A DNA stretch of 64,000 nucleotides from Rossellomorea aquimaris (lineage in GTDB: Bacteria; Bacillota; Bacilli; Bacillales; Bacillaceae_B), in contig NZ_VTEX01000002.1 of NCBI RefSeq assembly GCF_008180865.1, positions 186,001 through 250,000 of the forward strand. Direction: 5' to 3'. A model generated the notes under the pieces. The model searched no databases. It saw nothing but the letters and a program-made list of their open reading frames with translations, and was not told the origin of the DNA. Position numbers and translations under genes: made by a program. The stretch's first letter is position 1. Each line of letters opens with the position of its first letter. Below are positions 1 to 64,000 of the stretch, one piece after another.

Positions 1-115
1 TAACTTTGGTCTTCAAATGGCTGGAGCAGCCTTCATGGTCGTACCGATTATCATCATCTTCTCTTTCTTCCAAAAATATATCGTCGAAGGCTTTACGATG
101 TCGGGGATTAAATAG
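1..115 (+). CDS. Sugar ABC transporter permease, C-terminal end (partial)
   Basis: Only the last 37 codons are present, read in the frame that starts at base 2 and ends with TAG at 113-115. The peptide has a hydrophobic stretch followed by QKYIVEGFTMSGIK. This is the usual ending of MalG/UgpE-type inner-membrane permeases of carbohydrate ABC importers, where a YFVEGLTxGAVKG-like tail follows the last membrane segment. The gene begins left of the window. The LacI-type regulator that follows suggests a sugar-uptake operon beside its repressor. The substrate cannot be told from the fragment. Confidence 0.75.
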   Translation, partial: NFGLQMAGAAFMVVPIIIIFSFFQKYIVEGFTMSGIK

Positions 116-236
116 TAAGGGGAAAACATCACCTCTACTAGTCGAGAGTGTGAATGACTATACTATAAAGGTATAATGGATTTAACAATTTAGATGGAAC
201 AACCGCTATTCGTATAGCAATCAAGGATGTGAATAA

Positions 237-1229
237 ATGGCAACAATCAAAGATGTAGCAAAGCTTTCAGGAGTAGCCGTTTCAACGGCCTCCTACGCTT
301 TAAATAACAGTACCAAAGTAAGCGAAGAAACAAGAAAGAAAGTATTGGATGCAGCAAAACAATTGAACTATCAAAAGAACGGACTCGCATCCGATTTAAA
401 ACGTACCAACACGAATACCATCGCCTTGATTCTGAGTGATTTATCAGGTCCGTATTATTCTGAATTAATTAAAGGCGTCCAGGATGTGACATCTACTAAC
501 GGGTACGACCTCATAGCCTGCAGTTCAATTGGCGGTGCCCAATCTACAGCCATTAAATTTTTGAAAGAAAAACGAGTCGACGGTGTGATTATCTTAGCCC
601 ATAACATCACAGACGAAACGATATTGGAATCCACCCGCGAAGGATTCCCTATCGTCGTGTTGGACCGGGATATTAAACATGACTATGTTCTCCAGGTGGA
701 AGTCGACAATGTCGAAGGTGGATTTCAGGCTACGGAACATCTGATTAGGAAAGGTCACCGGAATATTGCTTATATTAGCGGACCTTATAACTCCCATGAC
801 AATGAACTCCGCTTCCAGGGCTTTAAGCAAGCCTTGGAGAAACATGATATTCCTTATCGTTCTAAATGGAAAACATCAGGTGGATTTACACGTGAAGGCG
901 GATATAAAGCAACGAAAATGCTCATTGCCCAACAAGATATCCCCCAAGCCATTTTTTATGCCAACGATGAAATGGCGATCGGTGGCTTGCAGGCCCTGTC
1001 AGAGAAGAATATTCGGATCCCGGAAGACCTTTCCATTATCGGATTTGATGATATTCAACTGGCTGAGTACGTATCTCCCCCATTGACCACAATGAGACAG
1101 CCGAAATACGAAGCCGGCGCACTCGCTGTTCATCTAATCTTTCAGAAGCTTGCTAAAGAGGAAGTCGATCCTTATTATAAGTTGACGACTGAATTAGTGG
1201 AACGGAAATCAGTTAAGGACAATAAGTAG
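237..1229 (+). CDS. LacI/GalR-family transcriptional repressor
   Basis: A 330-residue regulator of normal family length. Residues 1-50 form the LacI helix-turn-helix and hinge helix (ATIKDVAKLSGVAVSTASYALN, then VSEETRKKVLDAAKQLNY). Residues from about 60 form the periplasmic-binding-protein-like effector domain, with the typical IALILSDLSGPYYSELIKG opening and ITxIGFDDIQLAEYVSPPLTTMRQP ending. The ATG is preceded by AAGGATG at suitable spacing. It lies about 120 bp after the end of a sugar ABC permease and probably controls that operon in response to a sugar or sugar phosphate; this is inferred from position. A TATAAT hexamer at 172-177 could be its -10 element, but no convincing -35 was seen. 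Confidence 0.9.
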   Translation: MATIKDVAKLSGVAVSTASYALNNSTKVSEETRKKVLDAAKQLNYQKNGLASDLKRTNTNTIALILSDLSGPYYSELIKGVQDVTSTNGYDLIACSSIGGAQSTAIKFLKEKRVDGVIILAHNITDETILESTREGFPIVVLDRDIKHDYVLQVEVDNVEGGFQATEHLIRKGHRNIAYISGPYNSHDNELRFQGFKQALEKHDIPYRSKWKTSGGFTREGGYKATKMLIAQQDIPQAIFYANDEMAIGGLQALSEKNIRIPEDLSIIGFDDIQLAEYVSPPLTTMRQPKYEAGALAVHLIFQKLAKEEVDPYYKLTTELVERKSVKDNK

Positions 1230-1240
1230 ACTTGAAGAGA

Positions 1241-1272
1241 AGCGAATCCGTGAAGATGGGTTTGCTTTTTCT
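1241..1272 (+). terminator. Rho-independent terminator after the LacI gene
   Basis: Stem AGCGAATCC paired with GGGTTTGCT (two G-U pairs), a short loop, then a T-run. It starts 12 bp past the stop of the upstream repressor gene. Confidence 0.75.
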
Positions 1273-1443
1273 TTATCTTCGTGAAACACCTCTAAAAGCT
1301 TATGTATCCTTCTTATTGCAAATAACACTTCTAATGTCACCTGTACAAAAACACATTCCAACTCCTCTCTTAAAGTGACTCTTACTAGAACCTCCTCCAC
1401 ATACGTTAACAAAACCTTCACAAATATTAGGTACATTGTGTGA

Positions 1444-1472
1444 TTGAGATGGTATTTTACTGGGTATACAAT
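1444..1472 (+). promoter_or_regulatory. SigA-type promoter for the tetR-P450 unit
   Basis: TTGAGA, 17 bp spacer, TACAAT. The predicted transcription start falls at the beginning of the 18-bp palindrome at 1478-1495, so the bound repressor would cover it. Confidence 0.6.
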
Positions 1473-1477
1473 GAGGA

Positions 1478-1495
1478 GGAATGAATATTCATTCC
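1478..1495. promoter_or_regulatory. Palindromic operator O1, upstream of tetR
   Basis: Perfect 18-bp palindrome GGAATGAATATTCATTCC immediately downstream of the -10 element of the tetR promoter. It shares both half-sites (GGAATGAA/TTCATTCC) with the palindrome at 2128-2147 and differs only in the central bases. This implies autoregulation by the TetR protein encoded next to it. Confidence 0.8.
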
Positions 1496-1524
1496 GTATT
1501 TAACCGATGAAAGGCTGAATCCTT

Positions 1525-2100
1525 ATGGCAACTGCAGTAAATAAACGAGACAGCATTATATCAAGCGCTTTGGTTCTTTTTGCTGAGCGTGGATATGACG
1601 CGACTACGATTCCAATGATTGCGACATCTGCAGGAGTTGGAGCCGGTACCATCTATCGTTACTTTGATAACAAAGAAGTGCTTGGCAACAAGCTTTTTCA
1701 AGAGTATGTAAGGATATTTACAGAAACTCTTGAAAATGAATTCCCTTATGATGAAACCATTCGGGATCAATTTCATCATATATTTCAAGCCATGATTCAA
1801 TTTACAACAAAGCAAAGCCAAGCACTTTATTTTATTAAAACACATAGCAGTGCCCATTTTTTAGATAAAGTAAGTCATGATAGCTTTCAAGGACTCCTGG
1901 AGATCCTAAAGAATTTCTTTGATTCAGGAAAAGAGAAAAAAGAAATTAAGGAGCTTCCTTCCTCCGCTCTGATTGCCATCGTTTACGGAGCGTTTCTAGA
2001 GCTTCAACGATTGGTTCGTATTGGGGAGCTGGAACCGGAAGCAAAACTATTAAAAGATGTAGAAGAAAGTATGTGGGACGCTGTACGGTTACATGTATGA
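1525..2100 (+). CDS. TetR-family repressor of the CYP102 P450 (Bm3R1/BscR-like)
   Basis: A 191-residue TetR regulator. Residues about 8-55 carry the HTH (IISSALVLFAERGYDATTIPMIATSAGVGAGTIYRYF); the rest is the helical ligand-binding domain. The neighbour 77 bp downstream is a CYP102A-type P450, the arrangement known for Bm3R1 in Bacillus megaterium and BscR in B. subtilis. Those repressors are released by fatty acids and related lipophilic acids. Two palindromes with identical half-sites flank this gene, so it probably represses itself and the P450 gene. The start ATG has GAAAGG 10 bases upstream. Function rests on family and context and is strong. Confidence 0.88.
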   Translation: MATAVNKRDSIISSALVLFAERGYDATTIPMIATSAGVGAGTIYRYFDNKEVLGNKLFQEYVRIFTETLENEFPYDETIRDQFHHIFQAMIQFTTKQSQALYFIKTHSSAHFLDKVSHDSFQGLLEILKNFFDSGKEKKEIKELPSSALIAIVYGAFLELQRLVRIGELEPEAKLLKDVEESMWDAVRLHV

Positions 2101-2120
2101 GAAATGATTTGTTTCTCATA
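2096..2120 (+). other. Intercistronic hairpin between tetR and the P450 gene
   Basis: TATGAGAAA, 7-nt loop, TTTCTCATA: a perfect 9-bp stem overlapping the tetR stop codon. No T-run follows, so it is more likely an mRNA processing, stability or partial-attenuation element than a terminator. Confidence 0.5.
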
Positions 2121-2127
2121 CACCAAA

Positions 2128-2147
2128 CGGAATGAACGTTCATTCCG
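2128..2147. promoter_or_regulatory. Palindromic operator O2, upstream of the P450 gene
   Basis: A perfect 20-bp palindrome: CGGAATGAAC followed by its reverse complement. As I recall, this is the same sequence as the published Bm3R1 operator. It lies 30 bp upstream of the P450 ATG and directly before a TATAAT (2149-2154). A repressor here could block a P450 promoter or act as a roadblock to read-through from tetR. Confidence 0.8.
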
Positions 2148-2177
2148 TTATAATTCTTTTTTAAGAGGTGCTATTAA

Positions 2178-5100
2178 ATGACAAACTCAAACCAACTTCC
2201 GCAGCCAAAGACGTATGGACCCCTTGGCAGTTTGCCGGTCATCGATAAAGACAAACCTCTTCAATCCTATATGAAGCTTGCAAGAGAGCTCGGCCCGATC
2301 TTTCAGTTTCAATTTCCGGGACGTATCAGTACGTTTGTATCGAGTGCCTCCCTTGCTGAAGAAATTTGCGACGAAACACGATTTGATAAGAAGGTCGGCC
2401 CTGCCTTACAAAAAGTAAGAGCATTTGGCGGCGACGGTCTTTTCACAAGTGAAACGACGGAAAACAATTGGAAAAAGGCGCATAATATCCTGCTTCCAAG
2501 CTTCAGCCAGCAGGCAATGAAGGGCTATCATGCTAAAATGATCGATCTTGCCACCCAACTTATTCAGAAATGGGCCCGCTTAAATCCGGCTGATGAAATC
2601 GATGTTCCTGAAGATATGACTCGCTTAACCTTGGATACGATCGGTCTCTGCGGTTTTAATTACCGCTTTAACAGCTTTTACAGGGAAAACTCCCACCCAT
2701 TTGTCGACAGTATGGTCCGGGCAATGGACGAAGCCATGAGTCAAACGCAGCGACTTGGTGTTCAAGATAAATTGATGGTTAAATCTAAAAAACAATTCAA
2801 GGAAGACATTCAATACATGTTCAATCTAGTAGATGAATTGATTGCGAAACGGAAACAAAATGGTGATCAGGGTGAGGATGACCTGCTCTCTCATATGTTA
2901 AAAGGAACCGATCCGGAAACGGGTGAAGTGCTGGATGATGAAAACATCCGTTATCAAATCATCACTTTTTTAATTGCAGGACACGAAACAACGAGTGGGC
3001 TTCTATCGTTTACCCTTTACTTTCTAATGAATAATCCGGAAAAATTGAAGAAAGCGCAGCAAGAAGTGGATGAAGTGCTGGGTGACGACGTTCCTGATTA
3101 TAAACAAGTGAAGAAATTGAAATATATTCGCATGGTGCTTAATGAAGCACTTCGTCTATGGCCGACCGCACCGGCATTTTCCGTTTATGCAAAAGAAGAC
3201 ACAACTTTAAACGGGCAATACAAAGTTAATAAAGATGATGTATTCACCCTTATTATTCCTGAGCTTCACCGTGATCCATCCGTTTGGGGAGATGACGTGG
3301 AATCGTTTATACCAGAGCGTTTTGAGGACCCGTCTTCGATTCCATATCATGCTTACAAACCTTTCGGAAACGGACAGCGCGCCTGCATCGGACAGCAGTT
3401 TGCCCTTCACGAAGCGACCCTTGTTCTCGGAATGGTTTTGCAACACTTTGACCTGATTGATCATAAAGAATATCAATTGGAAGTAAAAGAAACCTTGACC
3501 CTCAAGCCAGATGGTTTGACGATGCGCGTTTCACCAAGGAAACCGGTCGTGTCCTTTACCGCTGCTTCTTCGGAAGAAGTGAAATCTGAGAAAAAAGCAG
3601 CACAAGCTTCTCTAGAGTCGTCTCATGGTACTCCACTCTATATTCTGTTTGGATCAAACATGGGAACAGCTGAAGGAATCGCCCGCGATCTTGCTGAAAC
3701 AGGTCGTCAACAAGGCTTTATAGCCGAGGTTGCTCCTTTAAATGATTATACGAGCGGGCTTCCGACAGAAGGAGCGGTTCTCATCGTTTCTGCTTCCTAT
3801 AACGGAAATCCTCCGGACAATGCGGACGCATTCGTTTCTTGGCTAAGTGAAACGGAGGAAGGAACACTAAACGATGTTCGCTATGCGGTATTCGGATGTG
3901 GCGACCACAACTGGGCGACTACGTACCAACGCATTCCTACTTTCATTGATGAGCAGATGGAACAAAAAGGAGCTCATCGTCTGTCGAACACAGGCCATGG
4001 TGATGCAAGCGACGATTTTGAAGGAGATTACGAGAAATGGTCGGAAGCACTTTGGCCGAATCTAGCAAAAGAATTGAACATTGAGCTTCATCCAAACGGG
4101 GAAGAAAGCAGCTCGATCACAATGAATTTTGTCAGTGATGTCAGTGACACACCACTTGCCCGCACCCATCATGCCTTTACATCGGTGGTAAGTAGAAATA
4201 GTGAATTGCAGCATGTGGAAAGTGGAAGGAATACAAGACATCTTGAGTTGACTCTTCCAGAGGCTGTAGATTATCAGGAAGGAGACCATATCGGGGTGCT
4301 TCCCCGCAATCCAAGCTCTCTTGTTGAGCGAGTGCTCAGTCGATTCAACCTGAACGGCCAAGACTATGTCCAACTCACTGGAGATCCGGGAAAAGCAGTC
4401 CACCTTCCAACAGAGAACCCAGTAAATCTTAAAGAATTACTCTCTAATTATGTGGAATTCCAAGAACCAGCTACTCGTTCGCAAATCCGGGCACTTGCGT
4501 CTCATACTGTATGTCCTCCCCATGTATTAGAGCTTGAAGAGCTATTGGAGGCTGGAACGTACAAAAGGGAGATACTAGGTAAACGGATCACCATGCTGGA
4601 TCTGGTGGAAAAGTACCTTGCCTGTGAAATTCCGTTTGAAGGGTTCCTGCTTTTACTCCCAGCACTAAAAGCAAGATACTACTCGATTTCAAGCTCTCCC
4701 CTCTACAAAGAAGGAGAAGCGAGCATCACGGTCAGCGTCGTTCGCGGAGAAGCATGGAGTGGAAATGGAGAATACAAAGGAATAGCATCAAACTATCTGG
4801 CAGAACGTTCCGAAGGCGATAAGATAGCGTGCTTTATCTCTACACCTCAATCGAACTTCCAGCTTCCGGACGCAACCGAAACACCAATCGTCATGATCGG
4901 CCCTGGTACTGGAATTGCACCATTCAGGGGATTTATCCAGGCACGCCGCATTCTTAAAGAAAAAGGAGAAACGCTGGGAGCAGCCCACCTTTACTTCGGC
5001 TGCCGCAATCCTGAACACGATTTCTTATATCAAGCGGAATTAGAGAAGGCCGAACAAGATGGAATCGTAACTCTTCACACGGCTTTCTCAAGATGCCCTG

Positions 5101-5345
5101 GTAAAGAAAAGACATACGTCCAGCACCGTTTGGCGGAAAGCGCTGAAGACATCCTACCTTTATTGAAAGATGGAGGCCGCTTATACATCTGTGGAGACGG
5201 TGGTAAAATGGCACCGGATGTGGAACGCACATTAGTAGAATGCTATATGCATTTCTATCAAACAACGAAAGAAGAAGCTGACGCATGGCTGGGATCACTT
5301 GAAGAAGATGGTCGATATGCCAAGGATGTTTGGGCAGGAGCGTAA
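2178..5345 (+). CDS. Self-sufficient cytochrome P450/NADPH-P450 reductase, CYP102A type
   Basis: A 1055-residue soluble fusion close to P450 BM3 in length and sequence. It hydroxylates medium and long fatty acids at subterminal positions using NADPH and O2. Residues 1-470 are the heme domain: I-helix AGHETTSG, ExxR in NEALRLW, and the heme loop [10 protein letters not shown] with the thiolate Cys near 403. Residues about 480-640 are the FMN flavodoxin ([12 protein letters not shown]). From about 660 comes the FAD/NADPH reductase ([41 protein letters not shown]-terminal KDVWAGA). By eye against BM3, Arg47 is kept (R49), Tyr51 is Phe (F53), Phe87 is kept (F89), and Ala82 is Gly (G84). AAGAGGTG precedes the ATG. 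It follows a TetR repressor and lies under a matching palindrome, so fatty-acid induction is likely. Confidence 0.95.
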
Positions 5346-5359
5346 ATTTTAAAGGAAGC

Positions 5360-5390
5360 AGCGGACCTTTGTTGGGTTCGCTTCTTTTTT
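5360..5390 (+). terminator. Terminator of the P450 gene
   Basis: AGCGGACC, 7-nt loop, GGTTCGCT (one G-U pair), then a T-rich run ending in six Ts. Confidence 0.8.
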
Positions 5391-5528
5391 GTTGGGCTGC
5401 AGGAATTCTCAGGATCATTTAGAGGTATTATTGACTCCTTAGGTGCCTGGCACTTTCCCTATCCTATCAAACTGTCCCGCTACTTATCTCCTAAACCCTT
5501 AAATGCGCCCACTACAAAACAACACACC

Positions 5529-5557
5529 AAAAAAGCACCGGATGATTACGGTGCTTT
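5529..5557 (-). terminator. Terminator of the yfkN-like gene
   Basis: Perfect 9-bp stem AAAGCACCG/CGGTGCTTT. On the minus strand it is followed by a run of six Ts, just downstream of the stop of the gene ending at 5569. Confidence 0.85.
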
Positions 5558-5568
5558 CAAACAAATCT

Positions 5569-8500
5569 TTACTTATTAACCTTTGTAATACGTCCTTCTT
5601 CAACAGGATCTACTGTCCCTTGTGCTTTAATGTATGAAACGAAAGCTTCTAAATCTACGATATCAATGACTTGATTCTTACCTTCTAATAGTACCGTATA
5701 TCCGTCACCGCCGCCTGCCATAAAGTTGTTCACCGTGATTGAGTATGTTTTGGCCAGGTTAAGTGGTTGATCGTCTCCAGTTGTAACGGATTGGATTCTG
5801 CTTCCTTCATGTTTACTGCTATCATATGAAACCTTCAATCCGGAAATCTGTAAGATTCTTGGTGCATTGGGATCTTTCGCCCATTGAGATTCGAATAGTT
5901 CATAGACCTGCTGTCCAGTCAGATCCATCGTTACAAGATCATTACCGAATGGCTGAACAGTGAAGGCTTCTTTCCATGTGATTTCACCTGCATCGATTTC
6001 TGCACGGATACCTCCTGGATTCATAAAGGCAAAATCTGTTCCTGTATGACTTCTCATGGCATCTGCAATCAGATTACCCATGGCAGACTCACCATCAGGA
6101 TTTTGATCCCTGCTGATTCCTTTTTTTGTGTTCCCAATTTTCACATTCAGGATAGGTGCAACATCTGCAAGATATTCATCGAGTAATTCTTTAATCCCGG
6201 CATCTGGCGTGATGGTTCTGACGGCAGATACGATTTCTGCTTTTTTCGACGTGATATCCTTGGTAGCTGGATCAATCACGAAATCCACATCCGAAAACGC
6301 TGTACCATAAGAATACGATTGAACAAGTAGCTTTCCATCCACAATCGTATTTGCATACTGATGATTGTGTCCACCAAACATAATATCCACTTCATCGTCT
6401 ACTTTTGTTGCGATATCAGCCAGTTCTTCTGTAGGGTTGGATCCATCGGTGTTTGATTTCACCGGGTTATGGGATAGGACGACAATCGCCTCTACACCCT
6501 TTTCCTTTAGTTCTTCTGCATATTTGTTAATCGCTTCGGCTTCATCCGTAAATGTTACTCCCGCTGTTCCACTCGGTGTGACAATTCCTGGTGTATCGGA
6601 GAAAGCAATTCCTATAAATCCAACCGGAACTCCGTTAACCTCTTTTACCACATATGGAGAAAGAATCGGTTCTTTGGTTTTGCTATCCACTACGTTTGCC
6701 GCTACATAAGGGAAATTCGCCCCTTCGAACACCCCATATTTAGAGTAGGTTTTCGAATGTCTTCCCCCGTCGATCAGGCGCATCATTTCATCTACACCTT
6801 CGTCAAACTCATGGTTTCCTACAGTACCTACATCAAAACCAATTTCATTTAGCATTTTGATGGTTGGTTCATCCTGTAATAACGCAGATACGGGAGAACT
6901 TGCCCCGGCGACATCTCCTGCATGCACCATTAGTGTGTTGGGATTCGTTGCTTCACGTTCTTTTATATGGGCAGCCAAGTATTCAATTCCCCCAGCATTC
7001 AAACCTTTGTTATACGTGTCCAATTGACCGTGAAGATCATTGATGCCTAACAATTGAACTTCAAAGGGCTCTTCTGCAGGAAAATCAATCTTGTATTTAT
7101 GGAATCCATTCGTACCTTCTCCGACATGATGAATGTTCGATGTTTGCTGAGCAAACATTTTTGCTTCTGGAGAAGACTCAAATGTGACATCAACATTTCC
7201 GGAAATCGGTGCAAACGTCCAGTTCTTATCGGCAGTTGGATTAATCGTTTTGTTTTTAATAATGTAGTTCATGACTACTTGACGATTCTCGTCTGGCGAA
7301 ACATAGATGACTCGTTTCCCATCAGGATTCGCAAGCTTTGTAAATGAAGCACGATAGTTATTCGTAGCCACGACAAACTTCTGATCTTCCTCTACCGGCT
7401 TACCATTAAACATTACGTTTTTCACACGTCTTGTTCCTGCATTAATCACGTTACCGGACTGATCATATTTAGCAGGTTTTGTTACATCCACTTCATAAGT
7501 CACACCATCGATCGTATCAAAGTTGTAAGCTTGGAAATCCTTATTAATCAGAGATTGTTCCTCTGTTTTCGTCGGGTCGATTTGATTAAAGTTTCCGGTT
7601 GTCCATTCGATATATTCTTTTACTTCGGCACCTGTTAAAAGTAACGCTTGAACCGTATTTGGATACTTGTAAAGGTCAGAAACGTTTTTAATCGTCACTG
7701 TTCCTTTAGGAATGTTTGTGTACTCACCGGCCCCATTTCTTCCAGCTTTAAATGGAGCTGCAGATGAAAGGACAGGAAGATCTTCGTATTCAGTTCCATT
7801 TAACGCATTTTCTACATACTCTTTTTGAGCATTGCTGACAATTTGTACGGATGGATCATCCTGTACCCGTGCAAAGAAGCTGTGAATTGGTGCTTCCGTT
7901 TGACCCACTTCACCATTGATGTATTCAATGGTGCTGTCATGGGAGTCTTTTAAGACATCAACCATTTCTTTATCCGCTGTTACTCCTGTTGAAGAAATAA
8001 CTTCCGATTGAGAATCTTTCACTTTCCATTTCCCATTTACCTGTTCCAAAGTTAAGTCAATGACACCAAGTGTTTTCCCGTCAACATTTGCTTGAACGGC
8101 AGCCACACCATTGATTGTTCCTTTTTTATTATCCACGCCTTCAAGGGAGTTGTAGGAAGCATCTCCCGGGAAAGACAGGTGAGTGTGCCCGAATAATATC
8201 GCATCGATTCCGTCTACTTCACTTAGTGGATACACGGTATTTTCTTTATTGGATTTATCTTTGTCAAAACCTGAATGAGAGAGAACAACAACCACTTCTG
8301 CTCCATCCTTCTTCATTTTTGGAACCCATTTTTCAGCTGACGCCACTACGTCCTCAGTCACAACTTTACCTTCCAGGTTCGCTTTATCCCATTGCATGAT
8401 TTGAGGAGCTACGAAACCAATGACACCGACCTTGACCGTTTGCTTGTTCCCATTTTCGTCGACAACTTCCTTGTCCACGATTTTATATGGTTTTACAAGG

Positions 8501-9879
8501 TTTTCATCGTTTGAAGGGTCCTGATCATGATCATCTTTATACACGTTCCCCGAGACGTATGGGAAGTCAGCGCCTTTGATACTATTTTCCAGGAACTCTA
8601 ATCCATAATTGAATTCATGGTTTCCTAAAGTGGCAGCATCATAATCCAATAAGTTCATCGCTTCATAGATCGGGTGCGTTTCATTTTCGATTAATCCTTC
8701 AGATACGGCATTTTCTCCACCTAGAATGGAGACGTACTTGCTATCAATCAATTGCTTGGCAGCTTCAGCCATGGCATTTTTCTCAACTAAAAGGACAGGA
8801 GCATCGTGCTTGGCAGCGAGAACTGATCCCGTTAATCCATCCACGAAATTTCTTCCTGTTGTGACAAACACTTTATCCGTTACTGTATCCAACTCAGTAG
8901 CAATTTTGAGTGACGTTTCAAATCGATTTTGACCGAAAATCCGTGATGGGTTTTTCAGTTGTTTTTCAACTTTCTCACTAATAACCCCGGGTCCACCTAC
9001 AATGATGGTCTTATCTTTCCCTTTAAGAGATTCAGTTGTTGTGCCTGGTACACTATCCTTTTTTGTTAAAAGAATCGGATACCCATTCTTTGCAGCATAT
9101 GGTGCAATCGCAATGGCATCTGGATAGTTTGACCCATCAGCAAGGATGGCAGTGTCGGTGTTCCCGCCAACTTCCTCTGCTATCATGGAGGCTGTCTCAT
9201 AGCGATCAGAACCTTGGATTCTCTTAATATATAATTTCATCTTGCTTAATTCACTTTGTACATCTGCAGAAACGGCATTTACCCCGCCTAAAATAATCAC
9301 TTTTTTCGCACCAAGACGATTTATTTCTTCCTTCGTCTTAGCATTTAAGCTCTTCGTACCCGTCAATAGGATCGGAGCATCCAAGTGATAAGCCAATGGC
9401 GCACCCGTTAACGCATCGGAAAAATTATCAGAACGGGCGATGACTACTGTTTCAGACTTCGCCCAGCCTTTTTTCGATACCTCTACAGCCGTTTCATATC
9501 GATCATCACCTGACAAACGATTCACAAATGTTAAGGGATCAACCTTAGCGATAAAATCAGTAAACGGATTCCCTTGAAGCAGGTCACCATTATCCAACAG
9601 TAAATTATTCGGGTTTTCTTCACGTTCTTTTTTGATCAGAGTTGAAAGGCGAACAAGTCCGTTTTCAACTGGCTTATCAGAATAATAGTCATGGTCCATT
9701 AAACTTCCATGCACATCGGTTGTTTCCATTATTTTTAATTTTACATAAGCATCAGTCGATAACACATTTGTTGGCGCATTTTCTGCCGAAACGGTACCCC
9801 CTGCCGGAGAAGCAATCATACCTAAAGCTAAAGTTGACAGAGCAATACTACTTAACTTCTTTTTTACTCCACTGTTCAA
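5569..9879 (-). CDS. yfkN: Secreted bifunctional 2',3'-cyclic-nucleotide phosphodiesterase/5'-nucleotidase (YfkN-like) with inserted cell-wall-binding repeats
   Basis: About 1,436 residues with an N-terminal signal peptide (KKKLSSIALSTLALGMIASPAGGTVSAEN). The first metallophosphatase domain (CpdB-like) has DVHG near residue 56, DNGD near 97, GNHE near 420 and GHTH further on. The second (UshA-like 5'-nucleotidase) begins near 945 with NDLHG, then GNHE, GGHNH and GNDLVTMDL. Between DNGD and GNHE of domain 1 sit about 280 residues with three copies of a repeat: RLSGDDRYETA...APILLTG...VIILGG, RIQGSDRYETA...YPILLT...IIVGG, and RIFGQNRFETS...APVLLV...VSILGG. These are cell-wall-binding type 2 repeats (CWB2, Pfam PF04122). 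The C-terminus stops right after the nucleotidase domain, with no LPXTG-like sorting signal. The likely role is scavenging phosphate and nucleosides from extracellular nucleotides at the wall. A TTG start at 9879 fits the AGAGGG box best; an in-frame TTG at 9897 is the alternative. Confidence 0.9.
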   Translation of the reverse strand: MNSGVKKKLSSIALSTLALGMIASPAGGTVSAENAPTNVLSTDAYVKLKIMETTDVHGSLMDHDYYSDKPVENGLVRLSTLIKKEREENPNNLLLDNGDLLQGNPFTDFIAKVDPLTFVNRLSGDDRYETAVEVSKKGWAKSETVVIARSDNFSDALTGAPLAYHLDAPILLTGTKSLNAKTKEEINRLGAKKVIILGGVNAVSADVQSELSKMKLYIKRIQGSDRYETASMIAEEVGGNTDTAILADGSNYPDAIAIAPYAAKNGYPILLTKKDSVPGTTTESLKGKDKTIIVGGPGVISEKVEKQLKNPSRIFGQNRFETSLKIATELDTVTDKVFVTTGRNFVDGLTGSVLAAKHDAPVLLVEKNAMAEAAKQLIDSKYVSILGGENAVSEGLIENETHPIYEAMNLLDYDAATLGNHEFNYGLEFLENSIKGADFPYVSGNVYKDDHDQDPSNDENLVKPYKIVDKEVVDENGNKQTVKVGVIGFVAPQIMQWDKANLEGKVVTEDVVASAEKWVPKMKKDGAEVVVVLSHSGFDKDKSNKENTVYPLSEVDGIDAILFGHTHLSFPGDASYNSLEGVDNKKGTINGVAAVQANVDGKTLGVIDLTLEQVNGKWKVKDSQSEVISSTGVTADKEMVDVLKDSHDSTIEYINGEVGQTEAPIHSFFARVQDDPSVQIVSNAQKEYVENALNGTEYEDLPVLSSAAPFKAGRNGAGEYTNIPKGTVTIKNVSDLYKYPNTVQALLLTGAEVKEYIEWTTGNFNQIDPTKTEEQSLINKDFQAYNFDTIDGVTYEVDVTKPAKYDQSGNVINAGTRRVKNVMFNGKPVEEDQKFVVATNNYRASFTKLANPDGKRVIYVSPDENRQVVMNYIIKNKTINPTADKNWTFAPISGNVDVTFESSPEAKMFAQQTSNIHHVGEGTNGFHKYKIDFPAEEPFEVQLLGINDLHGQLDTYNKGLNAGGIEYLAAHIKEREATNPNTLMVHAGDVAGASSPVSALLQDEPTIKMLNEIGFDVGTVGNHEFDEGVDEMMRLIDGGRHSKTYSKYGVFEGANFPYVAANVVDSKTKEPILSPYVVKEVNGVPVGFIGIAFSDTPGIVTPSGTAGVTFTDEAEAINKYAEELKEKGVEAIVVLSHNPVKSNTDGSNPTEELADIATKVDDEVDIMFGGHNHQYANTIVDGKLLVQSYSYGTAFSDVDFVIDPATKDITSKKAEIVSAVRTITPDAGIKELLDEYLADVAPILNVKIGNTKKGISRDQNPDGESAMGNLIADAMRSHTGTDFAFMNPGGIRAEIDAGEITWKEAFTVQPFGNDLVTMDLTGQQVYELFESQWAKDPNAPRILQISGLKVSYDSSKHEGSRIQSVTTGDDQPLNLAKTYSITVNNFMAGGGDGYTVLLEGKNQVIDIVDLEAFVSYIKAQGTVDPVEEGRITKVNK

Positions 9880-10040
9880 ACCATTCAACCCTCTCAAAAT
9901 TAATATGTAAGGAACAACCCAGATCGATCAAACAGTCGAATCGACTCATATTTTATTCTAATCTGAATTATCTAAGACAATTATACTTCGAAAATTGTCA
10001 TTTACTATCATTTTTTTACAAATTTTAATAAATTTCATAC

Positions 10041-10083
10041 AAAAACAGAAGACTATGAACCTATAAAAGGATCATAGTCTTCT
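10041..10083 (-). terminator. Terminator of the glycosylation operon
   Basis: Perfect 12-bp stem AGAAGACTATGA/TCATAGTCTTCT. On the minus strand it is followed closely by five Ts. It lies just past the stop codon at 10087. Confidence 0.85.
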
Positions 10084-10086
10084 TTA

Positions 10087-11910
10087 TCAAATAGGAGTAA
10101 TTGTCCACTCATCATTTTCGTACAGAACTTTATAAACTCCTTCAGGATTATCAACGTCAATATATTTTAATAGCCATTCATTAAACCTTTTATCAGAGTC
10201 CAGTACGACTAAGAAGTCTGATTTCTTGAGGCTTGTAAAGAACTTTTCTTTTTCTTCCTCAGAGCTTAACCCGTTCGTGATTGAATAGTTCATAGATAGC
10301 TGCTCATAGGAAACGATATATTTCAAATATCCTCTATCATTTTTACTCTTTGGGCTATAGTAAGTCACCTCAGGATCAATGCCTCCCGTTGAGGCGATCT
10401 TGCTAAATTTGTTTTTCACTTCCCATCTCATTGAGGAAATCGTTTCCGGTTTTTCCGTAATCACTCTCATATTTCCGCTGAATGGATAGACGAATAGACT
10501 CCCCAGCAGAAACAAAGTAATGATTTTCGAAATAGGCTTATTGTTTATATAACGGTTCCACTCATGGATGACAGCACACATTAATATACCAATCACATAG
10601 ATAATAATCGTTGATTGGTACCTGCCGAATCCTGCAATTCTTGCTGCCTCAAATTCAGGCATTAAATATACATACATGAAATAGAGAGAGAACATGTATA
10701 GAACATAAAAACCATTCGAAATAAAAATGGAGAAAACCAAAAGCCTGGATAGTTTTCTTTGGACCACATACATCACTACCAATAGGATGACGGCAATCAT
10801 ATTAACAATGACGACAGCTTTAAAGTTATTCGATTCTAAATTAGTCGAGGCCCTCCATAACTGTGGGCCGATATGATCCATAAACTCTGAGGACTTTTCA
10901 TTATTCGCGACTTTATCCGGTGTAACAGCGAACTTGTTTGCACCGTAACCCGTTTGGTAAGCCTTAATGGTGTATTTTATCCATAAGTAATTCAAGAACA
11001 TAGGAATCCCGATCAACCACACCAAAGCATTATAGACAATCTTTCTTACATCTTTCGTCAAACGTTTCTTATGGACGTAATAGAAATAGATAAAGCTTAG
11101 AATAATAATGACATTGAATGCCAGAAAGATTTTCCCGCTATCTTTTAGCAGCATAAGTAGGATCAAGATGGGTGTATTCACAATCAGCTGCTTTTTCCAA
11201 TCACCTCTATAGTAATACGCTACAATAACCGAGGCCAAAGCAACCAATCCTAATAAGATGTCCACTAAAAGGTTATAGAAACTTCCCCAATTGACCAGTA
11301 ATAGAGAAATTCCTGCCGCCATCGTTAAAAGAATAACTGCAGGTCTTTTCCATTCACTAAAAAAGTATAGTGTCACGACACAAGAAATAGCTAAAAATGC
11401 CTGCGCCATTAAGGCATAACTTTCATGTTCCCCTAATACTTCCAATATGAAATATATAAACACTGCACTGCCGGGAGGATAGTTTTGAAATGTCACAATC
11501 GTCGAACTGTCAGGTAAGCCATTGATCAGCGACATCTCCCTGACAATTAATCCCCAGTGGCTGAAATTATCATAGTGGGTTAAGATCAGCCCCTTCAAAT
11601 AAATCATCATGGCAAGTATTGACAGGGCAAATACAATGATACCTGGATGAAGCATCGGCATTAATGCTTGTTTCCTTCTAAAGAAAAGAATAAGGTAAAT
11701 AACAAAAAGAATAAGCCCCGAGTAGTAAATGAGATTTACTGCTAGAGGCATAACATTAATTAAACCTGCACAAAACACCACTGTAGTAATGGATGAAAAG
11801 ATAAAGATAGGAATAAAAGCGATATGCACTTTTACTCTATTAAAGGAGAGAAGTCCCCATCCGCTTAAGGAAGCGAATAATAATAAAAATGAAACAACGC
11901 TGCTACTCAT
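10087..11910 (-). CDS. Polytopic membrane protein, GT-C-like glycosyltransferase candidate
   Basis: 607 residues with roughly a dozen hydrophobic segments and a short hydrophilic C-terminal domain (from about residue 485). A conserved-looking extracytoplasmic loop after the first helices reads HYDNFSHWGLIVREM...FQNYPPGSAVF. Acidic residues in this loop are typical of GT-C enzymes that use polyprenyl-phosphate sugars. Its start overlaps the end of the GT2-GtrA fusion gene by 8 bp, so the two are co-translated. I infer a three-part system: GT2 loads a sugar on undecaprenyl phosphate, GtrA flips it, and this protein transfers it to a wall polymer or surface glycan, as proposed for CsbB/GtcA/YfhO. 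The acceptor is unknown and the family was not recognised with certainty. Confidence 0.65.
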   Translation of the reverse strand: MSSSVVSFLLLFASLSGWGLLSFNRVKVHIAFIPIFIFSSITTVVFCAGLINVMPLAVNLIYYSGLILFVIYLILFFRRKQALMPMLHPGIIVFALSILAMMIYLKGLILTHYDNFSHWGLIVREMSLINGLPDSSTIVTFQNYPPGSAVFIYFILEVLGEHESYALMAQAFLAISCVVTLYFFSEWKRPAVILLTMAAGISLLLVNWGSFYNLLVDILLGLVALASVIVAYYYRGDWKKQLIVNTPILILLMLLKDSGKIFLAFNVIIILSFIYFYYVHKKRLTKDVRKIVYNALVWLIGIPMFLNYLWIKYTIKAYQTGYGANKFAVTPDKVANNEKSSEFMDHIGPQLWRASTNLESNNFKAVVIVNMIAVILLVVMYVVQRKLSRLLVFSIFISNGFYVLYMFSLYFMYVYLMPEFEAARIAGFGRYQSTIIIYVIGILMCAVIHEWNRYINNKPISKIITLFLLGSLFVYPFSGNMRVITEKPETISSMRWEVKNKFSKIASTGGIDPEVTYYSPKSKNDRGYLKYIVSYEQLSMNYSITNGLSSEEEKEKFFTSLKKSDFLVVLDSDKRFNEWLLKYIDVDNPEGVYKVLYENDEWTITPI

Positions 11911-12985
11911 TATTCAACAACTCACGACGACCAACATCATTTTTAAAAACCCATTCTCTTTGAATCACAAAACTTACCAGGAACAACAAAGAATCCACGA
12001 TTATCTTAATGACTACCTCTCCAGAACTTACAGCCGAATAAATGTAGTGTACCCCCAGGGCTGAAATCCCCATCTGCACGATGCTCAGGGCATAATATTT
12101 TACCATCGTATTCGATGAACTGGACTTAAATACTACGTTTCTATTAATCATAAAATTAATGAAAGAAGATAAAACCCTTGAAAGCACTGTCGAGACGATG
12201 ATAAATGAATCGGGTAACACTTCTTTTAACATCAATGAGAAAATCATGAATAAAACGATGTCTATCCCAAATGATGCAAAAGAGGATGCTATAAACCTTA
12301 GGAACACCGAATAGATTTTAATAGAATCTTTAATGGGATTGAAGTGAGATGATTTATTTTCTTCTATATAAATTGTCTTAATTTTAACTTCTTCTATTTT
12401 AATATTCTTTTTCTTACATTCCAGCAACATGTTCATCTCGTACTCATAACGTTCACCCTTCACCTCTAGCAGATCATCTACAAACACTGCAGGAATTGCT
12501 CTCAATCCTGTTTGCGTATCTGATACCTTGATACCGCTGGCAAATTTCACAACTACCTTTGTGAGGTTATTACCGAATCTGCTTCTAAACGGAATATTTT
12601 CTTCTGAAAAATTCCTTGAGCCCAGTACTAAACTATTCGGACTTTCCAATAATTTAGCTGCTACTTTTTTCATATCTTCCAATGTATGTTGACCATCCGA
12701 ATCAATCGTAATGAGACCTATAGAATCGTTATAATTCTCATTAAAATATGTAAAAGCCGTTTTTAATGCCCGACCTTTTCCCTGATTCACCTCATGGTGC
12801 AGGACTACACATCCATTCAATCCTTCTAACTCTTCAAAAATACCGTAACACTCTTTTTCACTTCCATCATTTACAATAATAACTCGTGAAAATTGAGCTG
12901 AAATGATTTCATTCACTAAAATAGTCAATTTTTCATCTGGGTTATAGGCAGGAATGATGATGGCAATATCATGTATGGATTTCAT
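11903..12985 (-). CDS. GT2 glycosyltransferase fused to a GtrA-type flippase domain
   Basis: 360 residues from the preferred ATG at 12985, which has GGGAGGAG six bases upstream. An in-frame ATG at 13009 lacks a good site. Residues 1-215 are a family 2 glycosyltransferase of the dolichyl/undecaprenyl-phosphate type: IIIPAYNPDEKL, VIIVNDGS, NQGKGRALKTAF, the metal-binding IDSDGQH, and TQTGLRAI. Residues about 225-350 are four membrane segments of the GtrA family (FASFGIDIVLFMIFS, SFINFMINRNVVFK, ending in FVIQREWVFK). In many bacteria these are separate proteins; here one chain would make and translocate the lipid-linked sugar. It is the first gene of a two-gene operon with the GT-C-like protein. 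Confidence 0.88.
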   Translation of the reverse strand: MKSIHDIAIIIPAYNPDEKLTILVNEIISAQFSRVIIVNDGSEKECYGIFEELEGLNGCVVLHHEVNQGKGRALKTAFTYFNENYNDSIGLITIDSDGQHTLEDMKKVAAKLLESPNSLVLGSRNFSEENIPFRSRFGNNLTKVVVKFASGIKVSDTQTGLRAIPAVFVDDLLEVKGERYEYEMNMLLECKKKNIKIEEVKIKTIYIEENKSSHFNPIKDSIKIYSVFLRFIASSFASFGIDIVLFMIFSLMLKEVLPDSFIIVSTVLSRVLSSFINFMINRNVVFKSSSSNTMVKYYALSIVQMGISALGVHYIYSAVSSGEVVIKIIVDSLLFLVSFVIQREWVFKNDVGRRELLNNE

Positions 12986-13366
12986 TGTATCTCCTCCCAA
13001 AAATTTCAATCTATCCCACTATATCTAAAACAACTGGAAAATTCAATAAAAAAACCATCTCTTCACAAAAACTACAGGATCGAGAATAGTGAACATTCCT
13101 CTTCCTATCACAATACCCAAAGTATACAAATTCACACCTCCGGGACGAGGGGACAGGCCACCTTTATTCACATAAGGTAGAGCCCACAGGCTTGTCTGCT
13201 ATCATTCACTGATAAATTTACTTCTGACAACAACATGCCCCCGCACACCCCACAAACCTGACTCGCATCACCATAAACTACAACCAAATCAGCAAAAATT
13301 CGCAGCAAACCCATAAGGATTCCTGCTTCCCCCTCTATTTTCACTTGCCCTTCACTACTTTACTCC
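12986..13366. other. 380-bp intergenic stretch without a recognised gene
   Basis: Upstream region of the glycosylation operon and downstream region of the sugar ABC operon. It holds only the operon's ribosome binding site at 12991-12998 and a weak inverted repeat around 13150-13195 (GGGACAGGCCACCTT...AAGGT). No ORF with a credible start was found. Confidence 0.5.
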
Positions 13367-13399
13367 AAAAAAAGAGAGCTCCCAAAATGAGAAGCCCTC
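13367..13399 (-). terminator. Terminator of the sugar ABC operon
   Basis: On the minus strand GAGGGCTTC pairs with GGAGCTCTC (two G-U pairs), followed by seven Ts. It lies directly after the last permease gene. Confidence 0.75.
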
Positions 13400-13405
13400 C
13401 TGTTC

Positions 13406-14236
13406 CTATTTCCCGCCTGTGAATGAAATTCCTTTAATAAAGTAGCGATTAAAGAATGCATACAGAAGGAGTACCGGCAGTGTAAAGACCATGGATGCCG
13501 CCATGATGTAGTTCCAGTAGCTGACGTATTGGCCTTTAAAGGTGTTCAATCCTAATGGCAGTGTATACATTTCTGTATCGGTCATGACAATCAATGGGGT
13601 CATGAAGTTGTTCCAGAATCCCATGAAGACAAAGATTGCTTGTGCGGCCAAGGCTGGTTTTGCTAATGGTAAAACCACCTTGAAGAAGATACCGAAACGG
13701 CTTAGACCATCGATTTGAGCAGCCTCTTCCAGTTCCTTCGGGAAGTTGATGAAGAACTGTCTCATCATGAAAATGAAGGTTGCATTGATCATGGCCGGTA
13801 CGATCATCCCTTGATACGAGTTAAGCCATCCGATTTCTTTTAAAATTAAATAGTTCGGGATCATCGTGACTTGAGCCGGAATCATCAGTACTGCGAGAAT
13901 CATTATGAATAATGCCTTCTTTCCTGGAAAGCTTAAGCGCGCCAAGGCATATCCAGACATGGAATTAAAGATGATATTCAATGCTGTTCCGACTACTGCG
14001 ATGAATAAACTATTGAATAACCATCGTGGAAATAGCTCCTGTTTAATGAAAATCTGTTTATAATTATCCAATGTGAAATTCTTCGGTATGAAATTCATCG
14101 TTCCGCTAATGATTTCTTCTAATGTTTTAAAAGAAGAGGAGAGTGCCCATAAGAATGGAATCAGAGTTGTGATCGCATAGCCTATCAGGACAATGTATAG
14201 AAGACGCTTACTGAACGTCTTTTTCTTCGAATTCAT
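13406..14236 (-). CDS. Carbohydrate ABC transporter permease, MalG type
   Basis: 276 residues with six predicted membrane helices. The EAA loop (EAAQIDGLSRFGIFFKVVLPLAKPALAA) contacts the ATPase. The C-terminus NRYFIKGISFTGGK is the standard MalG-family ending. AAGGAGG lies 8 bases before the ATG. It is the last gene of an operon with a second permease (13 bp upstream), a lipoprotein substrate-binding protein and a debranching-type glucosidase. No ATP-binding subunit is encoded in the operon. Such Firmicute operons usually borrow a shared MsmX/MsmK ATPase encoded elsewhere. The likely substrate is an alpha-linked oligosaccharide, judged from the glucosidase. Confidence 0.92.
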   Translation of the reverse strand: MNSKKKTFSKRLLYIVLIGYAITTLIPFLWALSSSFKTLEEIISGTMNFIPKNFTLDNYKQIFIKQELFPRWLFNSLFIAVVGTALNIIFNSMSGYALARLSFPGKKALFIMILAVLMIPAQVTMIPNYLILKEIGWLNSYQGMIVPAMINATFIFMMRQFFINFPKELEEAAQIDGLSRFGIFFKVVLPLAKPALAAQAIFVFMGFWNNFMTPLIVMTDTEMYTLPLGLNTFKGQYVSYWNYIMAASMVFTLPVLLLYAFFNRYFIKGISFTGGK

Positions 14237-14249
14237 GCTTCCATCCTCC

Positions 14250-15155
14250 TTAATAGAGTGATTCTTCTTTAGAGAATTTACGTTGAATCAAGGTCGCCAC
14301 CAGGATGATTATGGCGAGCGCGAAGGCAAGTGCTGCAGCATACCCCATGGTTCCCAATGATTTAAAGGCATATTGATAGATGAGGAGGACAACCGTTAAC
14401 GTCGAGTTATTCGGTCCACCGGATCCACCTGAGAAAATATACGATTGATCAAACAGCTGGAACGTTCCGATAACCCCCATGATCACGACAAATGACGTAA
14501 CTGGTCGCAGAAACGGAACGGTCACATAGAAGAACTTCTGGATCGCATTCGCTCCGTCCAGTTCAGCCGCTTCGTATAACGAGTCTGGAATATCCTGAAG
14601 AGCTGCAAGATAGATGACCATGAAAAACGGTGCCGTTGCCCAGATATTCATTAACATAATCGCATTCAGGGCAATGTCAGGATCACCTAAGAAGTTATAA
14701 GTCGGCAAGCCCACTTTTTCTAAAAGGTTGTTGATCAGCCCTTCTTTGTTATACATCCACATAAAGATCAGTGTTAATACGGCTGAAGACGTTAGGGTTG
14801 GTAAGAAATAGACAATCCTGAAAAGCTTCTCACCCTTTAATCCTGCGTTTAACGTTGCAGCCAGAACCAATGCCAGAAAGGTCTGTGTCGGCACCACAAT
14901 CAGTACGTACTTTGCCGTGTTTTTCAATGCGATAATAGCCCGGTTGTCTTCCATGATCCTTGCAAAGTTTTCAAAAGCAACAAATTCAAAACTCATATCT
15001 CCCAGGAGTTGAACCTTATGAAAGGATAAAAAGATGGCATAAAGAATCGGTCCAATAATAAACACCGCTAATACAAATAGCGTGGGAGACATAAATAAGT
15101 ATCCTTGTCCTGCATCCTGTAATCTCTTCTTAGAAGATTGTTTGTTCATTCTCAT
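14250..15155 (-). CDS. Carbohydrate ABC transporter permease, MalF/UgpA type
   Basis: 301 residues with six membrane helices and the EAA loop EAAELDGANAIQKFFYVTVPFLRP. The segment LFDQSYIFSGGSGGPNNSTLTVVLLIYQYAF is characteristic of MalF/LacF-like permeases. It forms a heterodimer with the MalG-type permease 13 bp downstream. It is separated from the binding-protein gene by 145 bp that contain an 11-bp perfect hairpin, consistent with a lower expression level than the binding protein. The start ATG has GAAGG five bases upstream. Confidence 0.92.
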   Translation of the reverse strand: MRMNKQSSKKRLQDAGQGYLFMSPTLFVLAVFIIGPILYAIFLSFHKVQLLGDMSFEFVAFENFARIMEDNRAIIALKNTAKYVLIVVPTQTFLALVLAATLNAGLKGEKLFRIVYFLPTLTSSAVLTLIFMWMYNKEGLINNLLEKVGLPTYNFLGDPDIALNAIMLMNIWATAPFFMVIYLAALQDIPDSLYEAAELDGANAIQKFFYVTVPFLRPVTSFVVIMGVIGTFQLFDQSYIFSGGSGGPNNSTLTVVLLIYQYAFKSLGTMGYAAALAFALAIIILVATLIQRKFSKEESLY

Positions 15156-15259
15156 CCCTACCTTCTATCTGTCTTAAATCTTCAGCTATTACCTGTATTC
15201 TTTCCGCCCAGGTCAGCATCGAAGACCTCAAAAGAAAGAATACAGTCAATGGTAAAGCT

Positions 15260-15289
15260 GTACCTGACACAATCATGAGTGTCAGGTAC
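15260..15289 (-). other. Intercistronic stem-loop between binding-protein and permease genes
   Basis: Perfect 11-bp stem GTACCTGACAC/GTGTCAGGTAC with an 8-nt loop and no T-run on either strand. Its position after a binding-protein gene and before the permeases is typical of hairpins that protect the upstream mRNA and raise the binding-protein to permease ratio. Its stem belongs to a sequence family reused elsewhere in the window. Confidence 0.7.
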
Positions 15290-15300
15290 CATTAATAAGA

Positions 15301-16551
15301 TTATTGAATTTCGCTATTCGCTTGTTCTTCTGCTTCTTTCAGTGCTTCATCCAGAGGTCGGTCACCCAGGAAGGCAGCGATAAATTGGTTGTTAAAGTTG
15401 TTCATGATGATCGGCAGGTTCTTTCCTTCTGCCCAAACCGTCGCATATGGTGCTCCGGCTACTAGTGCTCCGCGTAATTCATCCTTGTCATACCCTAATT
15501 TTTCCGCTACTGACTTACGTGTCGGAAGGGCAAACCCTTTGGACGTCCATGTTTCCATCCCTTCTTTACCAGTAAGATACGAGATCAGCTCCCATGAAGC
15601 TTCCTTCTTTTCCGATGCCGCATTCATCACATATCCAACCGTGTAGGCCATTGTCCCTTTTTCTCCATTGATTGTCGGTAATTCAGCCGTTCCGTATTCA
15701 ACATCCGGGAACGTATCCGCTAAGAATGGGATCGCCCAGTTTCCTTCGATGACCATGGCTGCTTTCCCTTGCCCGAACATTTCCCCTCCCCAGTTCGCTC
15801 CAACTTCTGAAGCCTGTGCAGAGGTTTTGTCTTCGTTATGCTGGTCGATGATCGGCTGAAGGGCATTGACCACTTTATCTGAAGCAAAGTTCGCTTGATC
15901 GTCCTTCACGACTTCTCCACCTGTTGCCTGAGCAATGTGATAAAGGCGGGCGAGTTCCGGAGCTACTCCAAATCCATAAACGCCATCTTTTGTAAGAGCC
16001 TTTGAAACTTCACGAAGCTCATCCCATGTTTTCGGAACTTCTACTCCTGCTTCTTCAAACATTTTCTTATTATAGAATAAGGCTAGAGTCGAATAGTCTT
16101 TCGGAAAGCCATATGTCTTTCCATCAACCTGGAACGCTTCAAGCATCGGTTTCTCGAAATCTTTCACATCGAAATCTTCTGTTACGTAATCATCCAGCGG
16201 CTCAACAACCCCTGTTTCAATCAGGGCAGGAGCTTCCAGAGCATCCAAATAGAAAACGTCAGGGCCTTCCCCACCAATCAAACGTGTTTTCAATACATCC
16301 ATATACTGCTCAGAAATGACTTCGTGCTTTACATCAATATTCGGATGTTTTTCTTCAAAGTCAGAGATCGTTTGAGTCAAAAGCTTCTGTTCAGAAGGAT
16401 TTCCTCCCCAGCCGGCAAGAGTGATTTCGACTTTCTCACCATCAGCTCCATTTGAACTCGTCTTCTCGTCTGATCCACTGCACCCTGCCAGAACCGTCCC
16501 CACTAACATCGTCGTAATACCTAGACTCGCGATCCATTTCTTCTTCGCCAT
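15301..16551 (-). CDS. Sugar ABC transporter substrate-binding lipoprotein
   Basis: 416 residues from the preferred ATG at 16551 (AGGGG with 8-base spacing); an ATG at 16557 sits too close to that box. The signal peptide ends in a lipobox (VLAGC), so the mature protein is anchored to the outer face of the membrane by its Cys. The body is a family 1 extracellular solute-binding protein (EITLAGWGGNPSEQKLLTQTISDFEEKHPNIDVK, YNKKMFEEAGVEVPKTWDEL, MVIEGNWAIPFL). It delivers an oligosaccharide to the permease pair encoded downstream. It lies between the permease genes and the glucosidase gene in one operon. Confidence 0.93.
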   Translation of the reverse strand: MAKKKWIASLGITTMLVGTVLAGCSGSDEKTSSNGADGEKVEITLAGWGGNPSEQKLLTQTISDFEEKHPNIDVKHEVISEQYMDVLKTRLIGGEGPDVFYLDALEAPALIETGVVEPLDDYVTEDFDVKDFEKPMLEAFQVDGKTYGFPKDYSTLALFYNKKMFEEAGVEVPKTWDELREVSKALTKDGVYGFGVAPELARLYHIAQATGGEVVKDDQANFASDKVVNALQPIIDQHNEDKTSAQASEVGANWGGEMFGQGKAAMVIEGNWAIPFLADTFPDVEYGTAELPTINGEKGTMAYTVGYVMNAASEKKEASWELISYLTGKEGMETWTSKGFALPTRKSVAEKLGYDKDELRGALVAGAPYATVWAEGKNLPIIMNNFNNQFIAAFLGDRPLDEALKEAEEQANSEIQ

Positions 16552-16606
16552 TTTCATAACCCCTTTTTTGATTTATTTAAATTAGGATTGTTATTCCTGG
16601 ATGTGA

Positions 16607-18715
16607 TTACACTGTCTGCTTTTCTTTCACAATGTCGTAGCCTGTTGAATTTTCTAAAATGGTGGTTTCTACTTTGTCTCCTTTTCGCGTTAAGGAAAGA
16701 GACAGCACTCCATCACCAATCGTAATATCATGAACCGTCAATATGTTCATTTCATCAAGTAAAACCGGATTGAGATGTATTGCTTTTGTTAAGCTGTTTG
16801 GAAACAACCCTAATAGTGATTGAATAAATACAAGTGGTGTCCCTGCTGCCCACGCTTGTGGAGAACAAGCAACCGGATACTTTACAGCCTTCCCAAATGC
16901 AGATTCATATCCGCAGAACAACTCCGGCAGTCGATCATATTCGAAGTGGCGGGATGCATCAATCAGTCCACTCATCACCTTCTTCGATTCGTCAGTAAAT
17001 CCTAATTTACTTAATCCCAGCAAAGTCATGCTGTTATCATGGGGCCAAATGCTTCCATCGTGATAGCTCATCGGGTTATATCCAGCTTCGCCTTTCCCCA
17101 TGGTACGAATTCCGTACCCTGAAAACATTTTGTCATTCGTTAACGTTTGACTTACTTTTTCAGCGCGGTTCCCTGACATCATTTCAGAATATAAAACATG
17201 TCCTGGATTGGAAGTGATCGTACCTACCTTTTCTTTGTTTTGATCAAGGGCGATGGCGTAGAATTCCTGGTCATCCATCCAAAACTCGTGTTCAAATCGT
17301 TCTTGCAGGTTTTTCGCTTCTGCTTTTAATCTAGAAGCCGTTTCATTATTCTCAAGTGCTTCATAAACAGCAGCTAATCCCCGTTTCGCCTGGTACACAT
17401 AACCTTGAACCTCTACTAAGGCGATAGGCGTATCAGCGTATTCCCCGTTTCGATGAACGATGGAGTCCCCGGAATCCTTCCAGCCTTGGTTGGCGATTCC
17501 CTTGGATGATTCCTGATGGTACTCTACGAATAAATCTCCATCACGATCTCCATATTGATCGATCCACTCAAGCGCACTCCTCACATTGCCTTCCAGCTTA
17601 TGGAATGTATCGAAGTCACCCGTCCATTTCACATACTCTGTTAAAAGAACAAGGAATAACGGTGTTGCATCAATCGTTCCGTAATAAGGCGTGAATGGAA
17701 TTTGGTTCGTATTCGCAAGCTCTCCGTAGCGAATTTCATGCATGATCTTTCCTGGCTGTTCGTCTCTCCAAGGATCAACCTTTGTCCCTTGCTCACCGGC
17801 CATCGTAAACAGGGTGCCTTTTGCAACCTGGGGTTGGAACGCGATCATTTGAAGGGCCGCAATCAGACTGTCTCTTCCGAATGGAACCCCGAACCAAGGC
17901 AGGCCAGCTACAGGAAACTTTCCGTATCCAGTGTCAGTCAATAACACTCTAAGATCAGATAACCCTCTGTCCACAAGGCGTTGAAGCGGCTTGTAATCCG
18001 TTTCTACTTTCGTTAACTGAGCAGACCATTCTTTATAAGAGACTATTAATTTTTGAAGAGCCTCTTCGACAGGTAAAATGTCATCTCTGGTTTCTACATT
18101 TTCCAGTGGAACGATCATAAATGTAATGGACTGTTCTTCCTCATGCTGAAGCTCTACCTGGAAGGTAATCTCTCCATTTTCCTTAACGTTTTTCGCTTTG
18201 GCATCCCACTGAATTTTTGTGGCTCGATTGATATCGTCTGCTCCTTCATATTGGAAGGTGAGGGATTGATCCTCAACGTTCTGACCTGTCCTCTTTCCTA
18301 CGTTTCCAGTTTGAAATCCGCGTACGATAAACATATCGTTGAAGTCCACGTCTACTTCAACATTCAACTCAAACGATACGGGCTTTGGATAATAGTTTTT
18401 CGTCGTAATCGTTTCATATAACACATCATCATAAATAAAGCGCTTACGTTCGATTTCTACTGATTCCCTCCAGAGAATAAGATTTCCATCCTCCTCTTGG
18501 TGGGGGTTCGTCGATAGAATCGTAGACATATAGTTTTCGGATCCATCCGAATGTAATAGAATCGGTTTTTCATTATTTATTTTCACATTCAACTTGCTAA
18601 GGTACCTCGTGTCATTCTTGTATAAACCAAGCCCATAACTATGATCTGATACGATATCTCCTTGCTCATCTGTAAGAAGAAATAAGTTGTTTTCTTTAAT
18701 TACTCTGTAGTTCAT
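16607..18715 (-). CDS. Glycogen-debranching-type amylo-alpha-1,6-glucosidase
   Basis: 702 residues from the ATG at 18715, which has AGGAGG seven bases upstream; an upstream in-frame start at 18736 is less likely. The N-terminal part (to about residue 260) is the beta-rich bacterial/archaeal debranching-enzyme domain (LLTDEQGDIVSDHSYGLGLYKNDTRYLSKLNV). The rest is the (alpha/alpha)6 catalytic domain (LPWFGVPFGRDSLIAALQM, NQGWKDSGDSIVHRNGEYADTPIALVEVQGYVYQAKRG, MSYHDGSIWPHDNSM). There is no signal peptide, so it acts in the cytosol, probably on the oligosaccharide brought in by the downstream ABC transporter. It is the first gene of the operon and lies behind two copies of the LacI-type operator. 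Confidence 0.85.
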   Translation of the reverse strand: MNYRVIKENNLFLLTDEQGDIVSDHSYGLGLYKNDTRYLSKLNVKINNEKPILLHSDGSENYMSTILSTNPHQEEDGNLILWRESVEIERKRFIYDDVLYETITTKNYYPKPVSFELNVEVDVDFNDMFIVRGFQTGNVGKRTGQNVEDQSLTFQYEGADDINRATKIQWDAKAKNVKENGEITFQVELQHEEEQSITFMIVPLENVETRDDILPVEEALQKLIVSYKEWSAQLTKVETDYKPLQRLVDRGLSDLRVLLTDTGYGKFPVAGLPWFGVPFGRDSLIAALQMIAFQPQVAKGTLFTMAGEQGTKVDPWRDEQPGKIMHEIRYGELANTNQIPFTPYYGTIDATPLFLVLLTEYVKWTGDFDTFHKLEGNVRSALEWIDQYGDRDGDLFVEYHQESSKGIANQGWKDSGDSIVHRNGEYADTPIALVEVQGYVYQAKRGLAAVYEALENNETASRLKAEAKNLQERFEHEFWMDDQEFYAIALDQNKEKVGTITSNPGHVLYSEMMSGNRAEKVSQTLTNDKMFSGYGIRTMGKGEAGYNPMSYHDGSIWPHDNSMTLLGLSKLGFTDESKKVMSGLIDASRHFEYDRLPELFCGYESAFGKAVKYPVACSPQAWAAGTPLVFIQSLLGLFPNSLTKAIHLNPVLLDEMNILTVHDITIGDGVLSLSLTRKGDKVETTILENSTGYDIVKEKQTV

Positions 18716-18769
18716 ATTGGTTCCTCCTACTTTCAAAACGCTATTGTTTGTGAATTGTTTTGCTGTTTC

Positions 18770-18783
18770 CCGAAACGTTTTGG
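18770..18783. promoter_or_regulatory. LacI-type operator copy 1 (sugar operon)
   Basis: CCGAAACGTTTTGG, a 14-bp pseudo-palindrome with the central AACGTT of GalR/LacI operators. It lies 55 bp upstream of the glucosidase ATG and is the reverse complement of the copy at 18803-18816. Confidence 0.8.
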
Positions 18784-18802
18784 AAAATAGGTAAAAAATA
18801 TT

Positions 18803-18816
18803 CCAAAACGTTTCGG
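18803..18816. promoter_or_regulatory. LacI-type operator copy 2 (sugar operon)
   Basis: CCAAAACGTTTCGG. The centre-to-centre distance to copy 1 is 33 bp, about three helical turns, so two repressor dimers would sit on the same face of the DNA. Confidence 0.8.
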
Positions 18817-18860
18817 ATTACCCTCTAAATAAAAGTTGGCTTTTAGATTTTCACCAACGT

Positions 18861-19877
18861 TTATTTATTTCTATGATTCGTACTTTCTCTTTTGATTAAC
18901 TTTGTCTCCAACACCATTCGGTGGGTCTTGGACTGATTTGATAACAAATCCAGCAATAATCTTGCCCCTTCATACCCGAGCTGAAACTTATTTTGTTGGA
19001 TGGTTGTAAGCTTTGGACTAACATATGAAGCTAACAAAATATCATCATATCCGACAACCGAAAGTTTTTCCGGCACCTGTAACTTCAACTCTTTCGCTGC
19101 ACTCATCGCACCGATGGCCATTAAATCACTTGCACAAAATAATGCTGTTATTTCAGGGTGTGAGGTTAATAATGCGTTAGCCGCTCTCATTCCACTTTCT
19201 TCTGTGAACTCTCCATTTACAACGTATTTGGTATTGAGTTCCACCTGTGCTCCTTGTAAAGCATTTTTATACCCTTCCAATCTCTGCTGACTAACAAACG
19301 CGAACTCATGTCCATTAATCATCCCAATGTTCTTGTGTCCATTGTCGAGTAAATGCTGAACGGCTTTTTCAGCCCCTAATACATTATCCGTCGTCACATG
19401 ACTCACATTCCCGGACTCAAGGGGAATATCAATTAATACGCAAGGAATATCACTTTCGACGACTTCATGTAAATAAGGATCATCGGTTCGAATCCCCTGG
19501 ATAATGACCCCGTCCACTCTTCTTTCTCTGCAAAGTTGAGTATACGTCTTTTCACGCTGCTTCGAAGAATTGGTGTTGAATAAAACAAGATCGTAGTCAG
19601 CACCTGAAACAAACTCATTAATCCCCGCCAGCACTTCCACAATGAAATTATCCTTTACACTTTCCTTCGTAAATCCGGAAACGAGTAATCCAATCGTTTT
19701 CGACTTCTTCATGACCAGACTTCGAGCAATCGAATTCGGACTATAATTTAACTCCTTGGCAACTTCTGCAATCTTCCTTCTCGTGTCTTCGTTGACATCA
19801 GAATATCCATTTAACGCTCTTGACACCGTCGTAACGGATACCCCAGCTACTCTGGCAATATCTTTAATTGTAGTCAC
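18861..19877 (-). CDS. LacI-family regulator of the alpha-glucan/oligosaccharide operon
   Basis: 338 residues from GTG at 19877 (GGGAG with 8-base spacing); the upstream ATG at 19892 lies inside the ribosome-binding and operator region. The N-terminal HTH (TTIKDIARVAGVSVTTVSRALNGYSDVNEDTRRKIAEVAKELNYSPN) and hinge (SIARSLVMKKSKTIGLLV) are followed by the effector domain, ending SVVGYDDILLASYVSPKLTTIQQN. One operator copy overlaps its leader and two lie between it and the glucosidase gene. It therefore probably represses itself and the operon, relieved by the imported sugar or a product. Transcription is in the same direction as the operon. Confidence 0.92.
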   Translation of the reverse strand: MTTIKDIARVAGVSVTTVSRALNGYSDVNEDTRRKIAEVAKELNYSPNSIARSLVMKKSKTIGLLVSGFTKESVKDNFIVEVLAGINEFVSGADYDLVLFNTNSSKQREKTYTQLCRERRVDGVIIQGIRTDDPYLHEVVESDIPCVLIDIPLESGNVSHVTTDNVLGAEKAVQHLLDNGHKNIGMINGHEFAFVSQQRLEGYKNALQGAQVELNTKYVVNGEFTEESGMRAANALLTSHPEITALFCASDLMAIGAMSAAKELKLQVPEKLSVVGYDDILLASYVSPKLTTIQQNKFQLGYEGARLLLDLLSNQSKTHRMVLETKLIKRESTNHRNK

Positions 19878-19888
19878 TTGTACATCTC

Positions 19889-19902
19889 CCAAAACGTTTC
19901 GG
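19889..19902. promoter_or_regulatory. LacI-type operator copy 3 (autoregulation)
   Basis: CCAAAACGTTTCGG, identical to the copy at 18803-18816. It lies immediately 5' of the ribosome binding site of the LacI gene. Confidence 0.8.
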
Positions 19903-20047
19903 ATTTCCTTTAACTGAATAATACAACATCTTGAAAACGATTACAACATTATTTTTCAATAACGTTGCTTGGTGGGACATGGGGACAGGCACCGTGTCTC
20001 ACCTATAGCTTGTTGATCCTAGGTATTCGCTCCTCTTTAATGCTTCA

Positions 20048-20264
20048 TTCGCCGTTATATTTTGGGTTTCGCCGTTAAATAGACCTCAGATCAAATCGGA
20101 ACGTGGTCACTGAAAACAGGACCATGGTTATGCCTATTTTTGAATGTCTGGGTTCGCTGATAAATTTTGGATTTCGCTGATATAATCTGAATTTCGCTGA
20201 TAAATTGAAAATATCGCTGATAAAATCAATATTTCGCTGATAAAATCAATATTTCGCTGATAAT
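20048..20264. repeat. Tandem repeat with exact 20-bp period (TTTCGCTGATA units)
   Basis: Six consecutive units whose TCGCTG ends at 20160, 20180, 20200, 20220, 20240 and 20260, with consensus TTTCGCTGATAAAATNRAAW. Two related units TTCGCCGTTA start at 20048 and 20068, also 20 bp apart. The array lies between the 3' end of a frameshifted AraC/GyrI regulator and the 5' end of the LacI gene. There is no ORF, and no unique spacers as in CRISPR. The rest of 19903-20389 contains nothing else recognised. Confidence 0.85.
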
Positions 20265-20389
20265 CCACTCATTCCTTTAAGAATCCTTACCTTTTCAACC
20301 ATCCATTCATTCTTTTCTAAAATCCCCCCCCTTTATGATTCCTACATTCTAAAAAAACAGCGAATCCAAATGAATTCGCTGCTTTTCCC

Positions 20390-20881
20390 TTACTTTTTCC
20401 TAACCGGTATCCATATTTCACTTCTAAACGTATTCGATCCAACGTCCTTACTCTCATTCCACAACATCTCCGGTCCCTCTGCTTGTTCATAGCTTGAAGA
20501 CGGGAACCATTCAGAGTAGATCCGCCCCCACACATGTTGCAAAGTGGCCGGAAATGGTCCGACCGCTTCGAATACAGCCCATGTCAGATGGGGAACTTCA
20601 AGTTTCGATAAACCATCTGGACACTCCTCTGTTGTTGCAGCCCCTATATAATGATCGAGCTCCCCCTTTTCCTCCATCCTGCCTTCAGAAAAATTGACGG
20701 ATGCACTAATCAATCCTTGTGGTTCTACATTTGACATGCTCTTAAATCTCTTGATCATGTCCTCGTCCAAGCTTTGCCACATTTCTGCAATTTCAGGATT
20801 CACCCCATTAAAAATGAGTGGCACCCGTTTCATGATACCTACAATGGAAAACGGTTCTTTCTTTACGATTCGATAATTCAT
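20390..20881 (-). CDS. GyrI-like effector-binding domain protein (C-terminal half of a frameshifted AraC regulator)
   Basis: 163 residues from ATG 20881, with AGGAGG seven bases upstream; the site lies inside the upstream ORF, one base after its TGA. The sequence ([23 protein letters not shown]...[24 protein letters not shown]...EIWIPVRKK) is the GyrI/AraC effector-binding fold that binds small hydrophobic ligands. The same frame stays open upstream and encodes [10 protein letters not shown]...LSIRGG, which normally links an AraC HTH to this domain. So it is either the separated half of one gene or a naturally translated second product. Confidence 0.7.
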
Positions 20882-20882
20882 T

Positions 20883-21257
20883 TCATTGCCTCCTCTGATG
20901 GATAACTGGAAGGTCATAGGTGGAAATGCTTTGAGTGAATGACCGCTCACTTGTGACGGAGTGACGCCATGCATTTTTTTGGAACACTCTCGTAAAGGAA
21001 TCGGGTGAAGAATATCCATATTTCATGGCAATATCGATTACCTTTACGTCGCTGTTTTGCAGTTCAAGAGCTGCCAGGGTCAAACGGCGGCGCCTGATGT
21101 ATTCCGATAAGGGAATCCCCGCAAGGAACGAAAACATCCGTTTAAAGTGATACTCTGAACAATACGCACGCTGAGCCACTTTTTCAAAATTGATTTCTTC
21201 AGTCAAGTTCTCTTCGATGTACCGTAAAGCGTCATTCATATTCTTCAATGAATCCAT
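20883..21257 (-). CDS. AraC-family HTH protein, C-terminally frameshifted
   Basis: 124 residues from ATG 21257 (AAGGGGG upstream). Both AraC helix-turn-helix motifs are present ([38 protein letters not shown] and [22 protein letters not shown]). After VFQK the frame leaves the family consensus ([12 protein letters not shown]). The expected [10 protein letters not shown] continues in the next frame. The switch is at a run of seven A residues on the coding strand (plus positions 20974-20980); six A would restore one protein of about 287 residues ending in the GyrI-like domain. This is a frameshift, a sequencing error or an A7 slippage site. Confidence 0.75.
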
Positions 21258-21350
21258 TTCCACTGCCCCCTTCATCAATAGAATAGCAAGATAGAATTAA
21301 AGCAACCCGACTTATCGTGCACCAATTTGCAGGATTTGATCTTTATAAAA

Positions 21351-21378
21351 GTGGCCTCCTCTTTAGAGAAGGCCCACC
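21351..21378 (-). terminator. Terminator of dbpA
   Basis: On the minus strand GTGGGCCTTCTCT pairs with AGAGGAGGCCAC (one bulge, one wobble), followed by TTTTATAAAG. Confidence 0.65.
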
Positions 21379-21385
21379 AACTTAA

Positions 21386-22831
21386 TTATTTTCTCGCTTC
21401 ATGAACCTTCAGCATCTTACCCTTGACTGTGGTTTTCTTCATCGCATGCAATACCAGTGATCCTTTACCGTTCAAAATCTCCACGTAGGAAAGGTTTTCC
21501 TGAATGGTGATGATGCCGATGTCATCTGCGCTTACTCCTTCGATTTTCGCAATTGTTCCGACGAAATCGACTGCCCTGATTTTCTTTTTCTTGCCGCCAT
21601 TGAAGTAGAGTTTCATGATATCTCTATTCAATTGCTCACTCTTGTCTGATTTAAAATCAGGTTCCGTCTCTAATTTCCGTTCAAAATCCGCCTTCGCTTT
21701 CGCCACTGTGTCCTGTGACGGCGGCTGCAGCTTTGGAATCGTAAATCCGATATAGCCTTCAATCTCAGCAAGGAATTTATCTTCATATGGTGTGCAGAAG
21801 GTGATCGCCTTTCCTGCAGAACCGGCGCGCCCTGTTCTTCCTGTTCGGTGAACATAACTTTCTTTCTCCATAGGGATATCATAATTGATGACGTGGGTAA
21901 TATTTTCGATATCAATCCCACGCGCCGCCACATCGGTTGCGATGAGATACCTGAATTCCCCTCTTTTAAAATCGTCCATCACTTCAAAGCGCGCTTCCTG
22001 AATCATACCGCCATGTATTTTATCAACAGGATACCCTGATTGGTCCAACTCATCACATAATGTATCCACATTTTCTTTTGTTCGGCAAAAAATGATGCAG
22101 CTATCGGGATTCTCAACGGTTGTCACGTTTTTCAGAAGAGTCAGCTTGTCATCCTCTTTCACTTCGATAATGGAATGGTCAATCTTATCTGTTGTAATGC
22201 CGGTTGCCTTAATTTCAATATGAACAGGTTTCTTCATATATTTATGGCAGAGTGCTTCGACATCCTCAGGTAATGTAGCAGAGAATGTCAACGTTACCCG
22301 GTCTGCCGGCAACTCCTGAATAATCGCTTCCACCTGTTCAATAAACCCCATGTTCAGCATCTCATCGGCTTCATCGATCACTAGGTACGCAAGCTTATCC
22401 AGTGGAAATGTTCCTTTTTCAATATGATCGAGAACACGACCGGGAGTGCCGACTACGACATGATTTTTCTGCTTAAGCTCAAGCTTTTGTCGGTGAAAAG
22501 GCGACTTCCCATACACTGCAGCCGCTTTGATTCGCTTATAACGTCCGATGTTCGTGATATCTTCTTTCACTTGAACCGCGAGTTCACGGGTTGGTGTCAG
22601 CACAAGTGCCTGAGGCTTATTTTCTTCCCATGCTACCAACTCACAAATCGGAATCCCGAAAGAGGCTGTCTTACCGCTTCCTGTTTGGGAACGCACAACA
22701 AGATCCTCCTTCTCCAGAGCCAATGGGAGCACTTTGGACTGAACCTCGGTTGGAGCCTGATAGCCTAAATCGGATAGAGCCCTTACAATATCATCACTAA
22801 GCTTATAATCCTTAAATTGCTTTATACTCAT
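21386..22831 (-). CDS. dbpA: DEAD-box ATP-dependent RNA helicase DbpA
   Basis: 481 residues. The helicase core contains the Q motif region, Walker [29 protein letters not shown] (VIDEADEML), SAT (TFSATLPED), [11 protein letters not shown] and [10 protein letters not shown]. The C-terminal domain from about residue 400 ([50 protein letters not shown]) is the DbpA RNA-recognition fold. In E. coli DbpA and B. subtilis YxiN this domain binds hairpin 92 of 23S rRNA. It therefore acts in assembly of the large ribosomal subunit. It is a single gene with its own terminator. Confidence 0.93.
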
Positions 22832-22998
22832 TTCAATACCTCATTCATTCCTTCATATAGTCTTATTCTCATAGGATAGTGTCGATTCTATTCAATGGAA
22901 AAATACCCTCTGCAAATTCTTTTCAAATATCTTTAGGTATTCCACCAATAGTGTGTTATGCTTTACCTAACCATTTTTAACTTGTAACATGTTGTCTC

Positions 22999-23029
22999 CG
23001 GGACCGACGAACGCTGTCGGTCCCTTTTT
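22999..23029 (+). terminator. Strong orphan terminator on the plus strand
   Basis: GGGACCGAC, 7-nt loop, GTCGGTCCC, then five Ts: a canonical terminator. No plus-strand coding gene precedes it within 170 bp; the neighbour is dbpA, reading away. It could end an unrecognised small RNA starting in 22840-22990. A loose promoter-like TATGCT lies near 22959. Confidence 0.7.
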
Positions 23030-23036
23030 ATATCCA

Positions 23037-23190
23037 AAAGCGGAGGCGACTTGATCAGCCCCGACAAGCATAAGGCGAACATGCCGGAAAGGCGCTCTTT
23101 GCCTTTTTGGCATGTTTGACTTATGACCTCGAGCCTCTAGCCGCCGGAGCTGGATGTCACCTAAAGCGGAGGCGGATCGTTCAGCCTCCC
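23037..23190. repeat. Dispersed-type intergenic repeat with AAAGCGGAGGCG ends
   Basis: A GC-rich block bounded by direct copies of AAGCGGAGGCG (near 23039 and 23164). Its central arms are CATAAG...CTTATG, AACATGCC...GGCATGTT and AAAGGC...GCCTTT, which fold into one long hairpin. The flanks GATCAGCCCCGACAAGC and GACCTCGAG...GGAGCTGGATGTC are ones I remember from intergenic repeats in several Bacillaceae genomes. It has no gene of its own. The only internal ORF lacks a ribosome binding site and is read through the hairpin. Confidence 0.6.
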
Positions 23191-23224
23191 TAATAATCCC
23201 CACTAATATCTATTCCCCAACAAT

Positions 23225-23250
23225 AAAAAAAGGACCCTCCGAGAGAGTCC
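23225..23250 (-). terminator. Terminator of cold-shock gene copy 1
   Basis: On the minus strand GGACTCTC pairs with GAGGGTCC (one wobble), followed by seven Ts. Confidence 0.8.
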
Positions 23251-23265
23251 CTTCATCAAAAGCTA

Positions 23266-23466
23266 TTACGCTTTGTTTACGTTAGTCGCTTGAAGTCCAC
23301 GTTGACCTTGCTCAGTGTCAAATGTAACTTTTTGACCTTCGTCTAAAGATTTAAATCCTTCGCCTTGGATAGCTGAGAAATGTACGAATACATCTTCTCC
23401 ACCTTCGATTTCGATGAAACCGAAACCTTTTTCTGCGTTAAACCATTTTACTGTACCTTGTTGCAT
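23266..23466 (-). CDS. Cold-shock protein (CspB/CspD type), copy 1
   Basis: 66 residues, the normal length of this family. A five-stranded OB fold with both RNA-binding motifs is visible: RNP1 KGFGFI at residues 13-18 and RNP2 VFVHF at 26-30. It binds single-stranded RNA and DNA and keeps mRNA unstructured during cold shock or growth transitions. The ATG follows an AGGAGGAAAC site. The 136-nt leader, coding region and terminator are almost identical to those of the second copy 830 bp away; the proteins differ only at residue 3 (Gln here, Glu there). Confidence 0.95.
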
Positions 23467-23602
23467 AATTGTTTCCTCCTGTGTGGACTTGAATCCACGA
23501 TTTATTACTATCGTTGCTCAATTAGATATCAAAGGCGAAAAGTTTAAATACTTTCTTTCCTTACAGACCGAACAAAAATAATTCTTATTTAGAATAACAG
23601 AT
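23467..23602 (-). promoter_or_regulatory. Conserved leader/promoter block of cold-shock copy 1
   Basis: Nearly identical to the block upstream of copy 2. It contains a GTGGA/TCCAC hairpin (23483-23498) right before the Shine-Dalgarno sequence. Sequence conservation over the whole non-coding leader fits a structured cold-shock mRNA leader, but could also simply reflect recent duplication. Confidence 0.55.
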
Positions 23603-23785
23603 AACCTGAGAAAAAGCAAATCTATTCCTATATTCTTCACAAACCAATGATCTTCCCACTTCCTTCATCATTTAACTCAGGCGGCTCACTTTAAAATAAC
23701 CTTTGAATATTTACCCTTAAACTCTCCATCAGTAAAGGAGAAAACCATCCTTGTGTCGAAAGTAAGAGATAAAGGGGATGACCCA

Positions 23786-23998
23786 ATGAATAAAATTGGA
23801 TTATTAAAAAGTTTAAATCAAGCCAGCCGCGGAAACTTCTTTTCAATTGACATTCCTATGACGTCAAAAGAAGAAGCGCAAACCATTGAAAATCTGGCAA
23901 ATGAGTTAGAAAAAGAAGGGAAAATCAAAATCAGGGAATGTGCTCAGAATGAAACATCTGTTTACATTCAAGGAATCATCAAGTATGCGTTAACATAA
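23786..23998 (+). CDS. Small hypothetical protein between the two cold-shock genes
   Basis: 70 residues from ATG 23786 (AAAGGGGATGACCC upstream). The sequence MNKIGLLKSLNQASRGNFF...TSKEEAQTIENLANELEKEGKIKI...SVYIQGIIKYALT suggests one amphipathic helix and short strands, with no membrane segment or Cys motif. It has its own ribosome binding site and a good terminator, so it is probably real. I do not recognise the family. It is transcribed opposite to both flanking cold-shock genes. Confidence 0.65.
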   Translation: MNKIGLLKSLNQASRGNFFSIDIPMTSKEEAQTIENLANELEKEGKIKIRECAQNETSVYIQGIIKYALT

Positions 23999-24002
23999 TT
24001 GT

Positions 24003-24048
24003 GGAGGGCTGCCTGCTACTTGTTCGACAGGCACCTCCTTTTTTTTTG
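24003..24048 (+). terminator. Terminator of the small gene at 23786
   Basis: GGAGG-GC-TGCCTG pairs with CAGGCACCTCC (2-nt bulge), followed by ten Ts. Confidence 0.85.
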
Positions 24049-24053
24049 ACAAT

Positions 24054-24078
24054 AAAAAAGGACTCTACGAGAGAGTCC
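24054..24078 (-). terminator. Terminator of cold-shock gene copy 2
   Basis: Stem GGACTCT/AGAGTCC followed on the minus strand by a T-run. It is the duplicate of the terminator of copy 1. Confidence 0.8.
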
Positions 24079-24093
24079 TTCATCATAAAGCTA

Positions 24094-24294
24094 TTACGCT
24101 TTGTTTACGTTAGTCGCTTGAAGTCCACGTTGACCTTGCTCAGTGTCAAATGTAACTTTTTGACCTTCGTCTAAAGATTTAAATCCTTCGCCTTGGATAG
24201 CTGAGAAATGTACGAATACATCTTCTCCACCTTCGATTTCGATGAAACCGAAACCTTTTTCTGCGTTAAACCATTTTACTGTACCTTCTTGCAT
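24094..24294 (-). CDS. Cold-shock protein (CspB/CspD type), copy 2
   Basis: 66 residues, identical to the copy at 23266-23466 except for Glu instead of Gln at position 3. The RNP1 and RNP2 motifs are intact. Even synonymous positions are shared with copy 1, which shows recent duplication or ongoing gene conversion. The role is RNA chaperone during cold shock. Confidence 0.95.
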
Positions 24295-24430
24295 GTGTGT
24301 TTCCTCCTGTGTGGACTCGAATCCACGATTTATTACTATTATTGCTCAATTAGATATCAAAGGCGAAAAGTTTAAATACTTTCATTCCTTACAGACCGAA
24401 CAAAAATAATTCTTTCTTAGAATAACAGGA
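24295..24430 (-). promoter_or_regulatory. Conserved leader/promoter block of cold-shock copy 2
   Basis: Duplicate of the leader of copy 1, with the same GTGGA/TCCAC hairpin before the ribosome binding site and only scattered base changes. Confidence 0.55.
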
Positions 24431-24500
24431 AATCGTAAAAATAGCAAATGCTTTTTATAAGTTTGTTTAAGACGCACTCATAAACTCCTTAAACCTCCTA

Positions 24501-24536
24501 TAAAAAAAGTCCACTTCCCCAAAAGGAAATGGACTT
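24501..24536 (-). terminator. Terminator of the 49-codon gene
   Basis: On the minus strand AAGTCCATTTCC pairs with GGGAAGTGGACTT, followed by seven Ts, just past the stop of the gene ending at 24545. Confidence 0.8.
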
Positions 24537-24544
24537 ACATATGA

Positions 24545-24694
24545 CTACTTATCTTCCTGCTTACTCCCATGCTTCACGCCTTTACTTGTATAAGGCTTGT
24601 TGCTCTTTTTCTTATTCGCTCCGGCCTGCCAGCGATTCCAGCCTTTCTTTCCAGTGCCTTGGCCCGTTCCGCTCTTTTTCTTTGGTTTACTCAT
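24545..24694 (-). CDS. Small basic protein of 49 residues (DUF3934-like)
   Basis: The gene opens with MSKPKKKSGTGQGTGKKGW, continues NRWQAGANKKKSNKPYTSK and ends GVKHGSKQEDK. It is very rich in Lys and Gly with two Trp residues. GGAG lies seven bases before the ATG and a strong terminator follows the stop. It resembles the short DUF3934 proteins of Bacillus species as I remember them. The role is unknown; the charge suggests nucleic acid or ribosome contact. Confidence 0.75.
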   Translation of the reverse strand: MSKPKKKSGTGQGTGKKGWNRWQAGANKKKSNKPYTSKGVKHGSKQEDK

Positions 24695-24779
24695 TTTTTC
24701 ACTCCGTTATGATAAGGTTCGTTCTTTCACGTTCGTCTCCATATCATAACACTTATCGGCGGATGAGAGTACTTCTTGT

Positions 24780-25553
24780 TTATTCCACTTCTTTTTCCTG
24801 TCCTGTATAGATGTGAATCGCATCCCGCAAGAACTCGGCTACACCGTCTTGCTCAGCGTCATAATAAGCCTTGAACCGATCATCATCCACATACATCTGA
24901 GCAAGGCCTGCATGGGCTTCTTTACTGTAATGCCCCCAGTAGAACGAAATCCACTGCCTATGGAGGTCAGCCGCTTTCTGGGCAGCGTCGCTTGCGGGAT
25001 TACCGGTTTGAAATGCTTCCCCTAAGGTTTGTTTAATTTCCTGCTCTAGTGCAGTGATCTTTTCATGGTCTTCCTGAGACATGTTCATGACTCTGGCGTT
25101 GGATTCGTCCACTGCCTTGTCGCCGTATTTCCCCCGCACTTCTCCCCCGTACTTTTTCTCATTTTCTTCCACCATTTTCTCCTTGAACCCTTCAAACTTT
25201 TCTTTATCCGACATGGTGATTCTCCCTTCCTTTACACGTAATGTTTTATCTACATTTGCAATCAATTGATCAAGCTGCGCGCGTCTGGCCATTAAGGTTT
25301 CCCGGTGTTCCCGTAAGGCATGGGTTGCGTCAAAGGCAGGATCATCAAGAATATCCTTGATCTCATCCAGTCCTACACCCAGTTCTTTGTAAAAGAGGAT
25401 CTGCTGCAGGCGATCGACTTCCTTCTGCCCGTAAATCCGGTATCCTGACGAATTGGTCCTGGCCGGCTTCAGAAGCTCAATTTCATCATAATAGCGCAGG
25501 GCCCTCGTGCTCACCCCAGCAATCTCTCCAAGTTTCTTGACGGTATATTCCAT
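24780..25553 (-). CDS. MerR-family regulator with TipAS-type drug-sensing domain
   Basis: 257 residues from ATG 25553 (AGGAGG with good spacing). Residues 1-70 are the MerR winged helix (YTVKKLGEIAGVSTRALRYYDEIELLKPARTNSSGYRIYGQKEVDRLQQILFYKELG). The dimer coiled coil runs to about 115. The C-terminal helical domain (FEGFKEKMVEENEKKYGGEVRGKYG...HRQWISFYWGHYSKEAHAGLAQMYVDDDRFKAYYDAEQDGVAEFLRDAI) is the TipAS antibiotic-recognition domain, as in B. subtilis Mta and Streptomyces TipA. Such proteins activate multidrug or thiopeptide resistance genes. No transporter gene is adjacent, so the target is not visible here. Confidence 0.9.
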   Translation of the reverse strand: MEYTVKKLGEIAGVSTRALRYYDEIELLKPARTNSSGYRIYGQKEVDRLQQILFYKELGVGLDEIKDILDDPAFDATHALREHRETLMARRAQLDQLIANVDKTLRVKEGRITMSDKEKFEGFKEKMVEENEKKYGGEVRGKYGDKAVDESNARVMNMSQEDHEKITALEQEIKQTLGEAFQTGNPASDAAQKAADLHRQWISFYWGHYSKEAHAGLAQMYVDDDRFKAYYDAEQDGVAEFLRDAIHIYTGQEKEVE

Positions 25554-25752
25554 GATGTCACCTCCTGACAATTCTTACTTTACAGGTTGACGCTGCGTAA
25601 ATGTAAAGGGGGAATTTGAAAAAAAGTTCGCGTTATTTATCTTTCATAGGATAGCCCGCCTGCACGGGATCTATTTAGGGGAATCCCTTGAAAATAAAGT
25701 GTCAGTCCGATATTCTTAGATTATTAATTATCAGTTTAAGGTTGTGTTGAGC

Positions 25753-26460
25753 ATGCGTATCAATAAGTATATAAGCGAGGCTGGAAAGGCATCCAGACGC
25801 GGTGCAGATAAATTGATTACCGAAGGAAGAGTGACCATCAACGGGAAGATCGCGAAGATTGGCGATCAAGTGAATCCCGGGGATGATGTGAAAGTTAGCG
25901 GAGCTCCTGTCCGGGTAGCAAGAAATAATGTGTATATTGCACTAAATAAACCTGTTGGGATTACAAGTACAACTGAAAAGGGTGTCAAGGGGAATATTGT
26001 GGATCTCGTCAATCATCCCCTGCGAATTTTCAATATTGGACGACTGGACAAAGATTCAGATGGCTTGATTCTTCTGACGAACGACGGGGATATCGTCAAT
26101 GAAATCCTCCGTGCGGAAAATCAGCACGAGAAAGAATACATTGTCACTGTTGACCGTCCGATTTCAGAGGATTTCTTAAAGCAGATGTCAGAGGGCGTTA
26201 AGATTCTTGGAACGAAAACCCTGCCTTGTAAAGTGGAGCAGGTGTCAAAATACGTGTTCCAAATCACGTTGACTCAAGGGTTGAATCGGCAGATCCGCCG
26301 TATGTGTGAGGCCCTTGGATATGAGGTCTACAGACTGCAGCGCACGCGCATCATGAATATTCAACTGGGGAATCTGCCTGTGGGACAATGGCGCGACCTT
26401 TCTAAGAAAGAGAAGACGCGATTGTTTCAGGATTTGGATTATGAACCGAAGGAATGGTAA
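25753..26460 (+). CDS. rluF: 23S rRNA pseudouridine synthase, RluF/RsuA family
   Basis: About 235 residues. The N-terminal S4 RNA-binding domain ([34 protein letters not shown]) is followed by the catalytic domain with the Asp motif [18 protein letters not shown] and the [24 protein letters not shown] motif. The family converts a specific uridine of 23S rRNA (U2604 for RluF) to pseudouridine. The short linker and [17 protein letters not shown] ending fit RluF. Possible GTG and TTG starts lie 9 and 6 bases upstream; the true start is uncertain because AAGG is spaced best for the TTG. It is a single gene with its own terminator. Confidence 0.87.
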
Positions 26461-26467
26461 TCATTCA

Positions 26468-26508
26468 ACCGGACCTACCATACGTTACGTATGGTGGGTC
26501 CGGTTTTT
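26468..26508 (+). terminator. Terminator of the pseudouridine synthase gene
   Basis: Seventeen-bp stem ACCGGACCTACCATACG/CGTATGGTGGGTCCGGT with a 3-nt loop and one wobble, followed by Ts. Very stable. Confidence 0.9.
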
Positions 26509-26520
26509 ACTTGTGTAAAC

Positions 26521-26931
26521 CTATCTCCATATCCCTAATATGAAACCCATCAACGTAAAGGTCACAACATGATACCCGGCATTTATGAAGAAAAGTTTAA
26601 TTGATTTCCTTTCAAATAAATACGTGATACCCATCGCGGTCGCCACCCAGAAAAGCCCTGCTGTGAACCCTGCAGAAGCTCCGATCATCCCGTTTCTGTC
26701 CGGACCTAAAAACAGCACCAATACAATCGAAATAATAAGTGATAGGATAAATGCACCACCGAAGATTTTCCCCATGTGACCGTTCTTCATGTCTTCTTCG
26801 TCAAAATTGTTTTCCACCATCCAAGCTTTCCCGAATAGGAGGGAATACCATAAACCTCCTATTACAAAGGAAGATAGTGCTGCCACAAATACCGCTAAGT
26901 AGTTAATGGATTCAGCTGATTGAGCTAGCAT
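26521..26931 (-). CDS. Four-helix membrane protein, DUF1761 type
   Basis: 136 residues from ATG 26931 (AGAGGA upstream); a longer start at 26976 lacks a site. Four hydrophobic segments are visible: YLAVFVAALSSFVIGGLWYSLLF, GGAFILSLIISIVLVLFL, ASAGFTAGLFWVATAMGITYLF and FFINAGYHVVTFTLMGFILGIWR. The motif GGLWYSLLFGKAWM and the pattern of small residues match DUF1761 as I recall it. Function is unknown. It stands alone. Confidence 0.75.
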   Translation of the reverse strand: MLAQSAESINYLAVFVAALSSFVIGGLWYSLLFGKAWMVENNFDEEDMKNGHMGKIFGGAFILSLIISIVLVLFLGPDRNGMIGASAGFTAGLFWVATAMGITYLFERKSIKLFFINAGYHVVTFTLMGFILGIWR

Positions 26932-27026
26932 ATTCTTTTTTCCTCTTCCTTCCTGCACATAATGTATGACCTTCACCCATTATAGGTACACGGCGAGGAA
27001 ATGTATTGTAAAAAATGGACATGTTT

Positions 27027-27827
27027 TTATGAAAGAAAATTCTCAGAACCGGATGCCCTTCTTTTATACTCTCCAGGTGTCATACCGGAAAACCGTTTAA
27101 ACTCTTTATTGAAGTGAGACTGATCATAATACCCCAACTTAGAAATCAAATCTGCCACTTCGTTATGAGAATGGGAATAGAGAGATGAATAGGCTTTCTC
27201 AAACCTGTATACCTGAGCCAGCAGCTTCGGATTCACACCTGTGTGATCATGAAAGATCCTCGTAAGGTGTCTTTGAGTAAAACCTAAGGAAGCCGCCAAT
27301 GTTGGAATCGATTGATTGGGATTCATTTTCAGCTGATTTACTATACCTGTGATGACTTTAAATTGTTTTGTTTTCTTTTCAGATATTTTTCTAATCAAGA
27401 ACTGATCTAAAAGGGGATATATCTCTGCGTTTTCTTTTACCATGCAAAGGGCTTCATACATTTCCTCCTGAAAAACTCCCCAAATGGAATGGAGGGAATC
27501 TACCTGGTTGACCGTTTCACCAATGGGGATCTCTAAAAAAGGAAAAATCCCGTGTGGATAAAAACGTATGCCAATTAAGTTTGATTTCCCCCGGTAATTG
27601 ATTTCTAAAGGTTCATAGTGACACCCCGACAACCAAGATTGGTTTACGCTGCGGGTTCTCCGATTCATCACTTTATAGTTTCCTTCAAGTGCAAAAATCA
27701 TTTCAACCTTTCCGTTGGGCAGGATTAATTCAGTCTTGTCTTCCGTCCCCGTGTGCAACTCTACATTCCAGTAGCATTCAATCCACGGTCTCAAATTCTT
27801 ATCAGGCTTTCTGACCTCAAATTTCAT
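27027..27827 (-). CDS. AraC-family transcriptional regulator
   Basis: 266 residues from ATG 27827 (AAGGTGAG upstream). The N-terminal half (KFEVRKPDKNLRPWIECYWNVEL...LPNGKVEMIFAL...GIRFYPHGIFPFL) is the sensor domain common to AraC regulators of the DUF6597 type. The C-terminal 100 residues hold two HTH motifs (SIPTLAASLGFTQRHLTRIFHDHTGVNPKLLAQVYRFEKA and VADLISKLGYYDQSHFNKEFKRFSGMTPGEYKRR). Ligand and targets are unknown. Confidence 0.88.
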   Translation of the reverse strand: MKFEVRKPDKNLRPWIECYWNVELHTGTEDKTELILPNGKVEMIFALEGNYKVMNRRTRSVNQSWLSGCHYEPLEINYRGKSNLIGIRFYPHGIFPFLEIPIGETVNQVDSLHSIWGVFQEEMYEALCMVKENAEIYPLLDQFLIRKISEKKTKQFKVITGIVNQLKMNPNQSIPTLAASLGFTQRHLTRIFHDHTGVNPKLLAQVYRFEKAYSSLYSHSHNEVADLISKLGYYDQSHFNKEFKRFSGMTPGEYKRRASGSENFLS

Positions 27828-27968
27828 AACACAGATCTCACCTTTTATGTACAGGATTACCTCTTGCTTTAGTAGAAACGTATGGCTCTCCTTTTCTTTA
27901 ACAAAGAGAGCCCTATTGCTCACACCAATTATTTCAAAAGCTGTGATTTAACTCAAGCATGTAAATTG

Positions 27969-28018
27969 AAAAAGGGGTCTGCCCCCCACTGCGTAAACCG
28001 CATGGGAGACAGACCCCT
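27969..28018 (-). terminator. Terminator after the desR-like remnant
   Basis: Outer 9-bp stem AGGGGTCTG/CAGACCCCT with an imperfect inner stem, then TTTTTC on the minus strand. It is a member of the recurrent hairpin family described in the findings. Confidence 0.75.
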
Positions 28019-28023
28019 CAAAC

Positions 28024-28515
28024 TCACCCTGCTGGTGACTTCATCTTATCCATAATCATAGTGAAATAGTTCTTCACCGGGCCTGGCGGGTGGGGAATGT
28101 GGAATGAACCAGACTCCTGAGACTCCTCATCCTCTTCGGTTAACTTAGGAGAATAAACCCGCTTCCCCTCCACTATGCTGCGAATCGAGGAAGTCAGCTC
28201 TTCACTTGGACTGTCCTTTAGTAAGTATCCGCCTGCATCGAATTGTTGAGCCCGCTCTAAATATCCCTTTTTCGGAAATGTCGTCAAAACAAGCAGATGA
28301 CATCCCACTGTCTTCACAGCTTCCAGAGGTCCGTCCCTCTCGAGCATTTCAATATCCATGATAAAGAGGTCTGGTTTCAATTGGTGGACAAGGGCGAGTG
28401 CTTCTTGCCCATCCTTTACCTGGCCGACTACTTCCATGTCTTCTTCCAGGTTGAGGATGGAGGTCAGGGTTCCACGTAATAATTCCTGATCCTCTGCAAT
28501 GACGATTCGAATCAT
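28024..28515 (-). CDS. DesR-like response regulator lacking its HTH domain
   Basis: 163 residues. The receiver domain is complete: acidic pair E8/D9, phospho-acceptor D54 (FIMDIEM), T78/T79 and K100 (GGYLLKDSPSEELTSSIRSIVEGKRVYSP). It resembles B. subtilis DesR, which activates the desaturase gene. The NarL/LuxR-type DNA-binding domain that should follow is missing. After SPKLTEEDEES there is a low-complexity GSFHIPHPPGP and then only VKNYFTMIMDKMKSPAG, which looks like the remnant of the last HTH helix (VRNYISMILEKL in DesR). No DesK kinase gene is present, and the desaturase gene lies 79 bp upstream. It is probably decaying or reduced to a phospho-sink. AAAGGAG precedes the ATG. Confidence 0.8.
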   Translation of the reverse strand: MIRIVIAEDQELLRGTLTSILNLEEDMEVVGQVKDGQEALALVHQLKPDLFIMDIEMLERDGPLEAVKTVGCHLLVLTTFPKKGYLERAQQFDAGGYLLKDSPSEELTSSIRSIVEGKRVYSPKLTEEDEESQESGSFHIPHPPGPVKNYFTMIMDKMKSPAG

Positions 28516-28551
28516 GTAGGTTCACTCCTTTTAAAGGCCTTATCAAGTAAA

Positions 28552-28586
28552 GACTCCCCTTATATGAAGCGTTGATAAGGAGAGTC
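28552..28586 (-). terminator. Hairpin between des and the desR remnant
   Basis: GACTCCCCTTAT/ATAAGGAGAGTC, 12 bp with one mismatch and an 11-nt loop, then TCTTTACTT on the minus strand. A weak terminator or attenuator that may allow read-through. Confidence 0.55.
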
Positions 28587-28594
28587 GGTCAGGG

Positions 28595-29626
28595 TTATAA
28601 TTCAGGTTTGGCTTCAGTTGAAATTCTTGATTTTGACTTATCCAGGGACTTAATGCCTCTAAAGCTTACAAACGTTTTGTTTTCTTCATCCCAAAGCTTG
28701 AATCGCAATGATTTTAAGCTTGTCAGAAGTGAGATTGTTGGTACTTTTTGTAATGGCTCTGAGTTTTTATGTGCTTCTTCCAGTTTGTAGTTCGGTACTC
28801 TCGGACTTAGATGGTGAATATGGTGATAGCCGATGTTACCTGTCAGGAACTGCATGATTTTTGGAAGTTTATAGAATGAGCTTCCTTCAACAGCCGCCAA
28901 CACATATTGCCATTCTTTGTCTTCTTCGAAATACGAGTCTTCGAACGTATGCTGAACGTAGAACAACCAAATACCGATCGATCCTGAAACCATAAAGATA
29001 GACCCTTGTACAAGCAGGAATTCCTGCCAGCCCAGTGTTACACATAGAAGTGCGATAAGAGACACGATGATCACGTTCACTAAATACGTGTTATTACGTT
29101 CTTTCTTACGTGCATTTTTACGGTTAAATCTATTTTTAAGAAGGAATACATAAATCGGTCCTAATACAAACATAACGAACGGATTGCGATAAAAGCGATA
29201 CGCTAAACGAATCTTAAGAGGTGCTGCTAAATATTCATCAATCGTCAGCGTCCAGATGTCACCTGTTCCACGCTTATCCAGGTTCCCGCTTGTCGCGTGA
29301 TGGACGGCATGATCATGTCCCCACTGATCGAACGGGAATAGCGTCAACACACCCATGGCTGTTCCGACGATTCGGTTTACACGACGGCTTTTAAAGAAAG
29401 AGAAATGGGTACAATCATGAAAGATAATGAAGATTCGTGTTAAGAATCCTGCAGCGATCACGATTGGAACGAGTGCCAGCCAGTAAGATACTGAAAGGCT
29501 TTGATACGCAAGAAACCATAATAGAAAGAATGGACCCAGCGTGTTGATGATCTGCCATACACTTTCCTTTGTTGTAGACTTTTCAAAAGGAGCAACTTCT
29601 TTTTTCAACGTTTTTATATTTGTCAT
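28595..29626 (-). CDS. des: Membrane acyl-lipid fatty-acid desaturase (Des-like)
   Basis: 343 residues. All three histidine boxes of membrane desaturases are present: HDCTH, HDHAVHH and HHIHH. They bind the di-iron centre. Hydrophobic pairs (about residues 30-70 and 190-230) span the membrane. In B. subtilis Des introduces a delta-5 double bond into membrane phospholipids after a temperature drop, using ferredoxin or flavodoxin electrons. The B. subtilis order is des-desK-desR. Here des is followed directly by a truncated desR-like gene and desK is missing. The upstream region has a TATAAT without a -35 box and three TGTCAT half-sites, as expected for an activator-dependent promoter. Confidence 0.93.
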   Translation of the reverse strand: MTNIKTLKKEVAPFEKSTTKESVWQIINTLGPFFLLWFLAYQSLSVSYWLALVPIVIAAGFLTRIFIIFHDCTHFSFFKSRRVNRIVGTAMGVLTLFPFDQWGHDHAVHHATSGNLDKRGTGDIWTLTIDEYLAAPLKIRLAYRFYRNPFVMFVLGPIYVFLLKNRFNRKNARKKERNNTYLVNVIIVSLIALLCVTLGWQEFLLVQGSIFMVSGSIGIWLFYVQHTFEDSYFEEDKEWQYVLAAVEGSSFYKLPKIMQFLTGNIGYHHIHHLSPRVPNYKLEEAHKNSEPLQKVPTISLLTSLKSLRFKLWDEENKTFVSFRGIKSLDKSKSRISTEAKPEL

Positions 29627-29659
29627 GTCATAATTCCCTTCATTTAAGGCGTTGGATTC

Positions 29660-29742
29660 ATTATAGGATAAGCGATATCATCGTGTTAGTAGTAGGTGTC
29701 ATATGCTGGGTATGACAAATGTCATAAGGGAGAATTTGTCAT
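29660..29742 (-). promoter_or_regulatory. des promoter with TGTCAT half-sites
   Basis: On the minus strand a TATAAT (29665-29660) has no matching -35. Upstream lie TGTCAT motifs (plus strand) at 29697-29702, 29720-29725 and 29737-29742. The middle one forms ATGACA-AA-TGTCAT (29712-29725). This fits binding sites of an activator of the DesR kind. The remaining bases 29743-29914 are AT-rich with no gene seen. Confidence 0.55.
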
Positions 29743-29914
29743 GAGCCCATAATTGCCCAAACCGTTGATATTGCTGGATTCACAATATTTTTTCCATGTT
29801 TCCAATTGGTTATATTATTTTTTTTGATTAGAAAAATATTCTTGTTTGGGGAATTTTTTAGAGAGGTTTTATAAAAAAGGTCTTCAATACTCTTGTATCA
29901 GCTACAGATAAAAT

Positions 29915-29956
29915 AAAGAGGAAGGCCCAAAGTTTTTCTTCAGGTCTTCCTCCTTT
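29915..29956 (-). terminator. Terminator of the aldo-keto reductase gene
   Basis: AAAGAGGAAGGCC pairs with GGTCTTCCTCCTTT (one bulge, one wobble), then CTTTATTTT on the minus strand. Confidence 0.65.
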
Positions 29957-29970
29957 GTACAATTCACTCA

Positions 29971-30804
29971 TTAAAAATCGAACTCATCAGGATCCGGGCC
30001 ACTGCGGAAGTCTTCATTTAATGCATCTAATTGGTTCATTTGCTCAGAAGTTAATTCAAAATCATATATAGAAATGTTTTCTTGAATTCTGGACTCCGTC
30101 ATAGACTTTGGAATTGTGATGACTCCGTGTTGGAGGTCCCAGCGCAGTATCACTTGAGCGGGTGATTTACCATAGGACCGAGCAATCCCTTTAATGGTTT
30201 CATTGTTTAGAAGCTCTGCATTCATAAGCGGAGACCACGCTTCAACTTGAATATTGTGCTTGCGGCAGTAATCTCTCACTTCCGTTTGAATCAGCTTGGG
30301 ATGGAATTCAATCTGGTTAATAACCGGCGTGATTTCAGCACCTTCGAGTAAGTGTTCCAAGTGATGAACATGGAAGTTACTTACACCGATCGCTTTGATC
30401 CTTCCATTCTTATAAAGGGATTCAAGAGCTTTCCAGGACTCCATGTACTTCTCTTTTCCAGGCCAGTGAATCAGATAAAGATCCAGATAGTCGAGCCCCA
30501 TTTTCTCTAAGCTTTCTTCGTAAGCCGCTATCGTTTCATCGTATGATAGGCCGTCATTCCAAACTTTTGAAGTGACAAACAGTTCCTCCCGGGTCACAAG
30601 TCCAGCTTCAATCGCTTTATTGATGCCCTTGCCGACACTCTCTTCATTTCCATAAATCGCTGCTGTATCGATACTGCGATACCCCATTTTGATCGCTGTC
30701 TGTATTGCCCGTGCAAGCTTCGGGCCGTCATCCACACGGAAAACCCCATATCCCATTTCCGGCATTTTTATATTATTATTTAAAGTGATAGATTTGACGC
30801 TCAT
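29971..30804 (-). CDS. Aldo-keto reductase (AKR5-like)
   Basis: 277 residues from ATG 30804 (AAGGAG nine bases upstream); the open frame continues 189 bases further without a good site. A TIM-barrel reductase with the catalytic tetrad visible in DTAAIYGNEESVG (Asp, Tyr), TSKVWND (Lys) and LYLIHWPG (His). The NADPH-binding IPKSMTESRIQENISIYDFELTSEQMNQLDALN is near the C-terminus. The family reduces aldehydes such as methylglyoxal (YvgN/YtbE in B. subtilis) with NADPH in the cytosol. It stands alone. Confidence 0.92.
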   Translation of the reverse strand: MSVKSITLNNNIKMPEMGYGVFRVDDGPKLARAIQTAIKMGYRSIDTAAIYGNEESVGKGINKAIEAGLVTREELFVTSKVWNDGLSYDETIAAYEESLEKMGLDYLDLYLIHWPGKEKYMESWKALESLYKNGRIKAIGVSNFHVHHLEHLLEGAEITPVINQIEFHPKLIQTEVRDYCRKHNIQVEAWSPLMNAELLNNETIKGIARSYGKSPAQVILRWDLQHGVITIPKSMTESRIQENISIYDFELTSEQMNQLDALNEDFRSGPDPDEFDF

Positions 30805-30989
30805 ACCTACACTCTCCTTTTTCATAAAATGAATTGTCCTCATGAGAAGAACATGGATATAGTATGGACGATGGAAGAGAGCTTGAAAAGTAGGTACTTT
30901 TTTGTGGGATAGGCACTTCAAAGTACCTGAATAGAGGCTTCTTAGAGCTCCCATAAAAAAAGAGCATGGAAACAACTCTCCATTCTCTA

Positions 30990-31913
30990 TCATTTGCAGA
31001 CCAGGATCTGCCGGACAAATCTTCCTTTACTCACTTCACAGCGATCCACAATTTCAAAACCCGCTTTTTCAATGTTGGCGTCCACATCTTCCAAGGTGAC
31101 AATCACGGCCTTTTCCGCAAAACGCCTTGCACTGCGGAGCATTTCAAGCTGTTCTTCATCTGTTATCACCGAACATAGATTGTAGGGAAGGTCGATTACA
31201 GCTACATCATAGTGACCAGTTACGTCGTTAATATCCTTTAATGAGACATCCCCTTTGTATCCAAAATGAGCGATATTCTCTTTCACTCCATCGAGGATCA
31301 AAGGATTGCGGTCACTCCCGACGATATCGATTCCCATGGATAGTGCCTCCACAAGGACCGTCCCTATTCCGCAGCAAGGGTCGATCATTTTGATTCCTTC
31401 AGGATTCGGTGCTGCGATATTCGCGACGGCTCTAGCCACACGAGTGCTGAGGGCCGTCGAATAGCTGTGTGGCTTTTTCACATGGTGCAGCCAAACCGCT
31501 TCGTTTCTCACATACTTGCCAAACACCCAACGATCATTGGTTTTCATCACCCCGAACCAAATCTCTGGATCGACTAACTCCGCTTCACCTTTCAGATGCA
31601 TTCCAACTTCTTTTTCAATCCTGCGAAGCTTTTTAAAGCCTACTCTTTCCGCATCCAGATTTTGAACAAAAACGACTTTGAATCCATCAAGTGCTTCTAA
31701 TTTTTCTATTTCTTCAAGCAATTCTTCAAATCCATTACCTTCGCAGATAATTTCGATTCTCTCTCGAATAAAAGGACTTCTGCTGGGATCTATTTTCACT
31801 GAACTTTCCAGAATGCTAGATTCAGGGCTTTTTCCAAAGAATACTCTTCTTTCCAAGGCACATAGGGATTCTTCGTTCGGTTCCCATGAATAATGATAGA
31901 TATATTTTTTCAT
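30990..31913 (-). CDS. TRM11-like SAM-dependent RNA methyltransferase
   Basis: 307 residues from ATG 31913; the ribosome binding site is poor and the frame is open for 102 more bases. The N-terminal half (KYIYHYSWEPNEESLCALERRVFFGK...FEELLEEIEKLEALDGFKVVFVQ) resembles a THUMP-like RNA-binding region. The C-terminal half is a Rossmann methyltransferase (SAM motif DPCCGIGTVLVEALSMGIDIVGSDRNP and catalytic VAVIDLPYNLCS, equivalent to the DPPY motif of N2-guanine methyltransferases). It probably methylates a guanosine in tRNA; the exact site is not known. Confidence 0.8.
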   Translation of the reverse strand: MKKYIYHYSWEPNEESLCALERRVFFGKSPESSILESSVKIDPSRSPFIRERIEIICEGNGFEELLEEIEKLEALDGFKVVFVQNLDAERVGFKKLRRIEKEVGMHLKGEAELVDPEIWFGVMKTNDRWVFGKYVRNEAVWLHHVKKPHSYSTALSTRVARAVANIAAPNPEGIKMIDPCCGIGTVLVEALSMGIDIVGSDRNPLILDGVKENIAHFGYKGDVSLKDINDVTGHYDVAVIDLPYNLCSVITDEEQLEMLRSARRFAEKAVIVTLEDVDANIEKAGFEIVDRCEVSKGRFVRQILVCK

Positions 31914-31976
31914 TTCTATTGTGATCAACTCCGTGTGATGATAAAAATGTTGTGTTGCATTAGACCATTGTAACAT

Positions 31977-32037
31977 AAAAAAAAGACCTGACCCCGGGCA
32001 TGCCATCGCATTCATGCACCTAAGGTCGGGTCCCTCA
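31977..32037 (-). terminator. Terminator after the nucleosidase-like lipoprotein gene
   Basis: On the minus strand GGGACCCGACC pairs with GGTCAGGTC (one wobble), with an inner GCATG/CATGC stem, followed by eight Ts. A member of the recurrent hairpin family. Confidence 0.75.
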
Positions 32038-32040
32038 ATA

Positions 32041-32910
32041 TTATTTATCTTCCATCACGGAAATATATTCTTTCACTACTTCATAGACATACTCCTGATT
32101 CGCTGATGCGGTTTCCGGGTTGTATGCTCCACCATTAGTCTTGTTATTCGACAATACACGGATTCCCAGGAACGCTACATCATATGCACCTGCAATCTGT
32201 GCTGCTGCTGCCCCTTCCATTTCCTCTACAGAAGTACCGTATTTCTCATGGAACCATTGAATGCGGTCCACTTCATTATTCCACACATCGGCAGAACCGA
32301 TGGTACCTTCGACGATCTTTCCATCGGTATAAGTATCCTTTACTGCTTTGGCAGCTTCAAGTAAGTCCTCGTCTCCATCGTAGTATCGGATTTTCTCAGC
32401 ATTTGGGTCTTCACCTGCACTGCCTTCAGAAGCCATTAAGTCCATCGGCTTCCAGACGGTTGGATCAATTCCTTCGCTATCGGCTTTGTCAGCTGTTTTC
32501 AATGAACCCAGGTTAACGGTTCTTTCTCCTAATACGATATCAAATACATTTAGTTCAGGGTCATGTCCACCTGATGTTCCTTGGTTGATGATGGCGATCG
32601 GATCGTACTTCTCAATGGCTACCGCAGTAGCCGCTGCCGTGTTTTCCATCCCTTTACCTGTTTTGGCAACAATGACAGGATAATCATCAAGCGTTCCTAT
32701 GTAAAAAACAAATGATCCCGATTTTTCTTCTTTCACATTTTCTAATTTCCCTGCAAACTTTTCTGCTTCAATCGGCATTGGACCTTGAATCATAATGGGT
32801 CTCTCTGCCCTTTCTTCCTTAGCTGCAGTCTGTGAAGTGGAACTGCATCCAGTTAATAAGGATAATGCGAGTACGGATAATGATACAAATAAAGCCAGTT
32901 TCTTTTTCAT
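32041..32910 (-). CDS. Exported lipoprotein of the MTA/SAH nucleosidase (MtnN/PNP) fold
   Basis: 289 residues from ATG 32910 (AAGGAG upstream). A lipoprotein signal peptide (KKKLALFVSLSVLALSLLTGC) predicts anchoring on the outer membrane face. The domain follows the MtnN pattern: GPMPIEAEKF, KTGKGMENTAAATA, IINQGTSGGHDPELNVFDIV, SADVWNN, VEEMEGAAAAQIA and IRVLSNNKTNGG. Against E. coli MtnN by eye, Glu12 and Glu174 are kept, but Asp197 (ISDVAD) is Asn (LSNN), at residue 255. Asp197 protonates the adenine leaving group. Asn at this place is seen in 6-oxopurine-specific PNPs. The true substrate, or whether it is only a binding protein, is open. Confidence 0.82.
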   Translation of the reverse strand: MKKKLALFVSLSVLALSLLTGCSSTSQTAAKEERAERPIMIQGPMPIEAEKFAGKLENVKEEKSGSFVFYIGTLDDYPVIVAKTGKGMENTAAATAVAIEKYDPIAIINQGTSGGHDPELNVFDIVLGERTVNLGSLKTADKADSEGIDPTVWKPMDLMASEGSAGEDPNAEKIRYYDGDEDLLEAAKAVKDTYTDGKIVEGTIGSADVWNNEVDRIQWFHEKYGTSVEEMEGAAAAQIAGAYDVAFLGIRVLSNNKTNGGAYNPETASANQEYVYEVVKEYISVMEDK

Positions 32911-33308
32911 CAAAATCTCTCCTTTTTCGTTTTTTCTTGATGGTGATATCTCGCTGTTTTGCCCAAAAGAAAAAGATCTAGAACATGTAGAGTGGTTTCT
33001 ACTTTCCAGACCTTCGAAGTTAAAGTATACGTGATATGACGTGAATGCCCATCACAAAATGGCAACGGCAAAAAACCGAAAAACCGAATACTTCAACTCG
33101 TAGTCCAGTTCTTATAATGGGAACCAGGTAGAAACACTCAGACCATATTACCGAGGATATACGAGTAACGATATGTAATTAGTACAGTGTTAATATAACA
33201 AACTCCATTTAAATAATCAACCTAAAATACGAATTTTATTCAATCAATTAGATTTAATGTTCGTGTTTTAGTGATTCCCTCCCAACATAACCAGCATCAC
33301 TCTTAGAT

Positions 33309-33336
33309 TTGATATATAATTAGAGAATAATATAAT
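33309..33336 (+). promoter_or_regulatory. SigA-type promoter of the oxidoreductase gene
   Basis: TTGATA, 16 bp, TATAAT. It lies 38 bp upstream of the gene start. The rest of the gap 32911-33308 shows no gene. Confidence 0.6.
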
Positions 33337-33374
33337 GAAAGAATGTTACTCAAAAAAACAATGGGGTGAAAAAC

Positions 33375-34274
33375 ATGAAGATCGGACTTATCGGACTGGG
33401 GGATATCTCCAAGAAAGCCTACCTGCCAGTTCTCTCTGAAAAAGAAGGAATCGAACTCGTGCTTTGCACAAGGAATGCCGAAACTCTAAATGCTCTTGCA
33501 ACTAAATATCGGATCCAGGAAAAGGTTCACAGTGTGGAAGAACTGATTGCTACCAATATTGACGCAGCATTTGTAAGTACAGCTACCGAAGCCCACTTTG
33601 AAATAACGGAAAAACTACTACAGAATGGCATCAACGTTTACATAGACAAGCCGATTTCCTTGAGTATTCACGAAACCGAAAGAATCGTCCAGCTCGCAAA
33701 AGAAAGGGGCAAAATCGCCATGGTCGGTTTTAACAGACGATTCATACCAAAAGTGAGAGAACTTAAAGAACAAGGCAAACCGAGCTTCCTTCTTATCCAA
33801 AAAAACAGATACGCTTTACCTGATTACGCCAGAAGGTTCGTCGTAGAAGATTTCATCCATGTTGTAGATACTCTGCGATTCTTAATGGATACAGAGGTCC
33901 AGGATGTAAAGGTTCAGTATTTAATAAAAGATGACATGCTCCATCACTTAGTCGTCCAGCTCATCGGCGAGGAGTGCACCTCAGTCGGAATCATGAACCG
34001 GGACGGCGGTGTGACGGAAGAAATCATCGAGTACTCGGCAGGCCATCATAAATATGTCGTCAACAGTCTCGTTGAAACGACTCATTATCATAATAAAGAA
34101 GTCAGCCTTTCTTCATTTGGAGATTGGGAGCCTACTTTATATAAGCGTGGGTTTTATGATTTAGTGGATCATTTCATAGACTGTGTGGAAAACGGTAAAA
34201 CCCCTGACCCATCGATTGAGGATTCACTGGTTACCCATGAGATTTGTGAGAGGATTGTCGGGATGATTGAATAG
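33375..34274 (+). CDS. Gfo/Idh/MocA-family oxidoreductase
   Basis: 299 residues from ATG 33375 (GGGGTGAAAAAC upstream); GTG 33366 is an alternative. The N-terminal Rossmann fold has KIGLIGLGDISKKAYLPVL. The segment HFEITEKLLQNGINVYIDKPISLSIHETERIVQLA contains the EKP-like lysine motif (DKP here). The C-terminal half is the alpha/beta substrate domain and is short for the family. The family uses NAD(P) to oxidise or reduce sugars, inositols or related polyols; the substrate is unknown. It is a single gene with its own promoter. Confidence 0.88.
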   Translation: MKIGLIGLGDISKKAYLPVLSEKEGIELVLCTRNAETLNALATKYRIQEKVHSVEELIATNIDAAFVSTATEAHFEITEKLLQNGINVYIDKPISLSIHETERIVQLAKERGKIAMVGFNRRFIPKVRELKEQGKPSFLLIQKNRYALPDYARRFVVEDFIHVVDTLRFLMDTEVQDVKVQYLIKDDMLHHLVVQLIGEECTSVGIMNRDGGVTEEIIEYSAGHHKYVVNSLVETTHYHNKEVSLSSFGDWEPTLYKRGFYDLVDHFIDCVENGKTPDPSIEDSLVTHEICERIVGMIE

Positions 34275-34320
34275 TAGGACAGACAGAGGACATGGAATGC
34301 CCCTGTCCCCCTCCCCCTTT

Positions 34321-35814
34321 TTAAAACAAAGGGTTTTTCTCTATTTTCAACCAATGCTCAGACTTCTCAATCTCTCCAGCCAATTGCAACAGCAAATCCT
34401 CTCTTCCTTTTGCTGCCATCACCTGGACTCCGACCGGCAGCCCTCCAGAGGTTTGATGTATCGGGAGTGACATGGCCGGCTGTCCTGTTAAATTGGCCAA
34501 CTGTGTAAAAGGGGTACGCATCAGATTCTTCTGCGCTATCTGATCAACGATCCCAATCTTTTTCAATAGTCTCCTGAGTCCCAATTTCCCTATTGAACTG
34601 ATCAAGAATTTCTCTGAGGAGGTCGGTTCCAGTTCTCCTATCTTGGCTGGGGGAAAAGCCGTTGTAGGAGTAAGGTAGAAATCATACGTTTCATGAAATG
34701 TTTCCATTTGATAAGCTGCTTTATCCCACTCCCTAATACTCAGAATGAATTCTTCAGCAGGGGTGGCCTTTCCAATCAAACCCAGGAGCCAGGTGGAGGG
34801 TTCCACATCAGTGTAAGTAGCTTTTCGTCCCAGCACTTCTTCTAACGAAGTTAACAATGCAGCTGTTTCACCAAAATACATGGTTAAAAAACTTCTTGCC
34901 ATCTTATGTCCATCCACCGGCACCTCTCTTTCTTCCACATAGTGACCCATGGAATCTAGTAATTTAGCAGCCTTCACAACAGCCTTTTCGCACTCAGGAT
35001 GAACTTCAGTACCTATGGGAGAATCTTTGGAATAGGCAATCCTTAATTTCTTGCCTATCGGAGTTTGCGATGCTTCCATGTAGCTCCCTTCAAATGGCGG
35101 GGCATAGAAAGCCGCAGACTTTTCATATGTTGTTAATTCATCCAGCATGGCAGCGCTATCCCTGACCGACCGGGTTAAAACATGCTCAACAGAGGCACCT
35201 TGCCATGTTCTTCCGTAGGTTGGACCAACAGGTGTTCTTCCCCTGGTTGGTTTCAAACCAAATAACCCGCAATAAGCAGCCGGGATTCTGATAGATCCCC
35301 CACCATCGTTGGCACCCGCGATCGGAACAATGCCGGATGCTACCGCAGCGGCTGAACCGCCACTTGAACCTCCAGGCGTATAATCCAAATTCCACGGATT
35401 TCTTGTCGCACCGTGATGTGAAGGCTCTGTAACAGCCACTAAAGCAAATTCAGGCACATTCGTTTGCCCCAGAATGACCACACCTGTTTCACGCAATCTC
35501 CTGGTGTACTCTGCATCTGTCTTCGCTCGATAGGTTCGAAGTGATCTTGAACCTGCTGTCATAGGCTCCCCTTCTATTTCCTGAGTGATATTTTTCAATA
35601 GCATCGGTACACCGGCGAATGTTCCAGTAAGCTCTTTGTCTGCAACCTCCCTCGCCTGTTCATACATTTTGTGAATCACTGCGTTCAACTTCGGATTGTG
35701 GGCTTCTGTTATTTTAATGGCTTCTTCAACCAATTCTTTAGGATGAACTTCTTTTTTCTTCACTAACTCTGCGAGCCCTAAACCGTCGTAGTTTTTATAA
35801 TGAAACCCCTGCAT
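34321..35814 (-). CDS. Amidase-signature family amidase
   Basis: 497 residues from ATG 35814 (AGGGGTGAGCAGG upstream); GTG 35823 is an alternative. The Ser-cisSer-Lys triad is visible: Lys near residue 74 (GVPMLLKNI), then the glycine/serine-rich signature [16 protein letters not shown] and [22 protein letters not shown]. The C-terminus [32 protein letters not shown] is typical. It lacks GatA neighbours (gatC, gatB), so it is a stand-alone amide hydrolase rather than the tRNA amidotransferase. The substrate is not known. Confidence 0.9.
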
Positions 35815-36097
35815 CCTGCTCACCCCTAATGACTATGTTTCTATGACTTTCTACATAATGGGAAAATATCCTTTTTTTAATAGAAATCAATAACACTGAT
35901 GACAAAAAAAAAGAAGGTAGTCACCCAATGCAGTAGCACATTAGATTTGGTGGCAGCGTCTGTATTTAGAGTTTACCTGCCGACGGATACTGGTATAAAA
36001 GACTCAAAAAAGAAGTCACATACGGACGTGTTATTTTCAGATAATTGTTACTATTGAGTGATATACGTCTATTGATCACTCTTGTATACTTTTAATC

Positions 36098-36107
36098 GAA
36101 ACGTTTC
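36098..36107. promoter_or_regulatory. LacI-type operator upstream of the DUF3131 gene
   Basis: GAAACGTTTC, a perfect 10-bp palindrome within TCGAAACGTTTCACC, 8 bp downstream of a TATACT -10-like hexamer (36085-36090). The core matches the operators of the sugar operon at 18770-18816. The rest of 35815-36084 shows no gene. Confidence 0.6.
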
Positions 36108-36132
36108 ACCAAAATGAAAGGAAGTGTCAAAT

Positions 36133-37485
36133 GTGAAGAAATATTTTTCATTGCTTTTAGCTTTATTGCTTATCGTCAGCGCCACACTCCCTGCTTCGGC
36201 TTCTGCAAATCACACAACCAAAGGAAAAGAGATTGCTTTATCCAAACAATTGAAAGCGATTTCAAAGAATACCTATCGATACTTCGAGGATTTTACAGAT
36301 GAAAAAACGGGACTCACTTATGATGCCGTCCGTATGGATAACGGGGAGATCAATGCCCAGCAATTCACCTCTCCTACGAACATTGCGATGTATATGATGA
36401 GTACGATTTCAGCTGAGGAAGTCGGCCTGATCTCACGTGAAGAAGCCGTGACAAACATCGGAAAGACGTTGAGTTCATTAAAAGACATGGAAAAATGGAA
36501 CGGGTTATTTTACAACTGGTACTATACAGAAGATGCAACGCTTATGACGGATTGGGGTCAATTCATCTCAACTGTAGATAATGGATGGCTGTCTGCTGGT
36601 CTCATTGTAGTTGGACAAGCGTATCCGGAACTCTATGAAGAAACTCACGCATTAGTAGAGGACATGGATTATTCCACTCTTTACACCCCGGAAGTAGGAC
36701 AAATGCGTGGCGGATATGATGTAGCAACCGAGAGCTATACTTCTCACCATTACGGTGCCTTTTATACGGAACCACGTGTGGCAAGCTACATCGCGATCGG
36801 GAAAGAGGACGTACCTGAAGAGCACTGGTGGAGAATGTTCCGCACCATGCCAGAAAGCTGGGATTGGCAGGCTCAAATTCCTGAAGGATATACAGAAACA
36901 TATGACGGCGTAGATGTCTTCGAAGGACATTACAGCTACAAGGGCACTAAATATGTACCAAGCTGGGGAGGAAGCATGTTTGAAGCATTGATGCCACAGC
37001 TTGTACTGAAGGAAAAAGAACTCGGGAAGAACGCACTCGGCTTGAACAATAAGCGTCATGTAGACATCCAGATTCAATATGCTAAAGAGCAAGGGTATGC
37101 AGCCTGGGGCATGTCACCAGCAGCCACACCGGATAATTATTCAGAATTTGCCGCTACACCTCTGGGTATGGACGGCTATAAGTCAGATGGCACTGTCACT
37201 CCACATGCCACATTCCTGGCACTTGAATACGCACCGATGGAAGCATTCAAAAACATCCATGCGTTGAAACGTTTCGATATGTATGGTAAATATGGCTTCC
37301 TTGATTCAGTCAATGTGGAAACGGGAGAAGTGACACAAGCCTACCTCGCTTTAGATCAAGGTATGACAATGGTCTCAATCGTCAACTATTTAAAGGATGG
37401 AGTCATCAGAGATTACTTCCACCAAGATCAGATCGGGGAATCACCTGAGGACTTGCTGATTAAAGAGACGTTTTCTATTAAATAA
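36133..37485 (+). CDS. Secreted DUF3131-type (glucoamylase-like fold) protein
   Basis: About 450 residues from GTG 36133 (AAAGGAAG with 8-base spacing). The signal peptide is KKYFSLLLALLLIVSATLPASASA. The mature part (TYRYFEDFTDEKTGLTYDAVRM...QFTSPTNIAMYMMSTISAEEVGLISREEAVTNIGKTLSSLKDMEKWNGLFYNWYYTEDA...VDNGWLSAGLIVVGQAYPEL...YAAWGMSPAATPD) has the alternating pattern of an (alpha/alpha)6 toroid as in DUF3131 and GH15-like proteins. No activity is proven for most of the family; glycan or exopolysaccharide processing outside the cell is plausible. The LacI-type operator upstream supports carbohydrate regulation. Confidence 0.8.
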   Translation: MKKYFSLLLALLLIVSATLPASASANHTTKGKEIALSKQLKAISKNTYRYFEDFTDEKTGLTYDAVRMDNGEINAQQFTSPTNIAMYMMSTISAEEVGLISREEAVTNIGKTLSSLKDMEKWNGLFYNWYYTEDATLMTDWGQFISTVDNGWLSAGLIVVGQAYPELYEETHALVEDMDYSTLYTPEVGQMRGGYDVATESYTSHHYGAFYTEPRVASYIAIGKEDVPEEHWWRMFRTMPESWDWQAQIPEGYTETYDGVDVFEGHYSYKGTKYVPSWGGSMFEALMPQLVLKEKELGKNALGLNNKRHVDIQIQYAKEQGYAAWGMSPAATPDNYSEFAATPLGMDGYKSDGTVTPHATFLALEYAPMEAFKNIHALKRFDMYGKYGFLDSVNVETGEVTQAYLALDQGMTMVSIVNYLKDGVIRDYFHQDQIGESPEDLLIKETFSIK

Positions 37486-37503
37486 TAGTAGCGATAATAA
37501 TAC

Positions 37504-37537
37504 AAAAGCCCAAGTGGATGTATTACTTGGGCTTTTT
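37504..37537. terminator. Bidirectional terminator between the DUF3131 gene and mmuM
   Basis: AAAAGCCCAAGT, 9-nt loop, ACTTGGGCTTTTT. It has T-runs on both strands and serves the two convergent genes. Confidence 0.88.
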
Positions 37538-37556
37538 GTATTTTAAGTGTTACTGC

Positions 37557-38507
37557 CTACCTCCACCTCTTCGCCAACGCCTCAATATGACCCGGATCCG
37601 TCCGGCAGCAACCACCCATGATACGGGCACCTGCCTCGTACCAAATTACTGATTCCTCATCAAACGCGCAACACCCTTTCTTTCCATGCCACGTTTTGGT
37701 CCCGGCATTGTAAGTCTCACCTGAGTTCGGGTACGCGATGATTGGTTTGTCAGTGTTTCTGCTTAATACGCTTATCGCCTTCTCGGCCGCAGGTATCGGT
37801 GCACAATTCACACCAATTGCAGCGATTTGTTCATCGTCATTGAACACACGCGCGCACTCTTCAATCCCCGTTCCATCACTTATCGTCTCTCCATCCTTTA
37901 ATGAAAAAGACAGCCAGGCGCAGGTATCGGGAAATTCTTTCAGAAGTGAAGCTAGTACCTTTGCTTCCTGCAAGGACGGGATGGTCTCAAACGCCAACAA
38001 ATCAGCTCCCGCCTCCACTAATGCCTGGATTCTCGGAAAATGGAAATCTGCTAACTGTTGATCACTTACTCCATAGTTCCCCACGTATTCAGAGCCGTCG
38101 GCAAGGTATGCCCCGTAAGGTCCTACAGAACCTGCAACGATTGGCTTCGGCCGATTCGAATTTCCCTTCTCTTCCTTCCAGAAGTCATCCCGGGCTTCTT
38201 TGGCAAGAGTAACCGTTTTCTTGATTAATTCCAGAGCTTCAGGTTTCTCTATTCCTCGCTTTCGAAAACCATCCACCGTTGCCTGGTAGCTGGCTGTAAT
38301 CGCACAATCGGCTCCTGCACGGAAATAATCAGCATGAACCTTCTCAATCGCTTCCGGTTTTTCGAGGAGTATACGGGCAGACCAAAGGGGATCGTTTAAA
38401 TCAAAGCCATGGGATTCCAGCTCTGTGGCTAATGCTCCATCTAAAATCAGTTGGGAATGTATTTGTAAAATAGCATCAATGGGATTTAGCTTCAGTTGAT
38501 TCGACAT
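37557..38507 (-). CDS. mmuM: Homocysteine S-methyltransferase (MmuM/YbgG)
   Basis: 316 residues of the zinc-dependent Pfam S-methyl_trans family. The N-terminus [28 protein letters not shown] is typical. Zinc ligands are the Cys in IGVNCAPI and the pair in [15 protein letters not shown]. It transfers a methyl group from S-methylmethionine (or SAM) to homocysteine, giving methionine. It starts inside the end of the permease gene (32-bp overlap) with its own GAGGAAGAGG site. The two form the mmuP-mmuM operon (ybgF-ybgG in B. subtilis) under an S-box riboswitch. Confidence 0.93.
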
Positions 38508-39888
38508 AACCTCTTCCTCTTTTCTTTACGTATTGTGTTAGATAATAGCTTCCATAGCAAAGGGCGATAAATGGGATTCCGCAATAAAGGGCTATCCTCT
38601 GAGTGGGATCAAAGGCAATGCCGATACAAGAAGCTAGACAAAGCAGAAATGACGCAATGGGAACGAGTGGGTAGAGCGGCGTCCGATAAGTCAAGTCTTT
38701 CACATCGTTTCCCTCCCTTATGTACTGTCTTCGAAATAGAAATTGGGCAGCACTAATGCTCATCCACACGATTACTACCGCAAGGCCAGAGACCGACACC
38801 ATTACGATGTAGACCGTCCCCGGTGCAATGATGCTTGAAAGCAATGCCAGCCCCCCTCCCAGCATGCTGCAAACTATCGCATTGAGAGGGACTCCCCGAT
38901 CAGTCAATTTGGCAAAAACCGGTGAGATCATTTGCTTATCTGAGAGCGACCATAGCATTCTGGAGGAAGCATACAGACCGGAGTTTGCCGCTGATAAAAT
39001 GGCCGTTATGATCACAAAATTCATGATATCGGCGGCATACGGGATTCCAATCCGACCAAGCACCGCTACGAAAGGACTTTCCAATACACCGGCTGACTGG
39101 CTCGGTAATAAAGCGGATAATACGATAATCGTCCCTACATAAAAGATGATCAATCTCACAAGCGTGGTGCGGATGGCTTTAGGAATCGATTTGGATGGAT
39201 TCTCTGTTTCTCCCGCCGCAACCCCGATCAATTCTGTTCCTGAAAAGGCAAAATTGACGGCAAGCATGGTCATCAAGATGGCAAATGCCCCATTCGGAAA
39301 CAACCCTGAACTTGTGATATTCGAGAAAAACGGAGCGGGCTCTGAATGACTGAGAGAGATGAACCCGACGATCGCCCCTGCCCCGATCACAATAAACGCA
39401 ACGATTGCAATCACTTTTACTATAGAAAACCAAAATTCAGATTCAGCAAAAAACCGCACAGACAACGTATTAAGCACAAAAATCAACGCAGCAAAGACCG
39501 CGCTCCAGATCCATACACTAATCGAAGGAAACCAACGCTGCATCATCAAGCCAGCCGCCGTAAACTCCGACCCCAATGCCACTGTCCATGTCAGCCAATA
39601 TAACCAGCCCACCGTGTACCCGGTCCCAGGTCCAATGAACTTTGCAGCATAACTATGAAAGGATCCTGTTTCCGGCATATGGACAGAAAGTTCACCTAAA
39701 CAAAGCATCACAAGATACACCACCAGCGCCCCAACCAAATAAGAAAGGATCGTCCCGAATGGTCCTGCCTGATGAATCGTATACCCCGAACTCAAGAAAA
39801 GCCCGGTTCCGATCACCCCCCCAAGAGACAGCATCACTAAATGACGTGTCTTCATCGCTCTTTTAAAACTCTGTCCTGCGTTTTCCAT
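38476..39888 (-). CDS. mmuP: S-methylmethionine permease (MmuP/YbgF), APC family
   Basis: 470 residues from ATG 39888 (AAGGGTG upstream). An amino acid/polyamine/organocation permease with about twelve helices. The N-terminal [36 protein letters not shown] and [31 protein letters not shown] are family signatures. Overlap with mmuM and control by a SAM riboswitch identify the substrate as S-methylmethionine or a close sulfur amino acid. It acts at the cytoplasmic membrane. Confidence 0.9.
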
Positions 39889-39935
39889 CAAAAACACCCT
39901 TCCTTCTAAATATATTGTGGAATGGGTAGACAAAC

Positions 39936-40090
39936 AAAAAACGCACCCTGAACGAGTGCGTCACCGACAAATAAAAGATTGCTCCTATCTATCAGGGTTT
40001 GAATCACCCGCTGGAATTAGCACAGTATCTTCACAGACCTGTTGCTGAGGCTTCAAAGGGCCAGTCCCTCCACCTCTCTGGATAAGAAAT
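39936..40090 (-). ncRNA. S-box (SAM-I) riboswitch controlling mmuP-mmuM
   Basis: Read on the minus strand, the aptamer opens at 40086 with CTTATCCAGAGAGG, then TGGAGGGACTGGCCC, TCAGCAAC, and TGTGCTAATTCCAGC. It closes with GATAGATAGGAG pairing to the 5' strand of P1. This is the S-box consensus. A terminator follows (GACGCAC...GTGCGT then six Ts, plus 39936-39961), 48 nt before the mmuP start. High SAM should stop transcription; low SAM should allow uptake of S-methylmethionine and methionine synthesis. Confidence 0.95.
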
Positions 40091-40225
40091 ATGTAGATTT
40101 TTTAAAACTCTATCAATATATTGGAATAATGTCAAGACCATGAAATAGATGAGTAGCCCAGCCTATCCGAATGTTACTTTAGGAAGAAAAAAGGGAACAA
40201 CTATACTAAAAAAGGAGAAACTGCC

Positions 40226-41050
40226 ATGCCAGAAGGTCCGGAAATCAGAAGAGCTGCAGATGAAGTAGAGCGTGCTCTAAAAAATAAAACCGTGGAAGAT
40301 ATTTATTTTGCCTTCCTTCATTTAGAAGACTACGGGGATCTGCTAATGGGGTCGATCGTGACAAGGGTCGATACGAAGGGAAAAGCCATGCTCATCCGCT
40401 TTGACAATGGGTACACCATCTACTCCCACAATCAGCTTTACGGGAAATGGTATATCAGAAACACATATAACTACCCGAAAACAAACCGCCAGCTCCGATT
40501 GGCCATACATAATGAGAATAAATCGGCACTTCTCTATAGTGCATCTGATATAGAGGTTCTTCGTGACGAAGAAGTGCCCGGGCACCCATTCGTCTCAAAA
40601 GTAGGACCTGATCTTTTAAGCGAAGAGGTATCAGTAGATGAGCTGATGGAACGGATGAAGGACAAACGATTCCGAAACCGCAAATGGTCGATTCTATTGC
40701 TGGATCAAGGTTTCGTAGCCGGAATCGGAAATTATTTGCGATCTGAAATCATGTTTTTCGCTGGCATACATCCTTCTCTCAGGCCAGTCGACTGCACAGA
40801 GAAGCAATTGAAGAAAGCTGCACATAGCATCAAGGATTTAGTGAGACAATCGTATGAGACTGGTGGGATCACCAATGATCTCGACCTAGCACAGAAAATG
40901 AAAGGCCAAGGAGTGAAGCGTTCACGTTATCGTCACTGGGTCTTTAACCGGGAAGGTGGATCTTGCTTCAATTGTGGAAGTGAAATCGAGAAGACGGTGG
41001 CGGCTTCAAGAAGGCTGTACTATTGTCCGGTTTGTCAGGGAATCGAATGA
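40226..41050 (+). CDS. nei: Endonuclease VIII/formamidopyrimidine-DNA glycosylase family (Nei-like)
   Basis: 274 residues. The mature N-terminus begins PEGPEIRRAADEVE; Pro2 is the Schiff-base nucleophile and Glu3 the general acid. The middle H2TH region is IAGIGNYLRSEIMFFAGIHP. The C-terminal zinc finger has four Cys (SCFNCGSEIEKTVAASRRLYYCPVCQ). The PEGPEI start and spacing fit Nei more than MutM (PELPEVE). It removes oxidised bases from DNA and nicks the strand. AAGGAG precedes the ATG; a very stable terminator follows. Confidence 0.88.
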   Translation: MPEGPEIRRAADEVERALKNKTVEDIYFAFLHLEDYGDLLMGSIVTRVDTKGKAMLIRFDNGYTIYSHNQLYGKWYIRNTYNYPKTNRQLRLAIHNENKSALLYSASDIEVLRDEEVPGHPFVSKVGPDLLSEEVSVDELMERMKDKRFRNRKWSILLLDQGFVAGIGNYLRSEIMFFAGIHPSLRPVDCTEKQLKKAAHSIKDLVRQSYETGGITNDLDLAQKMKGQGVKRSRYRHWVFNREGGSCFNCGSEIEKTVAASRRLYYCPVCQGIE

Positions 41051-41053
41051 TAA

Positions 41054-41100
41054 CGATAAAAGGGTACGTGGCATTCTTAATGCCTGGTACCCTTTTATCG
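41054..41100. terminator. Bidirectional terminator between nei and the ABC permease gene
   Basis: CGATAAAAGGGTAC/GTACCCTTTTATCG, a perfect 14-bp stem, with an inner GGCATT/AATGCC stem. It contains the GGTAC...CCTGG motif of the recurrent hairpin family. Confidence 0.85.
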
Positions 41101-41122
41101 GTTTAACGTCAAACTACAGTTT

Positions 41123-43339
41123 CTATTCCGAACTCCGGTTAATCGCTTCGTTCATAGAAATCCCTTTCAACTTCCGATGATTCAGCCATAGGGATACATG
41201 ATATGATGCGATGATGATGATAAAACTGATGAGGACACTCATCCAATCCAACTTTACGGGAATCGTCACATTCATCTCTGAGGTGATTGAATTCATAAAG
41301 GCTGAAATTGATAGGAGCGTTACGGGTATTCCTATTACAAATCCAAGGATGATAAACCAAATATTGTAGCCGATCATCATGTTCATGATTGATTTCTCCC
41401 GATAACCGATGACTTTCATGAGTGAAATTTTAAATGAATTTTCCTCAATTAATAATGAAATCAGTATATAGATGATGATGACAGCAATGATGGCAGCAAC
41501 AAAGGCAATCGCTGCTACTCCATAGTTCAACGGCTTGATCATTTCATTGAATCCGTCAATCGTATCGGATGTTTTGGTTGTCGAAACGATCTTTTCTTTC
41601 GGTAGCGTGAGTTCTTTGTTTGAATAAATCTCTGTATAACTTCCTGAAGGATAGTCATTTAATTGGTTGAATTCCTCTAGAGGCATATAGATCATACTTC
41701 CGAGATACGATACTGCGATGTGATCAATGGTGAGGGTAAAGGATTTATCCGTCAGTTCATTTGTCACATGAATCGAATCACCTTCTTGAATCCCTAATTT
41801 ATCTGAGAGGGACTTATTCATGATGACTGAATTGAACTTGAGCTTTTCACCGCTAGAGTCCTCTAATCGAATGGCTGTATTATCCGGTTTCAGGCCTGTA
41901 ATCGACAAACTCTCCTTATCTGTGGTAAATGGGGCCACAGCTCCGATCTGTCCCGATTCAGGATGGTCAGTCTGTGGAGCTTTGAATAGATAGCTATACT
42001 CATAGTCGTACACTTGTTGAAAATTATCGGTCACCAGGTACTCCATCGAATTCTTGGTGACGAAGCCGAACAACAATAATAACGAGGCAAACATTACACC
42101 GATGATCAAAAAGAGCGCTCTTGGAAGGTTGCGCATGATTTCCCGAATCACGAACTTCCGGCGGAACGGCAGCTTCTTCAGTTTAAATAACCGCTCCAAC
42201 CTGCTTACTTTCACCTTTCTTTCTCCACCTTTTATTAAACTTACGGGTGGGATCATCAAGACACGTTGAACCAAATAATAGGTTAACGGGATGAACAGAA
42301 CAAGTGGTAACAATAAGCTCGTAAGCAAATAACCCACATGTGGTTTCACTTCCAATACAGGCAGATTATAATAAGCCGCAAAAGTTGATAGCAATGGATG
42401 CAAGCATACCCAGCCAAGGATCGTACCCACGACACTTCCTGATATGGCAAGAATCCCGGCATAGGAGAGATAATGAAGGATAATTTCCCTTTTCCTGTAG
42501 CCAAGGGCATACAATGTACCGATTTGAACATATTCCTTTTTCATTAAACGCCATAATAATATGAGAATGATCACCATACTAATGAACAAAATGCCTATCG
42601 GAAGAAATTGTCCCATCTTCTTGACACCGGCAATATCCCCTTTGATGAAGGAAATGCGATTATTATCTTTTTTATCTGTCCATTTAATGATCTGATTCGT
42701 TTGATTGACTTGCTTCTTCAGCTCTTCTGGGGAGGCATCTGAAAGGTGGACACTATAGTAAACCTGATGGTCTTCCCATTTTGATAGAACAGATTGTTTC
42801 ACGACCGCGACACCGAATGCATCAGGATTTTTCAGGAAGCCCGATTCTTCCTTTAATGGATAGATGTAATCAGGGATCGCCATGTATCCTGCAACTCGGA
42901 ACGTTTCCCCTTCCAGTTCAACCTCGTGCCCAATCGAAATGTCATGTGCGTTGGCAAAACCTTTATCCACTAATATATCCCGCTCCGAGGACAGGTTTTC
43001 ACCTTCAACGACAGAATGGAGATTAACATCGTCAGTGGCATCCAACATCCTGAGTGTCGTATCTTTACTGTATGGAACATCTGCTACATACCTCTCCTCA
43101 ATTTCTGCCCCATTCTGTTTTTCAATCCCTTTGATATCTTTCAAAGGCTCTTGTGTAATGAATTGAGCATCTTCAACCTTATTCTCCTTAAAAAACATCT
43201 GTAAATTATCAATGAGATTCGCTCCAGCTGCGGTAAACGAGTAAAATACAATGGAGCTGATCACAATCAGAAACCACGCAGAGAAAAACTGCGCCTTTTT
43301 TTCCATAATGGTCCGAAAGAGTTTTTTTCGAAGAGGCAT
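41123..43339 (-). CDS. ABC transporter permease with two FtsX domains
   Basis: About 738 residues from ATG 43339, which overlaps the TGA of the ATPase gene (TGATG). One N-terminal helix is followed by a large extracytoplasmic MacB-like domain (about 45-240), an FtsX domain (about 250-370), a second extracytoplasmic domain, and a C-terminal FtsX domain (about 600-730: AIAFVAAIIAVIIIYILISLLIEENSFKISLMKVIGYREKSIMNMMIGYNIWFIILGFVIGIPV). This is a mechanotransmission-type exporter, not a classical importer. Together with the LolD-like ATPase and TetR regulator upstream it probably exports or resists a toxic lipid or peptide. Confidence 0.9.
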   Translation of the reverse strand: MPLRKKLFRTIMEKKAQFFSAWFLIVISSIVFYSFTAAGANLIDNLQMFFKENKVEDAQFITQEPLKDIKGIEKQNGAEIEERYVADVPYSKDTTLRMLDATDDVNLHSVVEGENLSSERDILVDKGFANAHDISIGHEVELEGETFRVAGYMAIPDYIYPLKEESGFLKNPDAFGVAVVKQSVLSKWEDHQVYYSVHLSDASPEELKKQVNQTNQIIKWTDKKDNNRISFIKGDIAGVKKMGQFLPIGILFISMVIILILLWRLMKKEYVQIGTLYALGYRKREIILHYLSYAGILAISGSVVGTILGWVCLHPLLSTFAAYYNLPVLEVKPHVGYLLTSLLLPLVLFIPLTYYLVQRVLMIPPVSLIKGGERKVKVSRLERLFKLKKLPFRRKFVIREIMRNLPRALFLIIGVMFASLLLLFGFVTKNSMEYLVTDNFQQVYDYEYSYLFKAPQTDHPESGQIGAVAPFTTDKESLSITGLKPDNTAIRLEDSSGEKLKFNSVIMNKSLSDKLGIQEGDSIHVTNELTDKSFTLTIDHIAVSYLGSMIYMPLEEFNQLNDYPSGSYTEIYSNKELTLPKEKIVSTTKTSDTIDGFNEMIKPLNYGVAAIAFVAAIIAVIIIYILISLLIEENSFKISLMKVIGYREKSIMNMMIGYNIWFIILGFVIGIPVTLLSISAFMNSITSEMNVTIPVKLDWMSVLISFIIIIASYHVSLWLNHRKLKGISMNEAINRSSE

Positions 43340-44040
43340 CACCACTCAACCCCTTCAGCAGAGGTTGGATGTTCATTGACAAAGTCGGATTCGATTTTAC
43401 CATCCTTAAGTGTGATGACCCGGTTCGCCATGCTTTTAATCGCCTGATTATGTGTAATGATGAGGACTGTCGTGTTAAACTCTTTATTCACTTTCTCAAT
43501 CAGATGCAAAATTTCTTTCGATGTACCGGAATCCAAAGCCCCCGTCGGTTCGTCACATAATAATAGTTTCGGAGCTTTAACGACAGCACGTGCAATCGAT
43601 ACACGCTGCTGCTGTCCGCCGCTTAATTCCCGTGGAAAGCGATCCTCCATCCCCGACAATCCAACGGCATCAATCACCTCTGGAATAGACAATGCCTCCC
43701 GACTGATATTCGCCGTCAATTCGATATTTTCATAGACCGTTAAATTAGGGATCAGATTATACATTTGAAAGACAAATCCAACGTCTTCCCTTCTATAATC
43801 CACGAGATGACGATCATTTAACTTGGTGATATCCTTCTCATTGATCTTGATACTCCCGGAATCAATCCCATCAATGCCGCCAATGGCATTCAACAAGGTG
43901 GATTTCCCCGAACCGGAAGGACCGAGAATGACGACAATTTCCCCTTTCTCCACTTGTATGTGAATATCCGTCAGGGCTTGAAAGGTGGTTTGGCCGCTCT
44001 GAAAGGTTTTATGGACTCCATTGATTCTCAAGATACTCAT
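43339..44040 (-). CDS. ABC transporter ATP-binding protein, MacB/LolD type
   Basis: 233 residues from ATG 44040 (GAAGGA with six-base spacing); an ATG six bases earlier has none. Walker A GPSGSGKSTLLN, Q-loop FVFQMYNLIPNLTVYENIE, signature LSGGQQQRVSIARAV, Walker B LLLCDEPTGALDSGTSKEILHLIEK and H-loop ITHN are all intact. Energises the FtsX-type permease encoded next. The stop codon overlaps the permease start, and the gene follows a TetR regulator with no gap, so the three form one operon. Confidence 0.95.
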   Translation of the reverse strand: MSILRINGVHKTFQSGQTTFQALTDIHIQVEKGEIVVILGPSGSGKSTLLNAIGGIDGIDSGSIKINEKDITKLNDRHLVDYRREDVGFVFQMYNLIPNLTVYENIELTANISREALSIPEVIDAVGLSGMEDRFPRELSGGQQQRVSIARAVVKAPKLLLCDEPTGALDSGTSKEILHLIEKVNKEFNTTVLIITHNQAIKSMANRVITLKDGKIESDFVNEHPTSAEGVEW

Positions 44041-44042
44041 CT

Positions 44043-44666
44043 TCATTCCTTCTTTCCCGATTTTATTTTCCCTTCAAATAAAAATCGTATATGCCTCGAT
44101 AGTTGTTCCTTGTACTCTTCGTGATTCATGGATTCGTTATACATGTAAAACATCGTATCCGACATGGCTGCACTATAGATGGCATAGGCCGCTTCCTGTG
44201 GGTCAACCTTGACGAGAAAACAACCAGAATGGCTTTCGATCATAAACATGATCCATTTCATCATCTCTTCATCGATGCCGAATAACCCCTGCCTCAGTCG
44301 AATACTTTCCTCCACTTCCTCCGTCATCACGTGAAAAAGCTCACGCCAAAACGCTTTCGGATAGTGCTGGAAAAACTCCGCAAACCCGTGCATGGCTCCA
44401 ATCACACTCTGCACTAAATCACCTTCATCCTCGTATGGATCATCGAGTGCCCCCTTCATCTCCTCGGCTTCTTCTGAAAAAATGCGGAGCAGCAATGATC
44501 CCTTAGAAGGAAAATAATTATAAATGGTTCCGGTTCCTACCCCTGCATCCTTTGCAATTTCAGCCATCGATGCCTGTTTGTATCCCTTCTCAGAAAAAAT
44601 ATGTTTCGCCGCTTCCATAATGTTCTGCTGTGTTTGCCGTTTTTTATCTTCTCGTAATCCTGCCAT
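44043..44666 (-). CDS. TetR-family regulator of the ABC exporter operon
   Basis: 207 residues. HTH KRQTQQNIMEAAKHIFSEKGYKQASMAEIAKDAGVGTGTIYNYFPSKGSLL at the N-terminus, followed by a helical ligand domain. It is the first gene of the operon with the ATPase and permease genes. A palindrome GATTCAT-TT-ATGAATC lies 28 bp upstream of its start and is the probable operator, so it should repress its own operon until an inducer binds. Confidence 0.9.
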   Translation of the reverse strand: MAGLREDKKRQTQQNIMEAAKHIFSEKGYKQASMAEIAKDAGVGTGTIYNYFPSKGSLLLRIFSEEAEEMKGALDDPYEDEGDLVQSVIGAMHGFAEFFQHYPKAFWRELFHVMTEEVEESIRLRQGLFGIDEEMMKWIMFMIESHSGCFLVKVDPQEAAYAIYSAAMSDTMFYMYNESMNHEEYKEQLSRHIRFLFEGKIKSGKKE

Positions 44667-44693
44667 ATTGTTGTTCCTCCCAAAAAGTGAACG

Positions 44694-44709
44694 GATTCAT
44701 TTATGAATC
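44694..44709. promoter_or_regulatory. Probable TetR operator of the exporter operon
   Basis: GATTCAT, TT, ATGAATC: perfect 7-bp half-sites, followed by a further ATTCATA (44711-44717), placed between the regulator gene and its upstream sequence. Confidence 0.65.
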
Positions 44710-44748
44710 TATTCATATTTTAATTGGTATTTTATTGAATGTCAAATA

Positions 44749-44795
44749 AGGCCTGCCCCAACACGTTCACTGAGCTAACGCGTTGGGGCAGACCT
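44749..44795 (-). terminator. Terminator of the thi operon
   Basis: AGGCCTGCCCCAACACGTT pairs with AACGCGTTGGGGCAGACCT, 19 bp with two mismatches; on the minus strand TTATTTG follows. A member of the recurrent hairpin family. Confidence 0.7.
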
Positions 44796-44805
44796 GGTTT
44801 CATAT

Positions 44806-45462
44806 TTATCTGGCGGGACGAACGGCTCTCTTCAATTCTCTCGCCGCTTCTGTGATGTTTTCAGCACCTGATATGGCTGAGATCACCGATATTCCGTCCG
44901 CACCAGCATCAATGACTTCTTTGGCATTCATTGAACTGATGCCTCCAATCCCTACAATCGGGATAGGAATATCGTTTATTCGAAAGCTTTTAATGATGTC
45001 CAAGCCGTGAATTTTGACTGTATCGTCTTTTGAAAGGGTGGGATAGATGGGACCAAGTCCTAAGTAATCCGCCCCATCGGCAATCGCCTGCTGCGCTTCG
45101 GCAAGTGTATGAGTGGAAACCCCAAGCCATTTATGACCGATTTTTTCCCGTACTATACTTGCCCTTTCATCTTCCTGACCGATATGAACCCCATCAGCCT
45201 CAATGGCTAAAGCTAATTCCACATCGTCATTGATGATAAAAGGGATCCCGGCGTCCTTACATACCTTCTGCAGTTTTTCAGCAAGTTTCATCTTTCCCTG
45301 TCCTTCTAAGGCACCCAAGCCTTTTTCCCGGAATTGAAAGAGGGTTATCCCACCTTCTATTGCCTTTTCTAACACACGGACCGGATCTTTCAGACAGTTT
45401 GTACTCCCCATAATAAAATAAAGAGTAAGAAAATCCACTAATTGTTCTCGTTTATACATCAT
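44806..45462 (-). CDS. thiE: Thiamine-phosphate synthase ThiE
   Basis: 218 residues, a TIM barrel. Joins HMP-pyrophosphate with THZ-phosphate to give thiamine monophosphate. Visible signatures: FRIND-like QFREKG, IPFIINDDVELALAIEADGVHIGQEDE, LGVSTHTLAEAQQAIADGADYLGLGPIYPTLSKDD and IVGIGGISSMNAKEVIDAGADGISVISAI. Its ATG overlaps the thiD stop by 4 bp. Last gene of the thiM-thiD-thiE operon. Confidence 0.96.
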   Translation of the reverse strand: MMYKREQLVDFLTLYFIMGSTNCLKDPVRVLEKAIEGGITLFQFREKGLGALEGQGKMKLAEKLQKVCKDAGIPFIINDDVELALAIEADGVHIGQEDERASIVREKIGHKWLGVSTHTLAEAQQAIADGADYLGLGPIYPTLSKDDTVKIHGLDIIKSFRINDIPIPIVGIGGISSMNAKEVIDAGADGISVISAISGAENITEAARELKRAVRPAR

Positions 45463-46271
45463 TTACTTTCACCTATTGTCCTCTTATTGTATGCCCAATG
45501 ATTCGTCGGACCATGACCATTTCCAATACCGAGCGGGTTTTCAATGGCTGCCCGGATAAACGCTTTAGCCGTCTTGACCGCTTCCCGGATGTCCATTCCT
45601 TTAGCCAATTGAGCAGTGATCGCAGCGGAGAAGGTGCATCCTGTACCATGGGTATGAGATGTCTCGATTCTTGGTGAGACCATTTCCTCTAACGTAGTTC
45701 CATCATAAAAGAGGTCTATCACCTGCTCGCCATCGGCATGTCCACCTTTTATGACGACTGATTTGGCACCCATTTCAATCAGCATCTTTGAGGCATCTTT
45801 TCGATCGTCCAGTGTTTCAATCTTTATCCCTGTGATGACTTCTGCTTCAGGTAAATTAGGAGTAATGACAGCAGAAAGCGGTATTAATTGTTCCTTTAAT
45901 GCCCGAATGGCTTCATCTTGTAAAAGTTCAGCTCCACCTTTTGCAATCATGACAGGATCCACCACAACATTCTCCCAGCCATAATGAATGATTCGTTCAC
46001 TTACCGCCTCAATGACTTCTCCGGAATGCAGCATGCCCGTTTTTGACGCATGGGGTCCAAGGTCTTGACCAATCGCATCCAATTGCTGAACGATTCCTTC
46101 CATGGAAACTGGATACACGCCTTGCACGCCTAATGTGTTTTGGGCGGTTACGGCAGTGATGACCGACATCCCATACGAACCAAGCTCCTGGAATGTTTTT
46201 ATATCTGCCTGAATGCCGGCTCCTCCGCCGCTATCTGAACCCGCTATCGTCAATGCCTTATATACAGTCAT
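45459..46271 (-). CDS. thiD: Hydroxymethylpyrimidine (phosphate) kinase ThiD
   Basis: 270 residues of the ribokinase fold. N-terminal ALTIAGSDSGGGAGIQADIKTFQELGSYGMSVITAVTAQNT is diagnostic. VVDPVMIAKGGAELL and THGTGCTFSAAI (anion hole and catalytic Asp region; Cys replaces the usual Asp in the GTGD motif, as is common in ThiD) are present. It phosphorylates HMP and HMP-P to HMP-PP for ThiE. Middle gene of the operon, 19 bp after thiM. Confidence 0.95.
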   Translation of the reverse strand: MTVYKALTIAGSDSGGGAGIQADIKTFQELGSYGMSVITAVTAQNTLGVQGVYPVSMEGIVQQLDAIGQDLGPHASKTGMLHSGEVIEAVSERIIHYGWENVVVDPVMIAKGGAELLQDEAIRALKEQLIPLSAVITPNLPEAEVITGIKIETLDDRKDASKMLIEMGAKSVVIKGGHADGEQVIDLFYDGTTLEEMVSPRIETSHTHGTGCTFSAAITAQLAKGMDIREAVKTAKAFIRAAIENPLGIGNGHGPTNHWAYNKRTIGESK

Positions 46272-46290
46272 GATACAAACACCCTTCCCC

Positions 46291-47085
46291 TTAGATTCTC
46301 TCTACTTTTGCATGTGCAGCATCTTCTTCACGAATGGAGGAAAGTTGATCGATGAATTCAATTTGAAAACTTCCCGGACCTTTTTCAGAAGTAACACGTG
46401 CTGCTTTTTCTGCAGCTATTCCATAAATGGCGACTGCCGTTACAGCAGCTTTTAATGGATCTTTCTCAATGGCTGCAAACGCACCGATGACCGAAGATAA
46501 TAAACAGCCCGTCCCGGTGACCTTCGTTAAGATCGGATGACCATTCGCTACTGAATAGGTCCCTTGCAGGTTTGAGATGATATCTGTTTTCCCGGTTATG
46601 ACAACGGTACAATCCAATTGTGCCGCCACCTTCTGGGCTAATTCCACCGTGTCTCCCCCATCCGAACCGGCGTCTACACCTTTGATTGACCATTGTTCTC
46701 CTGCAACATGAGCCACTTCGGCTGCATTCCCTCTTAAGATGGAGACGTTTACTTCATGTAGGATTTTCCTTGCCATCTCGGTGCGGAATAAAGTTGCCCC
46801 TGCCCCAACCGGGTCCAAAATAACAGGTATCCCTTTTTGATTTGCCGCTTTTCCAGCGATGATCATGCTATCGATGATGTCTGTCGATAAGGTCCCAATG
46901 TTAAGGACAAGGGCCCCTGCCAACTTCGCCATATCCCCTACTTCTTCTTTCGCATAGGCCATCACCGGGGATGCCCCGATAGCCAGCAAACCATTGGCCG
47001 TAAAATTCGTGACCACTACGTTCGTTATATTATGTACTAATGGATTTTCTTCTCGTACTTTCTGAACTAAATCATACATTCTCAT
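46291..47085 (-). CDS. thiM: Hydroxyethylthiazole kinase ThiM
   Basis: 264 residues from ATG 47085 (AAAGGAGGAACA upstream); an open frame extends 144 bases further without a site. [68 protein letters not shown] and [18 protein letters not shown] are family motifs, again with Cys at the catalytic GTG[DC] position. It salvages the thiazole moiety of thiamine. First gene of thiM-thiD-thiE, so this operon serves precursor salvage rather than de novo synthesis. Confidence 0.95.
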
Positions 47086-47124
47086 TGTTCCTCCTTTGTC
47101 ATTATGAAAGAAAGACGGGACCTG

Positions 47125-47156
47125 CCCTGATATGCTACAACTATAGCATATCAGGG
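47125..47156 (-). promoter_or_regulatory. Perfect inverted repeat in the thiM leader
   Basis: CCCTGATATGCTA, 6-nt loop, TAGCATATCAGGG: 13 bp perfect stem starting 40 bp upstream of the thiM ATG. It is not a TPP riboswitch; the CTGAGA and ACCTGATCTGG core elements were searched for and not found. It may be an operator or an attenuator stem (a CTTTC-rich tract follows). Confidence 0.6.
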
Positions 47157-47192
47157 TTGAATCCAAATGAGAAAAACGCTTCAATTCGGGAA

Positions 47193-47240
47193 CAAAAAAA
47201 GCCCATTCCATCTGCTTTCTGCCAGACAAAATGGGCTTTT
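47193..47240 (-). terminator. Terminator of the isochorismatase-like gene
   Basis: AAAAGCCCAT/ATGGGCTTTT with an inner TCTG/CAGA pairing and a seven-T run on the minus strand. Confidence 0.85.
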
Positions 47241-47246
47241 CTTATT

Positions 47247-47819
47247 CTACATTCCGTATTTCTCCCGATAAAAATCATGCTTAGGCTGAAACACCTCTTC
47301 ATCAGATTGTCTGACGTCGGAGAAATGATCCACATTATAATGACCATTCAAAGCCTTGTTGTGATGCTTGATAATCTGTTCAGCCTTTAACACGGGTGAA
47401 TCCTTTGTCGAGTGACCATCTGCTACCAGGGTTACGTCAAATCCATTAACCGTTGCATACCGAACAGCGGTGTCGATACAATATTCCGTTTGACATCCCA
47501 TGATTACGACATGTTCGACCTTTTTGTCTTTTAAAAAGCTTAGTAATGGCGTACCATAAAACGAATTGGTTGCTAATTTATCATACACAGCGCTATTGTC
47601 CGGAACATGGATATCCCTGTGAACCTGAAATCCATCACCTTCCCCGCCACTGACATCCTTATCCCGTATAAAGACGAGATGAGCACCTGCTTCGGTTGCC
47701 TTTTGGATGACCCGATTAATGTTTTCAATAAGCCCCTCCTTTTGGAATACAGCTTGTTCACCTTCATTTCCTTCGATTAATTCCTGCTGGGCATCAATTA
47801 CGAGCAATGCTTGGTTCAA
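47247..47819 (-). CDS. Isochorismatase-family cysteine hydrolase
   Basis: 190 residues of the isochorismatase-like fold. The Asp of LLVIDAQQE, the Lys region VYDKLATNSFYGTPL and the nucleophile Cys in VIMGCQTEYCIDTAVRYATVNGFDVTLVADGHST make the usual D-K-C triad. Family members hydrolyse nicotinamide, N-carbamoyl compounds or similar amides; the exact substrate cannot be read. It lies upstream of thiM but is separated by a strong terminator, so it is not part of the thi operon. Confidence 0.85.
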   Translation of the reverse strand: MNQALLVIDAQQELIEGNEGEQAVFQKEGLIENINRVIQKATEAGAHLVFIRDKDVSGGEGDGFQVHRDIHVPDNSAVYDKLATNSFYGTPLLSFLKDKKVEHVVIMGCQTEYCIDTAVRYATVNGFDVTLVADGHSTKDSPVLKAEQIIKHHNKALNGHYNVDHFSDVRQSDEEVFQPKHDFYREKYGM

Positions 47820-47902
47820 TAGAAAAACCCCTTTATCCCCATTTTCTCCTCATCTATCTTTAAATAGGTTCGACTTATCAGTGAGAAACTCCTCTTATAC
47901 TC

Positions 47903-47934
47903 AAAAAAAACAGGAAACCGTTTGGCTTCCTGTT
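47903..47934 (-). terminator. Terminator of selO
   Basis: AACAGGAAACC/GGCTTCCTGTT, 11 bp with one wobble, followed by eight Ts on the minus strand. Confidence 0.88.
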
Positions 47935-47947
47935 ACAGGTTCATACT

Positions 47948-49390
47948 TCATGTACCGCAATACGTTCGGTAAGGACGAGCAGATGGTTCCGGGAGTTTCG
48001 TGTACTCGCACTGTTCTGTCGATAATTGGTAAGGTTTTTCCAGAACCTCAAGTAAACGCTCCATAACCTTGTAATCATTGCTTTCCACTGCAGCTTCCAA
48101 CGCTTCCTCCACACGGTGATTCCGGGGAATCACCGCTGGATTGTGCTTTCGCATTAACTGATGAGTTGCTTCTTTCGATTCTTCTTGCCTGTTAAGTCTT
48201 TCTTCCCAGCGTTCTTTCCATTGAACAAATTCCGGATTTTTAAACAGATCGATCTCTTCTTCATTTGTTAATGAACGGAATGTATTTGTATAGTCCGTAC
48301 GATTCTTTTTCATTAAACTTAAGAGATCTTGTGCAAGGGATTCGTCACCATCTTCTTCATTGAAAATACCGAGCTTCCCTCTCATTCCGTCGAGCCAGTG
48401 AGCTTCATACAGCTTTGGAAATTCCATTACAGCATCCTGGGCAAGCTTCAGCGACTCTTCTTGTTCATTGTGAAGAATAGGCAAAAGGCTTTCAGCAAAT
48501 CGGGCAAGGTTCCAACCGGCAATTTGAGGCTGATTTCCGTAGGCGTAACGCCCCCCGGTATCAATGGAGCTGAATACCGTTGCCGGGTCATACGTATCCA
48601 TAAAAGCACATGGTCCATAATCAATGGTTTCTCCGCTGATCGTCATGTTATCTGTGTTCATCACGCCATGAATGAACCCAACCATTTGCCACTTGGCAAT
48701 GAGTGCAGCCTGACGCTTGATGACTTCTTCTAACAGGTAAAGATAACGGTTCGGTGCTTTCATACCTTCGGAGTAGTGACGCTCCACTGCATAATCAGCC
48801 AGTGAGCGGAGATCTTCAACCGTTCCAAATTTGGAAGCGAACTGAAAAGTACCGACGCGAAGATGACTAGCCGCTACGCGGGTCAGGATCGCACCCTGCT
48901 GTTCCGTTTCCCGGTAAATCGGCTCTCCCGTTGTCACCACTGCCAAGCTTCGGGTAGTCGGTATCCTAAGTCCGTGCATAGCTTCACTGATGATATGCTC
49001 CCTGAGCATCGGTCCAAGTCCTGCGCGACCGTCCCCACCTCGGGAATAAGGGGTTCTCCCTCCCCCTTTGAGCTGGATATCAAAACGCTCACCTGATGGG
49101 GTGATCTGTTCACCGATCAGGACTGCACGACCGTCTCCCAGCATATTAAAATAGCCAAACTGATGCCCGGCATAGCTTTGAGCAAGGGGTTCGGCACCTT
49201 CCGGGATTTCGTTGCCCGCTAAGACCTCTTCCCCAAGTTTCTCCGCGTCCAGCCCCAGCGACTCAGCCACTCGTTCATTCATTACGATCAACTTTGGTGC
49301 TTGAACAGGAGTCGGATCCTGTCTAGTAAAAAAAGAACTTGGAAGTGTTGTATAGCTGTTCTCGAGATTCCAACCTGCTTGATTTCCCAT
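47948..49390 (-). CDS. selO: Protein adenylyltransferase SelO (YdiU)
   Basis: 480 residues from ATG 49390 (GGAGGAG with nine-base spacing). The pseudokinase-fold SelO/UPF0061 motifs are present: [121 protein letters not shown] Cys sits third from the C-terminus (CGT), where the eukaryotic enzyme has selenocysteine. The enzyme attaches AMP to protein Ser, Thr or Tyr and is linked to oxidative stress in E. coli. A promoter and a hairpin lie in its short leader. Confidence 0.93.
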
Positions 49391-49420
49391 TTTCGTCATC
49401 TCCTCCTTTTCATAAATAAA

Positions 49421-49453
49421 ACAAAAAACCATAGACCGTCTATGATTTTTGTG
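49421..49453 (-). promoter_or_regulatory. Terminator-like hairpin in the selO leader
   Basis: On the minus strand ACAAAAATCATAGAC is followed by GGTCTATGGTTTTTTGT. It has a 7-bp core CATAGAC/GTCTATG, extended by A-T pairs, and a run of six Ts. It lies between the candidate selO promoter and the selO ribosome binding site. Confidence 0.65.
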
Positions 49454-49476
49454 TAGTTCCCTTTTATGTCACCATC

Positions 49477-49505
49477 ATTATAACGTTCTTCTCGGCTAAT
49501 GTCCT
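49477..49505 (-). promoter_or_regulatory. Candidate selO promoter
   Basis: On the minus strand AGGACA, 17 bp, TATAAT. The perfect -10 and correct spacing compensate for a 4/6 match at -35. Predicted transcripts would enter the hairpin at 49421-49453 almost at once. Confidence 0.5.
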
Positions 49506-49614
49506 TTATGGCACCTGCGTATGTATCACTACTGATAGGATTTTCATCGGCATGAATTCCTATACTAAGAATAATATCCAGCAAATTAACATTATTGTAA
49601 AAATTAAAATTATT

Positions 49615-49643
49615 TTGAAATTTTTGTAATCTAAAGATATAAT
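49615..49643 (+). promoter_or_regulatory. Strong SigA promoter of the Opp-like permease operon
   Basis: TTGAAA, 17 bp, TATAAT, in an AT-rich stretch 20 bp before the ribosome binding site AGGGGG. Confidence 0.75.
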
Positions 49644-49663
49644 GTTTCTAAAAGACTTAGGGG

Positions 49664-50569
49664 GTGTTTTTACTGAGAAAGTTCAATATCATCGGTCTTC
49701 CCATTCAATTCTTGCTCACATGTATCGGATTATTCCTTTTCAGCGGTGCCGGTTCTCTGCTTGCGTATGATACGGAATTGGTCATCATGCTGGGGAAATA
49801 TCTTCAAACATTGCAGGAGATGGGACGTGAAATGCTTCAACCAGGCTCCATCATCATCAAAATCGGGGATCCAATGGACTACAAAAGCTACCCGATTTAT
49901 CCGTTGTTTTTTCAGCTGTTCGGCTATTCGTTCTCGCTCTTGCTCCTGGCCTTTTTTCTCGCTGCCGCCACGTCTTCCCTTGTTAGCTACTTATTTATGT
50001 TTCTGCCTAAGAAAATATATCAGATCTGCTTCCGCTTGCTGGATTCACTGGATTCCCTTCCGGATGTTCTGATTATCGTATTTATCCAACTTTTCATTGT
50101 CTGGTTTTTCAAAAAAACGGATATTTTGCTGTTTGACATCTACACCCTTGGGGATGAAAAAATCTATCTGCTCCCGATCATTTGTCTTGCAATCATGCCG
50201 ATTGCTTTTTTAACGAAGCATTTCTTGTTCCAGCTTCGGGAAGAAGAGGAAAAACCATATGTCGAATATTCCTATTCGAAGGGTTTCTCAAAAGCCTATA
50301 CAGTATGGGTTCACCTATTCCGAAATGTGTGGATTCACTTTTACTACCATATCAAACCGATTTTTCTGCTTATGCTTTCAAACCTGTTGATCATTGAGAT
50401 TCTTTTTAATATCAACGGATTTATGAATGTGCTCCTCGATGTGTCCAGCAATACGCCAAGTGCCTTTTTCATCGGGATGCTGATGATTTACATACCATTC
50501 TTCATCGTGTTTACATTAGGTGCTATTTCACTTAAAAAATGGCTGTCCGGAGAGGAGGTCAGTTCATGA
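49664..50569 (+). CDS. Opp/Dpp-like ABC permease, B-type subunit, in an operon without ATPase
   Basis: About 300 residues with six hydrophobic segments. The cytoplasmic loop EYSYSKGFSKAYTVWVHLFRN matches the EAA-loop pattern of OppB/DppB permeases (AKGLS...H..RN), so it should contact an ATPase. The extracytoplasmic part after helix 1 (LLAYDTELVIMLGKYLQTLQEMGREMLQPGSIIIKIGDP) is longer and unlike usual OppB proteins. The frame opens with GTG at 49664, which overlaps the AGGGGG box. A CTG at 49673 has ideal 8-base spacing and could be the true, rare start. It is followed by an OppC-like gene (overlapping) and a lipoprotein gene. No ATPase or solute-binding protein gene is adjacent. Confidence 0.75.
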   Translation: MFLLRKFNIIGLPIQFLLTCIGLFLFSGAGSLLAYDTELVIMLGKYLQTLQEMGREMLQPGSIIIKIGDPMDYKSYPIYPLFFQLFGYSFSLLLLAFFLAAATSSLVSYLFMFLPKKIYQICFRLLDSLDSLPDVLIIVFIQLFIVWFFKKTDILLFDIYTLGDEKIYLLPIICLAIMPIAFLTKHFLFQLREEEEKPYVEYSYSKGFSKAYTVWVHLFRNVWIHFYYHIKPIFLLMLSNLLIIEILFNINGFMNVLLDVSSNTPSAFFIGMLMIYIPFFIVFTLGAISLKKWLSGEEVSS

Positions 50570-51591
50570 GGATTCTGAAATCATTCCGGTTCTGGCTGCC
50601 CGTTGGTTTTCTCTTTGTCATGCTTTCAGCGAGCTTCATCATACCGGCCATATATCCAGAGCTGCTTGAACCTGGGCCGCCGTATTTAAAGGATGATTCT
50701 GGAAGAGTAATCGCGGATCCTCCATATACAATGGAGGAAATGCCCCCTTTGGGCAGTGATAAACTTGGACGGAATTTATTCTATTTGCTCCTTTCCGGTG
50801 CGAAATATACGCTGTTATCGGCTATCGTCATTGCGCTGCTCCGCATGGTCGGCGGGTTCGCGTTCGGTATTGTGTATGCTTTTCTTCCTGATTGGGCGAG
50901 ACAGATGATCAAGGGGGTCGGGGATACGTTCAACTTCATCCCACTTGCAATCATTGCCTTTGTTCTTCTCACCCCACTCCAGCTTGCCTTCGAGGCAGGG
51001 GCGATGTATTCATTTCGATTTCTGATGATCGAAATAGTGGTGATCGCCATCATTGTGATTCCCTCACTTGGGATGTATATCGGGGAAGAGATGAAGGAGT
51101 ATCTAAAAAATGATTTCGTTACCGTATCCAAACAAATCGGGGCAACCAGATTTTATATCATCAAACGCCATTTACGCCCCCAGTTCAGCCGCCATGCCCT
51201 TGTCATGTTTTCTGAGCAAATCTCCCAGACCCTGTACCTTCTCATTCAACTTGGGGTTCTCCATATCTGTTTGGGGGGTCTGAAAACAGAGGAGTTCGGG
51301 ATCATGGAGCACATACCTGAATATTTTTCCTATACCAATGAATGGGCGGCCACGATGAGCATCAATATTCAAATGGTCTTTCTGCATACGTGGCTGGTAC
51401 TGACACCACTTGCTTTTTTTGCGATTTCGATCTTTTGCATCAATGAGATAAGCAGGTTTTTAAAAGAGGTTCTTCTTGAGGATACGCTTCCTGTCGGGAA
51501 AGACGAGACCCCTTCCAACAAGCCGGTACCCTCGTCACGACTGGAAGATCCCTTTACGTTCAAAAACCGCTCAAAGGAGGAATTCCATTGA
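50566..51591 (+). CDS. Opp/Dpp-like ABC permease, C-type subunit
   Basis: 341 residues from ATG 50566 (GAGGAGG upstream), overlapping the previous gene by 4 bp. An N-terminal helix is followed by an extracytoplasmic segment ending PPLGSDKLGRNLFYLLLSGAKYTLLSAI, the OppC signature (PPxGTDxLGRD..). The EAA-type loop is DFVTVSKQIGATRFYIIKRHLRPQF. A hydrophilic tail of about 50 residues follows the last helix. It pairs with the B-type subunit. The same protein family recurs at 62954-63973 on the other strand. Substrate and ATPase partner are unknown. Confidence 0.8.
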   Translation: MRILKSFRFWLPVGFLFVMLSASFIIPAIYPELLEPGPPYLKDDSGRVIADPPYTMEEMPPLGSDKLGRNLFYLLLSGAKYTLLSAIVIALLRMVGGFAFGIVYAFLPDWARQMIKGVGDTFNFIPLAIIAFVLLTPLQLAFEAGAMYSFRFLMIEIVVIAIIVIPSLGMYIGEEMKEYLKNDFVTVSKQIGATRFYIIKRHLRPQFSRHALVMFSEQISQTLYLLIQLGVLHICLGGLKTEEFGIMEHIPEYFSYTNEWAATMSINIQMVFLHTWLVLTPLAFFAISIFCINEISRFLKEVLLEDTLPVGKDETPSNKPVPSSRLEDPFTFKNRSKEEFH

Positions 51592-52181
51592 GGAATTGGC
51601 TGAAGTATATTCTGGCTGTCAGTCTGTTTTTACTGACAGGATGCAGGGTTGAAATGGCAACCGAACTTCCTCAAAAGCAGGCGGCACCGTCCGGAGTCAG
51701 AATCGATATAACCGGAACGGTCCTGCTTCAAGGAAAAGAACTCATTGTAGAAGGCCAATCCAACCTTCCTGAGGATAGCATCATGTTTGCCGGGCTCAAG
51801 GATTACGGTGAGTTCGAATCCTACGCAAGGGTCATAAACTGGCAGGGAGAAGAAAGTGAGGAATACGTCACGGAAAGTACCGGGGTGGTGGACGAAGACG
51901 GGAATTTCCAGATCAAGGTGGAACGGGTCAATCCGGAATCGCGCTACAAGCTGGAGGTCATCTTTAACCCTGCCATCCAAAAACCCAAGGTTCAGGAAAT
52001 CTATGGGCTCCAGGGGGAGGACATAGCCCCGAACATCGGCTACTTCGATTTCGAGTACAACGAAAACACCATCTCCGGGATGATCAAAGTCGCCCCGATC
52101 GTGAGCATCTCTGACCCAAACGGAGATGCCGCTAAATGGAACCTGACGAACATTCCAAAAAAATCCAGGGTAGTGAAATGA
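51588..52181 (+). CDS. Hypothetical lipoprotein of the Opp-like permease operon
   Basis: 197 residues with a short signal peptide and lipobox (LAVSLFLLTGC), so it is surface-anchored. The rest is beta-rich: DITGTVLLQGKELIVEGQSNLPEDSIMFAGLKDYGE..., STGVVDEDGNFQIKVERVNPESRYKLEVIFNPAIQKPKVQEIYG. The pattern V.G.SNLP..S......V...G.F.......P.Y.L.V.F.P..Q suggests an immunoglobulin-like or carboxypeptidase-regulatory-like sandwich. It is far too small for an Opp-type solute-binding protein. Its start overlaps the permease stop by 4 bp, so it belongs to the same complex or process. The family is not recognised. Confidence 0.75.
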   Translation: MRNWLKYILAVSLFLLTGCRVEMATELPQKQAAPSGVRIDITGTVLLQGKELIVEGQSNLPEDSIMFAGLKDYGEFESYARVINWQGEESEEYVTESTGVVDEDGNFQIKVERVNPESRYKLEVIFNPAIQKPKVQEIYGLQGEDIAPNIGYFDFEYNENTISGMIKVAPIVSISDPNGDAAKWNLTNIPKKSRVVK

Positions 52182-52244
52182 GGGACGGACCTCTATTCCT
52201 CAATTGAATTTTGCGTAGTGAGGCTGAGGAGAGGTCCGTCCCTC
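52180..52244 (+). terminator. Terminator of the Opp-like operon
   Basis: Perfect 15-bp stem GAGGGACGGACCTCT/AGAGGTCCGTCCCTC, overlapping the stop codon, with a further CCTCA/TGAGG pairing inside. A member of the recurrent hairpin family (AGGTCCGTCCCT type). Confidence 0.8.
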
Positions 52245-52257
52245 TTAATCATAAACG

Positions 52258-52292
52258 AAAAAATACCTGACCCTCATCAAGGTCAGGTATTT
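52258..52292 (-). terminator. Terminator of rlmCD
   Basis: Perfect 12-bp stem AAATACCTGACC/GGTCAGGTATTT and a T-run on the minus strand. Confidence 0.88.
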
Positions 52293-52325
52293 CCTTTCTT
52301 ACGGACAAGAATTTCTCCGTCACGA

Positions 52326-53714
52326 TTATGAATTCAATGTCAGTGTCGCGACACATTCCACATGCACCGTTTGAGGGAATAAGTCAACAGGTTGAACACC
52401 ATCCAGAGTGTATCCGAATGGTTCAAGCTCCTTGATATCCGTAGCGAATGTATCCGGATTGCATGATACGTACACAATACGTTCCGGTTTGGCGCGTCCG
52501 ATTCGTCTCATGACTTTCCCGCCTGCACCAGAGCGTGGAGGGTCTAACATCAATAGCTGTGGATGACCGAAGCTCTCCAGCATTTGGTCAATTCCTTTTC
52601 GAGCATCCTTGGCAAGGAATGTCGTGTTCGAGATGCCATTATCTGCAGCATTACGTTTCGCCGACTCAATCGAACTTTCTACGATTTCAATGCCGGCAAG
52701 TTCTCCGACTCTGCTTGCAAATGGAAGAGAAAATGTCCCTACTCCACAGAAAAGGTCTATCATCTTCTCTGTTTTCTTCGGTTGTCCCATTTCAATTGCC
52801 AGATCTACTAGCTTTTGAGCTTGTGTCGGATTTGTCTGGAAAAACGTATCGAACCAAAGACGGAAACGGTATCCATCCATTTCATCATAAATAAAGTCAC
52901 GACCAGCTAATAGATGAATTTCTTCTGCTTGCGTCCGATCCGCCCATGCTGTATTTTCAAGCCATAATAGGCTTTTGACTTTAGGGAATTTTTCACCTAC
53001 ACGGGCAACTAAGTCGTCCACTGCCTCCTGATGATTTTCAGGCGCCTCCGTTGCAAACAGACCAAGCATCAGTTCACCCGTTACAAACGATTGACGGACC
53101 ATTAAGTGACGAAGTAACCCTTCGTGCTCGTCCTTGTTATATCCTTTTAATCCATGGTCCTTCACCCAATCGGCGACTTCCATCGTCGCTTCCACCATTT
53201 CTTCACTTGCGATCAAACAGGTTTCAAGGGAAATGACCTTACGGAAATTCCCTTGCTCATGCAGTCCAAGGGCACCTTCAGGAGAAAACGTAAATTCCAT
53301 TTTATTGCGGTAACGCCACGGATTATTCATCCCCATCGTATCCCGTACCAGGTCAGGATTAAAGCCTTGCTCTTCCAAAGCATGCTTCACATGATCCGTC
53401 TTCTGCTTTAACTGACCGTCATAATCCCAATGCTGCCACACACATCCGCCGCAGCGTTCAAAGTGCGGACAAGGTGCAGGGATTCTCTCAGAGTGGGCTT
53501 CGAGGATTTCATCCGGCATTGCTTTTCGTCTACGGCGATCGGGCTGATCCACCGTCACCTCCACCTTTTCCCCAGGCAGGGTCTGAGGAATCGTCAGCCT
53601 TAACTTCTTCGGATTGCCGAGCTCATTCTCCCGCCAGACCACAGCCTGCCCTGAACCCTTTTGATCCAAATCTTCTATTGTAACAACCATGGTTTCTGGT
53701 TTAATATTCGTCAA
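52326..53714 (-). CDS. rlmCD: 23S rRNA (uracil-5-)-methyltransferase, RlmCD type
   Basis: 462 residues. N-terminal TRAM domain (VVTIEDLDQKGSGQAVVW...TIPQTLPGEKVEVTV). Iron-sulfur Cys set CPHFERCGGCVWQHW. Methyltransferase core with DTFFQTNPTQAQKLVDLAIEM, DLFCGVGTFSLPFASRVGELAGIEI, LMLDPPRSGAGGKVMRRI and the catalytic Cys in VYVSCNPDTFATDIKEL. It makes m5U in 23S rRNA; the Bacillus enzyme modifies both U747 and U1939 (E. coli numbering). Single gene, with terminators on both sides. Confidence 0.93.
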   Translation of the reverse strand: MTNIKPETMVVTIEDLDQKGSGQAVVWRENELGNPKKLRLTIPQTLPGEKVEVTVDQPDRRRRKAMPDEILEAHSERIPAPCPHFERCGGCVWQHWDYDGQLKQKTDHVKHALEEQGFNPDLVRDTMGMNNPWRYRNKMEFTFSPEGALGLHEQGNFRKVISLETCLIASEEMVEATMEVADWVKDHGLKGYNKDEHEGLLRHLMVRQSFVTGELMLGLFATEAPENHQEAVDDLVARVGEKFPKVKSLLWLENTAWADRTQAEEIHLLAGRDFIYDEMDGYRFRLWFDTFFQTNPTQAQKLVDLAIEMGQPKKTEKMIDLFCGVGTFSLPFASRVGELAGIEIVESSIESAKRNAADNGISNTTFLAKDARKGIDQMLESFGHPQLLMLDPPRSGAGGKVMRRIGRAKPERIVYVSCNPDTFATDIKELEPFGYTLDGVQPVDLFPQTVHVECVATLTLNS

Positions 53715-53822
53715 TTTCTGGTCCTCCTTGAAAACTTGTGTCTAACTTTATACTTTATTAAAAAAAGTGTAGGAATGCAACAGGGATATGGGCTCCTCAC
53801 CTGACTTCCCATCGTCAAATAA

Positions 53823-53864
53823 AGGTCCGTCCCCGAACGCGTTAACGCTCTAAAGGACGGACCT
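53823..53864 (-). terminator. Terminator-like hairpin after the cell-wall amidase gene
   Basis: Perfect 10-bp stem AGGTCCGTCC/GGACGGACCT followed by TTTATTTG on the minus strand. The stem is the same sequence as in the hairpins at 52180 and 57061. Confidence 0.75.
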
Positions 53865-53880
53865 CATTATCGCAGACATA

Positions 53881-55029
53881 TTAATATGCTTTATAACGTC
53901 CGAATTCTCCGGTTATATAAGCTCTCCTGCCGTTGTAGATAACTTCCCAGTAGCCGGAGCCGCTATTTCTCCCTTTAAGGGATCCTGTGACTGGAATCGT
54001 CCTGCCCTTTGCGATGGTACCTAAGTCCTTTGATGTCAACCGGTCAGGGCGGTCCTGGATGATGGCGGCATTCGCCACCCCCACGACTGTGATTTCCCCG
54101 ATGGCGACAGGTCCTGATGAAGTCGGCGGTGGTGATCCTCCGGTAGATTGAGCGATCCCTTCCACCTTCACAAACTTCGGGGCTGCTGTTACATAATACA
54201 CGTGTCCCCTTGAGTTTTTGACCTCATACATATAAGCACCTACCACCTTAAGCTTCCGTATAATCTCTGGAAACCCATATCCGTACTTCAGAGTGCCTGC
54301 ACGGTAGCTATCCCGGAAGGTTGGCTTACTGTAAAAGTCCAGTCCTTCAACACCTCTATATATGCTCTCTACCCGTTTCCCGATAACATCCTTGCTTGTC
54401 CCAGCTTCAGGAGGTACAACAACGTTTCCTGCAGCCACGTATGGAACGCCGAAAAAATCACATATCCCACGAGCCTGCTCCCTTGCCGATTCCCTTTGAA
54501 ATCCTTCATTGATCATGAGCAAGGCTTCTCTCTCATTGTCCATAAATCCGTTCTCCACAAGCACCGCAGGCCCATTGAACTCCCTTGTAATATGAAGATT
54601 CTGCTCGATGATCCCGCGATATACCTGCCTGGTACCCTGTTTCAAGTACTTCGCAATGCTTTCAGCGAGCCTTCTATCCTGTACATCATTGAAATATATA
54701 TGAAGGGAATGTCCTTCAGCATCTTTTCCTGAACCATCGAACTTTCCATCAAAGGCATTAAAGTGGTTGGAAACCAAGGCATTGGCCCTCATAGAATTGG
54801 CTAAGTCTGTACGGGACTTTAATGGGGTATCCTCATCAGTCGGAGCTGTCAGTATAGTCCTGAATCCACATCTCTCTAATTCAACTTTCAAAAAGAAAGT
54901 CACTTTCTCATTAAACTCATTTTCACGGATCTGTCTGCCAAGCGACTGGATATAAGGCGTACGTTTCCCGGCTGTCCCGATCCCATGACCATCATCTAAA
55001 GCTATCAAATAATCACTAGCTTTTACCAT
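53881..55029 (-). CDS. N-acetylmuramoyl-L-alanine amidase (Amidase_3) without signal peptide
   Basis: 382 residues. The N-terminal 200 residues are a zinc Amidase_3 domain: His15 (ALDDGHG), Glu38 (RENEFNEK), His89 (SNHFNAF) and the catalytic Glu in AVLVENGFMDN. A middle segment (KRVESIYRGVEGLDFYSKPTFRDSYRAGTLKYGYGFPEIIRKLKVVGAYMYEVKNSRGHVYYVTA) and a C-terminal SH3-like module (SKDLGTIAKGRTIPVTGSLKG...SGYWEVIYNGRRAYITGEFG) probably bind wall. The start has AGGGGTGA upstream and no signal peptide. That is typical of phage endolysins, but no holin or phage gene is nearby. It hydrolyses the amide bond between muramic acid and L-alanine. Confidence 0.88.
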   Translation of the reverse strand: MVKASDYLIALDDGHGIGTAGKRTPYIQSLGRQIRENEFNEKVTFFLKVELERCGFRTILTAPTDEDTPLKSRTDLANSMRANALVSNHFNAFDGKFDGSGKDAEGHSLHIYFNDVQDRRLAESIAKYLKQGTRQVYRGIIEQNLHITREFNGPAVLVENGFMDNEREALLMINEGFQRESAREQARGICDFFGVPYVAAGNVVVPPEAGTSKDVIGKRVESIYRGVEGLDFYSKPTFRDSYRAGTLKYGYGFPEIIRKLKVVGAYMYEVKNSRGHVYYVTAAPKFVKVEGIAQSTGGSPPPTSSGPVAIGEITVVGVANAAIIQDRPDRLTSKDLGTIAKGRTIPVTGSLKGRNSGSGYWEVIYNGRRAYITGEFGRYKAY

Positions 55030-55158
55030 TTAATCTATCACCCCTTCTACTAGTAAAATATTCACAGCTTGTACAAATGGGCACGGCCGGATAAAAAAAG
55101 CACCAGTACCTGACTCCAGAAGGCAAATTGTCGATATTCACTTGATCGAAAGGGAGAT

Positions 55159-55193
55159 GTTTCTAGCATCATATAGCTGTTTATGCTAGAAAC
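55159..55193. other. Isolated inverted repeat
   Basis: GTTTCTAGCAT/ATGCTAGAAAC, 11 bp perfect stem with a 13-nt loop in the gap between the amidase and htpX genes. No T-run follows. Possible operator or stability element; no other feature in this gap apart from the htpX terminator. Confidence 0.5.
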
Positions 55194-55220
55194 CTGGAAT
55201 TCCTTCATTCCGGATACAAC

Positions 55221-55265
55221 AAAAAAGGTGCGCTGACTCCAATGATGGAATCAGGCACCTTTTTT
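55221..55265. terminator. Bidirectional terminator after htpX
   Basis: AAAAAAGGTGCGCTGACTCC pairs with TGGAATCAGGCACCTTTTTT with two mismatches, and T-runs on both strands. A GGTGCCTGA-type member of the recurrent hairpin family. Confidence 0.85.
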
Positions 55266-55307
55266 CATTTAAAACGAAAAGGGACTTCTAAACTGTCCCA
55301 GTCCTAC

Positions 55308-56189
55308 TTACTTCGCTTCCAGTCGACTGATCCGATCATCCAGATCAGGGTGAGTCGAGAAGATTGCTGATTTTCGTCTTCCGTTGATTTTTAATGTGGA
55401 GATGGCTGTGTCATCTTCACCCTTCATACGACTTGAGTATGCTTTTAACATTTGAAGGGCGTGGACCATTTTATCCTTACCGGCAAGGTCCGCTCCACCA
55501 CGGTCAGCGTGATACTCACGGTGACGGGAATAAGCAAAGACAACTAAACTTCCCAAGATAGAGAATACGATCTGGAATACAATCACGGCAATGAAATGCA
55601 CGATTGGTGCCATCTCTTCCCTTGCAAATCGTGATGCAATCCATGCGGCGATTCGTGCCAAGAAGACAACAAAGGTGTTGACCACACCTTGCAGTAAGGT
55701 CATCGTCACCATATCCCCATTCGCAACGTGGGCCACCTCATGGGCAATGACACCTTCAACCGCGTCATCATCCATCTCACGAAGTAATCCTGTCGAAACG
55801 GCAACGAGTGAGCGTTTCTTCGAAGGACCCGTCGCGAAGGCATTCACTTCAGGCGAATGGTAGATTCCCACTTCAGGCATGTGAACTAATCCAGCCGCTC
55901 TTGATAAACGATGGACTTTCTCTACAACTGCCCGTTCCTCAGAAGATAAGGCTCCATTCGGATTCAATACTTGAACGCCCATCATTCTCTTCGCCATCCA
56001 ACGTGACATGGCCAATGAAATGAATGATCCCGAAAAACCGATGATCGCACTGAATATCAATAATGCACCGAAATCAATTCCGCCTGAGGCAGTGATGTAG
56101 TTCCCTGCTCCCGTAACGGAAAAAATGATACTAATCGTCAGTAATACTAAAACGTTTGTTAAAAGGAAATAAAATATACGTTTCCCCAT
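55308..56189 (-). CDS. htpX: Membrane zinc protease HtpX
   Basis: 293 residues. Two N-terminal helices, the zinc motif [12 protein letters not shown] near residue 146, two further hydrophobic segments, and the third ligand region [23 protein letters not shown]. The [15 protein letters not shown]-terminus is typical. It degrades misfolded membrane proteins together with FtsH. The start ATG lies just after a GAGACAAGATGGGG leader. Single gene. Confidence 0.95.
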
Positions 56190-56343
56190 CTTGTCTCCTC
56201 ACTCCTATTTCAAGTTCATAAGAACCTGTATCTGAATTGATTATACGTCCTTTTCAGGAAAAATACAAGTAAAAGGTGAAATTGACGAGACCCGACCGAA
56301 CCAGTAGTATAGAAGAAGATATTGTAAAAGAGACGGGGTAATC

Positions 56344-57054
56344 ATGATGAAAACGTTTATACTGACACGTAAAAATATGGCCGACCTGCTGCTATCTCTG
56401 AGCGGCATAAACAGCAGGTCCCCAATTAAGGTGCTTCAGGATTCGTGGACGGGTTTACATAAAGAAAAAAACCTTCCTCCCATCATTCAAAAACTCCTCA
56501 AGCCGGCCAAGGGAGAAACCGGTTTCTCACTCAATGAGATCGTCTCCCTGGGAAACCTGATTGAATTTACCAACTTCCCCCAAAGCACTGTCCAGAACTG
56601 GGTGAAGCGGGATGTAAAAGGGTTGATCGGTTCCCCGCAGCTCGGAAAAAAATATACCATCGAACAAGCAGCCATGCTATTCATCGTCGAAGACCTCAAA
56701 GCTACCCTGGATTTCGAATCCATCCGGAAGATCTTGACCCTGGTGTTCAACAACATAGAAGACCGCACGGATGACATCGTCAACCCCACAGATCTTTACC
56801 TTGCCTATGCGACGGTCTTTGACCAGATCCATCATCAAACCCTTCCTTCCATAAAGAAGGCGGATGGTTCAGTCAACGAGCATATCGATGGATTCATCAA
56901 GGAAGAATGCAAAACCATGTTATCGACCTTTGACGGGATCAAGGAAGAAAACCTCAACATTGTCCTGAATGTCCTGATCGTATCCGTACTGACAGTTCAG
57001 GCAGGGTTTTATCAGGCTGCGACGAAGAAGTATGTGACAGATGCATTATCTTAA
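56344..57054 (+). CDS. DUF1836-type protein with a MerR-like HTH
   Basis: 236 residues. The central part (FSLNEIVSLGNLIEFTNFPQSTVQNWVKRDVKGLIGSPQLGKKYTIEQAAMLFIVEDLKATLDFESIRKILTLVFNN) has the MerR-like winged-helix pattern with the conserved W-V-KRD segment. The remainder is helical, with a hydrophobic C-terminal stretch (LNIVLNVLIVSVLTVQAGFYQAA). This fits DUF1836 as I recall it, a Firmicute family without a defined role. A regulator is plausible. Its terminator is the longest perfect hairpin of the window. Confidence 0.75.
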   Translation: MMKTFILTRKNMADLLLSLSGINSRSPIKVLQDSWTGLHKEKNLPPIIQKLLKPAKGETGFSLNEIVSLGNLIEFTNFPQSTVQNWVKRDVKGLIGSPQLGKKYTIEQAAMLFIVEDLKATLDFESIRKILTLVFNNIEDRTDDIVNPTDLYLAYATVFDQIHHQTLPSIKKADGSVNEHIDGFIKEECKTMLSTFDGIKEENLNIVLNVLIVSVLTVQAGFYQAATKKYVTDALS

Positions 57055-57060
57055 TATTAT

Positions 57061-57104
57061 AGAGGGACGGACCTTCATTTTTGCAAATGAAGGTCCGTCC
57101 CTCT
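57061..57104. terminator. Terminator of the DUF1836 gene, perfect 20-bp stem
   Basis: AGAGGGACGGACCTTCATTT, 4-nt loop, then its exact reverse complement. It shares AGAGGGACGGACCT with the hairpins at 52180 and 53823. Only two Ts follow. Confidence 0.75.
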
Positions 57105-57139
57105 TGATGAAAATCGAGATATCTTTTCAGTTAGGACTT

Positions 57140-57391
57140 CTACTTTGATCTCTTCCAGTAATTAAAAATCACATACAGCATTCCTAACAAAAGATATGTA
57201 TTGAAAAAGGAAAACATTTGATCAAAGAACCATACTTCTATCCCATTCATGATGATGAATAGGAATGTTGTAACAATGAAGTAAATGACCACGTAACTGA
57301 TGACCCCTTTTACTCCTTGTCCAACCCTTTTCTGAATCCATGTTCCAATCCAAATGGGCAGGAAGAAAATGCTTTCTAATTCTCTGTTCAT
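57140..57391 (-). CDS. Small two-helix membrane protein
   Basis: 83 residues with AAGGAG before the ATG. Two hydrophobic segments (VISYVVIYFIVTTFLFIIMN and FNTYLLLGMLYVIFNYW) are joined by a short acidic loop; Lys/Arg-rich ends suggest both termini inside. Its ATG follows the TAA of the upstream small gene directly (TAAATG), so the two are translationally coupled. The family is not recognised. Confidence 0.7.
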   Translation of the reverse strand: MNRELESIFFLPIWIGTWIQKRVGQGVKGVISYVVIYFIVTTFLFIIMNGIEVWFFDQMFSFFNTYLLLGMLYVIFNYWKRSK

Positions 57392-57550
57392 TTATTGCTC
57401 CTTCTTTTTGTACAGTATCATAACTCCGTAATCAAATATGGTCATTGAAAATTTAACATCTATTATTTCAATGGTCTGATCTTCCAAGAAGTTATTCACT
57501 TTTTTATTCAAACCTGATTCTGTCATGCTTCTAAAGGTAGTTATTTTCAA
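57392..57550 (-). CDS. Cse60-like small protein with TTG start
   Basis: 52 residues. It starts with TTG, six bases after AGGAGG (plus 57556-57561), and ends on the base before the next gene's ATG. Key parts: KITTFRSMTESGLNKKV, NNFLEDQTIEIIDVKFSMT, IFDYGVMILYKKKEQ. The pattern (K.K.F....E..L...VN.FL......I.D.K......Y..MI.Y) matches the short sporulation-associated Cse60/DUF2758 proteins. It is probably co-expressed with the small membrane protein that follows, perhaps late in sporulation; no sporulation promoter was identified. Confidence 0.75.
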   Translation of the reverse strand: MKITTFRSMTESGLNKKVNNFLEDQTIEIIDVKFSMTIFDYGVMILYKKKEQ

Positions 57551-57727
57551 AGAGACACCTCCTGTTACGAATTACATCAAAATCTATCATTATACTATAC
57601 GTTTATATTCTCAAAAAGTTTCAATGACCGTCCTAAGGGATCCTCTTTTCCACTGCATTTCCGCGCGTTCTTCTAAATCGATGAAGGCTGCTTTTTCATT
57701 GACTATTCCTCTCCTATTGCGACATAA

Positions 57728-57759
57728 AAAAAAGATGCCTCCACTATATCGAGGCATCT
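57728..57759 (-). terminator. Terminator of the large serine protease gene
   Basis: Perfect 9-bp stem AGATGCCTC/GAGGCATCT followed by eight Ts on the minus strand. Confidence 0.9.
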
Positions 57760-57770
57760 CTCCTTCTTAA

Positions 57771-60700
57771 TTATCTCAACCCATAAGCCTTAATAATTTC
57801 CTGCGTGATCTTATTCCCCTCATCATCCCAAGCACTCGCCTTCAATGAAACATTCGTTGCGTTCTTAGGGTTCTGGATTGTGGCGTTGAATGTGTCTCCG
57901 TCACGGTTAATCTTCACTTTCTTCCATGACTTCCCTTCGTTGAATGACACCTCTAAGGTAGCACCTTCCACGTTTCCGTAGCCGATCGCATTTTCTACTT
58001 TACCCACTGATAATTCAAGGTTAGTCGGACGGTTGGCTAAAGCATCTCCGTTGACGTCTGTATCCACTTTGTAGTCAAGTGTCAGGAATGGAAGGTTATA
58101 TTGCCATTCTTCTGATGCTTCTGTCCAGAAAGTCCATTCTGTATGCGTGCGGGTAGATGTATTCCAGCGTTCTTCATCACGTTTGGCTTCTGTAACGAAT
58201 CTGAACTGGGTGCGTTCCGCCGGAGCGATTCCGAAAGCGTAAATCGCCTGGCCTTTTCCTTCTTTCACTAATGTATCCCCCTGGTACAATCGGGATGTCT
58301 GATTTTGGACAGATACATTATATTCCGTACCGCCGGTGTTCCCTTTACCTGCGTCAGCCCATGCAGGGACATTGATTTGGAGAGAATCCCCTTGTCTTTT
58401 AGGACCCCAGTAGCCTTGTCCAAGACTTGGTCGGACGACCGGTGAGAACCAGTTCTCTGTGATTTTTTGTCCTTTTGTATACGTAACGAGTGGTTGACGG
58501 ATTTCCCACGTTGCATCAAGCACATTTGCCTGGTGATACCAGCCTGTACCTTCTACAGCTGATACATATTCAGTACGGGCACTCGGCATTGAAAGCTTTT
58601 GAAGGAAACCTACGGCACCCATTGTATGTGGGCGAAGGTCATATCTGAATTCTCCCCCATCCGTTTCAATATGTGAATTGTAGCGCGTATCTATTTTCGC
58701 TAAATCCTTGCCTTTTGGTGCATAAGTCAAGTCCTTCGGGATGGATCCTTCATGGACATCCATCAGGTCATACACGTACGGAGAATCAGTGTTCCCTTCC
58801 ACCTTCAGCTTTATATTCCCTGAACGGACCGCCTTTACAAGCTTATCCCCTTCTTTTTTGCTGATGGCAGCAACAGCTAGTGGATTGTCTGTATATTCCG
58901 GAGTTCCTGCATATACGCTGAATTCTTTATCTTCATTATTCACAACGATAACCAGCTTCGCTCCTGCAGCTGCGGCATTTGTTGCTTGTTGTGAAACGCT
59001 CACCTCTGCATTTCGATCCACTACGACAGCCTTTCCTTTTGCCTTCAATCGATCAAAGTCTGCAGCACTTCCTTTTCCGGCATACACGGTGGATAGATTA
59101 TATTTTCCATCCAATAAGGTGCTTCCGGCTAACGGGATATCATCCAATTCTTTTCCGTTAAAATTGATCGTCAATAGTGGCTTGGTCAGGCGCCAGCGTG
59201 TCAGCTGCTCGAAGTATCCACTTTTCACTTCCTTGGTTGGTACGGCATATAGTTTATCGATCCACACCGGCATTAAGTATAAACTTGTCATTGGCATATC
59301 ACCGATTGTTTGATGGTACTCCATCCGTTGATAATTCGCTTCTGTTTTCTTCGGTACCTCTACTTTGATTTCCTTCGCTTTTCGTGCATCCAACTCGACG
59401 GTTTTTGGACCGTTCAGCTTCACTTCCGGATTTCCAACAAGGGCTACACCTGCGTGATCCGTGTCCACATCGACATCCATAAGTGACATGGCGGAATAGG
59501 TTCCAGGCGGCAGACGAAGCTCTAATGAACCATCGACAGCGAAAACTTCAGGCTCCATTTTTTCACTGAACAGTACGACATAAGCCTGTCCTTTCGATCC
59601 GTCACGATCAGTTGCATTCAATGTAAGAGGATATCTTTCCTCTTCCTTGACCATTGCCATCGTCGTGCGTACGAGTTCTGTTCCATCCTTTTTGGCTGTC
59701 AGGAATCCTTGGTAGCGGGACCCTGTTTCACCAAGTGTGGAATCGAGTGTTACATTCACGTCCACCGTTCCTCTTGCCGGTACCGTAACGGTTTGATCAG
59801 AGACCGTCAGCATACCTGTTGGTGCCTCTTCTCCCTCTGCATTTGTAAAGGTTGACTCCAGTTCAAGAGTGATTTCTTCCTCACTATCATTTGTATAGGT
59901 CACTACCTTTTCTACTGGAGCTGCTTGATCATGTGGCCATTTAAAGAATCCGAATGAGACCGACCCTGTTGCCCTAACCTGTGCATCGAGGGCAGCAGCT
60001 ACGTCCACCCGTCCTGTTCCGACATGATATGGCTGGTAACCATCAAGCTTCTTTGTCGTATTCATCAGAGCTTGTTTCAATGTCGTTCCATCCCATTCAG
60101 GATATTTTTCTGCTAAAATGGCAGCTGCACCCGCAACATGAGGAGTCGCCATTGATGTACCATCTAAACTTTTGTAATATCCTGTCCCACTGGAGTATTG
60201 GGAACGAGCCGCAACGATTCCCACACCTGGAGCTGAAAGATCCGGTTTAAGTCCCATATCCCCATAGCGAGGACCTTTGGAAGAGAAATACGCCAGTTCA
60301 TCCGCTTTATCCACTGCTCCAACAGTCAAGGCTGCATCAGCTGCACCAGGGGATCCGATCGTACCTTCCCCGCCTCTGTTACCGGCAGCGATGACGAATA
60401 AAGTTCCATTTTCATCTGTCAATCGATTCACCGCTTCTGCCATTGGGTCTGTCCCATCACTTGGCATATCGCTTCCAAGACTCATATTGACGATTTTGGC
60501 ATTTTCTGAGGCCCACTCCATTCCGTCGATGATCCAGGAATCCTGCCCGTATCCTTGATCACTCAATACCTTTCCAACTAATAATCGGGCATCGGGAGCG
60601 ACACCTTTATGTTTTCCATCGCCTGCACCGGTTCCAAGAACGGTAGAGGCAACATGGGTTCCGTGACCATTGACGTCCTTCACTTCTTCACCAGGTACGA

Positions 60701-61496
60701 AGCTTACAGCATCATCAATCTGACCTGCTATATCAGGATGCTCCGAGTCGATTCCAGTATCAAGTACGGCAACCTTGACTCCCTCTCCTGTATAACCTTG
60801 CTCCCATGCGGAATCCGCTTCAATTTGCGGCACACTTTGATCAAGGGCTGCTTCTACGCGGCCATCCAGCCATATTTTATCGACGCCGTATTCAAATTGG
60901 GGTACTTTTTCCGTTTCATTCTTTTCACTTTGAACGGTGACGTCTTTCCAGAACGTATCTGCCTGCTTTTTCTCTGCAGAAAGGGCCGCTCCATTAATGC
61001 TTTCCAAGTCTCTCACTTTCTTCGATCCTTTTGGGGCCGGAGCTGCTGAGAAAGTCTTAGCCTTGGTTTCTTTGTATTCTACGATGACAGGTACAGACGC
61101 TTGATTCTTGTCATCATACCCATACTCGATCAATTTTGTAATATTAAATAAGTCTTCATCCATTTTTCCTGCGGCCATATAAGGCATGGCGGAGTTAGGG
61201 AATACGAATGTTTCCTCTTTAATGGTCATGACACGGACACCTTCACCATTCTTATCAGCAGGCTCCACATTAATGATCTGTTTGCCATTTTGGAGGGTCG
61301 ACACCTTTACCACATCACCAGTGATGAGGGTGATAGTATGTTCCCCTTTAATTGCTTCATTCTTATCAATCTTAGACTCCTCGAGTTCCTTCCCCTTGGA
61401 AGAGATACCGAGTGCATCTACCTGGAACATCGAACCTGAAATCATCGTCGCAGCAATCGATCCAACAAGAAGTGGTTTCACGTTAAGCTTTTTCAT
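57771..61496 (-). CDS. Very large secreted subtilisin-like serine protease (S8) with PA domain
   Basis: About 1,241 residues from ATG 61496 (AGGAG with seven-base spacing). Signal peptide KKLNVKPLLVGSIAATMISGSMFQVDA, then a propeptide of about 180 residues. Catalytic residues in 61502-based numbering: Asp248 (VAVLDTGIDSEHPD), His280 (NGHGTHVAS), oxyanion Asn375 (IAAGNRGG) and Ser450 (DGTSMATPHVAG). Downstream are beta-sandwich domains, a PA-like segment (STVYAGKGSAADFDRLKAKGKAVVVDR...AAAAGAKLVIVVNNE) and a C-terminal Ig-like region. No wall-anchor signal was seen, so it is probably free or peripherally bound. It degrades extracellular protein for nutrients or maturation. The upstream gap 61497-61909 shows no other gene. 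Confidence 0.93.
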   Translation of the reverse strand: MKKLNVKPLLVGSIAATMISGSMFQVDALGISSKGKELEESKIDKNEAIKGEHTITLITGDVVKVSTLQNGKQIINVEPADKNGEGVRVMTIKEETFVFPNSAMPYMAAGKMDEDLFNITKLIEYGYDDKNQASVPVIVEYKETKAKTFSAAPAPKGSKKVRDLESINGAALSAEKKQADTFWKDVTVQSEKNETEKVPQFEYGVDKIWLDGRVEAALDQSVPQIEADSAWEQGYTGEGVKVAVLDTGIDSEHPDIAGQIDDAVSFVPGEEVKDVNGHGTHVASTVLGTGAGDGKHKGVAPDARLLVGKVLSDQGYGQDSWIIDGMEWASENAKIVNMSLGSDMPSDGTDPMAEAVNRLTDENGTLFVIAAGNRGGEGTIGSPGAADAALTVGAVDKADELAYFSSKGPRYGDMGLKPDLSAPGVGIVAARSQYSSGTGYYKSLDGTSMATPHVAGAAAILAEKYPEWDGTTLKQALMNTTKKLDGYQPYHVGTGRVDVAAALDAQVRATGSVSFGFFKWPHDQAAPVEKVVTYTNDSEEEITLELESTFTNAEGEEAPTGMLTVSDQTVTVPARGTVDVNVTLDSTLGETGSRYQGFLTAKKDGTELVRTTMAMVKEEERYPLTLNATDRDGSKGQAYVVLFSEKMEPEVFAVDGSLELRLPPGTYSAMSLMDVDVDTDHAGVALVGNPEVKLNGPKTVELDARKAKEIKVEVPKKTEANYQRMEYHQTIGDMPMTSLYLMPVWIDKLYAVPTKEVKSGYFEQLTRWRLTKPLLTINFNGKELDDIPLAGSTLLDGKYNLSTVYAGKGSAADFDRLKAKGKAVVVDRNAEVSVSQQATNAAAAGAKLVIVVNNEDKEFSVYAGTPEYTDNPLAVAAISKKEGDKLVKAVRSGNIKLKVEGNTDSPYVYDLMDVHEGSIPKDLTYAPKGKDLAKIDTRYNSHIETDGGEFRYDLRPHTMGAVGFLQKLSMPSARTEYVSAVEGTGWYHQANVLDATWEIRQPLVTYTKGQKITENWFSPVVRPSLGQGYWGPKRQGDSLQINVPAWADAGKGNTGGTEYNVSVQNQTSRLYQGDTLVKEGKGQAIYAFGIAPAERTQFRFVTEAKRDEERWNTSTRTHTEWTFWTEASEEWQYNLPFLTLDYKVDTDVNGDALANRPTNLELSVGKVENAIGYGNVEGATLEVSFNEGKSWKKVKINRDGDTFNATIQNPKNATNVSLKASAWDDEGNKITQEIIKAYGLR

Positions 61497-61909
61497 GAAC
61501 ATTCTCCTATTCTATTCATTTCGTCAGTTGATTGATTCATATGAGTAGACTCTTGCTGAGGGAAAAATAAAGAAGGTATGTAGTCCTAAAAATATTTAAG
61601 TAGACTACCAGGATGAATTCGTCAGTGATCACCTCCCAGTTTACATGGTCGTATGCTAATACGGGGATGCAGGCTTGTTTCTCTAGGAGTCATTTTGTAT
61701 GTCTGTGGTTAATTAAATTGTAAGTCTCAGCACAGGCAATACTCAATTGGGGTTATTTTTCGGGAGTAGAGAACTAGTCTCCATGTGAACACTGGATTCC
61801 ATTCAACTTTTATATGAAAATAGATACAAAATTGTCACGTTTCCAGACTAGATGTCGAGGGGGCAAATTGGATATACTGATACCATTACAATCTAAGGGA
61901 GCAGTCAAC

Positions 61910-62617
61910 GTGAATGAGATTAACCTTAAAGAACTGAGAACGAACCTGAACCGGTTCATGCTTTCATATAAATTCGCCCTTGAAGAAGTCCGGACAAAGA
62001 TCAATATCTTAAGGGAAGAATTCCAGGTCATCCATGAATACAATCCGATCGAACACATTTCGACCCGCCTAAAGTCCCCCGAAAGTATCCTGAAGAAAAT
62101 GTCAAAGAAGGACATGAAACCTTCCTTTGATCAGATGAAAGAACAAATCCGGGATATTGCAGGCGTACGCATCACCTGCTCGTTCATCGAGGATATCTAT
62201 AAGGTGTCGGACTTGATTCAATCCCAACATGACATTACAGTGGTGGAAGTGAAGGACTATATCAAGACTCCGAAGCCCAATGGGTATCAAAGCCTTCACC
62301 TCATCGTGCAAATTCCTATTTTTTTGACAGATCGCGTGGAAGTCGTGTATGTGGAGATTCAGATCCGCACAATCGCCATGGATTTCTGGGCAAGTCTCGA
62401 GCATAAAATTTACTACAAATATAACAAGCAGATTCCCTCCCATATCCAGGATGGGTTGAAGGAAGCCGCTACACAGGCGGCTTTACTTGATCGCAAGATG
62501 GAACAGCTCAATCATGAAATCAATATATTAAAAAAAGAGGATGGAGAGGATTCGAGTTTGATGACACCGAATGAGGTTCATCAATTTCTGGTGCAGCTCT
62601 CAAAAGAGGAAGATTGA
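61910..62617 (+). CDS. ywaC: Small alarmone synthetase, YwaC/RelP type
   Basis: 235 residues from GTG 61910 (AAGGGAG with 8-base spacing); the frame is open 96 bases further up without a site. The RelA/SpoT synthetase domain shows YNPIEHISTRLKSPESILKKM, IRDIAGVRITCSFIEDIYKVSDLI, VKDYIKTPKPNGYQSLHLIV and VEIQIRTIAMDFWASLEHKIYYKYN. It lacks the hydrolase, TGS and ACT domains. The N-terminal LNRFMLSYKFALEEVRTKI matches YwaC (RelP) better than YjbM (RelQ). It makes ppGpp or pppGpp from ATP and GDP/GTP, usually during cell-envelope stress. Confidence 0.92.
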   Translation: MNEINLKELRTNLNRFMLSYKFALEEVRTKINILREEFQVIHEYNPIEHISTRLKSPESILKKMSKKDMKPSFDQMKEQIRDIAGVRITCSFIEDIYKVSDLIQSQHDITVVEVKDYIKTPKPNGYQSLHLIVQIPIFLTDRVEVVYVEIQIRTIAMDFWASLEHKIYYKYNKQIPSHIQDGLKEAATQAALLDRKMEQLNHEINILKKEDGEDSSLMTPNEVHQFLVQLSKEED

Positions 62618-62902
62618 CAAAACAAAGAGGCTTGCATGCTTCAATGCAGCTTTCATTATAACTTTCAGACCGGACAGAGGACCCGCCCGATTGAACCCAA
62701 AACTTTAGCACCAGGACTACAAGCATAATCTCCTTCTTCAAGATACTCTATTAAAAAGGGAAATGTATTTATTTACACTGGATCAACATAGTCTTGACAT
62801 CTTAAAGCAAAGCTTACTTATGTAAAGTGCAAAAGTTGATGTCTTCTCTGCCTATGACATAGAAGGAATGGAGATATAATGATAAGTTATACGTCACATG
62901 CC
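62618..62902. other. 285-bp intergenic stretch with no recognised gene
   Basis: Contains an imperfect hairpin after ywaC (around 62628-62656, GCTTGCAT/ATGCAGC) that may be its terminator. There is a TTGACA at 62792-62797 with TTATGT 18 bp later that could be a promoter reading right, but no convincing gene follows before the convergent terminator. Confidence 0.4.
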
Positions 62903-62933
62903 AAAAAGCTGCCCCGGAGGTCCGGGGCAGCTT
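62903..62933 (-). terminator. Terminator of the second Opp-like operon
   Basis: AAGCTGCCCCG/CGGGGCAGCTT with a short loop and five Ts on the minus strand. GC-rich and stable. Confidence 0.85.
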
Positions 62934-62953
62934 CGTTATATAATTTGCTATTG

Positions 62954-63973
62954 TTATTCTTTATGGACGAATTCAAATGTCTCTTTTCCCTGAAAGGAAT
63001 TGATCACTTCTTCTTGAACAGTAGCATGGCGATTGTCATAACCCATGGTTTCCATCACGTGTGTTGCCCCTATCAACATCAACTTTGCCGAAAGAATCGT
63101 CAGGGTAAAGAAAAAGACAGGGATAAATGAAATCCAAGGATAGGTCGTCCACAGAAATTGCCACCAGCTGCCAAGAAGGCCGGACCATTCATGAGAAAGG
63201 GAAACCAAGAACGGATTGTCAAAAAGGTCTACCTCCAATGATGATCCCCCGATATAAATGTTTAAAACCCCAAGATGCGCAATCAACAGCATGATAATCA
63301 TAAATTCCCGAATCGACACTAGAAAAATCTGCGGAAGAATAAAAGGACGAATATGATTCAAGATATAATTACGCTTCGTTGCACCCAGTACTTTGGCACT
63401 ATCAACAAACTCCTGACTCATGATCCGGTCATATTCATTCGAAAACAGCAGAGTCAGACTCGGAAGTGAAATAACGATAAGAATGACCAGGTAAAAAATC
63501 GTTTTATCCGTAAAATCATAAGGGAATCCCTCTGGATCATATAACGGCCCGTCAAGCATCATCCAATTTAACAATAAAAACGATAATAAAGTCGGAGGAA
63601 AATAGTTGGCAGCATCCACAATGTTATCAATGATTCTTCTGAACGGTTTCAAATAAAAATGAAGCACCAACCCAAGCAAAACCGAAGGCAATACCCTGCA
63701 TAGAGTGATGACCATTGCTGCCCCTATTGTATATTTCGCCCCAACGATGATAAGAAGGAGAATATTCCGATTAAAATTGTCGGTGCCAAGGGGTGGATAC
63801 TCTACTGGAGAGTATGGTGGGCTTAGAAAATCCCCTTCTTCATTTTTCATAAGGTCAAGCTTCGGCACCTCATCCCCCCACCCAACATAATATACAAGAC
63901 TTGAGGCAAACATACCGAACAGAAAAATAAACCCCATTAAAAATGCCGGATTCTTCATCAATTTTCTCAGCAT
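62954..63973 (-). CDS. Opp/Dpp-like ABC permease, C-type subunit (second system)
   Basis: 339 residues from ATG 63973 (AAGGTGG upstream). An N-terminal helix and extracytoplasmic segment end PPLGTDNFNRNILLLIIVGAKYTIGAAM. The EAA-type loop is EFVDSAKVLGATKRNYILNHIRPFILPQIFLV, and the C-terminal tail is soluble (ETMGYDNRHATVQEEVINSFQGKETFEFVHKE). The layout (SPPYSPVEYPPLGTD here, ADPPYTMEEMPPLGSD at 50566) shows it is a diverged paralogue of the permease at 50566-51591. It overlaps the upstream gene by TGATG, and no ATPase follows it. Confidence 0.8.
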   Translation of the reverse strand: MLRKLMKNPAFLMGFIFLFGMFASSLVYYVGWGDEVPKLDLMKNEEGDFLSPPYSPVEYPPLGTDNFNRNILLLIIVGAKYTIGAAMVITLCRVLPSVLLGLVLHFYLKPFRRIIDNIVDAANYFPPTLLSFLLLNWMMLDGPLYDPEGFPYDFTDKTIFYLVILIVISLPSLTLLFSNEYDRIMSQEFVDSAKVLGATKRNYILNHIRPFILPQIFLVSIREFMIIMLLIAHLGVLNIYIGGSSLEVDLFDNPFLVSLSHEWSGLLGSWWQFLWTTYPWISFIPVFFFTLTILSAKLMLIGATHVMETMGYDNRHATVQEEVINSFQGKETFEFVHKE

Positions 63974-64000
63974 CAAATCACCACCTTCTGTCCGGTTTTT
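63973..64000 (-). CDS. C-terminal tail of the upstream gene, probably the B-type permease (partial)
   Basis: Read on the minus strand from the window edge, the last codons are KTGQKVVI followed by TGA, which overlaps the next ATG (TGATG). A short basic tail after the last helix fits an OppB-like partner as in the operon at 49664-50569. Only nine residues are visible, so the identity is inferred from context. Confidence 0.4.

Follow-up and report, generated by a model that had tools for sequence, protein, structure and literature searches.

Domain architecture of the nucleotidase

The analysed window, a 64,000-nucleotide stretch of a Rossellomorea aquimaris genome (contig NZ_VTEX01000002.1, positions 186,001 to 250,000), contains on its reverse strand an open reading frame with a TTG start, composed of a 2′,3′-cyclic phosphodiesterase/3′-nucleotidase half (PDE) followed by a 5′-nucleotidase half (NT) (Table 1). 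The position 9879, given as the end of the gene in an earlier, sequence-only reading of this DNA, is an alternative in-frame TTG of the same frame (9897..5569). Pfam profiles match the protein in two Metallophos and two 5_nucleotid_C stretches, besides three stretches of PF04122 (CWB2), and each Metallophos/5_nucleotid_C half carries metal motifs, which gives the layout of a YfkN-like fusion of PDE and 5′-nucleotidase. The NCBIfam model of the bifunctional PDE/3′-nucleotidase, NF006938, scores 844.9 bits against a cut-off of 486; against the multifunctional-enzyme equivalog NF006936 and its kin the protein stays below threshold, at 1119 bits versus 2542. With its motifs intact, the protein is predicted to act as a 2′,3′-cyclic nucleotide phosphodiesterase.

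Table 1. Features of the nucleotidase locus in window coordinates.
Feature	Positions	Strand	Residues	Description
Whole open reading frame	5569..9897	(-)	1442 aa	Probably secreted bifunctional PDE/3′-nucleotidase + 5′-nucleotidase with internal CWB2 cassette
Probable Sec signal peptide	9784..9897	(-)	1 to ~38	KKK, hydrophobic stretch, ..TVSA-E; sequence reading
PDE domain, N-terminal piece	9532..9747	(-)	51-122	Metal motifs TDVH and DNGD
Inserted cassette	8683..9531	(-)	123-405	283 aa in place of a short turn; junction of 19 inserted versus uninserted rows
CWB2 repeat 1	9259..9519	(-)	127-213	PILL motif
CWB2 repeat 2	8968..9222	(-)	226-310	PILL motif
CWB2 repeat 3	8692..8943	(-)	319-402	PVLL motif
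PDE domain, C-terminal piece	7078..8682	(-)	406-940	GNHEFNYG, SHSG, GHTH and 5_nucleotid_C-type domain
NT half	5590..7062	(-)	946-1436	NDLH, AGD, GNHE, SHN, GGHNH; bare end
Terminator-like hairpin with T-run	5528..5557	(-)		Directly after the stop codon; sequence reading

A CWB2 cassette within the PDE domain

The first Metallophos domain, that of the PDE half, is interrupted by the cassette between its DNGD and GNHE motifs, a segment that spans 46–51 residues from DNGD through GNHE in the uninserted relatives compared at the junction. The three repeats reach a total of 211.5 bits against PF04122, far above the curated cut-off of 24.9, which settles the identity of the insert and bears out the sequence-only reading, in which three CWB2 repeats had been placed inside the first metallophosphatase. 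The position of the replaced turn in the alignment to the solved PDE domains 3jyf, 5eqv and 3gve suggests that the cassette would bulge outwards, away from the active site. All 15 other CWB2 triplets of the window genome are terminal, the nucleotidase insert alone being internal.

Nineteen distinct proteins, one from each of 19 genomes of Rossellomorea, Mesobacillus, Neobacillus and their allies, have this junction, and they form one clade in a quick tree of the PDE half (SH-aLRT 99). Every carrier protein contains exactly three CWB2 repeats, with the P[ILV][ILV][LV] motif present in all three. Over eight pairs the cassette shows a dN/dS of 0.014–0.068, indicative of purifying selection. Because the junction is common to 19 distinct homologues and the cassette is under such constraint, its presence is not due to chance: the insertion is real, heritable and old, and the resulting layout is unusual. 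An insert common to all homologues is ruled out, as most homologues, among them 25 Rossellomorea single-PDE relatives, are without it.

The PDE motifs TD.H, DNGD, GNHE and GH.H are retained in 19 of 19 carriers, a count resting on looser patterns with the residues inspected, since stricter patterns missed some carriers. Even with looser patterns, the HSG motif was not matched in six carriers; in alignment A1 the columns of its histidine (H497) and glycine (G499) show no variation across 44 of 44 rows, and four of the six are represented in that alignment, L077 and L105 directly and L052 and L050 through the twins L074 and L101. In the NT half, AGD and GGHNH were each unmatched in 3 of 19 carriers with the looser patterns. 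Some loci (for example, L131 and L144) had no usable PDE row and were left out of the counts.

Comparison with known surface proteins

Bacillus subtilis YfkN, a trifunctional nucleotide phosphoesterase whose solved PDE domain (3gve) scores 446.9 bits against the family profile, resembles the window protein in its PDE/3′-nucleotidase and 5′-nucleotidase halves and in total length. Unlike the window protein, it carries an LPDTA sorting signal, and PMC3222306 describes display dependent on the sortase YhcS, in agreement with the sequence-only reading, which had named YfkN as a sortase substrate of similar length. Relatives with an LPDTA tail (L177, L178, L180 and L182), which judging by that tail may stand for YfkN, have no CWB2 repeats and an NT half of a distant lineage (27–28% identity). 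Uninserted, bare-ended PDE+NT fusions from Mesobacillus, Cytobacillus and Fictibacillus (23 rows) share with the window protein both the type of ending and an NT half of 66–74% identity, but they lack CWB2 and their PDE halves are 51–54% identical to that of the window protein.

Three CWB2 repeats with PILL-type motifs are also found in the C. difficile proteins Cwp2, Cwp66, SlpA, Cwp6 and Cwp8, where they provide non-covalent anchoring to the wall. For the 29 cell wall proteins of C. difficile, PMC4973711 gives an N- or C-terminal position of the triplet, whereas the triplet of the window protein interrupts a catalytic domain. The same Rossellomorea genome encodes an 832-residue 5′-nucleotidase (L219, G000:C11) that likewise combines CWB2 with a Metallophos/5′-nucleotidase-like part, the latter identified by visual inspection and a weak hit with the PDE query; its triplet, however, is C-terminal, with six residues after it, and it has a single NT half. 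Binding modules inside catalytic folds are known from SusG, whose CBM58 binds the sugar substrate, whereas the window insert is of the wall-anchor type. No paper describing CWB2 inside a metallophosphatase turned up among open-access PMC listings, nor did passages of PMC12445088 describe one. Because a heritable, selected case stands inside a catalytic domain, the CWB2 triplet can be regarded as insertable as a domain.

Proposed anchoring through the enzyme core

The probable outcome of a single in-frame insertion is a wall-anchored PDE half with both ends of the protein free, a natural design in which a nucleotide-scavenging surface enzyme would be held by its core. A three-repeat CWB2 cassette would have entered once, in frame, into the turn between the DNGD- and GNHE-bearing segments of the PDE domain. 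Following export by the Sec pathway, the repeats would fold as the known three-part CWB2 module, protruding from the turn, and bind an anionic wall polymer, so that the enzyme core is retained non-covalently. The PDE half would then convert 2′,3′-cyclic NMP to 3′-NMP and further to nucleoside and phosphate, and the NT half would dephosphorylate 5′-nucleotides. Because the anchor sits inside the PDE half, both ends would be free, and the NT half could be exchanged at the linker with anchoring kept.

According to PMC8881574, the three CWB2 repeats together make up a single triangular prism. In C. difficile, as described in PMC4973711, its ligand is PSII, anchoring requires all three repeats, and replacement of the whole PILL motif by AAAA abolishes anchoring, whereas exchange of the proline for alanine alone does not. 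The conserved PILL motifs and the invariant three-repeat composition of the carriers fit this requirement, which argues against a cassette that serves mainly in assembly or substrate capture, for instance by tiling with surface CWB2 proteins or by bringing the enzyme near wall-bound nucleotides. Such a role is rather unlikely, even though C. difficile CWB2 prisms touch one another in the S-layer (PMC8881574) and other CWB2 genes lie within the flanks examined at 7 of the 11 named carrier loci; at the remaining four, Rossellomorea included, these flanks hold no CWB2 neighbour, and a separate role of the cassette would in any case be compatible with anchoring.

Less probable again is a cassette that acts as more than a tether: attached at both ends to the turn between two metal-ligand segments, it would link the PDE active site with binding of the wall polymer, with the enzyme active or oriented on the wall only and the PDE half forming a self-contained anchored module that accepts different NT halves. 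The layout of the protein makes coupling of wall binding and catalysis testable.

The C terminus and exchange of the NT half

The protein ends in ..VDPVEEGRITKVNK-stop (..EGRITKVNK-stop). As had been noticed from the sequence, its C terminus has no LPXTG-type tail, which would combine the motif with a hydrophobic segment and a basic end, and no hidden tail of this kind occurs within the 169 bases read beyond the stop. LPXTG is absent in 19 of 19 inserted carriers; for nine inserted loci that were cut near the stop, the stop is visible in three, through the window and the twins L070 and L073, and the open-frame lengths of the other six allow at most eight further residues. The 71 uninserted PDE+NT fusions comprise 12 with an LPXTG-like tail, 25 with another C-terminal extension and 34 with a bare end, of which 32 are firm, the exceptions being L055 (1178 residues seen of a 1434-aa frame) and L208 (a truncated frame).

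The sequence-only reading had explained the bare end as a swap of anchoring mode, in which a YfkN anchored through LPXTG gave up its sorting signal on gaining internal CWB2 repeats. The difference between 0 of 19 inserted and 12 of 71 uninserted proteins points in this direction (Fisher p 0.064, on related rows), as do the second copies found in carriers (E<=1e-80; 6 of 19), all six of which are without an LPXTG tail. A link between tail loss and insert is not supported, however, as 34 of 71 uninserted fusions are bare too. In the lineage to which the NT half of the window protein belongs, LPXTG is found in none of 16 inserted and none of 23 uninserted proteins, and 10 of the 12 LPXTG tails belong to a separate NT lineage, 27–32% identical to the window NT half. 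Sortases are also kept, each of the 19 carriers having 1–5 sortase-domain matches, at least one above the curated cut-off. Sortase loss in the window genome, which has three such matches, is ruled out.

Inserted and uninserted proteins have traded NT halves (AU p 7e-7). Past the signal peptide, L075 and L085 share 85–100% amino acid identity with L158 up to residue ~920 and 26–58% thereafter (60-residue windows), which points to swaps of the NT half at the linker that do not depend on the insert. Because of this exchange, tail and insert have separate histories, and a replacement of covalent sorting by the cassette is highly improbable; the trading of halves illustrates how anchor and activity can be shuffled separately in surface nucleotidases. 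An assembly artefact, a decaying gene or a gene-prediction error, in favour of which nothing was found, has a negligible probability, the frame being intact in 19 genomes, including five that consist of a single contig (G030, G147, G450, G494 and G537), and the cassette dN/dS low.

Possible source of the cassette

In keeping with the proposed anchoring, each of the 19 carrier genomes contains 15–48 CWB2 repeats besides the insert, compared with 0 (eight genomes), 3, 6, 18 and 24 in 12 uninserted comparator genomes that were picked by hand rather than drawn at random, CWB2-richness and insertion not being phylogenetically independent; the CWB2-rich G311 (24 repeats) and G463 (18) were chosen because they bear uninserted fusions. 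Like-numbered repeats are strictly best in all three rows for only 5 of the 15 own-genome cassettes, with one tie, so that transplantation of the cassette as an ordered unit is likely but not proven. The closest of the 15 is the cassette of the CWB2-nucleotidase, at 59% mean identity, and every repeat of the insert best matches its like-numbered partner there.

A putative wall-binding cassette within the catalytic core

By Pfam, the window protein is composed of two Metallophos domains, two 5_nucleotid_C domains and three PF04122 (CWB2) repeats. Its top NCBIfam matches are multifunctional 2',3'-cyclic-nucleotide 2'-phosphodiesterase/3'-nucleotidase/5'-nucleotidase models, all below the full-length cut-offs, and it scores above the cut-off of the bifunctional phosphodiesterase (PDE) model NF006938. 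The sequence-only reading had placed CWB2-like repeats within the first catalytic domain and had seen no LPXTG-like tail. Both observations hold: the three repeats lie in a cassette, residues 123–405, which substitutes for a short turn of the PDE domain in the junction comparison, and the C-terminus is bare, with a terminator-like hairpin coming next. At the junction the window protein reads ..IAKVDPL[TFVN-CWB2x3-IEN]ETHPIYEAMN.., and its uninserted relative L022 reads ..IAKVDPLQDGETHPVYKAMN...

Coordinates of the nucleotidase, its repeats and neighbouring or related genes
Feature	Position	Strand	Description
Nucleotidase with CWB2 cassette	9897..5569	-	ORF, 1442 aa
CWB2 repeat 1	residues 127-213		window protein
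CWB2 repeat 2	residues 226-310		window protein
CWB2 repeat 3	residues 319-402		window protein
Next gene pair	window 10087-13009	-	607-aa membrane-like protein (by eye), no Pfam match; glycosyltransferase 2 with GtrA-type transmembrane part
Sortase frame and LPNTA-tailed protein	L076:12583-16879		Sporosarcina globispora (G452)
CWB2 gene pair L219	G000:C11:458500-466000		own genome

Homologues were collected from loci up to L214 as 194 reading frames scoring above 300 bits against the C-terminal PDE piece; L019 and L099, without the N-terminal PDE piece, were dropped, weaker paralogues (L017, L047, L048) were excluded, and 158 distinct rows remained, the collapsed duplicates being mostly one genome present in two collections. 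These rows comprise 68 PDE proteins alone and 90 fusions of PDE and 5'-nucleotidase (NT) halves, 19 of which, from 19 genomes, are inserted. The junctions agree in all 19 carriers, each of which has the PDE motifs TD.H, DNGD, GNHE and GH.H and a PILL-type motif in every one of its three repeats; in the NT half, GNHE is present in 19 of 19, and.GH.H and AGD...[AG] in 16 of 19 each. The cassette’s dN/dS (0.014–0.068, 8 pairs) is low, as in the catalytic parts. In a PDE tree computed without the insert (a quick tree, no bootstrap), a single branch (SH-aLRT 99) separates the inserted rows from all others, with a long-branched Metabacillus protein, L115, placed unsurely beside them. The insert has a single origin in this tree, and the cassette, a module of wall-anchor type, is a genuine inserted domain maintained by selection.

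Host range

The closest named record to the window is R. aquimaris JM7 (96%). The inserted form occurs in 3 of 36 Rossellomorea species; in the two besides that of the window, its PDE shares 97% identity with the window’s. Single-PDE relatives without the insert, at 51–58%, are found in 25 of the 36 (frame broken in one, L045), and 8 of the 36 give no match at E ≤ 1e-60. Across the 158 rows, every protein with a PDE identity of at least 64% is a carrier, no carrier lies at or below 58%, and the interval between the two values is empty. In the PDE tree, the Rossellomorea sequences with the insert are placed among those of Mesobacillus, Neobacillus and Sporosarcina globispora, a long way from their genus’s own PDE, which suggests that Rossellomorea acquired the inserted form horizontally.

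PDE matches were found in 175 of 397 genomes of the order sample, 138 of 193 of family f47, which takes in Mesobacillus and Neobacillus (identical sequences) and Cytobacillus (tree neighbours), and 18 of 398 of the phylum sample, with carriers, counted as lower bounds, numbering at least 5, 16 and 2, respectively. CWB2 was not found at six further phylum-sample loci. The single-PDE relatives in Rossellomorea (L022–L046) vary at their ends, some bearing C- or N-terminal SLH-like repeats (by eye) and others a short NPGQEKK.. tail. Locus L082, from a record named Chryseobacterium sp. ISL-80, groups in trees as a Mesobacillus-type nucleotidase, and the record is probably mislabelled or contaminated.

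Tails and exchange of NT halves

Display of B. subtilis YfkN requires the sortase YhcS, according to PMC3222306, and the sequence-only reading took the cassette to replace such LPXTG anchoring. The tails of the 71 uninserted fusions are LPXTG-like in 12, other extensions in 25 and bare in 34 (32 firm). All 39 rows of the window’s NT lineage (at ≥65%), 16 inserted and 23 uninserted, are bare, with LPXTG in none; a separate NT lineage (27–32% identity, split support 100) bears 10 of the 12 LPXTG tails. All 19 carriers have sortase-domain matches, 1–5 in each. By these NT-lineage tails and sortase matches, a swap is not borne out. Because LPXTG occurs in some uninserted proteins and in no inserted one (Fisher p 0.064; rows related), the insert may be weakly associated with its lack. 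Elsewhere in the family, SLH-like, LysM-like and further C-terminal extensions are seen by eye. At L076, about 2–3 kb downstream of the inserted gene and near CWB2 genes too, lie a sortase frame of 197 aa and a leucine-rich-repeat protein with an LPNTA tail.

The carriers do not form a single clade in the NT tree (AU p 7e-7, 16 rows against 29), and the NT half of three of them (L077, L105, L158) belongs to yet another lineage, at 42–43%. Carriers L075 and L085 share 85–100% amino acid identity with L158 in 60-residue windows along the PDE half and the cassette (77 and 88% in the window of the signal peptide) and drop to 26–58% beyond the linker. Between L051 and L052, dS is 0.10–0.31 before the linker and 2.18 after it; L076 and L151 show the opposite pattern (NT 96%, PDE 78%). 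Whole NT halves have been swapped between these related surface nucleotidases. As the sharp identity breaks of the pairwise comparisons fall at the PDE/NT linker and the NT lineages are separate, the insert goes with the PDE half and the tail with the NT half.

CWB2 setting and proposed mechanism

The anatomy, conservation, origin and exchange of the inserted nucleotidase are established, and it would be a new form of known CWB2 anchoring, with the module set inside an enzyme core. The turn bearing the cassette would be at a distance from the metals, because it connects the post-DNGD segment with the pre-GNHE one and differs in length between uninserted relatives, where DNGD through GNHE spans 46–51 residues; YfkN (3gve) has three extra residues at this turn. 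Three CWB2 repeats form one triangular prism (PMC8881574). Anchoring in C. difficile requires every one of the three repeats, as well as the PILL motif taken as a whole, and its ligand is PSII (PMC4973711). The module would bind an anionic wall polymer, and the enzyme would scavenge nucleotides at the wall.

The window’s own genome encodes 48 CWB2 repeats in 16 triplets, the other 15 all terminal (12 C-terminal, 3 N-terminal after the leader). Transplantation of an ordered cassette is likely, with one point against it: repeats of the same number are the strict best match in each of the three rows for only 5 of the 15, the closest cassette among them, with one further tie. Beyond the insert, carriers hold 15–48 repeats each, whereas 12 uninserted comparators of our choosing (4 Rossellomorea and 8 of f47) hold none in eight and 3, 6, 18 and 24 in four (Mann–Whitney p 2e-5; rows related). 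Further CWB2 genes flank 7 of 11 named carrier loci, the Rossellomorea locus not among them. At L219, in the window’s own genome, an 832-aa 5'-nucleotidase-like protein adjoins a large protein that has an endonuclease/exonuclease-like portion. Both were named by eye, both carry a CWB2 triplet at the C-terminus, and the pair is a possible wall-bound nucleic-acid scavenging set.
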